Origin: Collinsella aerofaciens | Lineage (GTDB): Bacteria; Actinomycetota; Coriobacteriia; Coriobacteriales; Coriobacteriaceae | Direction of reading: 5' to 3' | DNA: 64,000 nucleotides | Assembly: GCF_020181355.1 (NCBI RefSeq) | Contig: NZ_CP084004.1 | Coordinates: 310,001 to 374,000, forward strand | Part shown: positions 1 through 64,000 of the stretch, piece after piece | Layout of the letters: each line of letters starts with the position of its first letter | Numbering within the stretch: the stretch's first letter is position 1 | Translations under genes and position numbers: made by a program | Notes under the pieces: model-generated | Told to the model about the DNA's origin: nothing | What the model saw: only the letters and a program-made list of their open reading frames with translations | Database searches by the model: none

Positions 1-693
1 GCGAATCTGCGCGCCCGTATCTCCCATAAAAAGGCCGGGCAGCGAAGCAACGAGCGTGGGCGCCCAGGCGATCATAAGCACCAGGAAGGGCCCGGCAAAG
101 GGATGGACCGAGAGCACGGCGTGAGTTACACGCCATACGCGGCCAAAGTGCGCTTCGGAAAACGGAATGCGCCGAGAGCTCAGCCAATCTAGACACTCAA
201 AGGCAAGGTAGAAGGCAACGACCGCCAAGAGCATCCAGCCCGCGCCGCCAATCCAGGCGCAGATGATGCGGGCTTTGTCGCCAAGGACAATCTCGGCCGA
301 GTCGGTGAGATCGTAGCTGCGGCCGAACACCATACAGATGGCGAAGAACAGCGACGGCAGAATGATCGATGGACGCCAGGTGTCGCCACGGCCAAAGAAC
401 ACGTAGCGAAACGGCAGAGTGAGCAAGCAGGCAAGCGCAAGCAACATGACCGCGTCGGTATGGCCGGCAAACGAGAGGAGCACCTCGTAGCACACGTACA
501 GCATGCCCGAGGCGTTGGGGTCAATCGCCAAGACTGCGTTGCTCGACACCGGGGAGGGATCGATGGAAAACGCCGTGGTCGCCAACAGCGCGAGCAAAAA
601 TGCGATGAGCGTCTGCTTGGCAGGGTAGCGCTTAAACCAGACGATGCGGGCAGCGTCGCGCGCAGCCGTTGTGGAGAGGTCGGAATCCTTCAC
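1..693 (-). CDS. Multi-pass membrane protein, N-terminal part (runs off the window)
   Basis: An open frame of 231 codons runs from a GTG at 693 to the window edge, so the C-terminal part is missing. The GTG follows AGAAAGG at about 10 nt and an in-frame TAG lies six codons upstream, which fixes the start. After a short basic N-terminus there are several hydrophobic segments (about residues 27-45, 72-93, 103-120, 144-162 and 190-210), so it is an integral membrane protein. The last visible part reads SLPGLFMGDTGAQIR, the kind of loop seen in large bacterial membrane proteins such as the DUF6020 group. That family assignment is a guess from memory. Function unknown; codon use matches the host genes. 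Confidence 0.6.
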   Translation of the reverse strand, partial: MKDSDLSTTAARDAARIVWFKRYPAKQTLIAFLLALLATTAFSIDPSPVSSNAVLAIDPNASGMLYVCYEVLLSFAGHTDAVMLLALACLLTLPFRYVFFGRGDTWRPSIILPSLFFAICMVFGRSYDLTDSAEIVLGDKARIICAWIGGAGWMLLAVVAFYLAFECLDWLSSRRIPFSEAHFGRVWRVTHAVLSVHPFAGPFLVLMIAWAPTLVASLPGLFMGDTGAQIR

Positions 694-712
694 AGTCCGA
701 AAGCCTTTCTAG

Positions 713-751
713 AAACCTGCCAAAAAGGGACAGGTTTATTTTGGCAGGTTT
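713..751. repeat. Small hairpin element with a GGGACAGG loop
   Basis: Perfect 13-bp inverted arms (AAACCTGCCAAAA at 713-725, its complement at 739-751) enclose the loop AGGGACAGGTTTA. Related copies occur at 37603-37636, 38807-38845 and 48281-48330, including the flank TATCTGGGG. It looks like a REP-type palindromic unit between two genes. Confidence 0.7.
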
Positions 752-792
752 TATCTGGGGAAACGTTACGGTTCTGTCATCGTTGCCCAGCG

Positions 793-829
793 AACCACCA
801 CAAAGGTTCCTGTCCCCTTTGTGGTGGTT
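793..829. repeat. Small hairpin element with a CCTGTCCC loop, next to the lgt stop
   Basis: 13-bp perfect arms (AACCACCACAAAG at 793-805 and its complement at 817-829) surround GTTCCTGTCCC. The stem sequence differs from the unit at 713 but the loop carries the same CTGTCCC motif. The unit ends 7 bp from the lgt stop codon. A degenerate relative lies at 27627-27661. Confidence 0.7.
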
Positions 830-836
830 TTGGTGG

Positions 837-1658
837 TTAGGCGTCCAGGTAGACGCGCTGGGGCTGGTTGCGGCGACGAGCAAAGATGATGAGCGCCAGG
901 CCCGCGATTACAAGCGGCAGGCTCAGCAGCTGACCCATGGTGATGACGCCACTCAGCAGATAGCCCAGCTGCGCATCGGGCACGCGCACAAACTCAACGA
1001 GAAAGCGGACGATGCCGTAGCCCATCACAAAGACGCCCATAAACGTGCCTTGGGGCAGTAGCGGCTTTTTGCGGCTGAGCACCTGCAGAATGCAAAAGAG
1101 CACGATGCCCTCAAGAAATGCCTCGTAGAGCTGGGAGGGGTGACGCGGCATATCGCCCGCAGTCCCGCCAAAGACCACGCCCCAGGGCAGATCGGTCGGC
1201 TTGCCCCACAGCTCGCCGTTGACAAAGTTGGCGCAGCGTCCCAGACATAAGGCCAGCGGAGCACCGATAACGGCAAGGTCGGCGATGGTCCAGGCGTCGA
1301 GCTTGTACATGCGGCACACGAGCACGCCGCCGATAACGCCGCCCACCAAACCGCCATGGAAGCTCATGCCGCCCTCGTTGGTGGCAAAGATCTCGAGCGG
1401 ATGCGCCCAGTAGTAGCCGTCGCCGTAAAAGATGACGTAGAACAGGCGGGCGCCAATGATAAGGCCAAAGACCACGCCGACCACGACACTCGTCAGGTCG
1501 TCGACCGTAATGTCAAAACCCCAGCGACGCTGCGTGCGGTACATGACGACCGCCGTGAGCAGGGCACCGACCACGTAGGCCAGGCCGTACCAGTAGATGG
1601 TGATGGGGCCCGCCGAGATCGCGACGGGATCAAGCATATGGTAGAAGTCGTTGAGCAT
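837..1658 (-). CDS. lgt: Prolipoprotein diacylglyceryl transferase
   Basis: 273-aa integral membrane enzyme that transfers a diacylglyceryl group from phosphatidylglycerol to the lipobox cysteine of prolipoproteins, the first step of lipoprotein maturation. The family signature is clear: SFHGGLVGG around His101 and GRCANFVNGE at 140-149 (usual form GRIGNFINGE), with about seven hydrophobic segments. The ATG at 1658 is preferred over an upstream in-frame ATG at 1718 because AGGAGGG sits 6 nt before it. It would process lipoproteins such as the solute-binding protein at 27777. A hairpin repeat lies just after the stop. Confidence 0.95.
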   Translation of the reverse strand: MLNDFYHMLDPVAISAGPITIYWYGLAYVVGALLTAVVMYRTQRRWGFDITVDDLTSVVVGVVFGLIIGARLFYVIFYGDGYYWAHPLEIFATNEGGMSFHGGLVGGVIGGVLVCRMYKLDAWTIADLAVIGAPLALCLGRCANFVNGELWGKPTDLPWGVVFGGTAGDMPRHPSQLYEAFLEGIVLFCILQVLSRKKPLLPQGTFMGVFVMGYGIVRFLVEFVRVPDAQLGYLLSGVITMGQLLSLPLVIAGLALIIFARRRNQPQRVYLDA

Positions 1659-1767
1659 GTCGACCCTCCTACTCCCTACATACAAATGCGGCCGCGGGCC
1701 TTGCGCTCGCAGCCGCATATTTGGGCGTAACGTCTATGCGGAGTATGCCGTCCGCAGCTTTCGCATC

Positions 1768-2046
1768 TTAGAACGGCGCGTACTCGTCGTACAGGTCATC
1801 GGTCTCGCCGGAGGCATTGACCTGCTCGACACGCGTAACGCCGGGCACGTGCTCCTTGAGGATACGCTCGATGCCCATGGAAAGCGTCAGGGCGCTCATG
1901 GGACAACCGGCACAGGCGCCCTGAAGCTCCAGCTTGACGACGCCCTCGTCATCAACGCCTATATACTCCATGTCGCCGCCGTCGGCCTGTAGGTTGGGGC
2001 GAATCTCTTCAAGAACCTTCTTAAGCAGCTCTTCGTTAACAGCCAC
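1768..2046 (-). CDS. NifU-like (NFU) Fe-S scaffold protein
   Basis: 92-aa protein consisting only of the NifU C-terminal domain: an acidic helical N-terminus, QADGGDMEYIGVDDEG, then the CxxC motif CAGCPMS that binds an Fe-S cluster between subunits, then ILKEHVPGV. Such stand-alone NFU proteins act as Fe-S cluster scaffolds or carriers in the cytosol. It starts at a GTG preceded by AGAAAGGAG, which is unusual but well supported by the ribosome site. About 100 bp upstream of lgt on the same strand; an operon is possible. Confidence 0.9.
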   Translation of the reverse strand: MAVNEELLKKVLEEIRPNLQADGGDMEYIGVDDEGVVKLELQGACAGCPMSALTLSMGIERILKEHVPGVTRVEQVNASGETDDLYDEYAPF

Positions 2047-2155
2047 AGGGGCTCCTTTCTCACAATAACGCGGGCGCGCCCGCGGACAGAGCTATGTTAC
2101 TACAGCCGTGTACCCGCTCACGAGCCGTCCATGCGCGCAGACGCGACTTTCACGA

Positions 2156-2188
2156 GTAGTCAATTTGGGACGGGCTCTTTTGGCTGCC
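2156..2188. repeat. Copy of the GTAGTCA...GGGACGGG intergenic repeat
   Basis: This 33-bp stretch matches the left arm of the palindrome at 3736-3772 at most positions (GTAGTCA, TTTGGGACGGG, TTTT, GCT, CC in the same order). It lies in the gap between the NifU-like gene and the deaminase gene. It shows that this arm is a dispersed repeat, not a one-off terminator. Confidence 0.6.
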
Positions 2189-2216
2189 TTTTGTTGCCAG
2201 CTGGCGTTGCCACGCG

Positions 2217-2741
2217 CTACTGCTGAGCCCGCCCCTCGGTGCCGATGTGAACATCGACGATAACCTGGCGGTAGCTGATGCCACAGGAGTCGAGGATGCG
2301 GCGGCTGATGCGTCCGTCATCGGTGTCGGCGTACTTGTTGTCCAGGTAGACGACCTCGCCCACGCCCACCTGAGCCAAAATCTTGGCGCAGTCGTGGCAC
2401 GGGAACAGCGTGACGTAGACCGTGGAACCCTCGAGGTCCTTGAGCGAGCCACGGTAGTTGAGCACGGCGTTGGCCTCGGCATGGACCACGTAGTTGTGCT
2501 TGTCCTGCAGCGGGTCGTCGCTCGTACCCCACGGAAAAAAGTCGTCATTGAGCGCCGAGGGTGTACCGTTGTAGCCCACCGAAAGGATGCGGTGGTTGGT
2601 GTTGGCGATGCACGCACCAACCTGCGTGTTGGGGTCCTTGCTGCGGCGCTGCGCGGCGATGGCCACACTCATAAAGAACTCGTCCCAGCTAATGACGTCC
2701 AGGCGCTTGCCTGACGAAGTTTGATGAAGATCGTCCGACAT
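2217..2741 (-). CDS. dCMP deaminase-family zinc enzyme
   Basis: 174-aa cytidine/deoxycytidylate deaminase-fold protein. The zinc site is complete: HAEAN at 87-91 (His ligand and catalytic Glu) and PCHDC at 114-118 (two Cys ligands). The long insert between the N-terminus and HAEAN (YNGTPSALNDDFF) is typical of dCMP deaminases of the ComEB type, which convert dCMP to dUMP for dTTP synthesis. ATG at 2741 is chosen because GGAGGTG lies 6 nt before it; an in-frame ATG at 2777 has no such site. It shares strand with coaX and lies 84 bp downstream of it. A role in DNA uptake cannot be inferred from context. Confidence 0.88.
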   Translation of the reverse strand: MSDDLHQTSSGKRLDVISWDEFFMSVAIAAQRRSKDPNTQVGACIANTNHRILSVGYNGTPSALNDDFFPWGTSDDPLQDKHNYVVHAEANAVLNYRGSLKDLEGSTVYVTLFPCHDCAKILAQVGVGEVVYLDNKYADTDDGRISRRILDSCGISYRQVIVDVHIGTEGRAQQ

Positions 2742-2825
2742 TGCAGACACCTCCGTAATCGCAATAGTTTGACCCATTGTAGCAGGTGAAAGGTGGGGGC
2801 GTTTATCCCACCGGAGCCCTCACCT

Positions 2826-3677
2826 TTACACGCGGCGGGGCTTTTGGTTGATGCGATAGAGCTCGGCGAGACCCCGCAACGTCAGCGCATCGTCGACCGT
2901 CAGACTGTGACCGACCAGCGACGCGAGTGCCTCGGCATCGTCGCCGGTAATGACGATGGGCACGCTGCCCTCCCCCGCGGCCTTGGTCGCGCGCATCTCG
3001 GCAAGCACCATGTCGAGCATGCCGTCGATGCGGGCCACCTCGCCCAAAACCACGCCCGAGCGCATAGCCTCACGCGTGTTGCGGCCGATGACGTGTGTCG
3101 GCGCCGAGGGCTCAACCTGCGGCAGGCGCGCCGCAGCGGCCGAAAGCGAGCGGGCGCCAAGTGCCAGACCCGGCGCGATGACGCCGCCGACAAAGGTTCC
3201 GTGCGTATCGATGACCTCGATATTGGTCGTAGTGCCCAGGTCGATCACGATGCACGGAGAGCCGTAAACGGCCCGGGCCGCCACGGCGTCGGCGATGCGG
3301 TCGGGGCCGATCTCGGCCGGGTCGTCGTAGTGGACGGGCATGCCGGTCTTAAGTCCCGGCCCCACCGTGAGCACGCGCCCCGTGCAGATGCGGGAAAGCG
3401 CCGTCTTCCACGGGCGCTCGAGCGCCGGCACCACGCAGCTCAGCACTGCGGCCGCGGGAACGAGTGCACCCGGCATGCCCGCATCGGCCGCTAGCGCGGC
3501 CATGACTTGAGCGAGACGCATGCGCGCCTCGTCTGCTGTGATGCTCGACGGCGTGGTGATCTCGCACGTCGCAAGCGGGCATTCCTGCGCCGCGGCCGAA
3601 TCCTCGGCAAACAGGCCAAAGCGAATGAACGTGTTGCCCACGTCGACCGTCAATATATATGCGCACCCATTAAGCAT
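2826..3677 (-). CDS. coaX: Type III pantothenate kinase
   Basis: 283-aa CoaX, which phosphorylates pantothenate in the first step of coenzyme A synthesis. ASKHA-fold signatures are visible: TVDVGNTFIRFGLF at 10-23 (phosphate loop), GPDRIAD at 124-130, and IDLGTTTNIEVID around 145-157, followed by GGVIAPG. Length is slightly above the usual ~255 aa. The ATG at 3677 has AAAGGAG 8 nt upstream; a longer in-frame start at 3731 has none. Type III kinases are usually insensitive to CoA feedback. The gene ends close to the deaminase gene; its upstream region carries the palindrome broken by IS110. Confidence 0.93.
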   Translation of the reverse strand: MLNGCAYILTVDVGNTFIRFGLFAEDSAAAQECPLATCEITTPSSITADEARMRLAQVMAALAADAGMPGALVPAAAVLSCVVPALERPWKTALSRICTGRVLTVGPGLKTGMPVHYDDPAEIGPDRIADAVAARAVYGSPCIVIDLGTTTNIEVIDTHGTFVGGVIAPGLALGARSLSAAAARLPQVEPSAPTHVIGRNTREAMRSGVVLGEVARIDGMLDMVLAEMRATKAAGEGSVPIVITGDDAEALASLVGHSLTVDDALTLRGLAELYRINQKPRRV

Positions 3678-3735
3678 CGTCGGCGCTCCTTTCGTCTGCC
3701 CAGCAGTATATCGCCTACCTAAACCAGTCATCCCA

Positions 3736-3842
3736 GGTAGTCATTTTGGGACGGGGCTATTTTAGCTACCCCAATATGTCGGTTGATATTTGCCCCAATC
3801 CCAAATAATTCGTCGACTGTCAAAGGGTAGCTAAAATAGCCC
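3736..3842. repeat. Palindromic element cut by IS110 (left arm and part of right arm)
   Basis: The left arm (3736-3772) is a 37-bp sequence. Its reverse complement is present in two pieces: 3825-3842 before the IS and 5377-5394 after it. Joining AGCCC at 3842 to CGTCCC at 5377 restores the inverted repeat exactly, including the run of four C. The spacer between arms is about 52 bp. This fixes the insertion site of the IS without any target duplication. Confidence 0.85.
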
Positions 3843-3933
3843 ATTACAGTTTGAGCCGTCCGAAAGGGCGGCTCTTTTCCGTTGCACGGTTATACGATTG
3901 AGCCGTACCGGTGGTCGCTGGCCGACCGCCCCG

Positions 3934-4064
3934 GACGGCCGTCAGCCCCTGCCCCGTAGAGGGCCCGGGACGTGTTGCCGCCGGGGCGGGAGGGGCCGCG
4001 GGGAACGACTGATAGAGATGTGCCGGGCCCGGACCGGGCCACGGCGGGGTAATGTGGGTGTCGC
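3934..4064 (+). ncRNA. Candidate IS110 bridge RNA, copy 1
   Basis: The non-coding block between the left end and the transposase shares strings with the same region of copy 2: GCCCCTGCCCCGTAGAGGGC, GTGTTGCC, GACTGATAG and GGTAATGTGGGTGTCGC, in the same order with similar spacing. The stretches between them differ (a G-rich loop near 3983-4005 here). Known IS110 elements carry a bridge RNA in this position, whose two loops pair with target and donor DNA. Boundaries are those of the conserved block; transcription is inferred. Confidence 0.6.
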
Positions 4065-4103
4065 TTCCGCGGCTAACGGCCGGCTCAAGGGAGAGGATAC
4101 ACC

Positions 4104-5270
4104 ATGCCTGCAGCAGAGACGCCCGTGGCCTACCTGGGGATCGACGTCGGGAAGAGCTCGCACAGCGCGTGCGCGCTCGATGCGGGAGGGGGCGTCGCCT
4201 TCAGGGCCGAGCTGGCAAACAGGCCCGACGACATCGACCGGCTGCTCGAGCGGGCCGGCTCCGGCGCGCTGGTCGTCGTCGACCAGAAGCGAAACATCGG
4301 CGCACTGGTCCTCGCGCGCGCCCATGCGCACGGGAACCCCTGCGCCTACCTGCCCGGATATGCCGAGAAGCAGGCCCGCGGGATGTTCCCCGGCATCGCG
4401 AAGACCGACGCCATCGACGCCGAGGTGATCGCGCGCACCGCGCTCGGCGTGCCCCGCGCCCTCAGGCCGGCGCCCGAGGAGCCCGAGGGGACCGCCTCGC
4501 TGCGGATCCTGTCGTCGCAGCGCGAGTTTGCGTCGTCCGCCAGGACCCGCGCGAAGAACAGGCTGCGCGCGACCCTGCTCGAGGCCGACCCCGCGCTCGA
4601 GGGCGCGGTCGACCCGTCGAGCCGCTGGCAGGTGTCGATGCTGGCCGAGTTCGGCGGGGCCGCCGGGTGCTCGGCCGCCGGCTGGCGCAGGTTCTCGAAC
4701 GCCGCCAGGCGCGCGGGCGCCCCCGCGGCGGGGGCCAGGAGGCTCTGGGAGGCGCTGCTGGCCTCGTCGCGCTCGGGAAGGCGGCTCCCGGCCGGCGAGG
4801 ACGTCGCGGTCCGGATACTCGCCCGGGAGATAGCCTCCCTCGACGCCGACATCGAGGAACTCGACTCGCTCGTGGCCGACTCGCTGGCGGGCGACGAGGT
4901 CTACGAGTGCCTCCTCACGGTGCCCGGGATCGGCCCCAAGACCGCCGCGGCGCTGGTGACGTCGATCGACATATCCGCGTTCAGGGGGCACGACGAGCTC
5001 GCGAGCTATTGCGGCGTGGCGCCGTCAGACAGGCGCTCCGGGAGCAGCATCAGGTCGACGTCGCCTCAGCACGGCGGGAACAGGCGGCTCAAGAACCTGC
5101 TCATATTCAGCTGCAACTCCCTCATCGGCACGGACAACAGGTTCGGGAGGTACTACGGGGAGTGCAGGGCGAGGGGGATGAGGCACAGCAAGGCGCTGAA
5201 GGCGGTCGCGAGGAAGAGGCTCAAGGTCATCTACGCGATCATGCGCGACGCCGTCCCGTACGCGGCCTAG
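4104..5270 (+). CDS. IS110-family DEDD transposase (recombinase), copy 1
   Basis: 388-aa recombinase with an N-terminal RuvC-like DEDD domain (YLGIDVGKSS with D14, VVVD at 57-60, KTDAIDAE with D102 and D105). The C-terminal Transposase_20 domain carries PGIGPKTAAAL near residue 273 and the conserved end KALKAVARKRLKVIYAIMRD. Start ATG at 4104 is preceded by GGAGAGGATACACC and aligns with the start of copy 2. The two proteins look roughly half identical by eye, so they are related but distinct elements. Intact, so potentially active. Confidence 0.95.
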   Translation: MPAAETPVAYLGIDVGKSSHSACALDAGGGVAFRAELANRPDDIDRLLERAGSGALVVVDQKRNIGALVLARAHAHGNPCAYLPGYAEKQARGMFPGIAKTDAIDAEVIARTALGVPRALRPAPEEPEGTASLRILSSQREFASSARTRAKNRLRATLLEADPALEGAVDPSSRWQVSMLAEFGGAAGCSAAGWRRFSNAARRAGAPAAGARRLWEALLASSRSGRRLPAGEDVAVRILAREIASLDADIEELDSLVADSLAGDEVYECLLTVPGIGPKTAAALVTSIDISAFRGHDELASYCGVAPSDRRSGSSIRSTSPQHGGNRRLKNLLIFSCNSLIGTDNRFGRYYGECRARGMRHSKALKAVARKRLKVIYAIMRDAVPYAA

Positions 5271-5376
5271 CGGGCGGCGGGATCAACCGAAGAGGAAACC
5301 AAGCGGGGGCGCCAGATGCCCGGATGCGTCATGCCGAAATGGCGCGAAGCACGCGGTTGACAAAACTATAGAGACA

Positions 5377-5394
5377 CGTCCCAAAATGACTACC
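5377..5394. repeat. Right-arm remainder of the palindrome cut by IS110
   Basis: CGTCCCAAAATGACTACC is the exact reverse complement of 3736-3753 and continues the arm that stops at 3842. It marks the right junction of the first IS110 copy. Confidence 0.85.
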
Positions 5395-5517
5395 TTGCCG
5401 CTATACTGGTGCGCGGTCGTTTGCGAGCTCACGCGGCGGCCCTTGGTAACCCGACTTCCCGCGCCGTATCCGTAGCGGCGCTCCCGGGGGAAGCGGATAT
5501 ACGCAAAGGAGTTTTAT

Positions 5518-7221
5518 ATGAGCAATCCCTCGAACCGCGCTTCGATGCGCGGGCAACTCACGCTGCGCGGCGTCGTCATCGGCGTCCTTGGCTGCGTGAT
5601 CATCACGGCAAGCTCGGCCTACACCGCCCTCAAGATGGGCGCACTCCCCTGGCCGATCGTCTTCGCTGCCGTCATTTCGCTGTTCTTCCTTAAGCTCATG
5701 GGCAATGCCAGCCTCAACGAGGCCAACGTCACCCACACCATCATGTCCGCGGGCGCTATGGTCGCCGGCGGCCTGGCGTTTACCATCCCGGGCGCCTGGA
5801 TGCTGGGCTATGCCGACCAGATCAGCTGGCTCGACATGTTTATCGTGGCACTCGCCGGCACCATCCTGGGCCTGCTGGCCACCGCGCTCATCCACCGTCA
5901 CTTTATCGTGGACGCCGCGCTTGAGTTCCCCACCGGCAACGCCGCAGCTCAGACCTTGCGCGCGACCGAGGCTGGCGGCAAAACCGGCAAGCAGCTCTTT
6001 GGCTCCATGGCCATCGCCGGCATCTATAGCGTGCTGCGCGACGCCCTGGGCATTGTGCCCAGTATGCTGTGCACGCTCAACATCCCCGGCGTGACCTTTG
6101 GTATCTACAACTCGCCCATGCTGCTCTCCGTCGGCTTCCTCGTGGGCTTCGCCCCGGTCGCCTTCTGGTTTGCCGGCGCCCTGCTGGGCAACTTTGGCAT
6201 CATCGTGGGCGGCACCGCTGCCGGTCTGTTCGACGTTGTGACTGCACAGGGCATCGTCAAGTCCCTGGGCATGGGCCTCATGATGGGCTTTGGCGTCGCC
6301 GTCGTCCTCAAGGACATCCTGCCGCAGGTCGCCGGTATCGTCCGCGGTCTTGCCGCCGACAGCTCCACCGACACCGACGAGCAGTCGCTCATCTCGGGCT
6401 CCCTTAAGCTCGACGCCGGCATCATCGGCCTGGGCGCTGCCGCCATCGCCGTGATCATCGCCATCGTGCTTGACCTTGGCCCCGTTCCGGCCGTCATCGT
6501 GACGCTGTTCACCTTTGTCACCACCATCATGAGCGCACAGAGCTGCGGCCAGACGGGCATCGACCCCATGGAAATCTTTGGCCTCATCGTTATGCTCATC
6601 GTGGCTGCCTTCGCTCAGATCGCTCAGGTCAAGCTGTTCTTTATCGCCGGCATCGTAGCCGTGGCGTGCGGCCTTGCGGGCGACGTCATGAACGACTTTA
6701 AGGCCGGCGCCGTGCTGGGCACCAACCCGCGTGCGCAGTGGATCGGCCAAGCCATCGGCGGCATCGTGGGCGCCCTGGTCGCCGCCGCCGTCATGGTCGC
6801 GCTCGTCACCGCCTATGGCCCGGACGCCTTTGGCCCCGACAAGAGCTTTGTTGCCGCGCAGGCAAGCGTCGTCGCCACCATGGTCTCGGGCATCCCGAGC
6901 GTGCCGTGGTTCGTTGGCGGCTTTATCGCCGGCATCGTCATGTACTGGCTCGGCATTCCGGCCATGATGATCGGCCTGGGCGTGTACCTGCCGTTCTACA
7001 TGTCACTCACGGCATTCCTGGGCTCCTGCGTCAAGCTCGCCTACGACAAGTGGTCCGCCCACCGCGACGCCACCGCTGGTCTTTCTGACGAGGAGAAGGC
7101 TGCCAAGGACGCCGCCTTCCAGGAACAGGGCCTGGTTGTCGCCAGCGGCCTGCTCGGCGGCGAGTCCATCGTCGGCGTTATCCTGGCGTTTGTCTCCGTG
7201 GGTCTGAGCCTGCTGGGCTAA
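5518..7221 (+). CDS. OPT-family oligopeptide/metal-chelate transporter
   Basis: 567-aa polytopic membrane protein with the hallmarks of the OPT/YSL family: an N-terminal region of LRGVVIGVLGCVIITASSAYTAL type, FPTGNAAAQTL, then many hydrophobic segments spread to the C-terminus. OPT proteins import small peptides or metal chelates by proton symport; the substrate cannot be told from sequence. The ATG at 5518 follows AAAGGAG by 6 nt. The gene stands alone on the plus strand and ends with a strong intrinsic terminator at 7263. Its promoter region now begins at the right end of the inserted IS110, so expression may have changed. Confidence 0.88.
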   Translation: MSNPSNRASMRGQLTLRGVVIGVLGCVIITASSAYTALKMGALPWPIVFAAVISLFFLKLMGNASLNEANVTHTIMSAGAMVAGGLAFTIPGAWMLGYADQISWLDMFIVALAGTILGLLATALIHRHFIVDAALEFPTGNAAAQTLRATEAGGKTGKQLFGSMAIAGIYSVLRDALGIVPSMLCTLNIPGVTFGIYNSPMLLSVGFLVGFAPVAFWFAGALLGNFGIIVGGTAAGLFDVVTAQGIVKSLGMGLMMGFGVAVVLKDILPQVAGIVRGLAADSSTDTDEQSLISGSLKLDAGIIGLGAAAIAVIIAIVLDLGPVPAVIVTLFTFVTTIMSAQSCGQTGIDPMEIFGLIVMLIVAAFAQIAQVKLFFIAGIVAVACGLAGDVMNDFKAGAVLGTNPRAQWIGQAIGGIVGALVAAAVMVALVTAYGPDAFGPDKSFVAAQASVVATMVSGIPSVPWFVGGFIAGIVMYWLGIPAMMIGLGVYLPFYMSLTAFLGSCVKLAYDKWSAHRDATAGLSDEEKAAKDAAFQEQGLVVASGLLGGESIVGVILAFVSVGLSLLG

Positions 7222-7262
7222 GCTGAGCAGCTGCTCGACAGCAACCATATTGCCTACGATTT

Positions 7263-7302
7263 GCCCGGTCGGTAGCTTTCGCGGCTACCGACCGGGCTTT
7301 TT
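7263..7302 (+). terminator. Intrinsic terminator of the OPT gene
   Basis: A 14-bp perfect stem (GCCCGGTCGGTAGC and its complement) around TTTCGCG, followed by five T residues. Confidence 0.92.
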
Positions 7303-7310
7303 GATACCAA

Positions 7311-7355
7311 CGCAAAGAAAGGCCAGCGCGCTGCGTTTAACAGCGCGCCGGCCTT
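7311..7355 (-). terminator. Intrinsic terminator of the surface-protein gene
   Basis: Read on the minus strand, an AAGGCCGGCGCGCTG / CAGCGCGCTGGCCTT stem with a 7-nt loop is followed by TCTTTG. It sits about 70 bp after the stop codon at 7423 and is convergent with the OPT terminator. Confidence 0.8.
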
Positions 7356-7422
7356 ATCGGTTAAGCTATCGAAGCGTTCCTGCTATGAAGCGAAGTTCGT
7401 TGCAGAATCTACGCCCGGATCA

Positions 7423-10400
7423 TTACATGTGCTTGCGACGACGATCGCCCAGCGTCACGCCCGCGGCCACGAGCGTAATACCGCCGATAACGAAGACCTC
7501 GCCCGCAAGCGCGGAGTCATCACCGGTCTGGGCGAGCGCAGCGTCCGCAACCTTCTTCTTGGCGACAGGAGCCTTTGCAGCAGCCTGCGCAACCTGAGGC
7601 TTGGCCTGCGGCTCGGCCTTGGGATGATACTTGTCGTACTCGGCCTGCGCGGCAGCCAGGGCATCCTTGGCATCTCCGAGCTCGGCCAGTGCAGCGGCAT
7701 AGGCGTCGTTGGCATCGGACAGCTTGGCGTCGGCATCGCTCAGAGCAGCCTTGAGACCAGCGGCGGCATCGACGGCGGCCTTATAGCGAGCGTAGGCAGC
7801 GTTCAGCTTGACCAGCTTCTCGTTGCCCGTCGTGCCCGCGGCAAGAGAGGCCTTGTGGTCGACAACCTCAAGATCGGCCTTGAGTGCCTCGTCACTGGCA
7901 AGCTCGGCCTTGGCCTTGACGATCTCGAAATTCGCATCGACGACGGCTTCGTTGGCGGCCTCGAGCTGCTTCTGGGCATCGGCGACGCCGGCGACGGCAG
8001 CGTCATAGGCGACCTTGGCGTCGTCGACCGCCTTCTGGGCGCCGGCAAAGCGCTCGAAGGCCTTGTTTGCGGTGGCAAGCTCGTCCTCGGCGGCCTTGAC
8101 CTTCGCCTGTGCGTCGGACAGGGCCTGCGTCTTGGCGGCAACTGCCTGCTTGGCGTCCGAAAGAGCGGTCGCGGCTTGCGTATCTGCGGTCTGGGCCTTG
8201 TCAACGCCAGCCTGGGCAGTGTCGTCGGCCTTCTTGGCATCGTCAAGCGTGCCCTGCTTGTTCGCAAGATCCGTCTTGGCGGCATCGCACTTGGCGGCAA
8301 GGTCCTTGACCGAAGCGGTAGCGTTGTCATACGCCTCTTTGGCCTGATCGGACTTTACCTTGGCAGCATCGCGGGCGCTGCGAGCCTTCGCCTTTTGAGC
8401 AGCGGCATCGGTTGCCTTTGCCTTGCCGTCAGCAAGCGTGACGTTTGCCTTATCGAGAGCTGCCTGGGCAGTAGCGGCCTCGCCCTTGGCGGCGTTGAGC
8501 TTGGTCTTGGGCGTATTGACGTCGATACCCTTGAGTTTGGCTTCGGCGGCGGTGTAGGCGGACTTGGCGGCAGCAGTAGCGGACTGAGCCTTCTCGTACT
8601 CGCCCTTGGCGGTGTTCATGTTCACATCGGCTGCGGTGAAAGCGTCCTGGGCGGCATTCTGCCCGTTTACAGCTGCGAAGTAAGCTTCCCTAGTAGTTCC
8701 AAAATTCTTCTGCGCCTCGGCGAGCTTGCCCTGAAGCTCCTTGAGTTGCGCCTTCTGCGCCTGCGTGCCGCCAGCGTTATAGGCAGAGTCGATGTAGTCG
8801 TTCACGAGCTTCTTGAACTCGGAGACAGTGAAATCCTTCTGCCCCGTGCTCCCGCTATAGTCGAAAACGGTTACCTCGGAATCGGTATTCTTACCGCTAC
8901 CGGTCGCGATGCCGATAGCCTTCGCGCCGGCATCGATGATGTTTAGATAGTGCCCGCACTCATGGTAGATGCTGTTGTAGTGCTGGTAGATATAGTAGGA
9001 ATCATATCGATGGCTTCCAAGTGCGTCACCATACTGCTCGACGTACTTATCGAACGCCTTTTTCTCCTGGGTGTAGAGACCGGTATATGGCCAGCCGAGG
9101 GTATCCTCGGTCTCGCCTCCGGTGTATGCCCCGCCGCCGCCTGCAAGATTCTCACCTTGATCGAAATAGCAGTTCGAGTGTCCCCAGATGTTCGATGAAT
9201 ATGATGTATTGAGGGCGGCTGCCGCAGTCATGCGGAGGCTGACGCTAAGCTCAGACTGGCCGTTCGCCTTGCGGAGGTTGTTCTGGGTATCGAGGTAGGT
9301 CAGGGCGTTACGCATCTGCTCCAAGGAGAGCGGATTGGTGTCGCGAGACATGTCCTGATCGACGTACTTGTCATACCAGTCCTGTTTCTCTGTCGTCCCC
9401 ATGAGCATCGACGCGGCGGTACTTGCATTTGACTTCTGCTGGGCGGTGAAATCGCTGCTGTTGCTGATGTAGGCCATAAAGCCGAATATGCCCTGGCTGA
9501 TGACTTCCTGGTCAACGGTCATGTTCGACTTGAGGTCGGCAATCTGCTGCTCAAGAGCCTCAACCTGGGCATTAGCAGCGTCATAAGCCTTTTCCGCGGC
9601 GTTCGAAGCGGCGCAGGCTGCCTCCCACTCGCTGCGCTTCTGCTTGCGAACTTCGACAAGCTTATCGTACTCAGCCTTCTTGTCGGCCTCGGTCTGCTGG
9701 GCCTGCTCGTATGCCGTCTTCGCGGCGTCACGCTTACTGGCCGCGTCCTTGTACTCCTTGTTTGCCGCATCGTATGCAGACTGGGCAGATGCCACGGCAG
9801 CGTTGGCGGCGTTGGCCTTCTGCTGGGCGGCGTCGACGGTATTCTGGGCCGCCTGCAGGTTCGCCTGTGCGGTGGCGTCTGCAGTCGTCGCAGCTTCGAG
9901 CGCGGCCTGCGCGGTCTTGAGCTCACCAGCAGCAGCGTTCTTGGCGGCCTCAAGCGCACTGAGGTCGACACCCGTACCCGAGACGGCAGCATCGAGCGCG
10001 GCCTGCGCCTGGTTGAACTTCTGCTGGGCGTTATCGCGCGCGGTGGTTGCGGCTGCGAGAGCAGCGGCAGTCTCCTGCTTCTTGGCCTGGGCGGAAGTCA
10101 GAGCGGCCTCAGTGTCCTTCTTTTCCCGCTGAGCGTTGGCCTCGGTAGCCTTGGCCTGGTCCAGATTGGCCTGTGCAGTAGTAACGGCCTTATTGGCGTC
10201 ATCGAGCTTTGCCTGCGCGTCCTCGACGGCCTTCTTGGCGGCCTCGTACTCGTCCATACCCATGGCCTCGAGCTTGGCCTGCGCATCGTCGAGGGCCTTC
10301 TTGGCCTCATCCTGCTTTGCCTTGGCGTCCTTGAGCGCCTGGGTCTTATCCTCGACACTCTTGTTGGCTTGATCGAGCTGATCGTTCAGGTCGCCCAGCT

Positions 10401-10699
10401 TCTTCTGCTGCTGCTCGGTCTTTTCGACGGCGGCTTTGAGCTCGTCAATCTTCTCCTGGAGCGCGGCGACTTCTGCTGCGTTCTGCTCGATTTCGTTGTC
10501 GCTCACAGCCTGCGAGGCCTGATTCTTTTGCTGCTGCGCCTGCTTTTGAGACTGGCCCGCCGCGTCGGCCTTCTTCTGGGCGGCATCGTAGGCGGCCTGA
10601 GCGTCCTTGAGCTGCTTTGCCGACTCCTCGGCCAGCTGGGCAGCCGTCTTTACGACCGCTTGGTTACCGGCGGCAACGGTGTTCTCTACAGAACTACCC
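7423..10699 (-). pseudogene. Cell-wall-anchored coiled-coil/CAP-domain surface protein, main part cut off from its signal peptide by IS110
   Basis: About 1,091 codons of an originally about 1,150-residue secreted protein. The N-terminal third and the C-terminal third are heptad-like, Ala/Lys/Asp/Glu-rich repeats (AQAKLDDAN, AKAALD types), predicted as long coiled coils. Between them lies a CAP/SCP-like domain (GENLAGGGGAYTGG, YHECGHYLNIID). The end reads LAQTGDDSALAGE, a hydrophobic segment and RRRKHM, a sortase signal of the LPxTG type. The signal peptide and start are at 12238-12419, beyond the IS110 inserted at 10700. An upstream in-frame ATG within the IS would give a hybrid protein without secretion signal. 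The reading frame is otherwise intact, so the disruption seems recent. A role in adhesion is plausible but inferred. Confidence 0.88.
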
Positions 10700-10800
10700 A
10701 TTACAGTCTGAAGTGGGCCACCGATAAATTTCGATGGCGAGCATTCGGCGCATTGCCTACGATACGGGCAAGCCCCGAGGGGCCGCCGATCGGGCGCCTC

Positions 10801-10928
10801 CGGATGGCCGTCTGCCCCTGCCCCGTAGAGGGCCCGGGGGGTGTTGCCACCGGGGGCGCTCGCCGCTCCGGACGACTGATAGGAAACTGCCGGGCGCAAG
10901 CGCCACGGCCAGGTAATGTGGGTGTCGC
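10801..10928 (+). ncRNA. Candidate IS110 bridge RNA, copy 2
   Basis: It shares with 3934-4064 the blocks GCCCCTGCCCCGTAGAGGGC, GTGTTGCC, GACTGATAG and GGTAATGTGGGTGTCGC, while intervening loops differ (GGCGCTCGCCGC instead of a G-rich stretch). This pattern of conserved scaffold and variable loops is what is expected of a bridge RNA in the left end of an IS110 element. Transcription is not demonstrated. Confidence 0.6.
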
Positions 10929-10970
10929 AGGGAGGGGTTCCGATCGGCCTACCGATTGGAGGATAACACC

Positions 10971-12128
10971 GTGGCACCACCTAGAATGCCGGAAGCCGTC
11001 ATCGGGCTCGATGTCGGGAAATTGTCCCATTGGGCATGCGTCGCGACCCGGGACGGCGAGATACTGCTGAGCGCCCCCGTCGCGAACAGGGAGGGCGATC
11101 TGGACTCGCTGTTCGGCCGCTTCCCCGACGCGCTCGTGGTCGTCGACCAGTCGCGCAACATAGGCGCCCTCGCGCTCGCCCGCGCCAAGGCGGCCGGGAT
11201 GTCGGCGGCGTACCTACCGGGACTCGCGGCACACGGGGCCGCCAGGCTCTTCGCCGGCGACGCCAAGACCGACGAGCGGGACGCAATGGTCATCGCGAAG
11301 ACGGCGCTGGGCATCCCCGACGCACTCCTGCCGGTCGGGGATCCGGGCCCGACGGTCGCGGCGGCGAGGGCGCTGGCCGCCCAGAGAAACTTCCTGACCT
11401 GCGAAAACACCAGGAGCAAGAACCGGCTGCGCAGCATCCTGCTGGAATCGTGCCCCGCCTTCGAGGCGTTGGTCGACCTGTCCGACGGTCCCCAGCTGAG
11501 GCTCATGGCATCCCTCGGCGGGGCCTGGTCGGTGGCCGACGCCGGGCCCCGCAGGGCGGCGGCGCTCACGCGCGGGGCGGCGCGCGGCAAGATCGAGGCC
11601 CTCGTCCGCTCGACGGCCTCCTCGACAAGGCCGGACGCGGCGGCCATCGCCGCCGAGGACCGGGCGGTGAGGCTGCTCGCGCGCAGGATCTCCGAGAACT
11701 CGGCGGAGATCGATGTGATCACGGCGGAGATATCCGCCCTCCTCGAGGGCGACGATACCTACCGATGCCTCCTGACGGTGCCGGGGATCGGCCCCAAAAC
11801 CGCTTCCGAGCTCGCGATCTCCATAGATATCGAAGACTTCCCAAGCCACGACAGGCTCGCGTCGTACTGCGGCCTGGCGCCGCGCAACCGCCAGTCGGGG
11901 ACCTCGATCTCCTCGGTGACGGCATCGCGCCAAGGCAACAAGAGGCTGAAGAACCTGCTCATATTCTCGTGCAACTGCCTTACCCGGACAGAGGGAAGAT
12001 GGGGCGATTACTACGCTAGGTGCCGAGAGCGGGGCATGCCGCACGGCAAGGCGCTCAAGGCGCTGGCACGAAAGAGGCTGAAGGTCATCTACGCGATCAT
12101 GCGGGACAGGGTGCCCTACGCCGCCTAG
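10971..12128 (+). CDS. IS110-family DEDD transposase (recombinase), copy 2
   Basis: 385-aa recombinase with the same domain order as copy 1: RuvC-like part (VIGLDVGK with D14, VVVDQSRNIGAL, KTDERDAMVIA) and Transposase_20 part (PGIGPKTASEL), ending KALARKRLKVIYAIMRDRVPYAA. The GTG start at 10971 is chosen because GGAGGATAACACC precedes it exactly where the corresponding site precedes the ATG of copy 1. An upstream in-frame ATG at 10956 has no ribosome site. It lies antisense to the gene it disrupts. Intact and probably functional. Confidence 0.95.
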   Translation: MAPPRMPEAVIGLDVGKLSHWACVATRDGEILLSAPVANREGDLDSLFGRFPDALVVVDQSRNIGALALARAKAAGMSAAYLPGLAAHGAARLFAGDAKTDERDAMVIAKTALGIPDALLPVGDPGPTVAAARALAAQRNFLTCENTRSKNRLRSILLESCPAFEALVDLSDGPQLRLMASLGGAWSVADAGPRRAAALTRGAARGKIEALVRSTASSTRPDAAAIAAEDRAVRLLARRISENSAEIDVITAEISALLEGDDTYRCLLTVPGIGPKTASELAISIDIEDFPSHDRLASYCGLAPRNRQSGTSISSVTASRQGNKRLKNLLIFSCNCLTRTEGRWGDYYARCRERGMPHGKALKALARKRLKVIYAIMRDRVPYAA

Positions 12129-12237
12129 TCGAAGCGCTCCGAACAGATTGGAGCCCATCGGCCGAAAGGCCTGGCGTTAGCATGTCGCGATTCAATCTCG
12201 AAAACAGCATTGCCCAGTTGACAAAACTATAGGAACA

Positions 12238-12419
12238 CCCCCCCCCTGAACAGAATCGCCGTTATCGGTTGATGGTGCGGCGATTGCCGCCAGCGGCGAC
12301 ATGAGCGGCTGAGCGATGAGGCCCGCCGTCAAAACGGTTGCGACGGCGCGGTTAGCAACGCCCTTGACGTTGACAGTCTTGGCCCGAGGCCCAAAGTGTT
12401 GTGGACTGTAGTTTGCCAT
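12238..12419 (-). pseudogene. Signal-peptide end of the IS110-disrupted surface protein
   Basis: The ATG at 12419, with AAAGGGAGAAAGCC before it, opens about 60 codons: a basic stretch (GPRAKTVNVKGVANRAVA), a hydrophobic core (TVLTAGLIAQPL) and a cleavage region near AAIAAPS. It is a classic Sec signal peptide for a Gram-positive wall protein. The host frame stops at the IS junction at 12237/12238 and would continue at 10699. As it stands, translation runs about 15 codons into the IS and ends at 12192, giving only a secreted stub. Confidence 0.88.
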
Positions 12420-12726
12420 GGCTTTCTCCCTTTGACACGGATGTATCCATACGTATCAAACGGTAGCTGTCGATTTTTGAATTCTGTTGCGCAACATTGG
12501 CGACCAGCGTATTTTTTGAAATTCACGCTCTCGTGCTTCACAGTTTCGTCACATTTGAAGGAGCTGGTGCATCATATTCTCGCGGGATGGAATTGAGCCT
12601 GTGATTTGCATTTGCTCCCGCGTCATCCGCCCTATCGGATTCCGCATCCAACAGACACCCCGCCCGCCACGGTGTAGAGTTAGGACAACGGGCGCGTTGC
12701 GCGGACCGCGCTGGAACGAGGTGGAC
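12420..12726. other. Intergenic region between divergent genes
   Basis: This 307-bp A/T-richer gap must hold the promoter of the surface-protein gene (leftward) and that of the DUF389 gene (rightward). No convincing -35/-10 pair, hairpin or small gene could be assigned with confidence. Confidence 0.5.
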
Positions 12727-13866
12727 ATGGAACTCGACAAACAACAGATCAAGCGACTGCGCGAGCGTCATCATCGACGTCACGGCATCCGCCCCGCTCA
12801 TAGCGAAGCCATGGAAAACATCACCCGCTTCCTCAAGCGCGCATTCAACATTCGCGAGGGACGCGCGCCCTATCACGTGATCCGCAAGCGTTTTGTAAAC
12901 GGCGCGCGTCTGACTGGCTCTCACCTGTGTATCCTCATCATCGCCATGCTCATCGCAAGCATCGGCCTCGATATCGATTCGGACATCGCCATCGTGGGCG
13001 CCATGCTCATCTGCCCGCTTATGGGATCGGTCCTTGCCATGGCATATGGCATCGCCACGCTCGACCGCGAGATTACCGTCGAAGCCGTCGCCAGCCTTGC
13101 GCTGCAAATGGCCTTTTGCCTGGTCACATCCACGTTGTACTTTAAGCTCTCGTCCCTCGGCACCACCACGGCCGCCATCATCGACAATTCGACACCGACT
13201 GTGTGGGACCTTGCCGTCGCGCTCGCGGGCGGCTTTGCGGGCGGCCTAGGCAACTCGCGCGACCAGGAACCCGCCACGCTCATCGCCGGCGTGGCCGTGG
13301 CGACCGCGCTCATGCCGCCCCTGTGCGCGGCGGGCTACGGCATCGCCATCGCAAGCGGGTCGCTATTTCTCTCGGCGCTTTATGAGTTTGGCATCAACGT
13401 GGTCTTTATCGCGCTGGCGGCCGAAGCCGTATTGCTTCTTTTACGTGTACCGCTCAAGCGCGACCTCAACGGCGACGGCATTGTGACCGCCAAGGAAAAC
13501 GCCGAGGTCGACGAGCTGTCACGCAAGGTGCGCCGCCGCATTATTGTGGGCACGGTAGTCTTTGCCATCCCCTGCATCGTTATGACCGCGGGTTCCATTG
13601 GCTCGGCGCAGGCCGGCGTGCAGGACGGCTACGGCGTCACCGAAACCACGCGCGAGCTTGCCGCGGTGCTGCCGGGTTTTAAAGATTACACCGTCGCCGT
13701 CGAGACCTCGGCTACCGAAGGCGAGGAAGAGGGCATCGTCGAGCGCGAGGTTGTCGCCCATGTGACAACGAGCGAGGCGCTCGGGGCGCACGACCGCCAC
13801 GTAGCCCGCAAGCTCATCGACCTCAACGTGCCCGAACTCGACCGCGTGGAGTTCGATGTGAAGTGA
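12727..13866 (+). CDS. DUF389-family membrane protein
   Basis: 379-aa protein with a charged N-terminus, then about six hydrophobic segments including IVGAMLICPLMGSVLAMAYGI, GGFAGGLGNSR and TALMPPLCAAGYGIA. These are the characteristic motifs of the DUF389 (TIGR00341-like) hydrophobic family. A soluble C-terminal tail of about 120 residues follows. Function of the family is unknown. The ATG at 12727 has GAGGTGG close upstream, a rather short spacing, so the start is moderately certain. The gene is alone on its strand. Confidence 0.8.
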   Translation: MELDKQQIKRLRERHHRRHGIRPAHSEAMENITRFLKRAFNIREGRAPYHVIRKRFVNGARLTGSHLCILIIAMLIASIGLDIDSDIAIVGAMLICPLMGSVLAMAYGIATLDREITVEAVASLALQMAFCLVTSTLYFKLSSLGTTTAAIIDNSTPTVWDLAVALAGGFAGGLGNSRDQEPATLIAGVAVATALMPPLCAAGYGIAIASGSLFLSALYEFGINVVFIALAAEAVLLLLRVPLKRDLNGDGIVTAKENAEVDELSRKVRRRIIVGTVVFAIPCIVMTAGSIGSAQAGVQDGYGVTETTRELAAVLPGFKDYTVAVETSATEGEEEGIVEREVVAHVTTSEALGAHDRHVARKLIDLNVPELDRVEFDVK

Positions 13867-13991
13867 TGCCGGCGCGGGATGAATGCCTGCACGGACGCAA
13901 GTTACGACGAGGCGCAGATGCGATACGGACACGAGCAAATAGCGGGGTGCAGTTCACACCCGCGCCCCGCTCGCTGTTTTATTGCCGTGAA

Positions 13992-14441
13992 TCAACTGTC
14001 CAGATCGACATCGCCAGACTCCACCGTAAACGCCGGATCGGTGCTCACAAGATAAAATCGGGTCACCTTAGTATCTCTAATTAGGTAAATCTGCCCCTGA
14101 TTGCGTCGGCGCGATATATACGCAACGTGAACCGTACCGAATTCTTTGCCGTTTTCCTTCTTTAATACCAGGATGTTGGGGTCATCCGTACGCTTAAACT
14201 GCCCGTCTGTGCAGATTCCGTCTTGGTCGACCAGCTGCCATCGACAGTTGTCCTCCTCAAGAAAAGCCAGGGTTTCCAGACTCGTTTTGTCATCCCGATA
14301 GTAACCATCAATGGCAAACCCTTCGGAAGCACATTCCTGCATATAGGACGTTTCTCGGCTTATAGCAAACAGCCCTGTAGCGCCCAAGAGCACAGCCAGG
14401 CAGACCACTGCAAGGGTTATCGAAATAGCACGGCGACCCAT
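13992..14441 (-). CDS. Small membrane-anchored protein of unknown function
   Basis: 149 residues: MGRRAI followed by one hydrophobic segment (about 7-27), then an acidic extracytoplasmic domain with two cysteines, EECAS-type and DNCRW, that could pair. No family was recognised. The ribosome site is weak (GGTTGGGCTAAC before the ATG). It could be a signal-anchor protein with a small beta domain; this is only inferred from composition. It lies just upstream of the IS30 insertion region and has no obvious operon partner. Confidence 0.6.
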   Translation of the reverse strand: MGRRAISITLAVVCLAVLLGATGLFAISRETSYMQECASEGFAIDGYYRDDKTSLETLAFLEEDNCRWQLVDQDGICTDGQFKRTDDPNILVLKKENGKEFGTVHVAYISRRRNQGQIYLIRDTKVTRFYLVSTDPAFTVESGDVDLDS

Positions 14442-14509
14442 GTTAGCCCAACCGATAGTTGTTTAACGGAGCACGAAACATACCTGGAACCTCCGATATC
14501 AGGGGGAAC

Positions 14510-14529
14510 GTCGCCAGCAGGCTGGCGAC
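14510..14529. repeat. 20-bp palindrome
   Basis: GTCGCCAGC and its complement are separated by AG, between the small membrane gene and the IS30 element. No T-run follows, so a terminator role is unlikely. Confidence 0.5.
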
Positions 14530-14633
14530 AGCTATATGTTTATGATATCAAACCATATGGCTGCTACTCGCGGAGGGGGCATCGGCGAACGGCGTGTTTT
14601 CATACTCCCTTGATTCTCATTTTCATTGCAACA

Positions 14634-14675
14634 GCCTCAGGACTCAGCGCAACGCGTTGCGCTGAGTCCTGAGGC
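14634..14675. repeat. 42-bp perfect palindrome inside the IS30 left end
   Basis: 21-bp arms meet without a loop (GCCTCAGGACTCAGCGCAAC, then G, then the complement). It overlaps the inner edge of the left inverted repeat and lies upstream of the transposase. The string CGTTGCGCTGAGTCC recurs near the right end (16034-16048). It may form a hairpin that blocks read-through transcription into the transposase. Confidence 0.75.
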
Positions 14676-14740
14676 GCGAATCCGGGTAGGCAACCCCAGA
14701 GGGGCCGGAATCCCCCGGCCCGCGATGGAGGGAGGCCGGC

Positions 14741-16003
14741 ATGTCCAGACCCAAGCCGTCCGGAAGGTCGTACGGGAGGCTCACGAGGCACGAGAGGAAC
14801 ACGGTCGAGAGGATGCTCGACCGCAACCGCAGCGCCCGCGAGATCGCCGCGGAGCTCGGCAGGTCGCCGTCGACCGTGACCAGGGAGGTGGCGGCGCACC
14901 GCTACGTCACCGCGCCGCGCTCGCGCTACGGCGAGCCCGCGCCCGCGGACCTGTCGGGGGCCTGCCCCAGGCTCTCCGCGTGGCCGAGGTGCTGCAACGG
15001 CTGCTCGCACAGGAGGGGCTACGGCTGCTCGAGGAGGCCCAGGGTGTTCTACAGCGCCAGGAGGGCGCAGGAGGCGGCCGACGCCGAGCTCTCGGCGAGC
15101 AGGTCCGGGATCGACGAGACCGAGGAGGGCGCCGCCGCCAAGCTAGCGGCCATCAGGGACGGGCTCGCGCGCGGGCTCTCCCCGCAGCAGATAGCGGCGA
15201 CGACCCCCGGGCTCAGCGCCTCCACCGTCTACAGGTGGGTGGACGCCGGCTACGACGGCATGACGAACATGGAGCTCAGGCGCAAGGTCGGCTACAGGCC
15301 GAGGTCGCGCCGGGCCCCGAAGAGGGCGACGTCCCACTCGGCGCGCAGGTCGCACGCGTCGTTCCTCGCGCTCGGCGAGGACGCCTGCGCCGCGGCCTGG
15401 GAGATGGACACCGTCGAGGGCCCCAGGGGCGACTCCGCCAGGCTCCTCACGCTCCTGCACCGCCCGAGCCGCTTCCAGCTGGCCCTGCCGCTGCCGGACG
15501 GCACGTGCGCCTCGGTCCTGGCGGCGCTCTCCTCCCTGCGCGGGGTCCTCGGCGAGGACGGCGCGAGGCGCGCCTTCGGCGCCGTGCTCACCGACAACGG
15601 GAGCGAGTTCGCCGACGAGGGCGCCATCGCGGCGCTGTTCGGCGAGCGGGACGGCGAGACCAGGCTCTTCTACTGCGACCCCCGGCAGAGCCAGCAGAAG
15701 GGCGCGTGCGAGAAGAACCACGTGGAGATCAGGAAGCTGCTGCCCAAGGGCGCAGGGGCCAGGTTCGACCGGCTGACGGCGGCGGACTGCGCGCTGCTCA
15801 TGTCGCAGGTGAACTCCGAGCCGAGGGGGGCGCTCGGGTTCCTGACGCCGGCGCGCGTGCTGCGGGCGGCCCTCGGGGAGGACGCCTCCGCCCTCATGGA
15901 CGCGTTCGGGATAGAGGAGCTGGCGCCCGGCGAGCTCGACCTCACGCCCGGCTGCATCGACAGGGCCAGGGCCGCGAGGGGCGAGGGGCCGCTGGCGGGA
16001 TAG
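14741..16003 (+). CDS. IS30-family transposase
   Basis: 420-aa DDE transposase. The N-terminus carries a helix-turn-helix (LTRHERNTVERMLDRNRS, then IAAELGRSPSTVTREV), a cysteine cluster (about 82-98), and a second HTH-like part (LSPQQIAATTPGLSASTVYRWV). The catalytic core has WEMDTVEG (first Asp), LTDNGSEF (second Asp) and GACEKNHVEIRK (Glu). The ATG at 14741 follows GGAGGGAGGCC. It is intact, slightly longer than the usual 320-390 aa because of the cysteine-rich insert. Confidence 0.95.
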   Translation: MSRPKPSGRSYGRLTRHERNTVERMLDRNRSAREIAAELGRSPSTVTREVAAHRYVTAPRSRYGEPAPADLSGACPRLSAWPRCCNGCSHRRGYGCSRRPRVFYSARRAQEAADAELSASRSGIDETEEGAAAKLAAIRDGLARGLSPQQIAATTPGLSASTVYRWVDAGYDGMTNMELRRKVGYRPRSRRAPKRATSHSARRSHASFLALGEDACAAAWEMDTVEGPRGDSARLLTLLHRPSRFQLALPLPDGTCASVLAALSSLRGVLGEDGARRAFGAVLTDNGSEFADEGAIAALFGERDGETRLFYCDPRQSQQKGACEKNHVEIRKLLPKGAGARFDRLTAADCALLMSQVNSEPRGALGFLTPARVLRAALGEDASALMDAFGIEELAPGELDLTPGCIDRARAARGEGPLAG

Positions 16004-16265
16004 GCGGCGGGCCGGGACATGGGCCGGAGGGCCCGTTGCGCTGAGTCCGGAACGGCTGCGCGGCGGGCTGGCGGAGCATGCGGCGGCGGCATGGGGGCAC
16101 CGGCCTCCACAGCCTCTCCACCTGCGGAAACGAGGCGACGAGCAGGTGCCGGGGGCTATTTCCGCGTTGCGCTAGCTGCGGAAACGCGGGGCCCGTTCAG
16201 GCTGTTGCGTTGAGATTGAAAATCAACCTGTTTTCATACTCCATTGGTCAAACCTAAGCGCGGCC

Positions 16266-16486
16266 CTACAGCTCGTACTTGTACACGCGGTAGATGTACT
16301 TATCGGCTTCCATCTCGTAGGTGGCGATGGGCAGTCCGCAGCGATCATCTCGTCGTTTGGCAGATAGGTCACGCTGTGCTGGCCTGCGTTGAGCGAAAAA
16401 TCGCCCTGGGCTTGCAGCAACTTGCCCTCAAAGCCCGAGCCGGCCCAAAACTCTGGCGAGCCCACGGAAGGCTGTAGCAAGGTCAT
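16266..16486 (-). pseudogene. Frameshifted remnant of an unknown gene
   Basis: On the minus strand, a frame from ATG 16486 reads through GSPEFWAGSGFEGKLLQ and HSVTYLPNDEMIAAD, then loses frame near 16340. The next frame continues with PIATYEMEADKYIYRVYKYEL and a stop at 16266. Amino-acid composition stays protein-like across the shift, so a deletion in a once-intact gene is likely. The N-terminal part is not visible. No family was recognised. Confidence 0.5.
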
Positions 16487-16504
16487 TTGCGCAACATATG
16501 TCCA

Positions 16505-16543
16505 GCAAAAACGGGTGGTAGCCGGCACGGCTACCACCCGTTT
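16505..16543 (-). terminator. Intrinsic terminator of the activase-like gene
   Basis: On the minus strand, ACGGGTGGTAGCCG and its complement (14 bp) with a 3-nt loop are followed by TTTTTGC. It lies about 30 bp after the stop at 16572. Confidence 0.88.
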
Positions 16544-16571
16544 GCCTCATATCTAGCCCAAAGCAGGCCAG

Positions 16572-19500
16572 TTACTTCTTAATGCCGCGTCCCAGACGCT
16601 CGGCGACCGATGCAACGGCCTCTTCGCTGGCCGGCCCGCAGCTCACGCAGCCGTCATGGGCGCGCATCTGGCCGGTGACCTCGTCCATCGCGAGCGGCGC
16701 CACCTTCTCGAGCTTAAAGCCCTTGCCGGCGCGCATGTTTTCCTTGGCCACGCTGATCATGAGCTTAATGCGGTTGAGCTGGTTGACCTCGGACGCACCA
16801 GGGTCGTAGTCCACCGCGACGATATTGCTCTCGGGGTGCTGACGGCGCAGCTCCTTAATCACGGCCTTGCCCACCACGTGATTGGGCAGGCACGCGAAGG
16901 GCTGCGTGCAGATGATATTGGGTGCGCCATGATCGATCAAGTCGAGCATCTCGGCCGTGAGCAGCCAGCCCTCGCCCATGTTGTTGCACACCGAAAGCAC
17001 CGTGCGGGCCTTGTCGGCCATGGCGCCGATGCGCTCGGGAGCCTCAAAGCGGCGGGACTTTTCGAGCATCTCCTCCACCGGCGTACGCATCCAGTCCACG
17101 AGCTTGATGAGCGCCTGCATGCCCGCGCGCGTAGTGGCAGAGCTTCCCAGCTCGTCCTTCTGCAGCTCGGCGTTGCTCATGGAGTACAGGAAGAAGTCGA
17201 GCAGGCCCGGCACCACTGCCTCGCAGCCCTCGCGCTCGATGACATCGACCACGTGGTTGTTGGCTGTGGGATGGAACTTGACCAAGATCTCGCCAACCAC
17301 GCCCACGCGCGGCTTGGTACCCTCGCCCACGAGCGGCATAGTGTCGAACGCGCGGATGGCCTCACGCGCAAGCTTGGTGTAGTTGTGCCTGTTGAACTTA
17401 GGCGCCAGCTTGCGGGCACGCGCCATGTACTCCTCGTAGAGTGCGTTGGCAGCACCGGGCGTTGCCTCGTACGGGCGGCAACGATAGAGCATCTGCATCA
17501 TCACGTCGCCAAAGAGCACCGCGTAGACTGCCTGCTTAAGCAGCGCCGGCGTAATCTTAAAGCCGGGGTTGTCCTCGCCGAGCGCCACGGCCGAAAGCGA
17601 GATCACCGGAATCTCGGGGTGGCCGCTCTCGCGCAGGGCCTTGCGGATGAGTGCGATGTAGTTGGTGGCACGGCAGCCGCCACCGGTCTGGCTGATGACC
17701 ACAGCTGTCTTGGACAGGTCGTACCGACCACTCTCGATGGCCTCCATAATCTGGCCCGTTACCAGAATCGACGGGTAGCAAATGTCATTGTTCACATAGC
17801 GCAGGCCGGCCTCGACAGCATCGTGATCGGTCGAGGGCAGCAGCTCCAAGTTGTAGCCGGCACCGCGGAACACCTCTTTGACCAGGTCAAAGTGAATCGG
17901 CGCCATCTGCGGGCACAGGATGGTGTAGCCCTCGTCGCGCATCTGCTCGGTAAAGGGCACCTTGGGCCACGCGGTCGAAGCACTCTCGCGCTGAGCCTCA
18001 AACGTGTACTTGCGGCTCGCGAACGCGGGGGCATCCGTGGAGGGCGCCACCGGCGCGGCATCGCCCTGCTCGTATGCCTCGCCCGCGGCCGTGGCCTCGG
18101 CCAGGCGCTCGGCCTCCTGGTCCTTAAGCGCGGCCATGAGCGAGCGGATGCGGATGCGCGCGGCACCCAGGTTGGATACCTCGTCGATCTTGAGCACGGT
18201 GTAGATCTTGCCGCTGGCTTCCAGAATCTCCTGCACCTGGTCGGTGGTCAGGGCGTCCAGACCGCAGCCGAAAGAGTTGAGCTGAATCAGGTCCAGGTCG
18301 TTGCGCATCGTTACAAAACGGGCGACGGCGTACAGGCGGCTGTGGTACATCCACTGGTCGACGACGCGAATCGGACGCTCGGGCTTTACCAGATGCGCGA
18401 GCGAATCCTCGGTAAAGACCGCAAAGCCAAAGCTCGAGATAAGCTCGGGCAGGGCATGGTTGATCTCGGGGTCGTTATGGTAGGGACGACCGGCGAGCAC
18501 GATGCCGTGACCGCCGTGGTCCTCGACCCACTTAAGGGCCTCCTCACCCATGGTCTGGATGTCCTCGTGGAAACGCGCATCGGCCTCAAAGGCAGCGTTG
18601 ACGGCGGCATCGACCTCAGAGCGCGTGATCTTGGGTCCACGCACGCGACCGCGACCGGCTTGCGCATCGGCCACACGGTCGACGGCGAGCACCTGGTACA
18701 GACGGCGCTTGAGCTCGGTCTTATCGTGATAGGGCACAAACGGGTACAGGAACTCGATGTTCTGCTCGCGGATCTCGTCGATGTTGAGTGCCAACGCCGT
18801 GGGGTAGCTCATGACGATGGGGCAGTTATAGCAGTTACCGGCGGTCGGATCCTCCTTGCGCTCCCAGCGCACGCACGGCATCCAGATAAAGTCGACGTCA
18901 CGGTCGATAAGGTTCATCACGTGGCCGTGGCTCATCTTGGCCGGATAGCACACGCTCTCGGACGGCATGGACTCGATGCCCGCCTGGTAGGTCTTCTTAC
19001 TCGACTGGTCGGACAGCTGCACGCTAAAGCCCAGGCGCGTAAAGAACGCATGCCAGAAGGGGTAGTTCTCGTACATGTTGAGCGCGCGCGGGATGCCGAC
19101 GGTGCCGCGCGGGGCCTCGTCGGGGCTCAGGACCTCGCGGTTAAAGAGCAGCTCGTTTTTCTTTTTGAAGAGGTTGGGGGCCTCGGTCTTCTGCTTTTTG
19201 TGGCCGGCGCCCTTCTCGCAGCGGTTGCCGGTAATGAAGCGCCTGCCACCGCCAAAGTCGTTGACGGTAAGCTGGCAGTTGTTGGAGCAACGGCCGCAGC
19301 GGACATGCTTTTGCGTCACGGTGAGGTGCGCGATGTCCTCAGCCGAAAGAATGGTCGAGGTGCCGTCGGCGCCGGCGCGATCGCGGGCGAGCAGGGCCGC
19401 ACCGTAGGCGCCCATGCAGCCGGCGATGTCGGGACGCACGGCATGAACGCCGGTGAGCTGCTCAAACGCGCGCAGCGTGGCATCGGACATAAAGGTGCCA

Positions 19501-21353
19501 CCCTGGACGATTACCTGGCTGCCGATCTCCTTGGGATCGCGCAGCTTAATGACCTTGAACAGGGCATTCTTGATGACGGAATAAGACAGACCTGCCGCGA
19601 TATCGCCCACCGTGGCGCCTTCCTTTTGCGCCTGCTTGACGCGCGAGTTCATAAAGACCGTGCAGCGACTTCCCAGGTCGACCGGGGCTTTGGCATGGAT
19701 GGCGGCGTTGGCGAACGCGCGCACGTCCATGTTCATAGAGACGGCGAAGCTCTCGATAAAGCTACCGCAACCCGACGAGCAGGCCTCGTTGAGCATGATG
19801 TGCTCGATGACGCCGTCCTTGACGCGCAGGCACTTCATGTCCTGGCCGCCAATGTCCAGAATGAACTCGACGCCGGGCAGGAACGCCTTGGCGCCGCGCA
19901 GGTGCGCGACGGTCTCGATCTCGCCGGAATCGGCCTTGAGGGCCTCGATGAGCAGCGCCTCACCGTAGCCCGTGGTGGTCACGTGGCCGATGGTGCAGCC
20001 CGCGGGGATGTGGTTGTAGAAATCGGCCATGATGACCTTGGCCGTGCCTAGGATGTCGCCGTTGTTGTTGCCGTACCAGGTGTGCAGCAGCTGACCGTCC
20101 TCGCCCACGAGCGCGGCCTTCATGGTGGTGGAGCCGGCGTCGATGCCGATGAACACGCGTCCGGTGTAGCCTTCGAGCTTGCCCTTGGGGACGACCTCGG
20201 TGTCGTGGCGGGTCTTGAACTCGGCAAAGTCCTCGTCGGTGGCAAAGAGCGGATCCAGACGCTCGACCTCGGCACCCTGCGTGTCACCCAGGGCATCGAT
20301 GGCCCCGATGAGCTGCGGGAACGTGCTGAGCTTGTTGGACTCGTGCGCCATGGCGGCGCCGCTCGCCACAAACAGGTGAGCGTTTTGGGGCACGATACGG
20401 TGCTCCTCGTCCAGATTGAGCGTGAGGTAGAAGCGGTGGCGCAGCTCGGAGAGATACTGCAGCGGGCCGCCCAGGAAGGCGACGTTGCCGCGGATGGGAC
20501 GGCCGCACGCCAGGCCCGAGATGGTCTGGGTCACGACAGCCTGGAAGATGGAGGCGGCCACGTCCTCGGGGCGGGCGCCCTCGTTGAGCAGCGGCTGCAC
20601 GTCGGTCTTGGCAAAAACGCCGCAGCGGCTGGCGATGGGATAGATGGTGGTGGCGTTGGCCGCGAGCTCGTTGAGGCCGCTGGCGTCGGTGTGGAGCAGG
20701 GTTGCCATCTGGTCGATGAACGCACCCGTGCCGCCGGCGCAGGTGCCGTTCATGCGCTGCTCGATGCCGTTATCGAAGTAGATGATCTTGGCATCCTCGC
20801 CGCCCAGCTCGATGGCGACATCGGTGGCCGGGATGAGGGTCTCGACGGCACGCTTGCTGGCGATGACCTCCTGGACAAACTCCAGGTCGAGCCACTGGGA
20901 CAGCAGAAGGCCGCCCGAGCCGGTGATGGCGCAGGTCATCTGGGCCGTCGGCAGCACGGTCGCAGCGCCCTCGAACAGGTCGCGGGCGCAGGCACGGACG
21001 TCGGTGTGGTGGCGCTGGTACTTGGCGTAGACGATCTGGTTGTCGTCGTTGAGCACGGCAAGTTTAACGGTGGTGGAGCCCACGTCGATGCCCAGGTGCA
21101 GGTTGCCGCGAGCGTTCTCGGGGTTGAAGATCGCGCCTTCGGGGGCGTGGGCGGCGGCTACGGGCTCGGCAGCGGTAGCGGGCTCGCTGGCGACGGACGT
21201 CTCCCCTGCCGCGTTCTTGGCATCGGCAACTGCCTCGGCAACTTTCTCGGCAGCCGCGGTCGCGGCCTTCTGCGCGGCGTCCACCACGGCGGGCGCGGCC
21301 TCGCGTGCGGCAGCGACCATGCGATCCTTGATGCCATCGACGAGTTTGCTCAT
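16572..21353 (-). CDS. Giant acyl-CoA dehydratase activase-related protein (two BadF-type ATPase domains, DUF2229, HgdB-like part)
   Basis: 1593-aa cytosolic protein. Residues 1-75 are an Ala/Glu-rich, probably helical extension. Two ASKHA ATPase domains of the HgdC/BadF type follow: IDVGSTTVK, ELGGEDAKI, CAGGTGAFI, SRCGVF, and near residue 400 IDAGSTTMK, DIGGQDMK, NEACSSGCGSF, SRCTVF; their cysteines would hold a shared 4Fe-4S cluster. A Cys-rich linker (RCGRCSNNCQLTV), a DUF2229 region (GIPRALNMYENYPFW) and an HgdB-like C-terminus follow. Family members use ATP to drive electrons into 2-hydroxyacyl-CoA dehydratases. No dehydratase subunits are nearby, so the actual partner is unknown. It starts 11 bp after the TetR gene with AGAGGAGAG, so the two form an operon. 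Confidence 0.9.
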   Translation of the reverse strand: MSKLVDGIKDRMVAAAREAAPAVVDAAQKAATAAAEKVAEAVADAKNAAGETSVASEPATAAEPVAAAHAPEGAIFNPENARGNLHLGIDVGSTTVKLAVLNDDNQIVYAKYQRHHTDVRACARDLFEGAATVLPTAQMTCAITGSGGLLLSQWLDLEFVQEVIASKRAVETLIPATDVAIELGGEDAKIIYFDNGIEQRMNGTCAGGTGAFIDQMATLLHTDASGLNELAANATTIYPIASRCGVFAKTDVQPLLNEGARPEDVAASIFQAVVTQTISGLACGRPIRGNVAFLGGPLQYLSELRHRFYLTLNLDEEHRIVPQNAHLFVASGAAMAHESNKLSTFPQLIGAIDALGDTQGAEVERLDPLFATDEDFAEFKTRHDTEVVPKGKLEGYTGRVFIGIDAGSTTMKAALVGEDGQLLHTWYGNNNGDILGTAKVIMADFYNHIPAGCTIGHVTTTGYGEALLIEALKADSGEIETVAHLRGAKAFLPGVEFILDIGGQDMKCLRVKDGVIEHIMLNEACSSGCGSFIESFAVSMNMDVRAFANAAIHAKAPVDLGSRCTVFMNSRVKQAQKEGATVGDIAAGLSYSVIKNALFKVIKLRDPKEIGSQVIVQGGTFMSDATLRAFEQLTGVHAVRPDIAGCMGAYGAALLARDRAGADGTSTILSAEDIAHLTVTQKHVRCGRCSNNCQLTVNDFGGGRRFITGNRCEKGAGHKKQKTEAPNLFKKKNELLFNREVLSPDEAPRGTVGIPRALNMYENYPFWHAFFTRLGFSVQLSDQSSKKTYQAGIESMPSESVCYPAKMSHGHVMNLIDRDVDFIWMPCVRWERKEDPTAGNCYNCPIVMSYPTALALNIDEIREQNIEFLYPFVPYHDKTELKRRLYQVLAVDRVADAQAGRGRVRGPKITRSEVDAAVNAAFEADARFHEDIQTMGEEALKWVEDHGGHGIVLAGRPYHNDPEINHALPELISSFGFAVFTEDSLAHLVKPERPIRVVDQWMYHSRLYAVARFVTMRNDLDLIQLNSFGCGLDALTTDQVQEILEASGKIYTVLKIDEVSNLGAARIRIRSLMAALKDQEAERLAEATAAGEAYEQGDAAPVAPSTDAPAFASRKYTFEAQRESASTAWPKVPFTEQMRDEGYTILCPQMAPIHFDLVKEVFRGAGYNLELLPSTDHDAVEAGLRYVNNDICYPSILVTGQIMEAIESGRYDLSKTAVVISQTGGGCRATNYIALIRKALRESGHPEIPVISLSAVALGEDNPGFKITPALLKQAVYAVLFGDVMMQMLYRCRPYEATPGAANALYEEYMARARKLAPKFNRHNYTKLAREAIRAFDTMPLVGEGTKPRVGVVGEILVKFHPTANNHVVDVIEREGCEAVVPGLLDFFLYSMSNAELQKDELGSSATTRAGMQALIKLVDWMRTPVEEMLEKSRRFEAPERIGAMADKARTVLSVCNNMGEGWLLTAEMLDLIDHGAPNIICTQPFACLPNHVVGKAVIKELRRQHPESNIVAVDYDPGASEVNQLNRIKLMISVAKENMRAGKGFKLEKVAPLAMDEVTGQMRAHDGCVSCGPASEEAVASVAERLGRGIKK

Positions 21354-21364
21354 TATCTCTCCTC

Positions 21365-22075
21365 TTAGTTGTTGGACTCGACGGTTGCGGCGGTGTCGGC
21401 CGTATCCTCGAGCTGCAGGTTCAATAGCTTCAAGCCGTATTCCGGCACGTTGATATCGATGGGTTGACCATATAGGTCGCCGGGACGCACAAAGGCGATA
21501 ACCGTCATAATGCGTGCCATGGCCTCGGGCGATTCGGTGAGGCCGTGCTCAAACCAGCGCTGAATCATGCCGACCTCGGCGCTCACGACGTAGGTAACGT
21601 AGTAGTCAAAGAACGTGCCCAGCGCCAGGCCCAAAATGCCCGTCTGTGCACGAGGCACCACGGCCTCACGCGCGGTGTCGATAATCTTCTTAATGAAAGC
21701 CTGGTCGCCGCCCGGGCCCAGCAGCGATCCGATTAAATCGCGGTTGGCCGCAAGGTAGCGCAGCAACTCAACCGAACCGGGCGCCGGCTCGAGCTCATCG
21801 ATGTTGTGATAGAGATCGGGCAACTGAGCTGCGGTGATGAGCTCAATGCGCTCGCGGATCTCGGCCAGCAAGCCGTCCTCGATTTGATTGATAAAGTCGG
21901 GAATATCGCGGTAGTGCGAATAGAACGTGCGGCGCGTAAGGCCAGCGCGCTCGGTGAGCGACGCGACATTAATGTGCGAAAGGTCGCCGCTTTCGGCAAG
22001 CTCGCTGGCAAGTGCTTGGCGTAGGGCACGCTGCGAGCGAAGGGACCGGCGATCACATTTCTCGAGCTGGGACAA
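21365..22075 (-). CDS. TetR/AcrR-family transcriptional regulator
   Basis: 236-aa regulator. The N-terminal helix-turn-helix domain is clear: SQRALRQALASELAE, INVASLTERAGLTRRTFYSHYRDIPDF. The C-terminal ligand-binding part is longer than usual and ends with an acidic tail. It precedes the activase-like gene by 11 bp on the same strand, so it probably controls that operon and itself; the ligand is unknown. The start has AAGGAGGAC about 10 nt upstream of the ATG at 22075. Confidence 0.9.
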   Translation of the reverse strand: MSQLEKCDRRSLRSQRALRQALASELAESGDLSHINVASLTERAGLTRRTFYSHYRDIPDFINQIEDGLLAEIRERIELITAAQLPDLYHNIDELEPAPGSVELLRYLAANRDLIGSLLGPGGDQAFIKKIIDTAREAVVPRAQTGILGLALGTFFDYYVTYVVSAEVGMIQRWFEHGLTESPEAMARIMTVIAFVRPGDLYGQPIDINVPEYGLKLLNLQLEDTADTAATVESNN

Positions 22076-22166
22076 GCGTCCTCCTTGTTACTCAGTCTGC
22101 GCGCTATTGCACAGTGCGAGTATTATTGCACACCGTGTGTATCAACACGTAAAGGCAATATTTTGG

Positions 22167-22197
22167 ATGTGACAAAGGGGCTGTCCCTTTGTCACAT
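22167..22197. repeat. Small hairpin element (TGTGACAAA stem, CTGTCCC loop), copy 1
   Basis: ATGTGACAAA and its complement enclose GGGGCTGTCCC. An almost identical unit is at 22604-22632. Same loop motif as the hairpins at 793 and 38807 but a different stem. Confidence 0.7.
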
Positions 22198-22350
22198 TCA
22201 GCGACCGCCTAGGTTGTGCCAGTTGTGCCTGGCTTTTGAAGCGGCATTGCCGATTGTTCAAAATGTCATTCGTGGGTAGAATAGTGTCGACGGCAGCCCA
22301 AGTTCTGGAAAGCTGGGCAGCGCCGTTGTTTGCATTAGGGGGTCAACGCC

Positions 22351-22476
22351 TTAGCGGCGGCGACCCCTTCTGTTGCGCTTCGAACGCTGCTTGAGTGCCT
22401 CGGAAAGGCCGACAAGTGCCGTGAAGAACGAGACCAAAGCGGTCAGAAGTCTCACGAAATCAATCAAATCGGTCAT
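22351..22476 (-). CDS. Tiny hydrophobic-basic peptide (type I toxin-like)
   Basis: A 41-codon frame with an excellent ribosome site (GGGAGGTGATGCCC then ATG at 22476). The peptide begins MTDLIDFVRLL, continues as one hydrophobic helix (LLTALVSFFTALVGL) and ends with a strongly basic tail (KQRSKRNRRGRRR). Size and layout match membrane-acting peptides such as Hol-Tox or TxpA-like type I toxins, but no family match could be tested. Stem-forming sequences follow the stop (22278-22315). It lies between two copies of the TGTGACAAA hairpin. An antisense antitoxin RNA was not identified. Confidence 0.6.
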   Translation of the reverse strand: MTDLIDFVRLLTALVSFFTALVGLSEALKQRSKRNRRGRRR

Positions 22477-22603
22477 GGGCATCACCTCCCATCAGATGGA
22501 GGGCGCTGCCCGGCACATGGAACTGCCGCCAACAGTATCAATTCTATCAAAGCGCAGTTAGATATGCGAATGTTTGTTCGTATTTCAAGAGACCAGCTTC
22601 ACC

Positions 22604-22632
22604 TGTGACAAAGGGGCTGTCCCTTTGTCACA
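22604..22632. repeat. Small hairpin element (TGTGACAAA stem, CTGTCCC loop), copy 2
   Basis: TGTGACAAA, GGGGCTGTCCC, TTTGTCACA. It ends exactly one base before the HAD gene's stop codon, so it forms the 3' end of that transcript. Confidence 0.7.
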
Positions 22633-23496
22633 TTATTCGATTACGGTGCAGGAATTCTGCTTGCGCATGGTGGCGAGCATGTGTTTGGGGACGGCGTGGA
22701 CCATGCAGCTGCCGATAGTCGCGCTCGCGGCGGCCTTGGCAGCATCGCTTGCGTTTTTGGTCGCGTAGCTGTGGCGGAAGCGTTTGAGCATGGCGATGTC
22801 GTTGCCGCCGTCTCCGTAAACCGCGACCTCATCCTCGGCAATGCCGTAGTAGCCCGCCAGCCAGGCCACGCTCTCGCCCTTGTTGCACGCCACGTCCGTG
22901 ATCTCGAACATCACCGGATCGAACGGCGCGTTGACCACGCGGTCGGAGCGCTCGGCAAGATACGCCTTAAGGTCACGCTCCAGCTCGGGCGAGGTTACGC
23001 GACAGTTGATCTTACACACATCGTGGCGCAAGATGTCACCGATCGACTGGTCGAAATACTGCTCCTCGTGATAGCCGCCACGTGCACGCATGCCGCGCAT
23101 CACGATGCGCTTGACAGGACTGTCCTTTTTAAAGCCCGCCTGGTGCATCTCAAACGATCCGCTCGAGAACATGCCGTCAGGCGTGGAGCAGTCGAAGCAA
23201 ATGTCCGGGAACGCCTTGAGCAGCTCCTCGGTAACCTGCGGGTCGATGGTCCAGGTCTTGAGCACTTCGCCATGGCTGTTGCGCACGATGGACCCATTGG
23301 AGCAGCAAGCGTCAAGCGCCAGGCCCGTAAAGCCATGCTCGCCGATCGGCAGCGTCGAGCGTCCGGTCGCGGGAACCACATGCAAGCCAGCCTCGGTCAG
23401 CTCGCGAATGGCACGGCGGATGGTCCCATCCGCCTCATGCAGGGCGTTCAGCAGCGTTCCGTCTAAGTCACTCGCAAACATCTTGATCATGGGCAT
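22633..23496 (-). CDS. Cof-type HAD-superfamily hydrolase
   Basis: 287-aa phosphatase of the Cof (IIB cap) type. Motif I is FASDLDGTLL (nucleophile Asp10), motif II region VVPATGRS, and motif IV YGDGGNDIAMLKRF with the following ATKNASDAAK. Such enzymes dephosphorylate sugar phosphates, FMN or pyridoxal phosphate; the substrate is not predictable. The ATG at 23496 has GAAGGAG just upstream; a second ATG two codons later is also possible. The gene stands alone. Confidence 0.9.
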   Translation of the reverse strand: MPMIKMFASDLDGTLLNALHEADGTIRRAIRELTEAGLHVVPATGRSTLPIGEHGFTGLALDACCSNGSIVRNSHGEVLKTWTIDPQVTEELLKAFPDICFDCSTPDGMFSSGSFEMHQAGFKKDSPVKRIVMRGMRARGGYHEEQYFDQSIGDILRHDVCKINCRVTSPELERDLKAYLAERSDRVVNAPFDPVMFEITDVACNKGESVAWLAGYYGIAEDEVAVYGDGGNDIAMLKRFRHSYATKNASDAAKAAASATIGSCMVHAVPKHMLATMRKQNSCTVIE

Positions 23497-23577
23497 GCCT
23501 CTCCTTCGTCTGCACGATATTGTAGACGAGAACGGGCGCGCCCCAAGAGAGGCACGCCCGTCAGGCGAAAGATTGTC

Positions 23578-24770
<1,193 letters not shown>

Positions 24771-24773
24771 CGT

Positions 24774-25310
24774 CTACCCTCTCCTCTTTTCACTCGATGC
24801 TTTACTCACGCTATCGTCCGTCTCGTCCTTGCGCGGCAGGCGGCCGGCGACCGTCTCACGCAGAGCACACCATTTATCCGCCAGACAAACAATCCACGCC
24901 TCGCGACACGTCGGCGGCACCGGCACCAGCGGAAACATATGCCGCACGATAATATTCCGCTCTCGCGGCGTCAGCTCAAAATCTTCCTCGGCACGCGCCA
25001 GGGCAAAAAACGGATGTCGAAATCCGTGCAGTCGATGGCTCGGGTCGGGGTCGTGCCAATCATAGAGAAAGTAGTCGTGCAGCAAGGCCCCGCGCAGCAG
25101 CGAGGCACGGTCGATCGAAATGCCAGCACGGCCCAAGTGCTCGGCAAAGGACAGACTTGCCCGTGCCACCGAGGTCACATGTGCATAGACCGTCACGTCG
25201 CCATGCTGGATAAACTCGCGCGTCAGGTCCAAGCGGCCCGCCTGGGCGAGCTGGCGGGCGGCATCGTCGACCTCGTGCGCGATTTTCTCGGCACGAACGG
25301 CATCGGACAT
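24774..25310 (-). CDS. HD-domain metal-dependent phosphohydrolase
   Basis: 178-aa soluble protein. The HD pattern is visible: VTVYAHVTSVARAS, LRGALLHDYFLYDWH (HD pair), FALARAEEDFELTPRERNIIVRHMFPL and CLADKWCALRE (final Asp). Such proteins hydrolyse nucleotides or phosphoesters with bound metal; the substrate is unknown. The ATG at 25310 follows AAGGAGGCAGC; an in-frame ATG at 25355 lacks a site. It is in a tight pair with the CmpB-like gene. Confidence 0.85.
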   Translation of the reverse strand: MSDAVRAEKIAHEVDDAARQLAQAGRLDLTREFIQHGDVTVYAHVTSVARASLSFAEHLGRAGISIDRASLLRGALLHDYFLYDWHDPDPSHRLHGFRHPFFALARAEEDFELTPRERNIIVRHMFPLVPVPPTCREAWIVCLADKWCALRETVAGRLPRKDETDDSVSKASSEKRRG

Positions 25311-25537
25311 GCTGCCTCCTTCCAGCGGCTCACGGCGGCAAGCCACGGCCTGCACGTATTGAAAAAATCATCATCGAATCTATCAGTATGGCATCGGACA
25401 AAACGTTTTGCCCCACCAGTTGGCGAATTACCGCGCCGCCGTCACATATCAAACGCCAAAATGTGCGAGACTGTCTTGTGCAATTGTGTCGGCCGAGGGA
25501 GCGCCGGCGCTCGATTCGCATGGAGTAACCCACAACG

Positions 25538-27319
25538 ATGCTGCTTACGCAAACGACAACGCCCGAGGACGTCAAGGCTCTTAATCGTGCCGAGCTCCCG
25601 CAGCTCTGCGACGAGATTCGCCACGCCATCCTCGAAAGCTCCGCCGCCGTCGGCGGGCACGTTGCCCCCAACCTGGGCGTCGTTGAGCTTACGGTCGCGC
25701 TCCATCGCGTGTTTAACTCCCCTATCGACAAGATTCTCTTTGACGTTTCGCACCAGACCTACGCCCACAAGGCGCTGACTGGGCGCGCGTACACTTATAT
25801 CGATCCGAAGCGCTTTGGCGAGGCCTCTGGCTTTGCCAATCCCGACGAGTCCGAGCACGACCTGTTCGCCATGGGCCATACCTCCACGTCGGTGAGCCTG
25901 GGCTGCGGCCTGGCGCACGCTCGTGACCTGGCGGGCGATGCGTACAACGTCATCACCATCATTGGCGACGGCTCGCTTTCGGGCGGCCTGGCGTTTGAGG
26001 GCTTCAACAATGCCGCCGAACTCGACAGCAACCTGATCATCATCGTCAACGATAACGACCAGTCCATCGCCGAGAACCACGGTGGCCTCTATCGCAATCT
26101 GGCCGAGCTGCGCGCCAGCAACGGCACCTGTGAGCGCAACGTTTTCCGCGCGATGGGACTCGACTACCGTTATTTGGACGCCGGCAACGACGTGTTGGCC
26201 CTAGTCGACGCGCTGCAGGAACTGCGCAATATCGATCATCCCATCGTGCTGCACGCCTCCACCGCCAAGGGCAAGGGCTTTGAGCCGGCCCAGAGCGACC
26301 CCGAACGCTGGCACCACGTGGGTCCGTTTGACATGGCGACCGGGCGCAAGCTCTGCCCGGGCCATCCGAGCGAGCCTGCGCCGCGCACCTACGCCGACAT
26401 TACGGGCGAGGCGCTCAGCGCCGCCATCGAGCGCGATCCGCAGGTCGTGGGCATCACGGCCGCCACACCCTACATCATGGGCTTTACACCCGAGCTTCGC
26501 GCTGCCGCCGGCAAACAGTTCGTCGATGTGGGCATTGCCGAGGAGCACGCCGTGACCTTTGCCACCGCGCTTGCGCGCTCGGGCGCCAAGCCAGTCTTTG
26601 GTGTGTACGGCACGTTTTTGCAGCGCGCCTACGACGAACTCTGGCACGACCTGTGCCTCAACGACGCCCCGGCAACCATTTTGGTGTTTGGTGCGTCAAT
26701 CTTTGGCACCACGTCCGAGACGCACCTCTCGTTCTTTGATATTTCCATGTTGGGCGGTCTTCCCAACATGCACTACTTGGCGCCGGCCTGCATGGAGGAA
26801 TATCTGTCCATGCTGAGCTGGTCGCTCGACCACCGCGAGCATCCCGTGGCAATCCGCGTACCGGGCATCGGCCTGGTAAGCCGCCCCGACCTTGCGCCCG
26901 CCGAAGACACCGACTACAGCGCCGTTCGCTACAACGTGGTGCGTCAGGGCCGCGACGTTGCCGTGCTCGCGCTTGGCGATTTCTTTGAGCTGGGTGAGCG
27001 CGTGGCAAACCGTCTGACTGCCGAGTACGGCATCGAGGCCACGCTCGTCAACCCGCGCTTTGCAACCGAGCTCGACCGCGAGTTCCTCGACAGTCTTGCC
27101 GCCGAGCATCGCGTCGTCGTCACCCTCGAGGACGGCATCTTGGACGGCGGCTGGGGCGAGCGCGTGGCATGCTATCTGGCATGCACGCCGTTGCGCACGC
27201 GCACCTTTGGCATCGCCAAGGGCTTTCCCGACCGCTACGATCCCAACGAACTGCTCGCGCAGAACGGCATGACGGTCGAGAACATGGCCGCCGAAACCGT
27301 AAGGCTACTCAACGAGTAA
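25538..27319 (+). CDS. dxs: 1-deoxy-D-xylulose-5-phosphate synthase
   Basis: 593-aa thiamine-diphosphate enzyme joining pyruvate and glyceraldehyde 3-phosphate at the start of the MEP isoprenoid pathway. Visible signatures: APNLGVVELTVALH, HQTYAHKALTGR, GHTSTSVSLGCGLAHARD, the ThDP motif GDGSLSGGLAFEGFNNA ending in NDNDQSI, then VDVGIAEEHAVTFA and DGGWGERV. The ThDP motif departs from the common GDGAMTAG...NDNEMSI form and the protein is somewhat shorter than usual (about 620), so it belongs to a divergent branch. GGAGTAACCC lies rather far (about 12 nt) upstream. It ends with its own terminator. Confidence 0.88.
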   Translation: MLLTQTTTPEDVKALNRAELPQLCDEIRHAILESSAAVGGHVAPNLGVVELTVALHRVFNSPIDKILFDVSHQTYAHKALTGRAYTYIDPKRFGEASGFANPDESEHDLFAMGHTSTSVSLGCGLAHARDLAGDAYNVITIIGDGSLSGGLAFEGFNNAAELDSNLIIIVNDNDQSIAENHGGLYRNLAELRASNGTCERNVFRAMGLDYRYLDAGNDVLALVDALQELRNIDHPIVLHASTAKGKGFEPAQSDPERWHHVGPFDMATGRKLCPGHPSEPAPRTYADITGEALSAAIERDPQVVGITAATPYIMGFTPELRAAAGKQFVDVGIAEEHAVTFATALARSGAKPVFGVYGTFLQRAYDELWHDLCLNDAPATILVFGASIFGTTSETHLSFFDISMLGGLPNMHYLAPACMEEYLSMLSWSLDHREHPVAIRVPGIGLVSRPDLAPAEDTDYSAVRYNVVRQGRDVAVLALGDFFELGERVANRLTAEYGIEATLVNPRFATELDREFLDSLAAEHRVVVTLEDGILDGGWGERVACYLACTPLRTRTFGIAKGFPDRYDPNELLAQNGMTVENMAAETVRLLNE

Positions 27320-27320
27320 G

Positions 27321-27364
27321 AAAACCTCCGCAAGGAAAGCATCCCTGCGGAGGTTTTTATTTTC
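27321..27364 (+). terminator. Intrinsic terminator of dxs
   Basis: AACCTCCGCA and its complement enclose a 13-nt loop, followed by TTTTTATTTT directly after the dxs stop. Confidence 0.93.
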
Positions 27365-27375
27365 GCGACGCGATT

Positions 27376-27594
27376 ATCTCAATCTGTAACATCTATGGCC
27401 TGAATTCCCGTCTAACTGTTACAGATCGAGACAAGACGTCTTAGTCCCCGACGTTTGTCTCAATCTGTAACAGATAGGGACCTTTTGGCCGTCCAGATGT
27501 TACAGATTGAGACATTCGAATTCCCCTGAAGAGAAAATCTCGATCTGTAACAGTTACTCGGCAAAAATGGCTGCAGATGTTACAGATTGAGACA
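27376..27594. repeat. Array of six alternating inverted 14-bp repeats (three hairpins)
   Basis: The arm CTCAATCTGTAACA (or CTCGATCTGTAACA) occurs in alternating orientation at 27378, 27417, 27459, 27498, 27539 and 27578, i.e. every 39-42 bp. Flanking TGT/AT bases are also partly conserved. Pairing neighbours gives three palindromes of about 58 bp separated by two 22-bp spacers. Loop and spacer sequences are all different. There is no gene, and no open frame fits. The layout resembles BIME clusters of REP sequences, not a CRISPR, where repeats keep one orientation. Confidence 0.85.
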
Positions 27595-27626
27595 AAGCAG
27601 CAAGGCATGCCACCGCATCGGCCAGG

Positions 27627-27661
27627 ACCACCACAAAGGTGCCTGTCCCTTTTTGGTAGGT
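27627..27661. repeat. Small hairpin element with a CCTGTCCC loop
   Basis: Imperfect arms ACCACCACAAAGG and CTTTTTGGTAGGT flank TGCCTGTCC. One arm resembles the unit at 793, the other the one at 37603, so it looks like a hybrid. Confidence 0.55.
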
Positions 27662-27703
27662 AGAATTACCCATAAGGTAAGTATGTTTCTGAGTTATTTC
27701 GTG

Positions 27704-27733
27704 TTGACCCATTTGAGCGCGATAGGGTATAAC
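27704..27733 (+). promoter_or_regulatory. Likely sigma-70-type promoter of the amino-acid ABC operon
   Basis: TTGACC at 27704-27709 and TATAAC at 27728-27733 are 18 bp apart and lie about 44 bp before the solute-binding protein start. No other candidate is as good in this gap. Confidence 0.6.
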
Positions 27734-27776
27734 TCTACTCAACCGCTAGGGATTTTATTGAGAAAGGTGTTCTACC

Positions 27777-28772
27777 ATGAGCAAGAACCTCTCCCAGCAG
27801 GTCGTTCTCGACCGCCGCGGCTTCGTTGCCGCCACCTTCGCAACCGTCGCCGGCCTTGGTCTTGCCGGCTGCTCCGACACCAGCGCCGAGGCCGACAAGG
27901 GTTCCGCCGCCGGCTCCTCCAAGGGCTCCGAGGATACCGAAGTTTCCGCCACGCTCGACGCTAAGGCGTTCGACAAGCTCGTCGACAACGGCCCCAAGGC
28001 CGATGACGACGCCATCGCCGCCAGCACCTGGGCTACGGCCGTCAAGGACGCCGGCGTCTTTAAGATCGGTGGCGTTCAGACCTCTACGCTCTTCTCCCTC
28101 CTCAACGAGAAAGACGGTCAGACCCGCGGCTTCGACGCCGGTATCGCACAGCTCCTGTCCAACTACATTCTGGGCGAGAACAAGGTCGAGATCACCCAGG
28201 TGACCTCGGACACGCGCGAGTCCGTCCTGCAGAACGGCCAGGTCGACGCCGTCTTTGCCACCTACACCATCACCGACGAGCGCAAGAAGCTTGTCTCCTT
28301 TGCCGGTCCCTACTACTACACCCAGCAGGCTATCCTGGTGCTCGCCGATAACGACGACATCAAGAGCGTCGACGACCTGGCCGACAAGAACGTCGCCGTC
28401 CAGTCTGGCTCCAACGGCCCCGCCATCCTGGAGGAGTTCGCTCCCAAGGCCAGCCAGCAGGAGTTCAAGACCGACGAGGAGGCCCGCCAGGCACTCCAGC
28501 AGGGTCGCGTTGACGCCTATGTCATCGACAACAACATGCAGCAAAGCGCCCTGGTCCGCGAGCCCGGTAAGTACAAGATCGCCGGCAAGCCCTTCGGCAG
28601 CAAGGAGCCCTACGGCATCGGCCTGCCGCTCGATTCCGACGGCGTCGCCTTCGTTAACGACTTCCTTAAGAAGATCGAGGACGATGGCACCTGGACCGAG
28701 CTGTGGCAGATCTGCATTGGTGACCGTACGGGCGACACCAATGTTCCCGAGCTCCCCGAGGTCGGCGCCTAA
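27777..28772 (+). CDS. Polar amino-acid ABC transporter, solute-binding lipoprotein
   Basis: 331-aa extracellular lipoprotein. A short basic start with RR at 13-14 and a hydrophobic run lead to the lipobox LAGC (Cys32), then a Ser/Gly/Asp linker. The bacterial type-3 binding fold follows: GFDAGIAQLLSNYILG, VTSDTRESVLQNGQVDAVFATYTITDERKKLVSFAGPYYY and DDLADKNVAVQSGSNG. This is the pattern of glutamate/glutamine/aspartate receptors, so it probably feeds one of these amino acids to the permeases at 28912 and 29568. AGAAAGGTG precedes the ATG. It heads a four-gene operon, and the hairpin after it may raise its share of the transcript. Confidence 0.92.
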   Translation: MSKNLSQQVVLDRRGFVAATFATVAGLGLAGCSDTSAEADKGSAAGSSKGSEDTEVSATLDAKAFDKLVDNGPKADDDAIAASTWATAVKDAGVFKIGGVQTSTLFSLLNEKDGQTRGFDAGIAQLLSNYILGENKVEITQVTSDTRESVLQNGQVDAVFATYTITDERKKLVSFAGPYYYTQQAILVLADNDDIKSVDDLADKNVAVQSGSNGPAILEEFAPKASQQEFKTDEEARQALQQGRVDAYVIDNNMQQSALVREPGKYKIAGKPFGSKEPYGIGLPLDSDGVAFVNDFLKKIEDDGTWTELWQICIGDRTGDTNVPELPEVGA

Positions 28773-28861
28773 GCTCGCAAGCTGGGCATCAGCCGCTGCG
28801 AAACCATACGGAAACGCACGATTCGCTTTATTGCGCTAAACTGTTTCCTCACTGAGTTGTC

Positions 28862-28892
28862 GGGGCTTCCGTACACACGGGAGCCCCTTTCC
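28862..28892 (+). terminator. Intercistronic hairpin after the binding-protein gene
   Basis: GGGGCTTCCG and CGGGAGCCCC enclose 6 nt, followed by TTTCCTT. It probably acts as a partial terminator or 3' stabiliser so that the receptor is made in excess of the permeases. Confidence 0.65.
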
Positions 28893-28911
28893 TTATCGGC
28901 GGGAGGTCCGC

Positions 28912-29571
28912 ATGAGTCTCTCCGAGCTCTGGTCGCTCTATGGCCAGAACTATATCGACGCGCTGCTAGCAACCTGGGGCATGACGCTTGAGTCGTTTGC
29001 CATCGCCATGGTGCTGGCTGTCGCCGTCACCGTGATGCGCGTGTCGCCGCTCAAGCCGCTGCGCGTCTTTGGTGACCTGTATGTCCAGGTCTTCCGTAAC
29101 ATCCCCGGCATCGCGCTGCTTATCATCGTCGTCTATGCGCTTCCGCCGCTCAAGGTCGTCCTGCCCTACCGCACCTGCGTTATCGTCGCCACGGTCCTTT
29201 TGGGCTCGGCCTTTGGTTCCGAGAACTTTATGAGCGGCATCAACACCGTCGGCGTCGGCCAGGTGGAAGCCGCCCGTTCGCTCGGCATGAGCTTCAGCCG
29301 TATCCTCGCCAAGATCGTGATTCCACAGGCACTGCGCTCAAGCGTGCTGCCCATGACCAACCTCTTTATCGCCGTCATGCTCACCACCGCGCTCGGTAGC
29401 CAGGTGCCGCTTAAACCGCAGGAGCTCACCGGCGTGGTGAGCTACATCAACACGCGCTCGCTCGGCGGCGTCGTCGCGTTCTTTATCTCGGCACTCGGCT
29501 ACCTGGGCACGGCCTTTGTGGTGAGCCACATTGGCAACTACATCGATAAGAAGGTGAGGATCCTCCGATGA
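28912..29571 (+). CDS. Amino-acid ABC transporter permease (first)
   Basis: 219-aa integral membrane protein of the His/Glu/Gln/Arg/opine permease group. Several membrane segments surround the EAA loop VGVGQVEAARSLGMSFSRIL, which docks on the ATPase; QVFRNIPGIALLIIVVYALPPL is also typical. The ATG follows GGGAGGTCCGC. Its last codons overlap the start of the next permease by 4 nt (ATGA), so the two are translationally coupled and likely form a heterodimer. Confidence 0.92.
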   Translation: MSLSELWSLYGQNYIDALLATWGMTLESFAIAMVLAVAVTVMRVSPLKPLRVFGDLYVQVFRNIPGIALLIIVVYALPPLKVVLPYRTCVIVATVLLGSAFGSENFMSGINTVGVGQVEAARSLGMSFSRILAKIVIPQALRSSVLPMTNLFIAVMLTTALGSQVPLKPQELTGVVSYINTRSLGGVVAFFISALGYLGTAFVVSHIGNYIDKKVRILR

Positions 29572-30401
29572 GCAAGCATTCCTCCCCTGCACTTACCATG
29601 CGCGATGCGCTCTACGAGGCTCCCGGCCCCAAGATGCGCGCCAAGATTCGCATCGGCACCGCTATCTCGCTCGTTGCCGTCGCCGTGCTCGTCGCCCTGG
29701 TACTGCAGCGCTTTTATGTGACCGGCCAGCTTTCGGTCCACTATTGGTATTTCTTTACGCACCTCACCACCTGGAAGTTCTTGCTTGCCGGCTTTGAGGG
29801 CACCGTTAAAGTCGCACTCACCGCTGGCGCCATCGCGCTGGTGCTGGGCCTAGCCCTTATGCTCGGCCGCACCAGCGACATTAAGCCGCTCCAGCTGGTT
29901 TGCCGTGTGCTCACGGATTTCTTCCGCGGCGTGCCGAGCCTGCTGTTCATCTACTTCTTCTTTTTGGTGCTGCCCCAGTACAAGATCTCGCTGCCGTCGT
30001 TTTGGATGCTCACGCTTCCCGTCGCGCTCGCTGCAGCCGGCGTGCTGGCCGAGATTTTCCGCGCCGGCGTCAATGCCGTGCCGCGCGGCCAGGTCGAGGC
30101 CGCCCAGGCGCTCGGTCTCTCCAAGGCCAAAATCACCTTTAAAATCGTGTTGCCGCAGGCTATTCGGTTTATCATTCCGTCGTTGATTTCGCAGCTTGTG
30201 GTCGTAGTCAAAGACACCACCGTCGCCTATGTGGTGAGCTACCCCGACCTCATGCAAAACGCCCGCGTGCTCATTACCAACTACGACGCCCTCGTGTCGG
30301 TCTACCTGGTAATCGCGGTCATCTACATCCTCATCAACGTCGCGATCAACAAGGCCGCTGTCTATGTTTCGCACAAGACCGGCGCGACCATCATCCGCTA
30401 A
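29568..30401 (+). CDS. Amino-acid ABC transporter permease (second)
   Basis: 277-aa permease homologous in layout to the first, with a longer cytoplasmic N-terminus (about 35 residues). The family strings TVKVALTAGAIALVLGLAL, DFFRGVPSLLFIYFFF and the EAA loop VPRGQVEAAQALGLSKAKITF are visible. It overlaps the upstream gene by 4 nt. With the other permease it forms the membrane channel of the transporter. Confidence 0.92.
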   Translation: MSKHSSPALTMRDALYEAPGPKMRAKIRIGTAISLVAVAVLVALVLQRFYVTGQLSVHYWYFFTHLTTWKFLLAGFEGTVKVALTAGAIALVLGLALMLGRTSDIKPLQLVCRVLTDFFRGVPSLLFIYFFFLVLPQYKISLPSFWMLTLPVALAAAGVLAEIFRAGVNAVPRGQVEAAQALGLSKAKITFKIVLPQAIRFIIPSLISQLVVVVKDTTVAYVVSYPDLMQNARVLITNYDALVSVYLVIAVIYILINVAINKAAVYVSHKTGATIIR

Positions 30402-30437
30402 CGCTTTACCATTTCGAGTCATAAGGAGCCGAGCACC

Positions 30438-31202
30438 ATGGCACAGAGCACCTCTTCCACCGGCAATCAGCCGCTGATCGAGCTCAGACACGTCGATAAG
30501 CACTATGGCGATCTGCACGTCCTCAACGACATCAATCTCTCGGTCGACCGCGGCGAGGTCGTCGTTGTGATTGGACCCTCGGGCTCGGGCAAGTCGACCA
30601 TGTGCCGCACCATCAACCGTCTGGAAACCATCGACTCGGGCGAGATCCTCATCGAGGGCGAGCCCCTGCCGCAGGAAGGCAAGGATCTTGCCCGCATGCG
30701 TGCCGAGCTGGGCATGGTGTTTCAGCAGTTCAACCTGTTCGCACATATGACCGTCCTGCAGAACGTCATGCTGGGACCGGTCGACGTACTGGGTGTCTCC
30801 AAGGACGAGGCCCGCGAGCGCGCCATGGACCTGCTGGGCCGCGTGGGCGTTGCCGAGCAGGCCGATAAGGTGCCCGCACAGCTTTCGGGCGGCCAACAGC
30901 AGCGCGTAGCCATCGCCCGCTCGCTTGCCATGCAACCCAAGGCCATGCTTTTTGACGAGCCCACGAGCGCCCTTGACCCCGAGATGATCAACGAGGTGCT
31001 CGAGGTCATGGTCCGTCTAGCCCAGCAGGGCATGACGATGATCGTCATCACGCACGAGATGAACTTCGCACGCCGCGTTGCCGATCGCGTCGTGTTTATG
31101 GCCGACGGCCAGATCGTGGAAACCGGCACACCCGACGAGTTCTTCGACCATCCCCAGACCAAGCGCGCCCAGGACTTCCTCAACTCCATCAAGGGGCACT
31201 AG
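30438..31202 (+). CDS. Amino-acid ABC transporter ATP-binding protein
   Basis: 254-aa ATPase subunit. Walker A is GPSGSGKST (46-54), the signature is LSGGQQQRVAIAR, Walker B is AMLFDEPTSALD, and the switch His lies in VITHEMNFARR. This composition is typical of the GlnQ/GluA/ArtP class for polar amino acids. AAGGAG precedes the ATG, and it is last in the four-gene operon after a 36-bp gap. It powers the two permeases in the cytoplasm. Confidence 0.94.
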   Translation: MAQSTSSTGNQPLIELRHVDKHYGDLHVLNDINLSVDRGEVVVVIGPSGSGKSTMCRTINRLETIDSGEILIEGEPLPQEGKDLARMRAELGMVFQQFNLFAHMTVLQNVMLGPVDVLGVSKDEARERAMDLLGRVGVAEQADKVPAQLSGGQQQRVAIARSLAMQPKAMLFDEPTSALDPEMINEVLEVMVRLAQQGMTMIVITHEMNFARRVADRVVFMADGQIVETGTPDEFFDHPQTKRAQDFLNSIKGH

Positions 31203-31289
31203 CCAGCCACCCCGTGGGGCAAATCCATCGGAAGCGTTGTCCCACGTCTCTCATGCGCCCTGTCACCTTCAGATTCGAAAGCAACACCT

Positions 31290-32099
31290 ATGATCGGAAC
31301 CCGCACCTCATCGTCCTACACCCCGCACGTCGACGTCGCCCCCGCCGACCGCCCACTCATCCTCGTCGCACCGCGCTGGGAAGAGGCAAAGCCGTTTTTA
31401 AGCGAGACGCTCTCCCCCAACGAGGAAATCGCAAGTGTCTTTGTCGATGCCATCCTTGCCGCCGGCGGCCTACCGCTGCAGATGTCCATCACCGAGGACA
31501 TTGAGGTTATCCGTCATTACGTCGATATCGCCGACGGCATCGCCATTCCCGGCGGCCCGGACGTCAACCCCAAGCGCTGGGGCGATGATCGACCCTACGA
31601 CCCCACCCTCTGCTGCGAGATCCGCGATAGTTTTGAGTTTAAGCTGGTCGACGAGGTACTCCGCGCCAAGAAGCCGCTCTTTACCACCTGCCGCGGCACG
31701 CAGCTGCTCAACGTCGCCACCGGCGGCACCCTGTGCATGGACGTGCCGAGCCTGGGTGCGCGCGAGGGCCGCACGCAGTGGCGCCACACCCACGTGCTCA
31801 ACGACCCCGTGCACCCTGTCGAGGTCATGCCGGGCTCGCTGCTGGAGCGCGCGGTTGGCGGGCACAGGCTGATCCAGACCAACTCGGCACATCACTGCTG
31901 CGTCGATCGTCTGGCTAAGAGCACGCGCTTGGTCGCCAAGGCAACCGATGGCGTTCCCGAGTGCATCGAGGTCGAGGGCCAGCCGTTCTGCTTGGGCGTG
32001 CAATGGCATCCCGAGTACACCTGGCAGACACTCGAGACCGACTTTAACCTGTGGAAGTCGTTTGTCGAGGCAGCGGCAAAGGTTAAGCAGGCTCGCTAG
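31290..32099 (+). CDS. Class I glutamine amidotransferase-like hydrolase (peptidase C26, PuuD-type)
   Basis: 269-aa cytosolic enzyme with the gamma-glutamyl hydrolase fold. The nucleophile elbow is TTCRGTQLLN (Cys134), and the His/Glu of the triad are in VQWHPE (His240, Glu242). GIAIPGGPDVNP matches the C26 family, whose members hydrolyse gamma-glutamyl-GABA or similar compounds. It follows the glutamate-type transporter by 88 bp and may use a product of that uptake; this is inferred from position only. The ribosome site is weak. A strong terminator follows. Confidence 0.85.
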   Translation: MIGTRTSSSYTPHVDVAPADRPLILVAPRWEEAKPFLSETLSPNEEIASVFVDAILAAGGLPLQMSITEDIEVIRHYVDIADGIAIPGGPDVNPKRWGDDRPYDPTLCCEIRDSFEFKLVDEVLRAKKPLFTTCRGTQLLNVATGGTLCMDVPSLGAREGRTQWRHTHVLNDPVHPVEVMPGSLLERAVGGHRLIQTNSAHHCCVDRLAKSTRLVAKATDGVPECIEVEGQPFCLGVQWHPEYTWQTLETDFNLWKSFVEAAAKVKQAR

Positions 32100-32121
32100 C
32101 TCGCGAACCGCATAACAGATA

Positions 32122-32164
32122 AGGGCGCCCCGCCGGCCACATGGTCCGGCGGGGCGCCCTTTTG
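32122..32164 (+). terminator. Intrinsic terminator of the C26 hydrolase gene
   Basis: AGGGCGCCCCGCCGG and its exact complement (15 bp) with a 9-nt loop, followed by TTTTG. Confidence 0.93.
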
Positions 32165-32204
32165 CCTATACGCGGCAGGCACACAGCCCAAGGCTCACAA
32201 CCTC

Positions 32205-32561
32205 TTACTCGCCCGCCTCGCGCAGAGCCGACATCGTAGCCGCATATTGCTGCTGCAGCGCATGCATTCCCTCGCGAGCGTCGTCAACGGCATCGGCGCC
32301 GCGCAGCGCCTCGGTCACCACGACCGCCGGCTCGTACAGATTATCAAATCCCAGGTTCTGGCTCACGCCCTTGAGCGTGTGCGCTGCCATAAACGCACCT
32401 TCGGCGTCTCCTGCCGCCATGGCGGCCTCCAGCTTGTCCATGCTCTCGTCATCCAAAAACTTGAGGGCAAAGCGGGCAAGCATTTCCTCGCCCATCAGCC
32501 GAGCGCACGCGTCATCATAATTAGCGCCGATCTTCTCATACGCCTCACGCATGGAAATCAT
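32205..32561 (-). CDS. Hpt-domain phosphotransfer protein
   Basis: 118-aa all-helical protein with the histidine phosphotransfer signature AAHTLKGVSQNLGF; His61 is the phosphorylation site. Such proteins pass phosphate between receiver domains. It follows the REC-containing GGDEF/HD protein by 23 bp on the same strand, which strongly suggests the two exchange phosphate. AAAGGAG precedes the ATG at 32561. No histidine kinase is in the window. Confidence 0.88.
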   Translation of the reverse strand: MISMREAYEKIGANYDDACARLMGEEMLARFALKFLDDESMDKLEAAMAAGDAEGAFMAAHTLKGVSQNLGFDNLYEPAVVVTEALRGADAVDDAREGMHALQQQYAATMSALREAGE

Positions 32562-32584
32562 GGATTAAAACTCCTTTGGTCAAA

Positions 32585-34465
32585 CTAAATCGTGGGAAAC
32601 GCGACAACGTCGGCGGGGCGTGCCAACGTCTCGGCAATACGGTCTTGCACCTCGAGCAGGCAGTCGAGCAACAGCGGGTTAAACTCACCGCACTTACCGT
32701 CCAAGATCATCTGGATAGCCTCCTTGTGCGGGATAGCATCCTTGTACACACGCACACTCGTCAGCGCATCGTACACGTCGGCCACCGAAACCACCTGTGC
32801 GGCGATGGGAATCTGGTTGCCCTTAAGGCCATCGGGATAGCCCTTGCCGTCCCAGCGCTCGTGATGCCAACGCGCAATCTGGTACGCATATTCCATAAGC
32901 GCATTGCCGACGTGATGGCGGCCCAGCTCAAGCAACATGTCGGCGCCCATCGTGGTATGCGTCTTCATAATCTCGAACTCCTCGGGCGTAAGGCGCCCGG
33001 GTTTGTTGAGAATTGCATCGTCAATCGACATCTTGCCGATATCGTGCAGCGCCGAAGCCAGGGCAATCGTAGAGCGTTCCTCATTGTCGAGGGAGATCGT
33101 GTCGCTACGCTGAACCAGACAGCCAAGCAGCAGCTCGGTCAGCTTCTCGATGTTCGTAACGTGCCTGCCGCTCTCGCCATTGCGAAGCTCCATAACGCCG
33201 GCCATGATGTCAATGAGCATGCGACTGTTCTTGACGCGCTCGTTGTACTGCTGGGACAGCAGGCTCGTCAGGCGGCGCTGTTTGGCATATAGGCGGATGG
33301 TGTTGCTTACACGGCGGCGCACGACACGGGAGTCAAACGGGCGGTTGATATAGTCCGAGGCGCCCAGCTCGTACGCGCGCAGAACCATATCATTGGAATC
33401 TTCGCTCGATATCATGATGAAAGGCAGATTGTCGATACCCGATCGGCGCGACAGATCGGCCAGCACCTCAAAGCCGCTTATGCCCGGCATGACAATATCC
33501 AGCAGCACGAGCGACAACTCATCGCCATAGCGGTCGACCATGTCGAGCGCCGTACGACCGTTGTCGGCCTCGAGGATGCAATACTCGTCCTTGAGCATCT
33601 CGTTGAGAATGGCTCGGTTCATCTCGGAGTCATCGACAATAAGCACCAAAGGCTTTTCGCTTTGGAAGGCTTCGATGGAATCGGCATCGGTCACGACCGT
33701 ACCGGCTTTTGCCTTAGCGCGGCTCAATAACTGGACAGCGCGGCCAACGCCCTCATCGACCGTCTCGCCATGAATGCGAACACCGCCAACACATGCCGTC
33801 AAGCTCACGTACTCATGGCCCGGAACAATCGTGGCATGAACGGCATCGGACACCTGATGCAGGCGACGGGTGAAGTCATCGGAGGGAATATTGGGCATGA
33901 CGACCACAAACTTGTCGCAGCCATAGCGTACGAGCTCGTCAGTCGAACGAATTCCGCTGCGTATGGCCGTCGCCACAGCACCGAGCGCAAGGTCGCCGGC
34001 ATGACGGCCACACGTATCGTTGAAGACCCTAAAATCATCAAGGTCGATCACCGCAACGCCGGCATTCATGCGGGCGCTACGGAGCTTTTCCTCGTAATAT
34101 CGGCGATTGCGCACACTCGTCAGCACGTCGGTGTAGACGAGGTCCTCTTCTGCAGCCTCTTGCTCATCGATCGGGCGCACCATCAGCAGGACGTGAGGCT
34201 CGCCCTCGACCTTCAGAGGGCGTAGGCGGGCGCGGTACTCAACACCATCGTTGAGCAGTTGCTCCGACACCTCATCGGAATCTGCCAAGGCCTCAAGACT
34301 CGATTGACGCAGACAAGAGCACCGATTGCCGGCGAGCAGGCAGTTAGGCTCGCTCTTAATCTGATCGGCCGACAGCAAACGCACCACGGGGTAGGTCTTT
34401 GCGACGCGGGCGACCTCAGCGGCAGCCTCCTCGTCGGTTAGATTGACCTCGTGATTATTGAGCAT
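32585..34465 (-). CDS. Three-domain signalling protein: degenerate GGDEF, receiver, HD-GYP-like phosphodiesterase
   Basis: 626 aa. Residues 1-105 form an uncertain N-terminal part with three cysteines (42, 49, 51). Residues 108-265 are GGDEF-like (DLVYTDVLTSVRNRRYYEE), but the active-site loop is YGCDKF (181-186) instead of GGDEF, so cyclase activity is probably lost. Residues 272-390 are a receiver domain (IVDDSEMN, phospho-acceptor Asp323 in LLDIVMPG). Residues 410-626 are an HD-GYP-type hydrolase: ALHDIGKM (His474/Asp475), HHERWDGKGYPDGLKGNQIP and VADVYDALTS. It probably degrades cyclic di-GMP or a related dinucleotide under phosphorylation control. It is paired with the Hpt protein. AAAGGG lies before the ATG. 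Confidence 0.9.
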   Translation of the reverse strand: MLNNHEVNLTDEEAAAEVARVAKTYPVVRLLSADQIKSEPNCLLAGNRCSCLRQSSLEALADSDEVSEQLLNDGVEYRARLRPLKVEGEPHVLLMVRPIDEQEAAEEDLVYTDVLTSVRNRRYYEEKLRSARMNAGVAVIDLDDFRVFNDTCGRHAGDLALGAVATAIRSGIRSTDELVRYGCDKFVVVMPNIPSDDFTRRLHQVSDAVHATIVPGHEYVSLTACVGGVRIHGETVDEGVGRAVQLLSRAKAKAGTVVTDADSIEAFQSEKPLVLIVDDSEMNRAILNEMLKDEYCILEADNGRTALDMVDRYGDELSLVLLDIVMPGISGFEVLADLSRRSGIDNLPFIMISSEDSNDMVLRAYELGASDYINRPFDSRVVRRRVSNTIRLYAKQRRLTSLLSQQYNERVKNSRMLIDIMAGVMELRNGESGRHVTNIEKLTELLLGCLVQRSDTISLDNEERSTIALASALHDIGKMSIDDAILNKPGRLTPEEFEIMKTHTTMGADMLLELGRHHVGNALMEYAYQIARWHHERWDGKGYPDGLKGNQIPIAAQVVSVADVYDALTSVRVYKDAIPHKEAIQMILDGKCGEFNPLLLDCLLEVQDRIAETLARPADVVAFPTI

Positions 34466-34675
34466 ATGGGGCCCTTTCGATAGTTTCGCATGGTAGCGGT
34501 GGGTTCCAAATGTTACAAGGTTAACACCTTGCCGATGCAGGTAAGCACGTGAATGCTGTTACATTTTTATGAGTTGGCAGACGGCGCGATTGAAGCCGCA
34601 GACGTGAGGTCTTGAGCACATTTGTTAACACGGCCGAAACGTTTGCGAGTGAAGGCTGTTTTGTTTTTGCAGCTG

Positions 34676-35473
34676 TTAGAGCCCCAGGATGCCACGGACA
34701 GTCTGGGCAGCCGCTGTCGGGCGATCGCGCAGGCCGTTGTGCGCGCCGGGAACCATTACGAGTGGACAGCCCAAAAGCTCAGCCGCCATCCTCGTGCCCG
34801 CCTCGCGGGGTGTACCGACCGAAAGCTCGCCCAAAAACACAGCCGACACCGCCTTTGATTCTCGGGCGCGCTCCCAGTCGGGAGCATATGTCATATTTGT
34901 TCCGTATTCATTGGCCATAAAGCAACGACCATTGCGCAGGGCATGCTTGGCTTCCGCTTCGGTCGTCCCAGGAGCCTCGGGGTCCAAGTCGCCGAGAGCT
35001 CCCAAGAAAAGCCGAAGCGCCCTTGAAACCTTTCCAGCCGCAATCATATCGAGCAAAACCGGAGCTGCGCCCATGCCGACGCCTTCGGCCGACACAGCCG
35101 GCTCATGCAGAATCGCACGGGCGACGAGATGGGGTTCGGTGCGAAGAAGCTCCAGCGCCACCAACGTACCGGCGCTATGCGCAAGCACATTTGCCGGAGC
35201 GCCAACGTGTTCGATCACGGCTTGCAGGTCGGCGGCCTGAGCGGCAAGATCATAGCTGCCGTCTGCCGCATCGCTGCTGCCACCGCAGCCGCGGCGGTCG
35301 TAGGCAATTACGCGGTAGTTGTGGCTGAGCTCACAAGCGATACCGTCGAAAAATGTGCCGTCGACACAAGCGCCGTGCACGCACACCAAGGCAGGAGCAT
35401 CAGGCGACACATCCGGGCCGGCATATTCGCGACAGGCAATCGTGGTGCCCGCATTCTCGACCGTAAAATCCAT
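34676..35473 (-). CDS. Alpha/beta-fold hydrolase
   Basis: 265-aa soluble protein with the alpha/beta hydrolase core: oxyanion-hole region LVCVHGACVDG, AYDRRGCGGSS, nucleophile elbow AHSAG (Ser100) and C-terminal GAHNGL (His). A cap of about 70 residues follows the nucleophile. The class includes esterases and haloperoxidase-like enzymes; the substrate is unknown. The start lies after GATGGGGGCACAAC. No operon partner. Confidence 0.82.
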   Translation of the reverse strand: MDFTVENAGTTIACREYAGPDVSPDAPALVCVHGACVDGTFFDGIACELSHNYRVIAYDRRGCGGSSDAADGSYDLAAQAADLQAVIEHVGAPANVLAHSAGTLVALELLRTEPHLVARAILHEPAVSAEGVGMGAAPVLLDMIAAGKVSRALRLFLGALGDLDPEAPGTTEAEAKHALRNGRCFMANEYGTNMTYAPDWERARESKAVSAVFLGELSVGTPREAGTRMAAELLGCPLVMVPGAHNGLRDRPTAAAQTVRGILGL

Positions 35474-35698
35474 GTTGTGCCCCCATCATCAATGCTCATC
35501 CAGCTGCACGTCAGTGCGGTTGGATGGACCCGCATTGCCTTACGCCTTGTTAACAGATTAACTGTACCCGACCTGAGGCTTTTCATGGCACGGCATAATG
35601 AGCGACGTGAAAAAACGAAACTTGTAAAGCAAGAGCCCACACCTTGCTTTGGAGCCGATGCTATGCTTAGGCACAATTGTCTTGAGGAGCATATGCCT

Positions 35699-36475
35699 AT
35701 GTCTACGTTTTTGAATGCCAGCCCCATCTTTGGGCCCGTTCGCAGCCGTCGCCTTGGTCTCTCGCTCGGCGTCAACATGATGCCGGCCAGCGGCAAAATC
35801 TGCACGTTCGACTGCATTTACTGCGAAAACGGCCTCAACGCCGAGCGCCCCTGCCATGAGCCGTACAACACAGCTGCCGTGGTACTCGACGCGCTCGAGG
35901 CAAAGCTGCGCGAGATGGCAGCCGAGGGCGAGCTCCCCGATGTGATCACCTTCGCAGGAAACGGCGAGCCCACCGCCGCACCGGAGTTTCCCCAGGCGAT
36001 TGCCGGCGCCGTCGCGCTGCGCGATCAGCTGGCCCCAAACTCCAAAATCGCCGTGCTCTCCAACGGTACGCGCGCCGACCGCCCCGAGGTGCACGATGCG
36101 CTCATGATGGTCGACGACAACATCCTCAAGCTCGATACGGTCGATCCGGCATTTATCCAGCTGCTCGACCAGCCTGTTGGCCCCTACGACGTCGAGCACC
36201 AGATTGAGACGTTCGCAAGCTTTGACGGTCACGTTATTATCCAGACGATCTTTTTGACCGGTGAGTATCTGGGCAAGCCCATCGACAACACCGGCGAGGA
36301 GTACGTTGCCCCCTGGCTCGCGGCACTTGAGCGCATTCGCCCACAAGAAGCGACCATCTACACGGTGGCTCGCGAGACGCCGGTCGCCGGCCTTGCCAAA
36401 GCAGCGCCCGAGGCCCTCGACGCCATCGCCGCGCGCGTGCGCGCCCTCGGCATTCCCTGCCAGGTGAGCTACTAG
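35699..36475 (+). CDS. Radical SAM protein (MoaA/NifB-like)
   Basis: 258-aa protein with the radical-SAM cluster motif CTFDCIYC (Cys35, Cys39, Cys42), preceded by SRRLGLSLGVNMMPASGK and followed by ITFAGNGEPTAAPEFP, which binds SAM. This matches the short radical SAM group often annotated as wybutosine- or MoaA-like, whose substrate is unknown. AGGAG at 35685-35689 is best spaced for the ATG at 35699; an ATG six bases earlier is too close. It ends with the large palindrome at 36517, which may terminate transcription. Confidence 0.85.
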   Translation: MSTFLNASPIFGPVRSRRLGLSLGVNMMPASGKICTFDCIYCENGLNAERPCHEPYNTAAVVLDALEAKLREMAAEGELPDVITFAGNGEPTAAPEFPQAIAGAVALRDQLAPNSKIAVLSNGTRADRPEVHDALMMVDDNILKLDTVDPAFIQLLDQPVGPYDVEHQIETFASFDGHVIIQTIFLTGEYLGKPIDNTGEEYVAPWLAALERIRPQEATIYTVARETPVAGLAKAAPEALDAIAARVRALGIPCQVSY

Positions 36476-36516
36476 CAAAACCACGCAACAGCTAGTGCCC
36501 GCCACCCCGCTCCATC

Positions 36517-36583
36517 AGTTGCGGTGATATAGTTCCGATTTATGCTGTTAAACAGCTTAAATCGGAACTATATCACCGCAACT
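36517..36583. repeat. 67-bp near-perfect palindrome (AGTTGCGGTG family)
   Basis: 26-bp perfect arms (36517-36542 and 36558-36583) surround an inner palindrome GCTGTT-A-AACAGC. TTTTATGG follows. The outer 19 bp differ from the palindrome at 59293-59359 at only two positions, so it is a dispersed element. It lies between the radical SAM gene and map. Confidence 0.85.
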
Positions 36584-36635
36584 TTTATGGACGCGTGGGT
36601 GGGCTATACTAGCTGCGGATGAAAGGAAGTTAGCC

Positions 36636-37523
36636 ATGTATGACAAAGAACCCGTACCTGGCCGCAACGACGCTTGCTGGTGCGGCAGCGGCAAAAAATA
36701 TAAGAAATGCCATAGCGCCTTTGATGAGCGCCTCGAGCGCTTGTGGGAAGAGGGCTGGGAGGTTCTGCCCCGCACGCTCTACAAGACGCCCGCCGATATC
36801 GAGGGCATCAAGCGCTCGGCCGCCATCAACGTGGGTGTGCTCGATTACGTAGGCGAGCATATCGCCGCAGGCATGACCACCAACCAGATCGACCAGATGA
36901 TCTACGACTTCACCGTCGAGCACGGCGGCACGCCGGCCGACCTCAACTACGAGGGCTACCCCAAAAGCGTGTGTACCTCGATCAATGATGTGGTCTGCCA
37001 CGGTATCCCCTGCGATACGGACGTGCTGCACGAGGGCGACATCATCAACGTGGACTGCTCCACGATCCTGGACGGTTACTTTAGTGATTCGAGCCGCATG
37101 TTCTGTATCGGCGAGGTCTCGGCCGAGCGCCAGCGCCTGGTCGACGTCACCCGCGCCAGCGTGGAGGCGGGCCTGGCAGCCGTCAAGCCATGGCTGCCGT
37201 TGTCCGTGATGGCCGAAGCCGTGCAAAAGACGGTCGAGGACGCCGGCTTTAGCGTGGTGCGCGAGTACGGCGGACACGGCATCGGTAAGGAGTTCCACGA
37301 GGACCCGTTTGTGGGCTTTACCACCGAAGCACCCGATGTGGACACCATCATGGCCCCGGGCATGGTCTTTACCATCGAGCCCATGGTCAATGCCGGAGCG
37401 CCCGACATCAAGATTAGCAAGGGTGATGGTTGGTGCGTGCGCACCAAGGACGGTAGCGATTCGGCTCAGTGCGAGGTGCAGCTCGTGGTGACCGAGGACG
37501 GTTACGAGCTGCTGAGCTGGTAG
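36636..37523 (+). CDS. map: Methionine aminopeptidase with N-terminal SEC-C zinc motif
   Basis: 295-aa type I methionine aminopeptidase, which removes the initiator Met from nascent proteins. Residues 9-26 are a SEC-C motif (PGRNDACWCGSGKKYKKCH) that may dock on the ribosome or SecA-like partners. The pita-bread fold shows metal ligands in NVDCS, GYFSDSSR, GGHGIGKEFHEDP, FTIEPM and QCEVQLVVTEDGYE. The last motif is normally EHT, so it is a variant around the final Glu. AAAGGAAG precedes the ATG. It ends with an intrinsic terminator. Confidence 0.93.
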   Translation: MYDKEPVPGRNDACWCGSGKKYKKCHSAFDERLERLWEEGWEVLPRTLYKTPADIEGIKRSAAINVGVLDYVGEHIAAGMTTNQIDQMIYDFTVEHGGTPADLNYEGYPKSVCTSINDVVCHGIPCDTDVLHEGDIINVDCSTILDGYFSDSSRMFCIGEVSAERQRLVDVTRASVEAGLAAVKPWLPLSVMAEAVQKTVEDAGFSVVREYGGHGIGKEFHEDPFVGFTTEAPDVDTIMAPGMVFTIEPMVNAGAPDIKISKGDGWCVRTKDGSDSAQCEVQLVVTEDGYELLSW

Positions 37524-37533
37524 CCGTGGATGC

Positions 37534-37584
37534 GCCGGGCTTCGCGATGGATATGTTAACCATCGCAAAGCCCGGCGTTTTTAT
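37534..37584 (+). terminator. Intrinsic terminator of map
   Basis: GCCGGGCTTCGCGATGG pairs with CCATCGCAAAGCCCGGC (one mismatch) around ATATGTTAA, followed by GTTTTTAT. Confidence 0.92.
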
Positions 37585-37602
37585 AGCGTTTTGCCTGATA
37601 AA

Positions 37603-37636
37603 ACCTGCCAAAATAAACCTGCCCCTTTTGGTAGGT
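37603..37636. repeat. Small hairpin element, AAACCTGCC family
   Basis: ACCTGCCAAAA and TTTTGGTAGGT flank TAAACCTGCCCC; the upstream CTGATAAAA also matches the copies at 713 and 38807. It ends 20 bp before the start of the dehydrogenase gene, so it sits in its promoter or leader. Confidence 0.65.
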
Positions 37637-37655
37637 CGAGCGGAGAGGACTGCTT

Positions 37656-38591
37656 GTGAACATCCTGGTTTTGCTGCCCGTCAACGACCGTCATCGTGCA
37701 ATTCTTGAGTCGAGCGCTCCGGGCGAGGACTTTATCTACACGAGCGCCGACGCCGCCACGCGCGAGCAGGTCGCCGATGCTGACGTGATCTTGGGCAACA
37801 TCGACCCTGACATGCTCACGGCATGCGAACATCTCCAGCTGTTGCAATTGCAGACCGCTGGCTATGACGATTACTTGGCCGCCGGCACCGTGCCGGCCGA
37901 CGCCAAATTGTCTTGCTCGGTGGGCGCCTACGGCCAGGCCGTAAGCGAGCACATGTTTGCCATGGTCCTTTCCATGATGAAGCGCCTGCCCGGCTATCAC
38001 AACTTGCAGCGCGAGCATCGCTGGGAGGATTTGGGGCCGGTCACCTCGCTCAAAAACGCCAATGTGCTGGTGCTGGGCGCGGGCGATATCGGCGGCCACT
38101 TCGCCACGCTCTGCCGCAACATGGGCGCGCACGTCCGCGGCATCAAGCGCCATCCACTCGTCTACCCCATTGTGTTTGAGGACATGGACGGCATGGACGC
38201 CCTGTCCGAGCGCCTGGCCGAGGCTGACATCGTCGCATCCTTTATGCCCAGCACACCCGAGACCCGCGGCCTGGCGAACGCCGAGTTCTTCGCCGCGATG
38301 AAACCGGGCGCCTTCTTTGCCAACGGCGGCCGCGGCGACCTTGTGGTCGCCGACGACTTGGTTGCCGCCCTGGAGTCGGGACATCTCGCCGGCGCCGCGG
38401 TCGACGTCACCGACCCCGAGCCGCTGCCTGAGACAAGCCCCCTGTGGGATGCGCCCAACATGCTCATCACGCCGCACGTCTCCGGCTGGTTCCACCTGGC
38501 AGCCACGCTCAACAATGTGGTCGACATTGCCGCAGAGAATCTGCGTCACCTGCAAGCCGGCGAGACCCTGCGCTGTTGGATCGAACATTAG
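37656..38591 (+). CDS. D-isomer-specific 2-hydroxyacid dehydrogenase
   Basis: 311-aa NAD(P)-dependent dehydrogenase of the D-2-hydroxyacid family. The nucleotide-binding motif is VLGAGDIGGHFA (about 140-150). Active-site Arg lies in NGGRGDLV, the acid in TDPEPLPETSPLW and His in ITPHVSG. It interconverts a 2-keto acid and a D-2-hydroxy acid; which one is unknown. The start is a GTG at 37656 with GGAGAGG upstream. Monocistronic, followed by hairpins. Confidence 0.9.
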   Translation: MNILVLLPVNDRHRAILESSAPGEDFIYTSADAATREQVADADVILGNIDPDMLTACEHLQLLQLQTAGYDDYLAAGTVPADAKLSCSVGAYGQAVSEHMFAMVLSMMKRLPGYHNLQREHRWEDLGPVTSLKNANVLVLGAGDIGGHFATLCRNMGAHVRGIKRHPLVYPIVFEDMDGMDALSERLAEADIVASFMPSTPETRGLANAEFFAAMKPGAFFANGGRGDLVVADDLVAALESGHLAGAAVDVTDPEPLPETSPLWDAPNMLITPHVSGWFHLAATLNNVVDIAAENLRHLQAGETLRCWIEH

Positions 38592-38594
38592 GGT

Positions 38595-38618
38595 TCCGCC
38601 GTTCTAACGAACGGCGGA
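38595..38618 (+). terminator. Hairpin after the dehydrogenase gene
   Basis: TCCGCCGTTC and GAACGGCGGA with a TAAC loop, 3 bp after the stop codon. There is no T-run, so it may be a stabiliser or Rho-type end. Confidence 0.5.
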
Positions 38619-38639
38619 CCGGTCGACGCTACGCGCCGC

Positions 38640-38725
38640 CCAGAGCGACAATTTGTCATTCAAAAGGCAAGGCATGACCAGAAGGTCTATGCCTTGCCTT
38701 TTTCATGCCAATTTGTTCGCTCTGG
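38640..38725. repeat. Nested palindrome with terminator-like core
   Basis: An inner stem AAAAGGCAAGGCAT (38662-38675) pairs with 38689-38702 and is followed by TTTTTC. An outer stem CCAGAGCGA...TCGCTCTGG encloses it with offset CAATTTG strings. The core can terminate transcription from the left. Confidence 0.7.
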
Positions 38726-38806
38726 ACATCGCTCGCTGACGCTTGCTCAACCTGCGGTGTCATAACAATTCTGTCCAGCTGTTGGCTTTGCGGCATTTGC
38801 CCAGAT

Positions 38807-38845
38807 AAAACCTGCATAATAAACCTGTCCCTTTTAGCAGGTTTT
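38807..38845. repeat. Small hairpin element, AAACCTGC family, at the M18 peptidase stop
   Basis: AAAACCTGC and GCAGGTTTT surround a loop with CCTGTCCC. The last bases of the element overlap the aminopeptidase stop codon at 38844-38846. The CCCAGAT flank is shared with the copy at 713 (reverse orientation). Confidence 0.7.
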
Positions 38846-40229
38846 AGAGCTCCACGCTTTCGGCGCCGTTGATGGTTAGGTTTCGCTCGTAGAAAGCCGT
38901 GAGGGCGCGAATGGCGTACATCACGTCGCGTACGCCGCCGGTCTCGTAGCTTGAGTGCATGGCCAGCTGCGGCAGGCCCACGTCCACGGCATGCATGCTC
39001 GCCTGCATGTTCGACAGGTTGCCGAGCGTGGAGCCACCCGCCATATCACTCTTGTTGGCGAAGGCCTGCGTGGGCACGTCGGCGTCATCGCAAATAGCCT
39101 GGAACACCGCGCGGCTAAAGGCGTCGGTGCAGTAGTGCTGGTTGGCAGCCTCCTTGATGACGATGCCGCCGTTGAGCACAACCTGGTTGCGTGCATCGCA
39201 CTTCTCGGCGTGGTTGGGGTGCACGGCATGTGCATTGTCGCAGCTCACGAGCATCGAGGCGGCAAGCGCACGGTGGTACGACTCGTCGTCAAAACCCAGC
39301 GAACCGTTAATGCGGCGCAGCGCGTCGGCCAAGAACGTCGACATGGCGCCCTGCTTGGTCTCGGAGCCAACCTCCTCGTTATCAAAGCAGCAGAAGACCG
39401 AAACGTCGTGCGCGTTCTCGGCGCCCAAAAATGCCTGTAGCGAGGTATAGGCGCAGGCCAGGTCGTCAAGCTTGGGCGTCGAGATAAACTCGTCGGCCCA
39501 GCCCCAGATGCGTGCATCCTGACGATTGACCAGGAACAGGTCGCGACCCAGGATCTGCTCGAGCTCAACATCCAGCTCTTCGGCGACCAGGGCATCGAAG
39601 TCACCCTGCTTAAGCTCGCCGGTGCTGATAAGCGGGCAAAGGTCAACGGCTCGGTTGGGAGCAAAGCCCTCGTTAACGCCGCGGTTCATGTGGATAGCAA
39701 GGCTCGGGATAATAGCGACCTCGCGCTCGGTGGCAAGCAGACGGCTCTCGATACGGTCGCCCTCGCGCACCAGCACGCGGCCCGCGAGCGCCAGTGGACG
39801 ATCGAACCAGGTGTAGTCGATCATGCCGCCGTAGGCCTCGGTGTTCAGGCGCAGCGTCTCACCCGCGCCGTCAAGCTCGGGCACGGCCTTGACCTTAAAC
39901 GTCGGCGAATCGCTGTGCGACGCCGTGAGCTGAAAATGATAGTCACCGGCAACGCCGTCCTCGCCCCACGTCGCGGCCAGGTCCTCGCCCACCTTAAAGG
40001 CAACAACGCTCGAGGTGTTGCGCTGCGTGTAATAACGCCCGCCCGGTTCGATGTCCCACGCCGCATTCTCGGGCAGGTAGGTAAAGCCCGCCTCGTCGAG
40101 CTCGGCCATAATGGTCGCCGCCGTATGGAACATGCTGGGGCATGCCTCGATAAAGTCGATAAGGTCGTTGGCGGCCTCGATATCATCGGCCGTCACATGC
40201 GCGCGCTCGGGCGTTTCCTGATCCGTCAT
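38844..40229 (-). CDS. M18-family aspartyl/leucyl aminopeptidase
   Basis: 461-aa zinc aminopeptidase of family M18. Visible motifs: ASHSDSPTFKVK (metal His and nearby Asp), FCCFDNEEVGSETKQGA (catalytic Glu pair), SCDNAHAVHPNH and MHSSYETGG (last His ligand). It removes N-terminal, often acidic, residues from peptides in the cytosol and would complement peptide import. The ATG at 40229 has GAAAGGGGAGAGC; an in-frame ATG at 40340 lacks a site. Slightly longer than typical (about 430). Confidence 0.92.
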   Translation of the reverse strand: MTDQETPERAHVTADDIEAANDLIDFIEACPSMFHTAATIMAELDEAGFTYLPENAAWDIEPGGRYYTQRNTSSVVAFKVGEDLAATWGEDGVAGDYHFQLTASHSDSPTFKVKAVPELDGAGETLRLNTEAYGGMIDYTWFDRPLALAGRVLVREGDRIESRLLATEREVAIIPSLAIHMNRGVNEGFAPNRAVDLCPLISTGELKQGDFDALVAEELDVELEQILGRDLFLVNRQDARIWGWADEFISTPKLDDLACAYTSLQAFLGAENAHDVSVFCCFDNEEVGSETKQGAMSTFLADALRRINGSLGFDDESYHRALAASMLVSCDNAHAVHPNHAEKCDARNQVVLNGGIVIKEAANQHYCTDAFSRAVFQAICDDADVPTQAFANKSDMAGGSTLGNLSNMQASMHAVDVGLPQLAMHSSYETGGVRDVMYAIRALTAFYERNLTINGAESVEL

Positions 40230-40390
40230 GCTCTCCCCTTTCGCTGGGTTGATGATCCCCTCCAGCATACCCCGCCACGCCAGCGCCGCACTCTTCATTC
40301 CGTGCTTAATTCCGCGCCACTCACCAAGTTGAGCCATCATGCCCGCGCTCCTTTTGCGACAATTGCGCTAACAGGACGAGAGGAGTCGTC

Positions 40391-41476
40391 ATGAAGCCAC
40401 GTAACATTGCCATCACCTGCGGTGTCGCGGGAGTCGCCGTCGGCCTTGCCGCTGCCACCGGTATCGTTTATCACAAGCAAATCAAATCCGCCGCGTCGCT
40501 CAAACGCTTGACCGGCTACGCGGATGGCTATGACCTGTACGCAATCGACATCACCTACGACTACGATCTCGATCGCATCATCGCCGCTGGCGTGCGCGAC
40601 GACCAGGCCTACATCGATGCCGTGGTGGCGCAGGTGCTGCCCGGTGTGCCGGCACATGTCCAGGCGCCCCAGTTTGCCTGCAGCGCTTTTGTCGCCGTAG
40701 ATGCCGAAGGCCGCGTGCGCACCGGTCGCAATTACGACTTTAAGGACGACACCTCGGCGCTGCTGGTGCGCAATCACCCACGCGGCGGCTATGCTTCCAT
40801 CGGGCTTGCCGCCCTTAACAACCTGGGCGATAACACTCCGCTTGACTCCGTCGCCGGACGCGCCGCGGCACTCATGGGCCCGTTTGCCCAGCTCGACGGT
40901 GTTAACGAATGCGGCGTGTCCATTGCCGTACTCACCCTGGATTCCAAGCCCTGTGACCAGGACACGCAACGGCCCGTCATCAACACCTCGCTCGCCATCC
41001 GTCTGGTGCTCGACCGTGCCGCCACCACGCAAGAAGCTGTCGACCTGCTTTTCGCCTACGACATGCACGCCATGGCAGGACGCGATTACCACTTCTTTAT
41101 CAACGACGCCGCCGGTGACGCGCGCGTAGTAGAATGGGACCCGCGCGATCCGGACCGCGCTTTCAAAGCGACTCCTGTACGCCAGGTTACGAACTTCTAC
41201 GCCTGCTATGGCGACGAAGTGCTGCCCAACCAAAAGAATGGCGAGCTGGGCCATGGTAAAGAGCGCGCCGTCGCAATCGCCGATGTTCTTGACGCCCATG
41301 TCGGTGCCCAGGACGAAACGATTGTCTGGAAAGCCCTGCGTGCCGCAGCGCAAGAACCCAATCCGGAAGACATCACCAGCAATACGCAATGGTCGGTCGT
41401 CTTTGACAATACCGAACCCGCCGCCGCCATTACGCTGCGCCGCCACTGGGGCGACGTCGACGCCTTCGCACTGTAA
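40391..41476 (+). CDS. Membrane-anchored choloylglycine-hydrolase-family (linear amide C-N) hydrolase
   Basis: 361-aa Ntn-type hydrolase. An N-terminal hydrophobic segment (about 8-26) is a signal peptide or anchor. The core has CSAFVAVD (Cys97), GRNYDF, NECGVSIAVL and NTSLAIRLVLDRAATTQEA, the order seen in bile-salt hydrolases and penicillin V acylases. In those enzymes the cysteine becomes N-terminal and acts as nucleophile; here it lies at position 97, so cleavage of a long propeptide would be needed. Substrate unknown: bile salt, N-acyl amino acid or penicillin V. AGAGGAGTCGTC precedes the ATG. Confidence 0.82.
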   Translation: MKPRNIAITCGVAGVAVGLAAATGIVYHKQIKSAASLKRLTGYADGYDLYAIDITYDYDLDRIIAAGVRDDQAYIDAVVAQVLPGVPAHVQAPQFACSAFVAVDAEGRVRTGRNYDFKDDTSALLVRNHPRGGYASIGLAALNNLGDNTPLDSVAGRAAALMGPFAQLDGVNECGVSIAVLTLDSKPCDQDTQRPVINTSLAIRLVLDRAATTQEAVDLLFAYDMHAMAGRDYHFFINDAAGDARVVEWDPRDPDRAFKATPVRQVTNFYACYGDEVLPNQKNGELGHGKERAVAIADVLDAHVGAQDETIVWKALRAAAQEPNPEDITSNTQWSVVFDNTEPAAAITLRRHWGDVDAFAL

Positions 41477-41545
41477 GGACCCAGGCTCGTCGACCTTACG
41501 CTCGCCTGACGTTGTTTACATTTCTATACGCTTGAGCTAACACGT

Positions 41546-41578
41546 TTTACCCCCGCATCAACAGTGTGCGGGGGTAAA
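41546..41578. promoter_or_regulatory. 12-bp perfect inverted repeat upstream of phosphofructokinase
   Basis: TTTACCCCCGCA and its complement flank 9 bp. The right arm lies where the -35 box would be for a TATAAC -10 at 41592-41597. No T-run follows, so an operator or regulatory hairpin is more likely than a terminator. Confidence 0.45.
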
Positions 41579-41616
41579 CTTATGCGCATGTTATAACTTG
41601 CCCGGAAGGATTCATC

Positions 41617-42696
41617 ATGCTTAGGATCGGTCTTCTTACCAGTGGCGGCGACTGCCAGGCGCTCAACGCCACCATGCGCGGCATTGTCAAAACGCTTATG
41701 ACCAATAGCGAAGAGCCTATTGAGATCTATGGTTTTGAGGACGGCTACCAGGGCCTTATCTACAGCCGGTTCCGCGTCATGACGCCCGCCGATTTTAGCG
41801 GCATCCTTACCCGTGGCGGCACCATCCTGGGCACGAGCCGTACGCCGTTCAAGCGCCTGGATATTCCCGAGGCCGACGGCGTCGAGAAGGTGCCGGCAAT
41901 GGTCCACACCTATCATAAGCTGCAGCTCGACTGCCTGTTTATGCTGGGCGGCAACGGCTCCACCAAGACCGCCAACCGTCTGCGCGAAGAGGGCCTCAAC
42001 GTTATCGCCCTGCCTAAGACCATCGATAACGACACCTGGGGCACCGAGCTGACGTTTGGCTTTACGAGCGCCATCGACGTCGCCACCAAGTGCATCGACG
42101 ACATTCACACCACCGCTTCGAGTCACGGCCGCGTGTTCGTTATCGAGATCATGGGCCACAAGGTTGGCTGGATCCCGCTATACGCCGGCGTCGCGGGCGG
42201 CGCGGATGTCATCTTGATTCCCGAGATCCCCTACGACATGGATAACGTCATCAAGACCATCGAGCATCGCATGGAGACCGGCAGCCGCTTTACCATCGTG
42301 GCCGTCGCCGAGGGCGCTATCTCCAAGGAGGACGCGGCGCTGTCCAAGAAGGAGTACAAGAAGAAACTCGCCGAGCGCACGAGCCCGTCGATCGTCTACG
42401 ACATCGCCAAGGAGATCGAGGCCAAGACCGGTCGCGAGACCCGCGTCGCCATCCCCGGCCACACGCAGCGCGGCGGCCAGCCCGACGCCCAGGACCGCAT
42501 CTTTGCGACCCAGTGCGGCGTCGAGGCGGCACTGGGCTGTCTACGCGGCGAGTTTGGCTACATGATCGCCCTGCGTGACGGCAAGATGTGTCACATGCCG
42601 CTCGAGGATGTCGCCGGCAAGCTCAAGTATGTCGATCCCCAGAGCGATCTGGTGCGCGAGGCCAAGGCGTTGGGCATCAGCTTCGGCGACGAATAG
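41617..42696 (+). CDS. pfkA: 6-phosphofructokinase
   Basis: 359-aa PFK-A family enzyme that phosphorylates fructose 6-phosphate in glycolysis. Motifs: LTSGGDCQALNA (phosphate loop), GGNGSTKTA (111-119), PKTIDNDTWGTE (133-144), EIMGHKVGWIPLYAG and GHTQRGGQPDAQDR. ATP enzymes usually have GGDGS and PGTIDND; PPi enzymes GGDDS and PKTIDGD. This one combines Gly114 with Lys134 and replaces the Mg-binding Asp by Asn, so donor preference is uncertain. GGAAGG lies before the ATG. A large structured element starts at its stop codon. Confidence 0.9.
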   Translation: MLRIGLLTSGGDCQALNATMRGIVKTLMTNSEEPIEIYGFEDGYQGLIYSRFRVMTPADFSGILTRGGTILGTSRTPFKRLDIPEADGVEKVPAMVHTYHKLQLDCLFMLGGNGSTKTANRLREEGLNVIALPKTIDNDTWGTELTFGFTSAIDVATKCIDDIHTTASSHGRVFVIEIMGHKVGWIPLYAGVAGGADVILIPEIPYDMDNVIKTIEHRMETGSRFTIVAVAEGAISKEDAALSKKEYKKKLAERTSPSIVYDIAKEIEAKTGRETRVAIPGHTQRGGQPDAQDRIFATQCGVEAALGCLRGEFGYMIALRDGKMCHMPLEDVAGKLKYVDPQSDLVREAKALGISFGDE

Positions 42697-42862
42697 CCTC
42701 GGCCGAAACTGCTCTCATCGGAGACCCCAGGGCTTACCTCCCAAATCGTCCTCGGACATGTCAGGATCCCGCCGTGCGCTTCGCGCGGCGGGATCCTTCC
42801 GTCCTGCGGAAAGATTTGGGAGGTAAGCCCTAGGGCCTCCTGCGGTGACTGGGGAGGCCGAG
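42694..42862 (+). repeat. Structured 3' element, member 1 (downstream of pfkA)
   Basis: Outer 19-bp perfect stem AGGGCTTACCTCCCAAATC (42729-42747) with 42813-42831. The internal loop is GTCCTCGGACATGTC on the left and CGTCCTGCGGAAA on the right. The inner 12-bp stem AGGATCCCGCCG is capped by GCGCTTCGCG. An additional outermost pairing CTCGGCC/GGCCGAG begins beside the stop codon. Internal-loop motifs GTCCTCG and CTGCGGA recur in the elements after asd and thrB. Confidence 0.75.
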
Positions 42863-42895
42863 ACTATTCGTCTTCTTGCTGCGGGTGCCTGGGGT

Positions 42896-44401
42896 GGTGG
42901 CGCGCGCAGACGTGGTGTAAGAGCGTCCTGAGGTCCGTCGCTGCAAGTCCCGATATTACTCCTTCTTGAGACCGCGCCTCTCGACTATCTCGTCCACTAT
43001 CTCCCTGGCGCGCCGCCCGAGCGCGCGGCGCCTCCCCTCTGTCGGGGCCGGCCTGTCCGCGGGCTCGGCGAAGCCCTCGGCGGCCGAGGCCTCGGAGAAC
43101 ACGCGCTGCTGGGACCACTGTCCCTCGGTCTCCATGAGGCTCGCGCACGTCAGGCGCAGCATCGACTCCCTCGAGGGGAAGGACTGCACGACCCTGTAGC
43201 GGCGCTTGATCTCGCGGTTGGCGCGCTCCTGGACGTTGTTGGTGCGGAGCTTGGCCCAGTGCGCCCTGGGGAAGGCCGTGAACGCCAGCGCGGAGTCCTC
43301 GGCCTGCTCGAAGACCTCGCCGGCCCTGGCGGACACCGACGCCACCCAGGGCGCCGCCTCGGCCCACACGCAGCGCGCGAGGTCGGGGTCGTCCTGGTAG
43401 ACCGCGGCGTGCACGAGGTCCCTGACGGCCGCCTTGGAGTCCTCGGGCCTGCCCGAGCAGGCGCTCTGGAGGTTGCGCTGCAGGTGCGTCACGCAGCGCT
43501 GCCAGGCGCAGCCCTGGAACAGGCGCGAGACGGCGGCCACGAGCCCGGCGTGGCTGTCGGAGACCACGAGGCGAACGCCGGCCAGCCCGCGCTCGCGCAG
43601 CCCGCCGAGGAATGCCGCCCAGGAGTCCTCGCTCTCGGTGTCGACCACGTCGCAGCCCAGGAAGTGCTTGCGCCCGTCGGCGCCCAGCCCGATCGCGGTC
43701 ACGACGCCCTGCGAGACGACCGACGAGCCGACCCTGCAGCTCATGTAGGTGGCGTCGAGCCACAGGTAGCAGCACGGCGTGCCCGACAGGTCGCGGCGGC
43801 GGAACTCCGCCACCTCGGCGTCGAGGTCGGAGCAGAGGCTCGAGACCTCCGAGCTCGACAGCGAGGATATGCCCAGCTTGGACGCCACGCGCTCGACCTT
43901 GCGGGTGGACACGCCGCATACGTACATCTCCTGCACGATGGCGGCCACCGAGGTGTCGACGCGCGACCATCGCGCGAGCATGCCCTCGGGGTAGTAGGTG
44001 CCGTGCCTGAGCTTGGGTATCTCGAGCTCCACGTCGCCCACGGCGGTCTTGAGCGACCTGGGGCGGTAGCCGTTGCGGCTGTTCTCCCTGCCGTCGCTGC
44101 GCTCGTTGCGGCTCGCGCCGCACATCTGCTGGGCCTCGGAGTCCATCAGCGCGTTCATCACGCTGCCCAGCACCCTGCACGCGAACTCGCGCGCGTCGCC
44201 GCACTCCTGCCAAAGCCTCGCCGCCTCGAGGGCCTCGTCGCGGCCGAGGCGCAGTACACTCTCTTCTTGGGGCATCGCCTTTCCTTCCATTCGTCACCTT
44301 CATTACTCCAACGACGAATTCTAGGCGGTGTCCCCTCCCTTTCAAGAAAGGGCGGAGGCGGGGCATGCCCCGCCTCTTACACCACATCTCTGCGCGCTAC
44401 C
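42896..44401 (-). mobile_element. IS256-family insertion sequence
   Basis: 1506 bp with 28-bp terminal inverted repeats (42896-42923 and 44374-44401, four mismatches; shared GTGGTGTAAGAG) and an 8-bp target duplication CCTGGGGT at 42888-42895 and 44402-44409. It contains one mutator-type transposase and a small palindrome GCGGGGCATGCCCCGC next to the right repeat. AGG-rich codons differ from host genes. Confidence 0.93.
42956..44290 (-). CDS. IS256-family (mutator) transposase
   Basis: 444-aa DDE transposase of the Transposase_mut family. Catalytic residues are visible in YLWLDATYM (first Asp), RLVVSDSHAGL (second Asp) and NNVQERANREIKRR (Glu). The family string LPKLRHGTYYPEG-like (IPKLRHGTYYPEG) is typical. 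AAGGTG precedes the first ATG; another ATG five codons in, with GGAAGGAAAGG, is possible. Intact, so potentially active. Confidence 0.95.
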   Translation of the reverse strand: MEGKAMPQEESVLRLGRDEALEAARLWQECGDAREFACRVLGSVMNALMDSEAQQMCGASRNERSDGRENSRNGYRPRSLKTAVGDVELEIPKLRHGTYYPEGMLARWSRVDTSVAAIVQEMYVCGVSTRKVERVASKLGISSLSSSEVSSLCSDLDAEVAEFRRRDLSGTPCCYLWLDATYMSCRVGSSVVSQGVVTAIGLGADGRKHFLGCDVVDTESEDSWAAFLGGLRERGLAGVRLVVSDSHAGLVAAVSRLFQGCAWQRCVTHLQRNLQSACSGRPEDSKAAVRDLVHAAVYQDDPDLARCVWAEAAPWVASVSARAGEVFEQAEDSALAFTAFPRAHWAKLRTNNVQERANREIKRRYRVVQSFPSRESMLRLTCASLMETEGQWSQQRVFSEASAAEGFAEPADRPAPTEGRRRALGRRAREIVDEIVERRGLKKE

Positions 44402-44640
44402 CCTGGGGTAGGATGCGGCGTGCATTTTTGGGAGTATTCAGCAGCCGAGGGTGCCTGCATACTGGATTTTGGGCGAAAGGCAGGCACCATGGGCCGCATC
44501 CTGTAAAAAAACGAGCGGCTCTAGAGGCGTTGGGACTCAGAATCGGGGCTTTCAGCGCAGTTTTGCACCCCCGCCCCCGCGCCCGCGGACCCCGGGACGC
44601 TGAATACTCCGGAATTTGCACGGCGCCCCCTGGGGTACCT
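44402..44640. repeat. Complex nested inverted repeat next to IS256
   Basis: Arms at 44421-44442 and 44599-44620 share TGCA..TT..GGAGTATTCAGC in inverted orientation. Within them, GGTGCCTGC (44450-44458) pairs with 44480-44488, and GGATGCGGC (44411-44419) pairs with 44493-44501. CCTGGGGTA occurs directly repeated at both edges. No open frame is convincing. It may be a structured RNA or the remains of a small element. Confidence 0.5.
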
Positions 44641-44645
44641 GTGGG

Positions 44646-44690
44646 CAAAAAGCAACCGCCCCGTCAAAGTATGCATTTGGCGGGGCGGTT
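44646..44690 (-). terminator. Intrinsic terminator of the FtsX-like permease gene
   Basis: On the minus strand, AACCGCCCCG and CGGGGCGGTT with a 17-nt loop are followed by GCTTTTTG, about 60 bp after the stop at 44752. Confidence 0.8.
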
Positions 44691-44751
44691 TATGCAAAAA
44701 TGCTGCTGCGGGCGCGTCGGCAGCTCGCTAGAACTTGAATCCCAGGGCAGG

Positions 44752-47517
44752 TTACTCGGCGCTTTTGAGGGCGCCGACCATGTCGATCTTGTTGAGGGTA
44801 CGATTGGTGGCGAGGTTGACGATAAACGTAAAGCCAAAGGAAAGCACCACGGCGAGCACGTAGCTTAGCGGCTCGACCTCAACATCAAAGTACAGCGACG
44901 GCATCTGCAAAATGTACGTAAAACTCTCGGCCAGCAAGCCGCCCAGTGGCACGCCCAGCGCGGCGCCAATTGCCGTGAGGATCAACGTCTCCTTGTTGAC
45001 GTAATGGTGCACCTCGCCACGGCGGAAACCAAGCACCTTGATGGTCGCCAGCTCGCGCTCGCGCTCGGAGATATTCGTGTTGGACAGCGTAAACACCACC
45101 ACAAACGACAGGCACGCCGCCATAAAGGTCACGAGCACCACGACGGAATTGATAATAGTGAAGTTCGCCTCAAAGTTCTCCCAATGCTCGGCCGTGCTCG
45201 AAATCGAAAGCCAGCCGTCACTCTTAAGCTTCTTGCTAAACGCAATCTGGTCGGCCGACGAACCCTTGAGCAGCGCAAAGATGCCATTGAGGCGAACGCT
45301 GCGCCCAAACGCGCGCTCATAGGTGCTCTGCGTCATGTAAAGCGTGTTGCCCAGATAGTTAAGCGAAATGTCGCTGACCTTGACCTTGGCGACGTTGAGT
45401 GACGAATCCTGGACGTGCGCCGTATCGCCCGGTTGAATCCCCAGCACCAGCTGTGAACTCTTACTCAGATACACGTCTCCGTCACGCAAAGACAGTGGCT
45501 CTTTGGACTCATCCTCAAGGCGAACATAGTCGTCCAGATCGTTCGTGCGGTCATCGGGCACCACGATCAGCTGCACGGTCTCGCTCTTTCCGCCGAATGT
45601 AAAGGTGACGTTGTCGGTCATGATCGGCAGCGTCGAAGTTACGGTCACACCGGAATCCTTGACCGCGCTTCGCTCGTCGAGCGCCGCGCACGTCTGCGAA
45701 AAATCGTCGGGATTGGCAACCGCCAGCAGGTCGTAGCGTGTGATGTGGCCGTACTGCTTGGGCGAAAGCGCGACCGACGTATCACGAATGCCCATGCCGC
45801 AGATCACGAGCGCCGTGCAGCCGGCGATGCCGAAGATGGTCATAAAGGCGCGCTTTTTGTAGCGGAACAGGTTACGCGCTGCCACCTTGTTCAAAAAGCC
45901 CATGCGGCGCCAGATAAATCCGATACGCTCGAGCAGAATGCGTGAGCCGGCACGCGGCGCCTTGGGGCGCATGAGCGAGGCAGGGGTCTCGGCCATCTCG
46001 TGGCGGCAGGCGATAATCGTGGCGCCCACCACGCCCACGGCAAACAGCGCCACCGAAACGATCGAGGACACGATGTCGTACGAAAGTAGCATCTGGGGCA
46101 GTGAGTACATGTCGTCGAACACCGTAAACAGGAACAGCGGCAGGCCCACAAATCCGATGATGTTGCCGAGCACGCCGCCGATCAGACAAGCCCACAGCGC
46201 ATAGTCCACGTATTTGGACAGGATGCGCCCGCGCGAATAGCCGAGCGCCTTATACAGGCCGATGAGCGTGCGCTCCTCCTCGACCATACGCGTGGCGGTG
46301 GTAAGGCTGATGAGCACGGCGACGATAAAGAAGATGAACGGGAACACCGTGGCGATAGCCTCAATTGACGAGCTATCGCTCTCCACGCTCGAGTAGCTTG
46401 CGATATTGCCGCGGTCCTGGATGTACCAGGTGCATTCGCCCAGATCGGAAAGCTCGGCGCGGGCATCGGCAAACTGCTGGTCGGCGGCGGCACGGCGCTG
46501 GTCCAGGTCGGCTTGCGCCTGCGCACGCTCGTCGCTGCCCTCGGCCATGCGATTGATGTTGTCCTGCTCAATCCCAAAGAGCATATTCGCCTGGCGCTCG
46601 GCCGCATCCAAGCTTGCCGGCGTGTCGACCGTCAGCTCCTGGGCGCGCGCCTTCTCACGCTCCTCGCGGATCTTCTCGATATTGCCCTTGACCTCATTGA
46701 TCTTTGCCGCGTAGGAATCCGAATAGGAGTTGAGGCTCTTGGCTCCCTCGACGATCACGTGGACCGCGGAGTAGGAAGAAGATGTCGCGGCGTCCTCGCT
46801 CACATAGAACTTATAGTCCGCCGCCGAAGCAGCGCGAAAGGCGTTGACTGTCGAGTCAGAACTTACATCAGTGGGGTCGAGGACCTCAGCCGTAATGGTG
46901 TAATCGCCCGCGGCAAACTGGTCCTTGGCGCTTTGATTGGACGAGCTCGCGTCATTGGCGGCAAAACTCACCGTATCGCCGATTTTCTTGCCCGATGCCT
47001 TCAGGAACTTCGAAGTCACCGCGACTTCATCGGCGCTCTCGGGCAAATCGCCGTTCACGAGCACCGGCTGATCGATGTTCTCCTTGGAGAGACTCTGCAC
47101 GACCACGCGCTCGCGCGTTGTGCCCACGGCGGTGTAGGCGGTCTCGGTGTAGATGCCCTCGGCCGTTTCGACGCCATCGACCTCTTGTATGGCGTCGAGA
47201 TCATCGTCAGTCAGGCCATAGGTCGACTGCACGTTAATGTCATAGACATTTTGCTGGTCGAAGTAGGCATCAACCGAATCACACAGGTCCTCGCAACCCG
47301 CCTTAAGGCCGCACATCACGCTCACGCCAAGCGCGGTGATGACCACGATTGACAAAAAGCGCTTAAGACTGCCTCGGATTGTGCGGTAGATGCCACGGCG
47401 AAAAACCGTCGGCACCATATCGTTTGAGCTTTGGGCAGTGCGGTAGGTCGTAAAATCCTGCTCGCGCTCCGTGTTCTGCGCGTCGCGGCGTAGGCTGTTT
47501 TGGCGGTCTTGGTCCAT
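44752..47517 (-). CDS. FtsX/MacB-like ABC transporter permease
   Basis: 921-aa membrane protein with one N-terminal membrane helix (FLSIVVITALGVSVMCG), a large extracytoplasmic domain including a helical coiled-coil-like part, and two FtsX domains: a three-helix block around TVFPFIFFIVAVLISLTTATRM and a C-terminal block ending KIDMVGALKSAE. Such permeases work with LolD/MacB-type ATPases in export or mechanotransmission, not import. The ATG at 47517 lies 5 bp after the stop of the ATPase gene; a GTG at 47529 overlapping that gene is possible. Substrate unknown. Confidence 0.88.
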   Translation of the reverse strand: MDQDRQNSLRRDAQNTEREQDFTTYRTAQSSNDMVPTVFRRGIYRTIRGSLKRFLSIVVITALGVSVMCGLKAGCEDLCDSVDAYFDQQNVYDINVQSTYGLTDDDLDAIQEVDGVETAEGIYTETAYTAVGTTRERVVVQSLSKENIDQPVLVNGDLPESADEVAVTSKFLKASGKKIGDTVSFAANDASSSNQSAKDQFAAGDYTITAEVLDPTDVSSDSTVNAFRAASAADYKFYVSEDAATSSSYSAVHVIVEGAKSLNSYSDSYAAKINEVKGNIEKIREEREKARAQELTVDTPASLDAAERQANMLFGIEQDNINRMAEGSDERAQAQADLDQRRAAADQQFADARAELSDLGECTWYIQDRGNIASYSSVESDSSSIEAIATVFPFIFFIVAVLISLTTATRMVEEERTLIGLYKALGYSRGRILSKYVDYALWACLIGGVLGNIIGFVGLPLFLFTVFDDMYSLPQMLLSYDIVSSIVSVALFAVGVVGATIIACRHEMAETPASLMRPKAPRAGSRILLERIGFIWRRMGFLNKVAARNLFRYKKRAFMTIFGIAGCTALVICGMGIRDTSVALSPKQYGHITRYDLLAVANPDDFSQTCAALDERSAVKDSGVTVTSTLPIMTDNVTFTFGGKSETVQLIVVPDDRTNDLDDYVRLEDESKEPLSLRDGDVYLSKSSQLVLGIQPGDTAHVQDSSLNVAKVKVSDISLNYLGNTLYMTQSTYERAFGRSVRLNGIFALLKGSSADQIAFSKKLKSDGWLSISSTAEHWENFEANFTIINSVVVLVTFMAACLSFVVVFTLSNTNISERERELATIKVLGFRRGEVHHYVNKETLILTAIGAALGVPLGGLLAESFTYILQMPSLYFDVEVEPLSYVLAVVLSFGFTFIVNLATNRTLNKIDMVGALKSAE

Positions 47518-47522
47518 GGGCG

Positions 47523-48224
47523 CTACCACTCGATCGTCTCGATAGGCACGGGATTTTGCTGGACCGTCTCGCTCTCCACGCGACCGTTCTTAAAGCGGAT
47601 CAGGCGATCGGCCATGGGCGCCAGCGCGGAGTTGTGGGTGATGATGATGACCGTAATGCCCTGCTTGCGGCAAGTGTCCTGCAGCAGCTGCAAGATCTGC
47701 TTGCCGGTTTTATAGTCAAGTGCGCCCGTGGGCTCGTCGCACAAAAGCAGCTTGGGGTTCTTTGCCAGTGCGCGGGCAATGGACACGCGCTGCTGCTCGC
47801 CGCCCGAAAGCTGCGCGGGGAAGTTGGCGAGGCGCTCACCCAAGCCAACCTGGCAAAGCGTTTGCTCGGCATCGAGCGAATCAGGGCAGATTTGCGCCGC
47901 AAGCTCAACATTTTCGAGCGCCGTCAGGTTGGGGACCAGATTGTAGAACTGGAAGACAAAGCCGACGTCGGCGCGGCGGTATTCCACGAGCTGCGCCTCG
48001 TTAGCGGAGCTCACATCGCGCCCGTCCACCGTCACGGTGCCGGAAGTCGCCGTATCCATGCCGCCCAGAATGTTGAGCGCCGTGGTCTTGCCGGCACCCG
48101 AAGCACCCAAAATGATGGCGAGCTCGCCGCGCTCGACCGTAAAGCTCGCGCCGTCGAGTGCGTGAATGCGGGCGTCGCCCTCGCCGTATGCCTTGATGAC
48201 GTCTTTGAATTCGATATAAGCCAT
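47523..48224 (-). CDS. ABC transporter ATP-binding protein (LolD/MacB type)
   Basis: 233-aa ATPase: Walker [10 protein letters not shown], signature [15 protein letters not shown], Walker [13 protein letters not shown], and H-loop [13 protein letters not shown]. The TGALD form is typical of the LolD/MacB/FtsE group that pairs with FtsX-like permeases, and the permease gene follows directly. It has GGGAACCG upstream of the ATG. Energises the 921-aa permease. Confidence 0.93.
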
Positions 48225-48280
48225 CGATCGGTTCCCATCTGGTCGGATAACTCTTTAGTATTACCCATTTCGCACCGACT

Positions 48281-48330
48281 AAAAAGGGACGGGTTTATTT
48301 TGGCAGGTTCTATATGGGGAAACGGCAGCT
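48281..48330. repeat. Half of the AAACCTGCC hairpin family
   Basis: AAAAAGGGACGGGTTTATTTTGGCAGG and TATATGGGGAAACG match the copy at 724-765 at most positions, but the left arm is lost, so it cannot fold fully. It lies upstream of the ABC pair and the GyrI-like gene. Confidence 0.6.
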
Positions 48331-48425
48331 ATAGATGAGGCGCCGGGGAGGCAGAGAAATCATCGATGGGGTCAGGCCGACCGCCAAACACAACGCACGC
48401 ATCTCAATCTGTCAGCCAAATCATT

Positions 48426-48439
48426 CGAACAGCTGTTCG
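48426..48439. promoter_or_regulatory. LexA (SOS) box upstream of the GyrI-like gene
   Basis: CGAACAGCTGTTCG is a perfect palindrome matching the Gram-positive/actinobacterial SOS box CGAAC-N4-GTTCG. It is 57 bp before the start codon and just upstream of two overlapping TATGAT -10 candidates (48444-48454), so LexA bound here would cover the -35 region. Confidence 0.7.
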
Positions 48440-48495
48440 TTTCTATGATATGATTCAGCTATCTAAGCAGGCCAATACGCAGAAAGGCGGCCAAC

Positions 48496-49134
48496 ATGGC
48501 GTTCGACTTTAAGAAGGAATGCAAGGAGCTCTACAGACCTGCGAGCAAGCCGAGTATCGTAACTGTCCCGCCTATGAGCTACGTTGCCGTTCGCGGAAAG
48601 GGCGACCCAAATACCGAAGGTGGCGAGTATCAAAATGCCCTGCCGCTGCTTTACGGCATCGCCTATACCGTCAAGATGTCAAAGAAAGGCTCAAGGAGTA
48701 TCGAGGGCTATTTCGACTTTGTGGTACCGCCGCTCGAGGGCTTCTGGTGGCAAGACTCCCCGAGCGGCGACATCGATTATGTACGCAAGGACGATTTCAA
48801 CTTTATCTCGTGCATCCGCCTGCCCGATTTCGTCACTCAGGATGACTTTGACTGGGCGGTCGCGGAAGCCACGGCCAAAAAGAAACTGGACTTTTCTGCC
48901 GTCGAGCTGCTTAAAGTTGACGAGGGTCTCTGCGTTCAATGCATGCATACCGGACCCTACGACAGCGAGCCGGCAACCGTAGACGCCATGCATGAATATG
49001 CGACCGAGCAGGGCTATGTCCCCGACTTCTCAGACACCCGTTTACATCACGAAATCTATCTTTCCGATCCACGCAAGTGTGCGCCGGAGAAACTTAAGAC
49101 TGTGGTTCGTCATCCTATCAAGCGCGCTGAATAG
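48496..49134 (+). CDS. GyrI-like small-molecule-binding domain protein
   Basis: 212-aa protein of the GyrI-like/SOUL-related fold: KPSIVTVPPMSYVAVRGKGDPN, then YFDFVVPPLEGFWWQD, ending with HTGPYDSEPATVDAMHEYA and LHHEIYLSDPRK. This domain occurs in stand-alone binding proteins and in DNA-gyrase inhibitor SbmC of E. coli, which is SOS-induced. Here a LexA-type box lies in the promoter, in line with a DNA-damage role. GAAAGGCGG precedes the ATG. Activity towards gyrase is not shown. Confidence 0.87.
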   Translation: MAFDFKKECKELYRPASKPSIVTVPPMSYVAVRGKGDPNTEGGEYQNALPLLYGIAYTVKMSKKGSRSIEGYFDFVVPPLEGFWWQDSPSGDIDYVRKDDFNFISCIRLPDFVTQDDFDWAVAEATAKKKLDFSAVELLKVDEGLCVQCMHTGPYDSEPATVDAMHEYATEQGYVPDFSDTRLHHEIYLSDPRKCAPEKLKTVVRHPIKRAE

Positions 49135-49304
49135 CGTGGAGCGTCATTTCACGCGCTGGGTTTTAAGCCAGCCAACCAGCCGCCTCCTAGGCCGTCCGGT
49201 AATTATCTTGACGCGGCCCGTCGCATCTTATAAGTTTGTTTTGCTAAAGCTGGAAAGCCTCTCAACGATGCGCAACTCCAGCTCTTTTTCTATCAAGAGG
49301 CTTA

Positions 49305-49672
49305 ATGAAATACCAGAAGTCGCGGATATCCATCAACGAACAAATAGCACTATTGACAGAAAACAAGGGTCTTAAGTGCTCTGATCAAAGCGAACTCGAG
49401 CGAGCTTTGGTCGAAGCCAACCACTACAGACTGTCGGCCTACTGGTTTCCCTGCAAAACCAAATGCAAGTCCGGGATTACCATCTTTCGCGAAGGCACAA
49501 CATTCGAAACCATCATCTACACGTATGAATTTGACCGAGCCCTCCGGCAGTTAATGTTTGATGCGGTCGGCAGTGCGGTCGGCAGAATTGAGATCTACCT
49601 CAGAAGCAGAATTGCCTATCTTGCCTCTGAGGAACGCGGGCCTTTCTGTTACCCAGATGTCGCCATAACGAG
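49305..49672 (+). pseudogene. Truncated Abi_2-type abortive-infection protein
   Basis: The first about 120 residues resemble Abi_2/AbiD-F proteins: KSRISINEQIALLTENKG, LERALVEANHYRLSAYWFP, FDRALRQLMFDAVGSAVGRIEIYLRSRIAYL, ending near ERGPFCYPD. The normal protein is about 300 residues; the C-terminal two thirds are missing. The frame continues into unrelated, out-of-frame chloride-channel DNA. Start ATG 49305 with GAGGCTT upstream. Probably no longer protective against phage. Confidence 0.72.
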
Positions 49673-49879
49673 GCTCAACTCGGCATGCCCGTCGAGCTCT
49701 GCGCCGCACTGGGCTACGCAGCCGTCTTTGGCAGCGCCACCAATACGCTGCTCGCACCCATCCTTATTGGCTGCGAAGTCTTCGGCTTTGGTAACTTGCC
49801 GATGTTCATTATTGTCTGCGTTGTGGCTTACCTGTTCAACATGGATAAGTCCATCTACGCCCTGCAGGAGCGGGCGTAG
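49664..49879 (+). pseudogene. C-terminal remnant of a ClC-type chloride channel/transporter
   Basis: In a different frame from the Abi_2 part, NEAQLGMPVELCAALGYAA, FGSATNTLLAPILIGCEVFG and IIVCVVAYLFNMDKSIY then stop match the end of ClC-family proteins. The rest of the gene is absent. The junction with Abi_2 lies near 49665. It records a deletion or recombination. Confidence 0.65.
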
Positions 49880-49907
49880 ATCGATGTCCAGGCAGGTGGT
49901 CTCAGCC

Positions 49908-50045
49908 GGAAACGGTGTCCCACTCTGAGGCTGTATTCCGGGACACGGTTTCCGCTTGGAACGCCATTCGGAAAGCGCATCCCGCTTTAAAACGGAATTC
50001 CGGGACGTAGTTTCCGTCTGAGCCTCCATTCGGAAAGCATGTCCC
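49908..50045. repeat. Array of five alternating inverted 14-bp repeats
   Basis: GGAAA(C/G)..(.)TCCC-type arms and their complements alternate at 49908, 49940, 49970, 50002 and 50032, i.e. every 32, 30, 32 and 30 bp. Arms: GGAAACGGTGTCCC, GGGACACGGTTTCC, GGAAAGCGCATCCC, GGGACGTAGTTTCC, GGAAAGCATGTCCC. The CCATTCGGAAAG flank is repeated before arms 3 and 5. Spacers are 16-18 bp. The array lies between the ClC remnant and ogt (convergent ends). Confidence 0.8.
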
Positions 50046-50085
50046 GTTCTTTCACGGCATCTTGGCTATGCAAAGCGCTCGAGTG

Positions 50086-50664
50086 TTACTCCTCGTACGC
50101 GCCCTCAAGCCGAAGCAGCCACTCCTTGCGATCAAGCCCGCCGGCATATCCGTTAAGCGAGACGTCCGCCGCCACCACGCGATGGCATGGCACAATAATC
50201 GAAACAGGGTTGCGAGCGACCGCGGCCCCCACGGCACGGGGAGACACAACGGGTGTCTCATTTCCCGGCACACGATGTCGAGCCGCAACACGCTGGGCGA
50301 TCTCGCCATACGTAGCGACCTCGCCACGCGGAATAGAAAGCAGCTCGTACCAAACTTCACGCTGAAACGCCGTGCCAATCAAATGCAACGGCGGCGTAAA
50401 CCGAGGTTCCTGCCCTGCAAAATAAGCATTCAGCCAAGCCCACGAACGCTCAAGCACCGAAGAAGCCGCACCATTTGCAGGACTCACCGACGACATGCCG
50501 CCAGCACCAGAAACTGCATCGGCGCCTTCAACATGTTCAGGATCTTCTTTGAGAAGCGTGGAGCCAAAATGCTCCTGTCCCTCAAACCAAAGCCCCGTCA
50601 GACCGCGGCCATCAGCGGCAAGCAAGATTTCGCCCAAAGGCGAAGCAAACGTCGTCGTGACCAC
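50086..50664 (-). CDS. ogt: Methylated-DNA--protein-cysteine methyltransferase
   Basis: 192-aa suicide DNA-repair protein that takes alkyl groups from O6-alkylguanine. The active site PCHRVV is preceded by the helix-turn-helix region GTAFQREVWYELLSIPRGEVATYGEIA and followed by GYAGGLDRKEWLLRLE. An acidic/Ala-Gly insert of about 35 residues (40-75) is longer than usual. The GTG at 50664 starts after AAAGGAGCCGCTG. It stands alone. Confidence 0.93.
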   Translation of the reverse strand: MVTTTFASPLGEILLAADGRGLTGLWFEGQEHFGSTLLKEDPEHVEGADAVSGAGGMSSVSPANGAASSVLERSWAWLNAYFAGQEPRFTPPLHLIGTAFQREVWYELLSIPRGEVATYGEIAQRVAARHRVPGNETPVVSPRAVGAAVARNPVSIIVPCHRVVAADVSLNGYAGGLDRKEWLLRLEGAYEE

Positions 50665-50872
50665 CAGCGGCTCCTTTCAAAACTCCGCAACATAATACCG
50701 CGAATTGTGCAGACAACCCCAATCGACCCCAAAGTCACCCAAGGCAGCAGGCGCGCAGCGCCGAGGCCGCCGCCGGGACCAGGGCCCGCAACAGCCACGC
50801 GCCCCCACATCAGCCCAGCGGCCTCAACCAACAACGACCCCATCGCAGGCCGCTTGCAGCAGCGTCACCGCA

Positions 50873-51002
50873 GGCGGGGGCCGGGCTCAGTTTTCAGAAC
50901 ACTCCGCAGACCAGTGTGGCGCCTTGTCCGCGGCTCCGAAGGAGCAGGACAAGGCGCCACACATGGTCGAGGACGTTCTGAAAACTGAGCCCGGCCCCCG
51001 CC
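50873..51002 (-). repeat. Structured 3' element, member 2 (downstream of asd)
   Basis: Read in the sense of asd: 28-bp perfect outer stem (51002-50975 with 50900-50873), internal loop GTCCTCGACCATG / CTGGTCTGCGGAGT, 15-bp perfect inner stem TGTGGCGCCTTGTCC (50961-50947 with 50929-50915) and apex TGCTCCTTCGGAGCCGC. It starts 12 bp after the asd stop. Internal-loop and apex motifs match the element after thrB while stems do not. Confidence 0.82.
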
Positions 51003-51014
51003 GGACAGGTCACA

Positions 51015-52040
51015 CTACTCGCAGAGCAGCTTAGCGATCTGGACGGCGTTGGTTGCCGCGCCCTTACGGATTTGGTCACCGCAGCACCAGAAGGTAATGC
51101 CACGCGCGGCCTCCGGGTTCGAGATGTCGCGGCGCACGCGGCCGACCCAAATCAGGTCCTGGTCGGAGGTGTCCATCGGCATGGGGAAGCGGTCGTGTGC
51201 ATCCTCGGCAGCCATATCGTCAACCAGCTTGACGCCGGGAGCGGCAGCCAGCGCAGCACGAGCCTCCTCGACCGTAATATCGCGCTCAAACTCGAGCGTA
51301 ATGCTCTCGGAGTGCGAACGCAGCACGGGCACGCGCACGCAGGTGCAGTTCACGCGCAACTCGGGCAGGTGCATGATCTTACGGCCCTCGTTCTGCAGCT
51401 TCATCTCCTCGGAGGTAAAGCCTTCCTCCTTGACGCCGCCGATCTGCGGAATCAGGTTGCTCGCCAGCTGGGCGGCAAACGCGCGCGGCTCGGGAATCTC
51501 CTCGCCGCGGCCCAGGGCGGCCAGCTGAGCCTCGAGCTCGGCCATACCGGGAGCGCCGGCACCCGAAGCCGCCTGATACGTCGAGACGATCATGCGCTTC
51601 ACACCGGCGAGCTGATGCAGCGGCCACGTGGGAACCAGGCCGATGATGGTCGCGCAGTTGGGGTTGGCGATAAGGCCGTGATGCCACTTGATATCGTCGG
51701 CATTGATCTCGGGCACGACCAGCGGCACCTCGGGGTCCATGCGGAAGGCATGGCTGTTATCGACCACGACGGCACCGCGCTTGACGGCCTCGGGCAGCAG
51801 CTCCTTGGCGATGTCGTCGCCGGCGGCGCCAAGCACAATATCGCAGCCCTCAAAGGCCTCGGGGCAAGCCTCTTCGATCACAATCTGCTCGCCGCGGAAC
51901 TCAACGGTCTTGCCCGCGGAGCGTGCACTTGCCAGCAGTTTGAGCTTACCGACCGGAAACTCCTGCTCGTTGAGGCACTCGAGCATCTGGGTGCCCACGG
52001 CTCCCGTCGCGCCCAAAATAGCAACCGTGTACTGTTTCAT
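51015..52040 (-). CDS. asd: Aspartate-semialdehyde dehydrogenase
   Basis: 341-aa enzyme reducing aspartyl phosphate to aspartate semialdehyde, the branch point to lysine, threonine and methionine. The N-terminal NADP motif is ILGATGAVGTQML, catalytic Cys is in NPNCATI, and the substrate/His region is VPVLRSHSES. The ATG at 52040 has AAAGGGGGAAGC; longer in-frame starts lack a site. It lies downstream of lysC on the same strand, with hairpins between. Confidence 0.94.
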   Translation of the reverse strand: MKQYTVAILGATGAVGTQMLECLNEQEFPVGKLKLLASARSAGKTVEFRGEQIVIEEACPEAFEGCDIVLGAAGDDIAKELLPEAVKRGAVVVDNSHAFRMDPEVPLVVPEINADDIKWHHGLIANPNCATIIGLVPTWPLHQLAGVKRMIVSTYQAASGAGAPGMAELEAQLAALGRGEEIPEPRAFAAQLASNLIPQIGGVKEEGFTSEEMKLQNEGRKIMHLPELRVNCTCVRVPVLRSHSESITLEFERDITVEEARAALAAAPGVKLVDDMAAEDAHDRFPMPMDTSDQDLIWVGRVRRDISNPEAARGITFWCCGDQIRKGAATNAVQIAKLLCE

Positions 52041-52114
52041 GCTTCCCCCTTTAAAGGTTGTGGCTATCGCCCGCACGCCAAGCAGGCCGATTATTGTTGC
52101 CAGTGTATACAAGA

Positions 52115-52141
52115 ACGGGGCGGGCACGAAACCCGCCCCGT
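52115..52141 (-). terminator. Strong hairpin between lysC and asd
   Basis: ACGGGGCGGG and its complement (10 bp, GC-rich) with a 7-nt loop; followed on the minus strand by TTCTTG. It may reduce read-through from lysC to asd. Confidence 0.5.
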
Positions 52142-52172
52142 CGAAACGAAACCGAAACGAAACGCCCCGCCG

Positions 52173-52202
52173 TAGATTTTTGAGGCGAGTCCCAAAAATC
52201 TA
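52173..52202 (-). terminator. Hairpin just after lysC
   Basis: TAGATTTTTG and CAAAAATCTA (10 bp perfect) flank AGGCGAGTCC, 12 bp after the lysC stop. The loop has GGGACTC in the minus sense, like other hairpins in this window. Confidence 0.5.
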
Positions 52203-52214
52203 GCGAGATAGCAG

Positions 52215-53603
52215 CTACTTGTGGAGCGCAGCCAGAGCAGGATCGACCGGCGCGGAAGCCTCCAGGTCGGAGACCTTCACAATGCCGTTCTCATCGGAGA
52301 AGGCACGGTAAATGGTCCGAATCGCCAGATCGAAGTCCTTCTCCTCCACGCCAATGATGATGTTGATCTCGTCGCAGCTCTGCGAAATCATGCGCACGCT
52401 CACGCCGGCCTGGCCAAGCATGCCAAACAGATGGCCCGAGATACCTGCGCGGCCACGCAGGTTACGGCCGACGGTCGCGATGAGCGCCAGGCCCTCGACA
52501 ACCTCGATCTCGAGCGGCTCGACCTCCTGCTGAATGTCGCCCACAAGCGAGTACAGCGAGTCGTGCACGTCCTGCTCCTGCACCACGGCGCCAAAGCGGT
52601 CGACACCGGTGGGCATGTGCTCGACGGAAACGTCATAGCGCTCGAAGACCGAAAGCGCGCGGCGCATAAAGCCAACACGGGGCTTGGTGCGGTCGCGGGC
52701 AACGTTGATGGCGACAAAGCCGCGCTTGCCGGTCACGCCGGTAATGATGGGCTCTGCCTCACCCTCATCAGCCGTCTCGCTAATGATGGTGCCGGGGTCC
52801 TGCGGCGCATTGGTGTTCTTGATGACCAGCGGAATACCCGCCTCGCGCACGGGGAACACGGCCTCCTCGTGCAGGACGCTTGCACCCATGTACGAAAGTT
52901 CGCGCAGCTCCTCGTAGGTAACGCGCGCAATGGGCTGAGCCTCGGGAACAATACGAGGATCGGCAGAATAGAAGCCCGAGACGTCGGTCCAGTTCTCGTA
53001 CAAGTCGGCGCCCAGGCACTTGGCCAGGATCGAGCCGGAAATATCGCCGCCGCCACGGTCGAGCAGCTTGATCTGGCCCTCACGCGTCGCGCCGTAGAAA
53101 CCGGGCATAACAAAGCCGCCCTGCTGGCCGTACTCCTGCACCAGCTCGGAGGTGCGATTCATGCTGAGCGTACCGTCATGATGGAACGCCACAACCGTCG
53201 CGGCGTCCAGGAACGGCAGGCCCAGGTACTCCGCCATCAGGCGAGCGGTGAAGTACTCGCCACGGCTCACGAGCTCCTCGGTAGAGTAGCCGCCCGAGCG
53301 GGCGCGCTCGGCAAAGGCCGCGAACTCCTCGCGGATGGGATAGGTGAGCTCCAGCTCGTCAGCGATATCAAAATAGCGCTGGCCAATGTCCTCGAGCAGC
53401 TCCTCACACGACACGTGATACTTAACGTGCGCGTTAACCAGGTAGAGCAGGTCGGTCACCTTGGTGTCGCCCTTAAAGCGGCGGCCGCAGGCGGAAACCA
53501 CCACAAAACGGCGGGCAGGGTCGGCATCGACGATGGCCTTGATCTTCTTGAAGTGTTCGGCGTCGGCGACCGACGAGCCGCCAAACTTGGCAATCTTAAT
53601 CAT
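52215..53603 (-). CDS. lysC: Aspartate kinase
   Basis: 462-aa kinase catalysing the first step of the aspartate family. Motifs: IAKFGGSSVAD (substrate/ATP loop), GRRFKGDTKVTDLLY, ELVSRGEYFTARLMAEYLG, LDRGGGDISGSILAKCLGADLYENWTDVSGFYSADPR and two C-terminal ACT-like domains (about 310-450; VGRNLRGRAGISGHLFGMLGQAGVSVRMISQ), which usually bind feedback inhibitors lysine or threonine. GAAAGG lies before the ATG. It is divergent from thrC, so their promoters share about 100 bp. Confidence 0.94.
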   Translation of the reverse strand: MIKIAKFGGSSVADAEHFKKIKAIVDADPARRFVVVSACGRRFKGDTKVTDLLYLVNAHVKYHVSCEELLEDIGQRYFDIADELELTYPIREEFAAFAERARSGGYSTEELVSRGEYFTARLMAEYLGLPFLDAATVVAFHHDGTLSMNRTSELVQEYGQQGGFVMPGFYGATREGQIKLLDRGGGDISGSILAKCLGADLYENWTDVSGFYSADPRIVPEAQPIARVTYEELRELSYMGASVLHEEAVFPVREAGIPLVIKNTNAPQDPGTIISETADEGEAEPIITGVTGKRGFVAINVARDRTKPRVGFMRRALSVFERYDVSVEHMPTGVDRFGAVVQEQDVHDSLYSLVGDIQQEVEPLEIEVVEGLALIATVGRNLRGRAGISGHLFGMLGQAGVSVRMISQSCDEINIIIGVEEKDFDLAIRTIYRAFSDENGIVKVSDLEASAPVDPALAALHK

Positions 53604-53706
53604 GGGCTTGAGGTTACCTTTCTAAAAGCCTCTGCAAACCTGTTTTGCGCGCTCTGATACCATGGTTTCACCGATTGGGACCAAGGCATCCGAGGAGCAG
53701 TGTTAT

Positions 53707-55224
53707 ATGGGAACTTATCATAGTACACGAGGACGCACTTTATCGTGCTCAAGTAAGGTGGCAATCCGCACCGGCATCGCTCCCGACGGGGGTCTGTTTG
53801 TCTCGGACGAGCTCGGCACCCAGCAGGTCGATATCAGCTCGCTTGCAGATAAATCGTACTTTGAAATCGCTCAAGATGTGTTGGGAATGTTACTGAATGA
53901 TTACACGACCGAAGAAATTTCGGCGTGTGTCGACGAGGCATACCGCGGCACGTTCGCGAGTGAAGAGGTTACGCCGCTCGTCAAACTCGACGCTGCGCCG
54001 GGCGCTGACGCCCCTCAGACCTATGTGATGGAGCTCTTTGGCGGCCCCACGAGCGCCTTTAAGGACGTCGCCCTGCAGATGCTCCCCCGCTTGATGGCCC
54101 GCACTTCCGCCAAGGACGGCGGCGCCGAGCGCATCATGATCGTCACCGCCACGTCGGGCGACACCGGCAAGGCCGCACTTGCCGGTTTTGCCGACGCCCC
54201 GGGCACGGGCATCACCGTCTTTTATCCCGAGGGCAAGGTCAGCCGCGTGCAGAATCTGCAGATGTCCACGCAGGAGGGCGGCAACGTCGCCGTCTGCGGC
54301 ATCCGCGGCAACTTCGACGACGCCCAGAGCGCCGTCAAGCGCATCTTTGCCGATAAGGAGCTGGCCGAGCGCCTTGAAGCCGCCGGCACGGTGCTTTCGA
54401 GCGCCAACTCCATCAACGTCGGGCGCCTGGTGCCGCAGGTCGTCTACTACTTTGCCGCCTATGCGCAGCTGCTGCGCGCCGGTGCCATCGAGGCCGGCAA
54501 TGCCGTGGAGTTCTGCGTGCCGACCGGCAACTTTGGCGATATCCTGGCCGGCTACTACGCCAAGCGCATGGGTCTGCCCGTTGCCAAGCTCATCGTCGCG
54601 AGCGACAAGAACAACGTTCTGGCTGACTTCCTGACCACCGGCGTCTACGACCGCAACCGTCCGTTCTTCACGACCATCTCGCCGTCGATGGACATCCTCA
54701 TCAGCTCCAACCTGGAGCGCATGCTGTACTTCCTGTCCGGTGGCGACTGCGAGCTCGTTGCCGGCCTTATGGAGCAGCTGGCACAGACTGGTCGCTATGA
54801 GGTTCCCGCCGACCTGCTGGCAAAGATTCAGAGCGTGTTTGGCTGCGGCTGGGCCAGCGAGGACGAGGTCCGCGCCGCCATCAAGAGCTGCTGGGACGCC
54901 AACGGCTACGTGATCGACCCGCACACCGCCTGTGGCTATCACGTCTTTGAGCAGGTCGCCCCCGCCGAGGGCGCTAAGGCCCGCGTGCTGCTTTCGACCG
55001 CCAGCCCCTACAAGTTCCCACGCGCCTGCTGCGACGCCCTGGGCCTCGACGTTCCCGAGGATGATTTTGAGGCCATGCGTGTACTCGAGCAGGCCACCAA
55101 CACGGTCGCCCCGACCCAGCTCGCCGAGCTCGAGTCCAAACCCGTCCGCTTCGAAGACGTCTGCGACGTAGCCGACATGGCCAACTACGTAGAGTCTGCA
55201 GCAAAAAAGATGGCTACCAACTAA
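53707..55224 (+). CDS. thrC: Threonine synthase
   Basis: 505-aa PLP enzyme converting O-phosphohomoserine to threonine. N-terminal YHSTRGRTLSCS, the PLP lysine in FGGPTSAFKDVALQML, and TATSGDTGKAALAGFAD are typical of the long (E. coli/yeast-like) class. The ATG at 53707 follows GAGGAGCAGTG by 9 nt; an in-frame ATG at 53662 lacks a site. An intrinsic terminator and a structured repeat separate it from thrB. Confidence 0.94.
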   Translation: MGTYHSTRGRTLSCSSKVAIRTGIAPDGGLFVSDELGTQQVDISSLADKSYFEIAQDVLGMLLNDYTTEEISACVDEAYRGTFASEEVTPLVKLDAAPGADAPQTYVMELFGGPTSAFKDVALQMLPRLMARTSAKDGGAERIMIVTATSGDTGKAALAGFADAPGTGITVFYPEGKVSRVQNLQMSTQEGGNVAVCGIRGNFDDAQSAVKRIFADKELAERLEAAGTVLSSANSINVGRLVPQVVYYFAAYAQLLRAGAIEAGNAVEFCVPTGNFGDILAGYYAKRMGLPVAKLIVASDKNNVLADFLTTGVYDRNRPFFTTISPSMDILISSNLERMLYFLSGGDCELVAGLMEQLAQTGRYEVPADLLAKIQSVFGCGWASEDEVRAAIKSCWDANGYVIDPHTACGYHVFEQVAPAEGAKARVLLSTASPYKFPRACCDALGLDVPEDDFEAMRVLEQATNTVAPTQLAELESKPVRFEDVCDVADMANYVESAAKKMATN

Positions 55225-55235
55225 ACCCCATATAA

Positions 55236-55266
55236 GGCGCCGGCGAAAGCCGGCGCACCTTCTTTT
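55236..55266 (+). terminator. Intrinsic terminator of thrC
   Basis: GGCGCCGGC-GAAA-GCCGGCGC stem-loop (GNRA loop), followed by ACCTTCTTTT. Confidence 0.85.
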
Positions 55267-55302
55267 ATCAGATACCTACCGGGATGATGACGAACGTGCA
55301 TA

Positions 55303-55414
55303 GCGTGCCTGGCTGTTTAGTTCGTCGCGAGTTCCGCACGCAAAGGAAAGCACTTAATGTGCTTTCCGTCTTGCGCAGGACTGCCCGAGCAGCGAACTAA
55401 ACAGCCAGGCACGC
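55303..55414. repeat. Structured element between thrC and thrB, probable member 4
   Basis: 22-bp perfect outer stem GCGTGCCTGGCTGTTTAGTT+CG (55303-55324 with 55393-55414), inner stem GGAAAGCAC/GTGCTTTCC closed by an outer CGCAA/TTGCG. On the minus strand the internal loops read GGGCAGTCCTG and TGCGGAACTCG, resembling the GTCCTCG and CTGCGGA motifs of the other members. It ends 4 bp before the thrB ribosome site, so it lies in the thrB leader. Confidence 0.65.
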
Positions 55415-55427
55415 CAGGAGGACTCAC

Positions 55428-56309
55428 ATGATCAAGATCACCGTCCCAGCAACAAGCGCCAACTTGGGCATTGGCTACGATACCCTCGGCATGGCCGTCA
55501 GCCTCTACTCGCACTTTACCTTTGAGCGCGCCGACAAGCTCACCATCACGGGCTGCCCCGAAGAGTTCCAAAACGAGAATAACCTGGTCTATGTAAGCTT
55601 TGTCGATGCTCTGGCCGCCTGGGGCGAGCCGGCTTTTCCCGTTGCCATCGACATCCAGACCGACGTGCCCGTCGCCCGCGGCCTGGGCTCCAGCTCCACC
55701 TGCGTCGTCGCCGGCATTATGGCCGCCGCCGCACTGACAGGCCACACCGTCGACCGCGCCGAGCTGGTTCGCATCGCCACCGAGGTCGAGGGCCATCCCG
55801 ATAACGTCGCCCCCGCTATCCTGGGCGGCGCCGTCTGCTCCTTTACGCCGACCGATTCGCTCCCCCAGTGCCTGCGCTACGAGGTGAGCGATCGCCTGCG
55901 TTTTATTACCGTGATTCCGCCCTACGAGGTACACACGAGCGAGGCGCGCAAGGTCGTGCCGCAGGAGATTCCGCTCTCCACCGCCGTGTGGCAGATGGGC
56001 CGCATCGCCGGTATGACGCGCGGCTTGGAGACCGGTGACCTCAACCTGATTGCCGCCGCCAATGACGACCGCATTCAGGAGCCCTATCGTCGCCGCCTGA
56101 TTCCCGACTACAACGCCGTGCGCAACACCTGCCTTAACGGCGGCGCTAAGACCATCTGGATTAGCGGCTCGGGCTCGACCCTCATGGCTGTGACCGACGA
56201 CACCATCGTGGCAAAGTTCCTGCAGGTCAAGCTGCGCGAGCAGTTCCCTAAGTGTGATACGCATATTCTGACGTGCGACACGGAAGGCGCTCAAATCGAG
56301 TACCTGTAG
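55428..56309 (+). CDS. thrB: Homoserine kinase
   Basis: 293-aa GHMP-family kinase phosphorylating homoserine. Motifs: VPATSANLGIGYDTLGMA (motif 1), VARGLGSSSTCVVAG (ATP loop), ATEVEGHPDNVAPAILGG and WISGSGSTLMAV. Together with thrC it makes threonine from homoserine; homoserine dehydrogenase is not in the window. AGGAGG precedes the ATG. The structured element of 56306-56486 starts on its stop codon. Confidence 0.94.
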   Translation: MIKITVPATSANLGIGYDTLGMAVSLYSHFTFERADKLTITGCPEEFQNENNLVYVSFVDALAAWGEPAFPVAIDIQTDVPVARGLGSSSTCVVAGIMAAAALTGHTVDRAELVRIATEVEGHPDNVAPAILGGAVCSFTPTDSLPQCLRYEVSDRLRFITVIPPYEVHTSEARKVVPQEIPLSTAVWQMGRIAGMTRGLETGDLNLIAAANDDRIQEPYRRRLIPDYNAVRNTCLNGGAKTIWISGSGSTLMAVTDDTIVAKFLQVKLREQFPKCDTHILTCDTEGAQIEYL

Positions 56310-56486
56310 ACATCGCCGATCGGTCTGTCCGGGCCACCCAGGGGCATCCCCTTAAAAACGTCCTCGCACTTGAGGCCCACTTATCCTGCTCCTTCGGAGC
56401 TGCGGATAAGCGGGCCTCGTGCTGCGGAATGTTTTTAAGGGGATGCCCCTGGGTGGCCCTATGGCAACGTAGCTAGCGATGTCTAC
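56306..56486 (+). repeat. Structured 3' element, member 3 (downstream of thrB)
   Basis: Outermost 11-bp stem GTAGACATCGC (including the thrB TAG) with 56476-56486. Main 29-bp perfect stem 56331-56359 with 56431-56459. Internal loop GTCCTCGCACT / GTGCTGCGGAAT. 15-bp inner stem GAGGCCCACTTATCC (one mismatch) and apex TGCTCCTTCGGAGCTGC. Apex and loop sequences are nearly those of the asd element; stems are unrelated. Confidence 0.82.
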
Positions 56487-56567
56487 AGGGACCCACGCTT
56501 TGAAGGGGCGCCAGGCTGAAATCATGGCCTTTTATTGATAGGGGCTCTTGCTAGGCTGGGGCACTTA

Positions 56568-57158
56568 TTAGAGGCAGGCTTCGGCGATGCGGCGCTTGAG
56601 TTCGTCGATGCCGGTACCGGTCTGGGAGCTTGTGATGATCACGTTCTCGGCCGGAACGTTGAGCTGCTTTTTGATGGCTGCTGCCTGGCGGGCCTGCTGG
56701 GTGCGGCTGAGCTTGTCGGCCTTGGTGAGGCAGACGATAAAGTTGAACTCGTTGCCCTGCAGGTAGTCGATCATGTCATGGTCGAGCTTGCTCGGGTCGT
56801 GACGAATATCCACCAGCGACACGACCAGGTTAAAGCTGCGCTCCGAGTCGAAGAAGTCGCCGATAAGTTCTGCCCAGCGGTCACGCTCGGCCTTGGAACG
56901 ACGGGCGAAACCATAACCCGGCAGGTCGACGAAGTGCACGTCGTCGGCCTCGAAGAAGTTGATGTTGCTCGTCTTGCCCGGCGTGCTCGAAACCTTGACG
57001 AGGTTCTTGCGGCCAAAAAGCTTGTTCATGATCGACGACTTGCCCACGTTGGAGCGGCCGACGAAGCTCACCTCGGGGCAGGTGGACTCGGGAATCTGCG
57101 AAACCTTGCCATAGCTGGCAACGAACTTGGCAAGCTGGTAGTTAATGGAATCGGCCAT
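56568..57158 (-). CDS. engB: Ribosome-biogenesis GTP-binding protein
   Basis: 196-aa EngB/YsxC-type GTPase needed for assembly of the large ribosomal subunit. G1 is GRSNVGKSS, G2 Thr lies in SSTPGKTSNINFF, G3 is VDLPGYGFA, G4 is TKADKL and G5 ITSSQTGTG. The ATG at 57158 has AAGGAGTG; the longer in-frame ATG has none. It follows mtnN by 38 bp on the same strand and is probably co-transcribed. Confidence 0.95.
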   Translation of the reverse strand: MADSINYQLAKFVASYGKVSQIPESTCPEVSFVGRSNVGKSSIMNKLFGRKNLVKVSSTPGKTSNINFFEADDVHFVDLPGYGFARRSKAERDRWAELIGDFFDSERSFNLVVSLVDIRHDPSKLDHDMIDYLQGNEFNFIVCLTKADKLSRTQQARQAAAIKKQLNVPAENVIITSSQTGTGIDELKRRIAEACL

Positions 57159-57196
57159 GGACACTCCTTGGTCGTAGGTTCTTACAAAAGAGCGCG

Positions 57197-57937
57197 CTAA
57201 TAGATAGCAGCGATACGGCGAACGATATCGAGCGTAATGCCACTCGCGGTACGGGCATACTCGAACAGGTCGAACTCGCGGTCGCAAATCGCATCGTACG
57301 CCTCGTCACAATTATCGCTGATAGCGCGCAGCACCAGGCAATCGACACCATTTTTAGTTGCGACATGAGCAATTGCCGCGCCCTCCATGCCGACACAATC
57401 GGCGTGCGTCGCCTCGATAGCGTCGTTGCGCATGGCGGCGCCCGTCACAAAACGGTTGCCCGTGGCAATCGTGCCGACCAGGAACTGCTTTGCGCCCTCG
57501 TTCGAGGCGGCCGCATTTGTCGAAGCATCAACAAACCCATGCTCAGCAAGTACATCGGCAGCGATATCGACCAGCGCAGACGTCGAGCCAAACTCCTCGA
57601 GCCCCGGTGCAGACTCGGCGATAAGCGCGGTATCGGTATCCAGATAGCGCAGGCACTTGCCAATGACGATATCGTCAATATGGAGCTTGGGATTCAGGCC
57701 ACCTGCGATACCCGAAAGCACAACTGCCTGTGGAGCATACTTGCTAATGAGGTGCTGCGTCGCAGCAGCGGCGTTCACCGTGCCCATGCCCGCCGTTGTG
57801 GCGACAAGCGTCAGGCCGTCGAACTCACCGCTCACAACGGTCAAGCCTGCCTCCTGTGCCTCGCAAACGTCGCTCAGCTCTTCCTTAATCTGCATGATCT
57901 CTTTTTCGAGTGCACCGATAATCGCGATGGTAGCCAT
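57197..57937 (-). CDS. mtnN: 5'-methylthioadenosine/S-adenosylhomocysteine nucleosidase
   Basis: 246-aa nucleosidase that splits MTA and SAH to adenine and thioribose derivatives. Motifs: IIGALEKEIMQI, TTAGMGTVNAAAATQHLI, SGIAGGLNP, VGMEGAAIAHVA, and the catalytic Asp in LRAISDNCDE. The ATG at 57937 follows GGGGAATGGC; a TTG at 57949 would add four residues. Upstream of engB in a probable operon. Confidence 0.94.
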   Translation of the reverse strand: MATIAIIGALEKEIMQIKEELSDVCEAQEAGLTVVSGEFDGLTLVATTAGMGTVNAAAATQHLISKYAPQAVVLSGIAGGLNPKLHIDDIVIGKCLRYLDTDTALIAESAPGLEEFGSTSALVDIAADVLAEHGFVDASTNAAASNEGAKQFLVGTIATGNRFVTGAAMRNDAIEATHADCVGMEGAAIAHVATKNGVDCLVLRAISDNCDEAYDAICDREFDLFEYARTASGITLDIVRRIAAIY

Positions 57938-58015
57938 GCCATTCCCCAAACCTATACGAAATTCTCAACCACGGTATGGTACCAGCATTTTGTTTGACCT
58001 CGTCAAACGAACACG

Positions 58016-59134
58016 CTAGGCCAGCACAGCTCGCGTATCAAACAGAGCCTTTGCAATCGCAGCCGTAACCTCGCTCGAGCGATCGCTCCACGGCATCGAT
58101 GTCATGATGCTCATGACATAGGTACGGCCATCGATGTCGATAAGGCCCGCATCGCATGTCGAATAGCAACCATCCTCGCTAATCCAGCCTGCCTTGTTGC
58201 GCACCAAGGCTTGGTCGTCCGCAATGCCGTCACGAATAAACGATCTGGCCGTAGAGGCCAGAAGGCCCGACAGCCATTGTGACGTCTCGGTATCATGGCT
58301 CAGATACTCGCTCATCTCGCGCCACAACTTGGCCGAGGTGCGCGGGCAATAAGTGGGAAAATCACTCATCGGATCGAGTGCGGTATCGTAATCGACGCCA
58401 AGACCGACAATCCAATCCTCGTAACCGACACGGTCAAACGCCGCACGCAACGCGATAAACGAATCGTTGTCCGAATTAACGACCGCGGCCTCGATCAGGT
58501 CGCGCACCGTCTGCCAGCCCATGTTGTAGCCGCCATAGGTGCCAAGGGAATCATCGAGCGACACTTGCCCTGTCTCGACCAGAGACTCGCAGATGTACAA
58601 CGCATAGAGTGCCTTGTAGCTACTCGCACCGTAAACCTCGACATCGGCGTTATACGTCACGCCCTTGCCACTTGACAGGTCGTAGAACACCACGCCCACA
58701 TCGCCCAATTCCTTGGCCTGATCAAGGGCATCTTGGAGCGCGGCGAGGCTCTCATCCTCCAGGGCGGGGATCTGGTCATCAACCAGTGAGAAGGTCTGCA
58801 CGGTATCGCCTGAGGGAATATCGTTAAAGTCCGCCTTCAAAAGCCTCGTCTTGAGGCTCGCTGTCGACAGGGTTTGGCTTGCGGTGGCTTTAGATTCAGA
58901 GACCTTTTTGTTTTGCGTCTGTACCGTTGACGCATCTGAGTGTGCCATTCGCTCCGACGCGTAGGTTTTGGCGGTAATTCCGAGGATAATAATCGCCAAC
59001 GTTAGCATCCCAATGGCGGCAATCTTCGTCACGCGGACGCGAGCGTCGGCAAGGCCACGCGAAGATGTGCCCTTCGTCTCATATCTGCTGCTATGCTGCG
59101 GCATATACTCGTCCCGCGATGCGTTATTTCGCAC
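58016..59134 (-). CDS. Beta-lactamase-fold serine hydrolase, membrane-anchored
   Basis: 372-aa protein with a basic N-terminus, one membrane helix (about 38-56), a Ser/Thr/Lys-rich linker and a class A beta-lactamase-like domain. Active-site elements are SSYK (Ser171, Lys174), NSDND, and NKAG instead of the usual KTG/KSG. The Ala in the third motif suggests a peptidase-like or atypical enzyme, not a true penicillinase. The GTG at 59134 has AGGAGACCAC. It stands alone upstream of mtnN. Confidence 0.85.
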   Translation of the reverse strand: MRNNASRDEYMPQHSSRYETKGTSSRGLADARVRVTKIAAIGMLTLAIIILGITAKTYASERMAHSDASTVQTQNKKVSESKATASQTLSTASLKTRLLKADFNDIPSGDTVQTFSLVDDQIPALEDESLAALQDALDQAKELGDVGVVFYDLSSGKGVTYNADVEVYGASSYKALYALYICESLVETGQVSLDDSLGTYGGYNMGWQTVRDLIEAAVVNSDNDSFIALRAAFDRVGYEDWIVGLGVDYDTALDPMSDFPTYCPRTSAKLWREMSEYLSHDTETSQWLSGLLASTARSFIRDGIADDQALVRNKAGWISEDGCYSTCDAGLIDIDGRTYVMSIMTSMPWSDRSSEVTAAIAKALFDTRAVLA

Positions 59135-59292
59135 GTGGTCTCCTGACTGCTACCGTTCATATACGAGCAGCATAATACCGAGCAGGCATTTCTTTCCAAA
59201 GATATTCAGCGGCGTTTAAGGCGTCTTTAAAGAAACCACAAGCGTATTTATCCAAATGGCGCGATTCTGTTGCGCATCTCCGCCCAAAACGC

Positions 59293-59359
59293 AGTTGCGG
59301 TGGAATAGTTCCTATTTGGGCGGCATAAGCCGAAAAACAAGAACTATTCCACCGCAACT
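59293..59359. repeat. 67-bp palindrome (AGTTGCGGTG family)
   Basis: 19-bp perfect arms AGTTGCGGTGGAATAGTTC and complement (59293-59311, 59341-59359) enclose an inner CGGC-ATAA-GCCG stem. The total length equals that of 36517-36583, and arms differ at two positions only. Confidence 0.8.
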
Positions 59360-59390
59360 TGACGGAGCTCTTTGGCAATCAACTTGGTGC

Positions 59391-59434
59391 CCAGGGGCAC
59401 TCATTTAAGTCTGTCCCCAATGAGTGCCTTTGGG
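59391..59434. repeat. Small hairpin element, GGCACTCATT stem with CTGTCCCC loop
   Basis: GGCACTCATT and AATGAGTGCC (10 bp perfect) flank TAAGTCTGTCCCC. It shares the CTGTCCC loop with other small hairpins. It lies 17 bp from the pflA stop. Together with the unit at 59293 it fills the 316-bp gap 59135-59450. Confidence 0.65.
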
Positions 59435-59450
59435 GAGCGAAAATGGCTCG

Positions 59451-60269
59451 CTAGCCGATAGCGTTTTTGAGTTCCACGCGACGCTTTTTCATGCCCGTCA
59501 TGACGGCGTTGCGCAGCTCGGGCATGCGCGCGGTATCCATCTGTGGAACGCCCTCGAGCTTATAGGGAATGCCCAATTGCTCGTACTTGACGACACCCAT
59601 CGTGTGATACGGCAGCATTTCCAGGCCCACCACGTTGTGCCATGGAGCGATGAGGCGGCCGAGCGCCTCGCACTCCTCAACCGTATCGGTAATGCCGGGC
59701 ACCACCACGTGGCGGATAACGACCTTAATCTTGCGACGGGCAAGCTCATCACCAAACGCCAGAATGCGTGCGGGATCGCAACCGGTCAGCTTTTTATGCT
59801 CAACGGGATCGGCATGCTTGATGTCGAGCAGCACCATGTCGGTCTCGTTGAGAACAGTATCGAACTTCTCGGGATGGTTGGGGTCAAACGCATAGCCGCA
59901 GCTGTCGAGGCAGGTATGCACGCGGCCATCGGGGTTGTTGTGCATTGCACGGAACAGGTCGGCTAAAAACGCGGGCTGCAAGAGCGGCTCGCCGCCGGAC
60001 ACCGTAATACCGCCGCTGCGGTAAAACTCATGGTTGCTCTGGAACTCGTCCATCAGGTGCTCGACGGTCACCATGGTGCCGCCGCTAACCGACCAGGTAT
60101 CGGGGTTGTGGCAATACGCACAGCGCATGGGGCAGCCCTGAACAAACACCACAAAGCGGATGCCGGGTCCATCGACCGTTCCCATCGTCTCAATCGAATG
60201 TACGCGGCCCAGGGCAAACGCAGAGTCCTCGGGACGAGCGTCCACACCCTCGAGCGTCATCTCAGCCAT
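59451..60269 (-). CDS. pflA: Pyruvate formate-lyase activating enzyme
   Basis: 272-aa radical SAM glycyl-radical activase. The cluster motif is GCPMRCAYC (Cys46, Cys50, Cys53), preceded by VHSIETMGTVDGPGIRFVVFVQG, and ITVSGGEPLLQP follows. This is the PflA pattern that activates pyruvate formate-lyase under anaerobiosis. Its target gene pflB is not in the window. The start is uncertain: ATG at 60269 (AAGGTAGCGGGA) is chosen over ATG at 60290. Confidence 0.92.
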   Translation of the reverse strand: MAEMTLEGVDARPEDSAFALGRVHSIETMGTVDGPGIRFVVFVQGCPMRCAYCHNPDTWSVSGGTMVTVEHLMDEFQSNHEFYRSGGITVSGGEPLLQPAFLADLFRAMHNNPDGRVHTCLDSCGYAFDPNHPEKFDTVLNETDMVLLDIKHADPVEHKKLTGCDPARILAFGDELARRKIKVVIRHVVVPGITDTVEECEALGRLIAPWHNVVGLEMLPYHTMGVVKYEQLGIPYKLEGVPQMDTARMPELRNAVMTGMKKRRVELKNAIG

Positions 60270-60390
60270 TCCCGCTACCTTGCCTCTCATTGGTTTTAGC
60301 TACATAAATGCCAGAATCATTCTAGCCCATACGCATGATGGCGAAACGGTTTAGCGGTCAATTGGGTTGTCCTATTTGGCCCTACGCAAG

Positions 60391-60425
60391 AGCGGCGGGA
60401 AGGTTATCGCAACCCGCCCGCCGCT
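60391..60425 (-). terminator. Hairpin downstream of the DegV gene
   Basis: AGCGGCGGG and CCCGCCGCT (9 bp) with a 17-nt loop, 31 bp after the stop at 60456. No T-run follows, so confidence is low. Confidence 0.4.
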
Positions 60426-60455
60426 GAGGCAATAGAAATCGATAGACGCCAGACC

Positions 60456-61310
60456 TTACGCCTTAAGCGTGAGCACCGCACCGAAGGCGGTCGGGCCGCA
60501 ATGGCTCGAGATGACACCGCCGACCTGAGTCCAGGTAACGTCCTTAAAGCCCAGGTCGTGCGCATAGACTTCCATGTCGTCGCGCAGCTCCTGGGAAAGG
60601 CCTACCGAATACGCCAGGCCAATATGCGAGTAGTCAATCTCGCCCTTCGCAACCATGTGGTCAATAAAGGCGCGGGCGCACTTGAGCATAGAGCCGCGGA
60701 ACTTCTTGGTTGCCACGAACTTGCCGCCCGTTACCTCAATGCAGGGCTTAATCTTGAGCAGATGGGCACCGAGGAATGCCACGTTGGATAGACGACCGCC
60801 CGCCTTAAGGAAGGCTAGGTCGGTAGGAACAAAGCCCAGCAGCACACGGTCCATGACGGAATTCGTAAATGCAAAGATTTCGTCGACGGTGGCATCGGGG
60901 TGAGCCTCGATGTATTTGGCGGTCTCGACGGCAACAAGCGACTGGCCCACCGAGACAAAACGCGTGTCCATGGAGTAGACGTAGTCGCGACCCTTGGCGG
61001 CAATCTTAGAAGACTGGTGTGAGCAGGTCGTGGCCTCGGAATACGCAAGGTGCAGAATAGTCGCATCGGGCTGCTCGGCATGGATGCGATCGTACACGTG
61101 CGCAAAATCTGCCGGCGCGCAGCCGCTGGTCTTGGGCATCACGCCAAACTCGTTGCAGCGCGAATAAATCTCGAGCGGATCGATCGAGCCGTCCTCGACG
61201 GTCTCGTCACCAATCGTGACATGCATAGGTACGCGCACGATACCGTAGCGTTCGCAGAGCTCCGGCGTCACATCCGAACCAGACTCAACCACGATTACGT
61301 ACTTGCCCAT
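60456..61310 (-). CDS. DegV-family fatty-acid-binding protein
   Basis: 284-aa DegV protein: VIVVESGSDVTPEL, VRVPMHVTIGDETVED, KTSGCAPADFAHVYD, the conserved LHLAYSEATTCSHQSS, and MDTRFVSVGQ. Members bind fatty acids as FakB subunits for fatty-acid kinase or have unknown roles; no FakA is near. Starts at 61310, 61316 (ATG) and upstream are possible; 61310 is chosen from family alignment of MGKYVI. The 277-bp gap upstream to the GH32 gene shows no recognisable feature. Confidence 0.88.
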   Translation of the reverse strand: MGKYVIVVESGSDVTPELCERYGIVRVPMHVTIGDETVEDGSIDPLEIYSRCNEFGVMPKTSGCAPADFAHVYDRIHAEQPDATILHLAYSEATTCSHQSSKIAAKGRDYVYSMDTRFVSVGQSLVAVETAKYIEAHPDATVDEIFAFTNSVMDRVLLGFVPTDLAFLKAGGRLSNVAFLGAHLLKIKPCIEVTGGKFVATKKFRGSMLKCARAFIDHMVAKGEIDYSHIGLAYSVGLSQELRDDMEVYAHDLGFKDVTWTQVGGVISSHCGPTAFGAVLTLKA

Positions 61311-61587
61311 TATCATCACGACCCATCTCAACATTGGCTTTTCAACACATGGCACGCGCCGCCGCACTGTTGCACAACGGCGGCAGAGCGCCAAAGAGAC
61401 GCCGCCCCTTGCACACAACAAAGGACAGCGTCTCCCTGGAAAAACTCCGTGCTAATCTGAGATTCTACACGGTTTATTACTAAGTGTTACTTACTCCGCA
61501 AACGGTCGCTATACGCGATAAACGGTAGTTCGCTGCGGCAACTGCGACACATTCCGCCCAGCAAGTCCAATCGTGCTCCACACACGG

Positions 61588-63030
61588 TTAATGCGCGAGG
61601 CGGTAGAAATTCATCGATGCCGCGCCCTCGGCGTGCAGCTCCATCGCCGGAACCGCCGGCGAATAGGTACGGCTCGTAAGTGCCGCCTCGCCGCCATTTG
61701 CAAAAATCTCGACCATCGTAGTGTCCGAAAGCACGCGCAGGTCGCGAAGCTCGCCGAGCTCAATCGACCTCTGGTCGCGCCCATAGCCTTCGTCACCCAT
61801 GTCGAGGGTAAGCATCCCGTCCGCATAGCGCACAAAGACACCCTTGCGAATCTCGAGCTCAACCATCTTGGCGCCCTCACAGGAAACCACGAGATCAAAC
61901 AGGCGGCCCGGCTCCTCAACGGTTTCACCGCCTGTCGTGCGAACGCAGTCGCCGCGCATCCTCTCAATCTCGTGCGCCGGCTGCTGGCAGAGCTTACCAT
62001 CGCGCATGCTCAGCTCTCGCGGCACCGTCAACGCGCACTGCCACCCGCGCGCCACCGTCGGGTTTTCCGCCGTCGCATCGGGGCAACCCGACCATCCGAT
62101 CATCAATCGCCGGCCTGCAGCATCCTCAAAGGACTGCGGAGCATAGAAATCAAAACCGGCATCGACCATCGGGGGCATGCCCTTCCCGACGATTTTAAAG
62201 CTCGGCGCCTCCCAATCGGCCTCGATGGGGAACCACACGCACTGATGCGGATTGCGGTAACGCCAGCCATCGGCAGGCACACCCTGCGGACAGCAAACGA
62301 GAATAAGCTCGCCATCAAGCTCAAACAGATCAGGGCACTCCCACATAAAGCCAAACTTCTCGCCCAGCTCAATGCGCGTCGCATAGCTCCAGACCCCTAA
62401 ATCACGCGAAGTATAGACAAGCACGCAGCCACGGTCGTCTTTCGTACGAGCGCCCAGAACCATGTAGTAGATACCATCGTGCTCAAGGATCTTGGGGTCG
62501 CGCACGTGCGTACCGATATCGTCGGGGTAATCGACTGGTCCAACAGCCATGCGCTTCTCGCCCAATTCGTCGGGATTCTCGGCAACCATATGAATCTGGT
62601 TTTGCTCACGGCCCGTCAACACGTAGTCGTAATCATCGCGGTCAAAATGCTTGACGTTGCCGGTATAGAAGTAGTGAATCTTGCCATCACGTACAAAGGC
62701 AGAACCAGAATACGCTCCGCTCGAATCCAAATCGGAATCGGGGAACAGCACGGGGCCGTGATTCTCGTACGTCACAAAATCCTTTGTCGTCAGATGGTTC
62801 CAAAGCACTGGACCGCCATGCGCAGCATCGAACGGATCGTATTGATGATAGATGTGATACGTATCACCAATCTGAACCAAACCGTTGGGGTCGTTGAGCC
62901 AGCCAAGCTCAGGCTCCACATGGAACAGAAGCCTATCGGGGTCGGACGCGATGCGAGCCGCCGTCTCATCCTGTCCGACACGCCACTGCTCATAGTCCGC
63001 GCGTGTCACCTTGTTTTTTTGATTTAACAT
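61588..63030 (-). CDS. scrB: Glycoside hydrolase family 32 sucrose-6-phosphate hydrolase/fructosidase
   Basis: 480-aa beta-fructosidase. GH32 signatures are WLNDPNG (nucleophile Asp47), HVRDPK (Asp178) and the acid/base Glu231 in WECPDLFE, with a C-terminal beta-sandwich. It has no signal peptide, so it acts in the cytosol. It lies 101 bp downstream of a sucrose-type PTS permease on the same strand, which suggests it cleaves sucrose 6-phosphate delivered by that system. Confidence 0.93.
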   Translation of the reverse strand: MLNQKNKVTRADYEQWRVGQDETAARIASDPDRLLFHVEPELGWLNDPNGLVQIGDTYHIYHQYDPFDAAHGGPVLWNHLTTKDFVTYENHGPVLFPDSDLDSSGAYSGSAFVRDGKIHYFYTGNVKHFDRDDYDYVLTGREQNQIHMVAENPDELGEKRMAVGPVDYPDDIGTHVRDPKILEHDGIYYMVLGARTKDDRGCVLVYTSRDLGVWSYATRIELGEKFGFMWECPDLFELDGELILVCCPQGVPADGWRYRNPHQCVWFPIEADWEAPSFKIVGKGMPPMVDAGFDFYAPQSFEDAAGRRLMIGWSGCPDATAENPTVARGWQCALTVPRELSMRDGKLCQQPAHEIERMRGDCVRTTGGETVEEPGRLFDLVVSCEGAKMVELEIRKGVFVRYADGMLTLDMGDEGYGRDQRSIELGELRDLRVLSDTTMVEIFANGGEAALTSRTYSPAVPAMELHAEGAASMNFYRLAH

Positions 63031-63054
63031 CGCCGTTGACTTTCTCGTCTATGG

Positions 63055-63092
63055 GGAAGGACGCTCGACTCACACGAGTCGAACGCCCTTCC
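63055..63092 (-). promoter_or_regulatory. Intercistronic hairpin between PTS permease and GH32 genes
   Basis: GGAAGG...CTCGACTC-ACAC-GAGTCGA...CCTTCC forms a two-step stem. It may stabilise or partly end the upstream message. Confidence 0.5.
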
Positions 63093-63131
63093 TCAAATGG
63101 ACTTATCCTCAGATTACACTGAACGGCTCAA

Positions 63132-64000
63132 CTAGAAGCTAACGTCGAAGCCAGCGCCAGCGCCCTCTTCATCGGTGGTCGGCACGCCCTTTGCCTTGTT
63201 GTAGGCAAAGATCAAGACGATCGGCACGATAAAGGCGATGAGATTGCCAGCCACATACCACACGAGGGTCTCGGGCGTGACGATGAGCAGGCCAAGCACG
63301 CCGGTCAGACCCTGACCGATAGCGCGCACCTCAAAGAGCTTGACGAAGGCACCGCCGCAGCCTGCACCGATGCATGCGCAGATGAACGGAATGATCGAAT
63401 AGCGCATGTTTGCAGCAAAGATAGCGGGCTCGGAGATTCCGACCAGCGTCGGGATAAAGGACGACATGCAGATGTTGCGCTCTTTGGAGTGCTTCTTGTG
63501 AATGAGGTACATACCGATGGCGCCGCCGCCCTGGGCGATGATGGAAACCGACCAGATGGCCTGGATGTAGTTGAAGCCAGTCGTGGCAACAAGGTTTGCC
63601 TCGATACCCTGGATGAACTGATGCGTACCGGTAACGACGAGCGGCTGCAGGAACGCGGCGAAGACAAAGGCACCGAAGACGCCCATCCTGTTGTACAGGA
63701 TATCGATTACGCCGGCGAGGACGTCACCGATCAGGTTGCCGAGCGGGCCGAACACGGTGAACAGGGCAACGTTAGCAAGAATCAGGGTAACGGTCGGGAC
63801 AAAGACGAACGAAACGACCTCGGGGATGTACTTCTGGGCAATCTTCTCGACCTTGGCCATAAACCAGGCAGTCAGGATTGCGGGGAACACACCGCCCTGG
63901 AAAGCAACCATGGGAATGGATAGCGGACCGAAGTTCCAGTACTCAGCACCCGTCGGGTCCATAACGAACGTGTTGCGGTTCATAAGGCTCGGGTGAACCA
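63132..64000 (-). CDS. PTS sucrose/beta-glucoside-type permease EIIC part (5' end outside the window)
   Basis: At least 289 residues of an EIIC membrane domain; the frame stays open to the window edge (VHPSL before the first Met), so the start and any EIIB domain are missing. Strings such as FQGGVFPAILTAWFMAKVEK, LQPLVVTGTHQFIQGIEANLV and LVGISEPAIFAANMRY are typical of sucrose/trehalose EIIBC proteins. The C-terminus ends soon after EIIC, so no EIIA is fused. It imports and phosphorylates sucrose, feeding the GH32 enzyme. Confidence 0.9.
   Translation of the reverse strand, partial: VHPSLMNRNTFVMDPTGAEYWNFGPLSIPMVAFQGGVFPAILTAWFMAKVEKIAQKYIPEVVSFVFVPTVTLILANVALFTVFGPLGNLIGDVLAGVIDILYNRMGVFGAFVFAAFLQPLVVTGTHQFIQGIEANLVATTGFNYIQAIWSVSIIAQGGGAIGMYLIHKKHSKERNICMSSFIPTLVGISEPAIFAANMRYSIIPFICACIGAGCGGAFVKLFEVRAIGQGLTGVLGLLIVTPETLVWYVAGNLIAFIVPIVLIFAYNKAKGVPTTDEEGAGAGFDVSF

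Follow-up and report, generated by a model that had tools for sequence, protein, structure and literature searches.

A family of gene-end hairpins in Collinsella with near-invariant loops and stems that may be kept paired by template switching

Introduction

Several described systems resemble the elements reported here; statements on the cited papers refer to the portions of their text that were available. Template-switch hairpins (Monttinen and Loytynoja 2022, PMC8794818) are alike in their perfect stems, in paired changes of the two arms and in reverse-complement copies of neighbouring sequence, and template switching is documented there as a route by which hairpins are created and maintained. 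In yeast it acts at highly transcribed quasi-palindromes (PMC3820800). In the available text of PMC8794818 such events are inferred for the evolutionary past of RNA genes, whereas the Collinsella elements are a repeated family in one genus, with fixed loops, hypervariable stems and exchanged modules. The coding palindromes of nematomorph mitochondria (PMC6649704) are also long perfect inverted repeats with arms evolving in concert, and template switching has been proposed for them. However, they lie inside coding genes, and the available part of that paper describes neither conserved internal loops nor a repeated family at gene ends, both of which are found in Collinsella.

Among bacterial repeats, the GTAG and CGTC super-families of REP sequences (PMC3733652) are palindromes as well, repeated through the genome, usually found 3' of genes and plausibly transcribed. 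As described in the available text, REPs measure 20–40 bp, the CGTC families having stems of 8–9 bp and a terminal tag; with outer stems of 28–29 bp, cores of 61–72 nt and internal loops, the Collinsella elements fall outside the REP/CGTC size class. The BOX, RUP and SPRITE repeats of pneumococcus (PMC3049150) are also interspersed, have extensive secondary structure and likely affect co-transcribed genes. They are judged parasitic in the available account, whereas the Collinsella positions recur across strains and the stems are locus-specific.

Candidate structured RNAs linked to this genus include Collinsella-1 (RF01700, PMC2864571), which is named after it, and a candidate from Collinsella located 5' of L7/L12 (PMC8040213), a position different from that of the gene-end elements, as far as the available text describes it. 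RF01700 had no match in Rfam scans of the window and ten element loci. At the gathering score, Rfam 15 gave no matches in the window or in three other loci (L002, L014, L158); seven further loci had no match at the element, and one of them (L003) has an FMN riboswitch elsewhere. Matches of microRNA families to stems in two loci (L005, L006) were far below the cut-off, and sub-threshold matches of this kind were all that scans by gathering score and by E-value returned at the elements. Word searches of the open-access literature for Collinsella repeats, hairpins, terminators and structured RNAs found no description of this element. Integron attC sites, which we presumed to resemble the elements, were dropped as a candidate.

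Architecture and spread of the family

In a 64-kb window of the Collinsella aerofaciens genome (the whole stretch of DNA analysed), a first-pass annotation had proposed that the elements behind asd and thrB share one plan: a perfect 28–29 bp outer stem, conserved loops and an inner hairpin. The coordinates bear this out (Table 1). The two outer arms of the asd element are 100% complementary over 28 nt, and its core is bounded by the GTCCTC and TGCGGA loops and holds the inner stem with a CTTCGG apex. A third stretch, earlier placed at 42694–42862, belongs to the same family and lies behind pfkA; its 28-nt outer arms are 93% complementary, not perfect, and its apex is unlike those of the asd and thrB elements. 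The GTCCTC/TGCGGA pair alone is a weak signal at this scale: three pairs were found in 64 kb against 0.43 expected, and one of 100 shuffles reached three.

Table 1. Coordinates of the gene-end hairpins, their host genes and associated features in the window
Feature	Position	Strand	Remarks
pfkA, ATP-dependent 6-phosphofructokinase	41617..42696	+	NF002872 above cut-off
pfkA left outermost arm	42688..42704	+	gene 3' end with stop codon (GACGAATAGCCTCGGCC)
pfkA gene-end hairpin, GGAC type	42720..42840	+	core 42748–42810
Inverted copy of pfkA 3' end	42856..42872	+	16 of 17 bases; score above all 342 cross-locus controls
asd gene-end hairpin, GACC type	50873..51002	-	outer stem 50873–50900 / 50975–51002; core 50903–50974; conserved loops and inner hairpin
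asd, aspartate-semialdehyde dehydrogenase	51015..52127	-	NF011456 and TIGR01296 above cut-off; element 3' of gene
Sister-form hairpin	55303..55414	-	between thrC and thrB, directly 5' of the thrB ribosome-binding site
thrB, homoserine kinase	55428..56309	+	TIGR00191 above cut-off
thrB left outermost arm	56304..56316	+	last codon, stop codon and 7 nt (CTGTAGACATCGC)
thrB gene-end hairpin, GCAC type	56331..56459	+	29-bp outer stem 56331–56359 / 56431–56459; core 56360–56428; conserved loops and inner hairpin
thrB right outermost arm	56476..56488	+	inverted copy of thrB 3' end (GCGATGTCTACAG); score above all 342 cross-locus controls

The genome carries 13 copies, these three included. A covariance model recovers 13 elements at 82 bits or more, all of them members of its training set; three additional rows at 39–50 bits are the opposite strands of three of the 13. 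Predicted folds of the 13 copies are very stable (-133 to -193 kcal/mol, flanks included).

The first-pass annotation had called for a covariance-model search of related genomes, and this returned what it had anticipated: matches with conserved loops, covarying stems, many copies and a position 3' of genes. Matches occur in 46 of 65 genomes of the family, 21 of the 65 having 10–18 copies each, and an order-wide search matched 38 of 297 genomes at E<=1e-5. Within the C. aerofaciens group copy number is steady and the same loci recur between strains; in our locus-by-genome table a dash stands partly for an identical copy that was merged and does not denote absence, and loci 5/19, 8/15 and 9/18 each look like a single locus split by clustering. 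In C. tanakaei genomes, short forms are present 3' of both asd and thrB. Model matches at E<=0.001 numbered 6–11 in each of four sister-clade or distant genomes, and a stem-and-loop check of 22 further loci from them (L339–L360) confirmed hairpins in only six. Most matches of about 41 bits or less in these genomes lacked the loops and may be due to chance.

Across the family the plan is an outer stem of 28–29 bp (83 of 114 distinct stems), a near-invariant GTCCTC/TGCGGA internal loop and an inner hairpin. In the set of 204 distinct elements a single base accounts for at least 98% at every one of the 12 loop positions, and the loops are perfect in 194, figures partly built in by the detector, which tolerated at most one loop mismatch; in this genome they are perfect in 13 of 13 copies. 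A search for spaced inverted repeats (exact arms of 14 bp, spacer 40–110) returned 40: 24 with GTCCTC/TGCGGA loops, 11 with the GTCCT/TGCGGA loops of a sister form and five with neither. These repeats come from 13 orthologous loci of the C. aerofaciens group and are hence non-independent.

Position relative to genes

Eleven of the 13 copies follow an open reading frame in the same sense, the loops running in the direction of that gene and the distance from stop codon to loop ranging from 38 to 63 nt; the other two have no coding gene directly upstream in that sense. The association of the element with aspartate-pathway genes, noted in the first-pass annotation, does not hold generally, and regulation of that pathway was dropped as an explanation: the element also follows pfkA and genes for Cpn60, a class II aldolase, PEP carboxylase, an iron alcohol dehydrogenase, a class IV aminotransferase, an oligopeptide ABC ATPase, a P-type ATPase and a glycyl-radical protein.

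Hairpins placed directly behind stop codons, at several loci between convergent genes, and with stems of this stability might terminate transcription, possibly in both directions, as an unusual long-stem class lacking a U tract. A simple scan places one of its 21 terminator-like sites (15.5 expected) at the foot of the asd element (51006–50989, minus strand). However, a T5 run lies within 25 nt 3' of the stem in 0 of 105 distinct outer-stem haplotypes, on which ground a canonical intrinsic (Rho-independent) terminator was dropped as an explanation, and anywhere in the next ~100 nt in 10 of the 105. Terminators need no conserved internal loops, and just 13 genes in the genome carry the element. 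We therefore consider the terminator reading very unlikely.

Pairing and covariation of the stems

Compensatory changes on both sides of a stem generally count as the strongest evidence that an RNA is functional, and the covariation of these stems is strong. In 90 close pairs (nearest neighbours with no more than 8 differences over 56 sites) we counted 39 paired, Watson-Crick-preserving changes of the outer stem, against ~1.3 expected if the arms changed independently. One-sided changes were commoner in the same pairs (97). Over all 101 pairs there were 121 paired changes, against 12.6 expected, and 110 one-sided ones; 82 of the 121 come from 11 pairs of very different stems and represent wholesale stem replacement. 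Adjacent paired changes, which would mark copied tracts of several bases, were only slightly above random (25 versus 19.2 expected, in the 15 pairs with 2–12 paired changes only). An excess of paired changes is expected under template switching; selective compensation would give an excess too.

Wobble pairs distinguish the outer stem from an RNA control. Among the 204 distinct elements, one-sided outer-stem defects comprised 27 G.U, 27 A.C and 14 other mismatches. The RNase P control (28 sequences of the same bacterial family) gave 22 G.U, 4 A.C and 13 others, and the 27:27 and 22:4 ratios differ (Fisher p=0.003); with RNase P limited to the C. aerofaciens group the ratio is 7:2, not significantly different from 27:27 (p=0.16). 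The RNase P set comprises 28 of 30 loci, two having no cutting anchor, with 64 genomes matched. Its events were counted once per pair and type across the family, so that they span more divergence than the per-locus element counts. Our initial G.U to A.C count of 40:19 included every stem and scored G.U as a match in the extension rule; when just the inner 24 pairs were kept and only independent locus-position events counted, it became 16:15, and 80 further stretches brought it to 27:27. Because G.U and A.C defects are equally frequent in the outer stem while RNase P prefers G.U, the outer-stem covariation is not RNA-like, contrary to its earlier use as a pointer to RNA-level selection. The inner hairpin shows an excess of G.U (50 events versus 22 A.C), but 38 of the 50 G.U events belong to four constitutive positions close to the apex, and an ATG bulge accounts for 11 of the 22 A.C. 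The inner hairpin may thus be under RNA-level selection, its G.U excess lying mostly at a few constitutive positions.

These counts bear directly on whether the element is an ordinary structured RNA, a 3' UTR whose pairing is selected as RNA and whose stems covary by point mutation and compensation. The sense orientation, the set distance from the stop codon, the conserved loops, the stable folds and the covariation itself are all consistent with such an RNA; so are the G.U excess of the inner hairpin and the surplus of one-sided over paired changes in close pairs, which resembles single mutations awaiting compensation. Against it stand the lack of G.U preference in the outer stem and flanks that copy the gene end, described below, and we regard it as unlikely.

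Watson-Crick pairing without wobble preference would also suit a DNA-level site next to strongly transcribed genes, where a nucleoid, topoisomerase or repair protein would bind the DNA as a cruciform or as a folded single strand. The palindromes adjoin housekeeping genes and the loop-to-loop spacing of 28–29 bp is nearly fixed, in keeping with such a site. However, the loops are strand-asymmetric and stand in the upstream gene's sense in those 11 copies, a supercoiling sink would need no invariant asymmetric loops, and the strong transcription of the host genes is an assumption. We give this possibility little credence.

Stem turnover and exchange of inner hairpins

The thrB site shows turnover of its stems, at least four unrelated outer ones occurring across strains. 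In two thrB loci (L045, L046) a new element stands ahead of an older one of which the right half is left and decaying, and thrB sites without the element were seen in more distant genomes. Between most loci the outer stems are unrelated. This holds for asd and thrB, as earlier described, but asd and an oppF-like locus have 14 of the 15 loop-proximal outer-arm bases in common.

Inner hairpins are exchanged between loci as loop-bounded units: the same inner hairpin is found at loci 4, 7 and 13, at loci 1 and 7, and at loci 6 and 11, and the outer stem is constant but the inner hairpin different at loci 8, 11, 12, 13 and 14. At four of 19 loci, pfkA and thrB among them (Table 1), an inverted copy of the gene end in the flank scores above all 342 cross-locus controls; at the other 15 it does not exceed every control. 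A mobile core that inverts its flank had been suggested for these elements. The exchange of inner hairpins and the inverted gene-end copies in some flanks make that suggestion partly right.

Repeated modules at different loci and the replacement of the old thrB element could also reflect parasitic or mobile REP-like hairpins placed after genes by a single-strand (Y1) transposase, with the inner hairpin as the mobile unit. The genome has five Y1_Tnp genes, three of them RAYT-like by eye. Nevertheless, their 3.3-kb loci contain no GTCCTC/TGCGGA pair at hairpin distance, so that the arrangement defining GTAG REPs, a RAYT gene flanked by its repeats, is absent and mobilisation by the genome's RAYT-like genes was dropped. 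Inverted repeats were sought at three of the five, and the one beside a Y1_Tnp gene is of another kind. The recurrence of loci across strains, the steady copy number in the group and outer stems mostly unrelated between loci, unlike copies of a single transposon, also argue against mobile hairpins, which we consider rather improbable.

Maintenance of the stems and possible function

We tentatively favour, at a little short of an even chance, a single family of gene-end hairpins with template-switched stems, selected loops and a likely function at the mRNA 3' end. During replication the nascent strand would fold back within the hairpin and copy the opposite arm. Such copying would leave the stem paired while it drifts as a pair, and would allow it to be remade from neighbouring sequence. 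Since outer-stem defects show no wobble preference and the gene end recurs in inverted form in some flanks, the pairing is most likely kept by arm-to-arm copying of DNA. The family thus combines strong covariation with an outer stem whose pairing appears to be kept by something blind to RNA pairing, yet its loops look selected: copying alone would wipe out asymmetric loops, which suggests that selection holds them. This is a warning for RNA discovery based on covariation, and the family offers a natural, countable system in which to measure how often hairpin arms overwrite each other.

Because the loops share the gene's orientation and keep a set distance from the stop codon, a function in the transcript is most likely. 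The hairpin might form a rigid 3'-end structure through which housekeeping mRNAs are protected or processed, its loops being read by a protein or an RNase. The loops probably serve as an mRNA 3'-end signal, carried by housekeeping genes in a genus that is common in the gut.

Template switching inside one element leaves the transfer of inner hairpins to other loci unexplained. A more specific reading, which we hold to be quite improbable, is that a dedicated machinery acts at the invariant loops: it would nick or re-prime there, resynthesise the stem between two loops with the opposite arm as template, and swap inner hairpins among loci. If true, this machinery would be a standing stem-rewriting system that keeps the architecture while giving each genome different but equally well-paired gene-end hairpins.

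A sister form

The genome also carries 18 copies of the sister form. The number of stem defects available in it is too small, and the defects too non-independent, for the wobble comparison. The copy in the window, read on the minus strand, has the motif GTCCT...TGCGGA together with a second internal loop, and its outer stem varies between strains. Lying ahead of thrB, it stands in the opposite sense to that gene.

Structure and distribution of the elements

Read in the sense of their genes, the elements that follow asd and thrB have the common plan recognized in the first-pass annotation: a perfect outer stem, an internal loop of GTCCTC opposed to TGCGGA, an inner hairpin and a CTTCGG apex. 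Of 114 distinct outer stems, 83 measure 28 or 29 bp; the stem base is bordered by a weaker motif, often TGTCC on the 5' side and TGCG or TACG on the 3' side. Among 204 distinct elements a single base accounts for at least 98% at each of the 12 loop positions, and 194 of the elements have perfect loops, as recovered by a detector admitting at most one loop mismatch. Among 40 spaced inverted repeats from 13 orthologous loci of the C. aerofaciens group (counts which are therefore not independent), 24 have GTCCTC/TGCGGA loops, 11 have the loops of a related sister form and five have neither.

Hairpins located in the window
Feature	Position	Strand	Description
asd element	50873-51002	minus	28-bp perfect outer stem
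thrB element	56331-56459	plus	29-bp perfect outer stem
pfkA element	42720-42840		third member, 3' of pfkA; outer stem 93% complementary
sister hairpin	55303-55414	minus	between thrC and thrB, immediately 5' of the thrB ribosome-binding site; GTCCT...TGCGGA on this strand, with a second loop

We trained a covariance model on 16 copies, 13 of these from the genome containing the window. In that genome the model recovers 13 elements of at least 82 bits, all among the training copies, and no weaker ones, three extra rows being opposite strands; it also matches related genomes. At E ≤ 0.001 the model has matches in 46 of the 65 family genomes; 21 of these 46, all belonging to the same genus, carry 10-18 copies each. 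We refer to these 21 as the C. aerofaciens group, a label based on copy number and named relatives and not on a tree. Proteins 98-99% identical to the asd product occur in genomes named Collinsella aerofaciens and in further Collinsella genomes, which assigns the window to that group. Outside the group, G048 and G056 (72% complete) have 3-4 strong copies, and the remaining family genomes have 0-8, mostly weak. Across the order, 38 of 297 genomes match at E ≤ 1e-5. A short form, GTCCTC-GCCC-TTT-GGGC-TGCGGA inside a long stem, is present in more distant genomes. Of the loci inspected, 18 hold 22 such hairpins, and in genomes of C. tanakaei the short form again lies 3' of asd and of thrB.

A sense ORF lies upstream of 11 of the 13 copies, with its stop codon 38-63 nt ahead of the loop. 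The genes followed, as named by protein-family search, are asd, thrB, pfkA and those for iron alcohol dehydrogenase, Cpn60, class II aldolase, class IV aminotransferase, PEP carboxylase, an oligopeptide ABC ATPase, a P-type ATPase and a glycyl-radical protein. Two copies have no coding gene directly upstream (extracted stretches L002, ~1000-1220, and L014, ~1860-2100, minus); by eye, the upstream DNA looks to encode the ends of two related putative transposases. A Mutator-family transposase adjoins the pfkA element, and insertion sequences may favour these hairpins.

The elements are not U-tract terminators: a T5 run within 25 nt 3' of the stem occurs in 0 of 105 distinct outer haplotypes. No Rfam family matched any element at curated score in the loci scanned. 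The elements have neither the size nor the terminal tag of REPs, as these are described in PMC3733652, and the GTCCTC/TGCGGA loop pair was not seen beside the five Y1 transposase genes of this genome.

Pairing of the outer stems

For every distinct outer stem, changes were counted against the closest other stem from that locus. The 90 close pairs (at most 8 of 56 sites differing) show 39 paired changes preserving Watson-Crick complementarity, against ~1.3 expected if changes were independent; one-sided changes number 97. Paired change thus greatly exceeds chance, yet defects are not purged immediately. For all 101 pairs the figures are 121 paired changes against 12.6 expected, with 110 one-sided, inflated by 11 pairs whose stems differ greatly.

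Stem covariation had been taken to point to selection on RNA structure or to a mobile core; RNA-level selection predicts that G.U is tolerated over A.C. That reading finds no support in the outer stem: independent locus-position events in its inner 24 pairs comprise 27 G.U, 27 A.C and 14 others, giving no wobble preference. The same kind of count for RNase P on its Rfam structure (28 sequences, same bacterial family) gave 22, 4 and 13, a significant difference family-wide (p=0.003); within the C. aerofaciens group RNase P gave 7, 2 and 0, and the difference was not significant (p=0.16). Outer-stem defects thus come and go regardless of RNA wobble. G.U outnumbers A.C by 50 to 22 in the inner hairpin, mostly at constitutive positions.

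At 4 of 19 loci (thrB, pfkA, an oppF-like gene and one more) the 3' end of the gene recurs in inverted form in the downstream flank, scoring above all 342 cross-locus controls; this was not so at the other 15. Since coding sequence is constrained, copying most likely proceeded outward from the gene.

Turnover and module exchange

Across strains the thrB site carries elements of types GCAC, GGAC, GCGC and GATC, whose outer stems are unrelated. In stretches L045 and L046 a GATC element precedes what remains of a GCGC-type element, its decaying right half; elements thus replace one another at a site. Identical inner hairpins recur at separate loci ({4,7,13}, {1,7} and {6,11} in our numbering of clustered sites; three more sharings are probably single loci divided by clustering). 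Near-identical outer stems bear differing inner hairpins at loci 8, 11, 12, 13 and 14, and also at locus 10, but there through a one-base length difference. Inner hairpins therefore move as loop-bounded units.

Beyond the thrB element, the sequence CTACAGGGACCCACGCTTTGAAGGGGCGCCAGGCTGA (window ~56485-56530) is clearly matched in both C. bouchesdurhonensis (L057) and C. tanakaei (L066), which suggests an additional conserved 3' segment.

Possible origin and role

Template switching during replication is described as creating and mending reverse-complement arms (PMC8794818); it operates at highly transcribed quasi-palindromes in yeast (PMC3820800) and has been proposed for the concerted palindromes of nematomorph mitochondria (PMC6649704). 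In the elements, template switching would copy arm to arm, keeping the outer stem paired as it drifts, and would account both for arms that drift in pairs with no preference for wobble and for the inverted gene ends. The same process would erase asymmetric loops, so the loops must be kept by selection. Because they run in gene sense at a set distance from the stop codon, a transcript role is most likely: we infer a structure at the mRNA 3' end whose loops are recognized, presumably by a protein.

Sister hairpins and other inverted repeats

The outer stem of the sister hairpin between thrC and thrB is strain-specific. The exact sister pattern GAGTTCCGCACG...AGGACTG has 18 copies in the window's genome, 15-22 in family genomes G002, G003, G004, G006 and G007, and 0-3 in the other seven genomes searched; its reversed control has none in the genomes searched. 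In 12 of 27 other sister copies, a converging putative ORF of at least 200 codons has its stop 3-22 nt from the end of the stem, so sister hairpins seem to be gene-following too, on the opposite strand. In Collinsella sp. BA40 (L074, minus, ~14262) the hairpin before thrB is oriented opposite to that of other species, which would follow if a spacer could flip within its inverted repeat.

Near the 3' end of a RAYT-like Y1 transposase gene in stretch L256 lies a perfect inverted repeat (951-1073) with 36-bp arms and a spacer of 51 nt. The inner part of this repeat, GGGCTATTTTAGCTACCC, also forms an inverted repeat at window 3754-3842, possibly representing a separate REP/RAYT-like family. Another pair of inverted-repeat sites, at window 36517-36583 and 59293-59359, starts AGTTGCGGTG...TAGTTCC and has arms of 25-33 nt.
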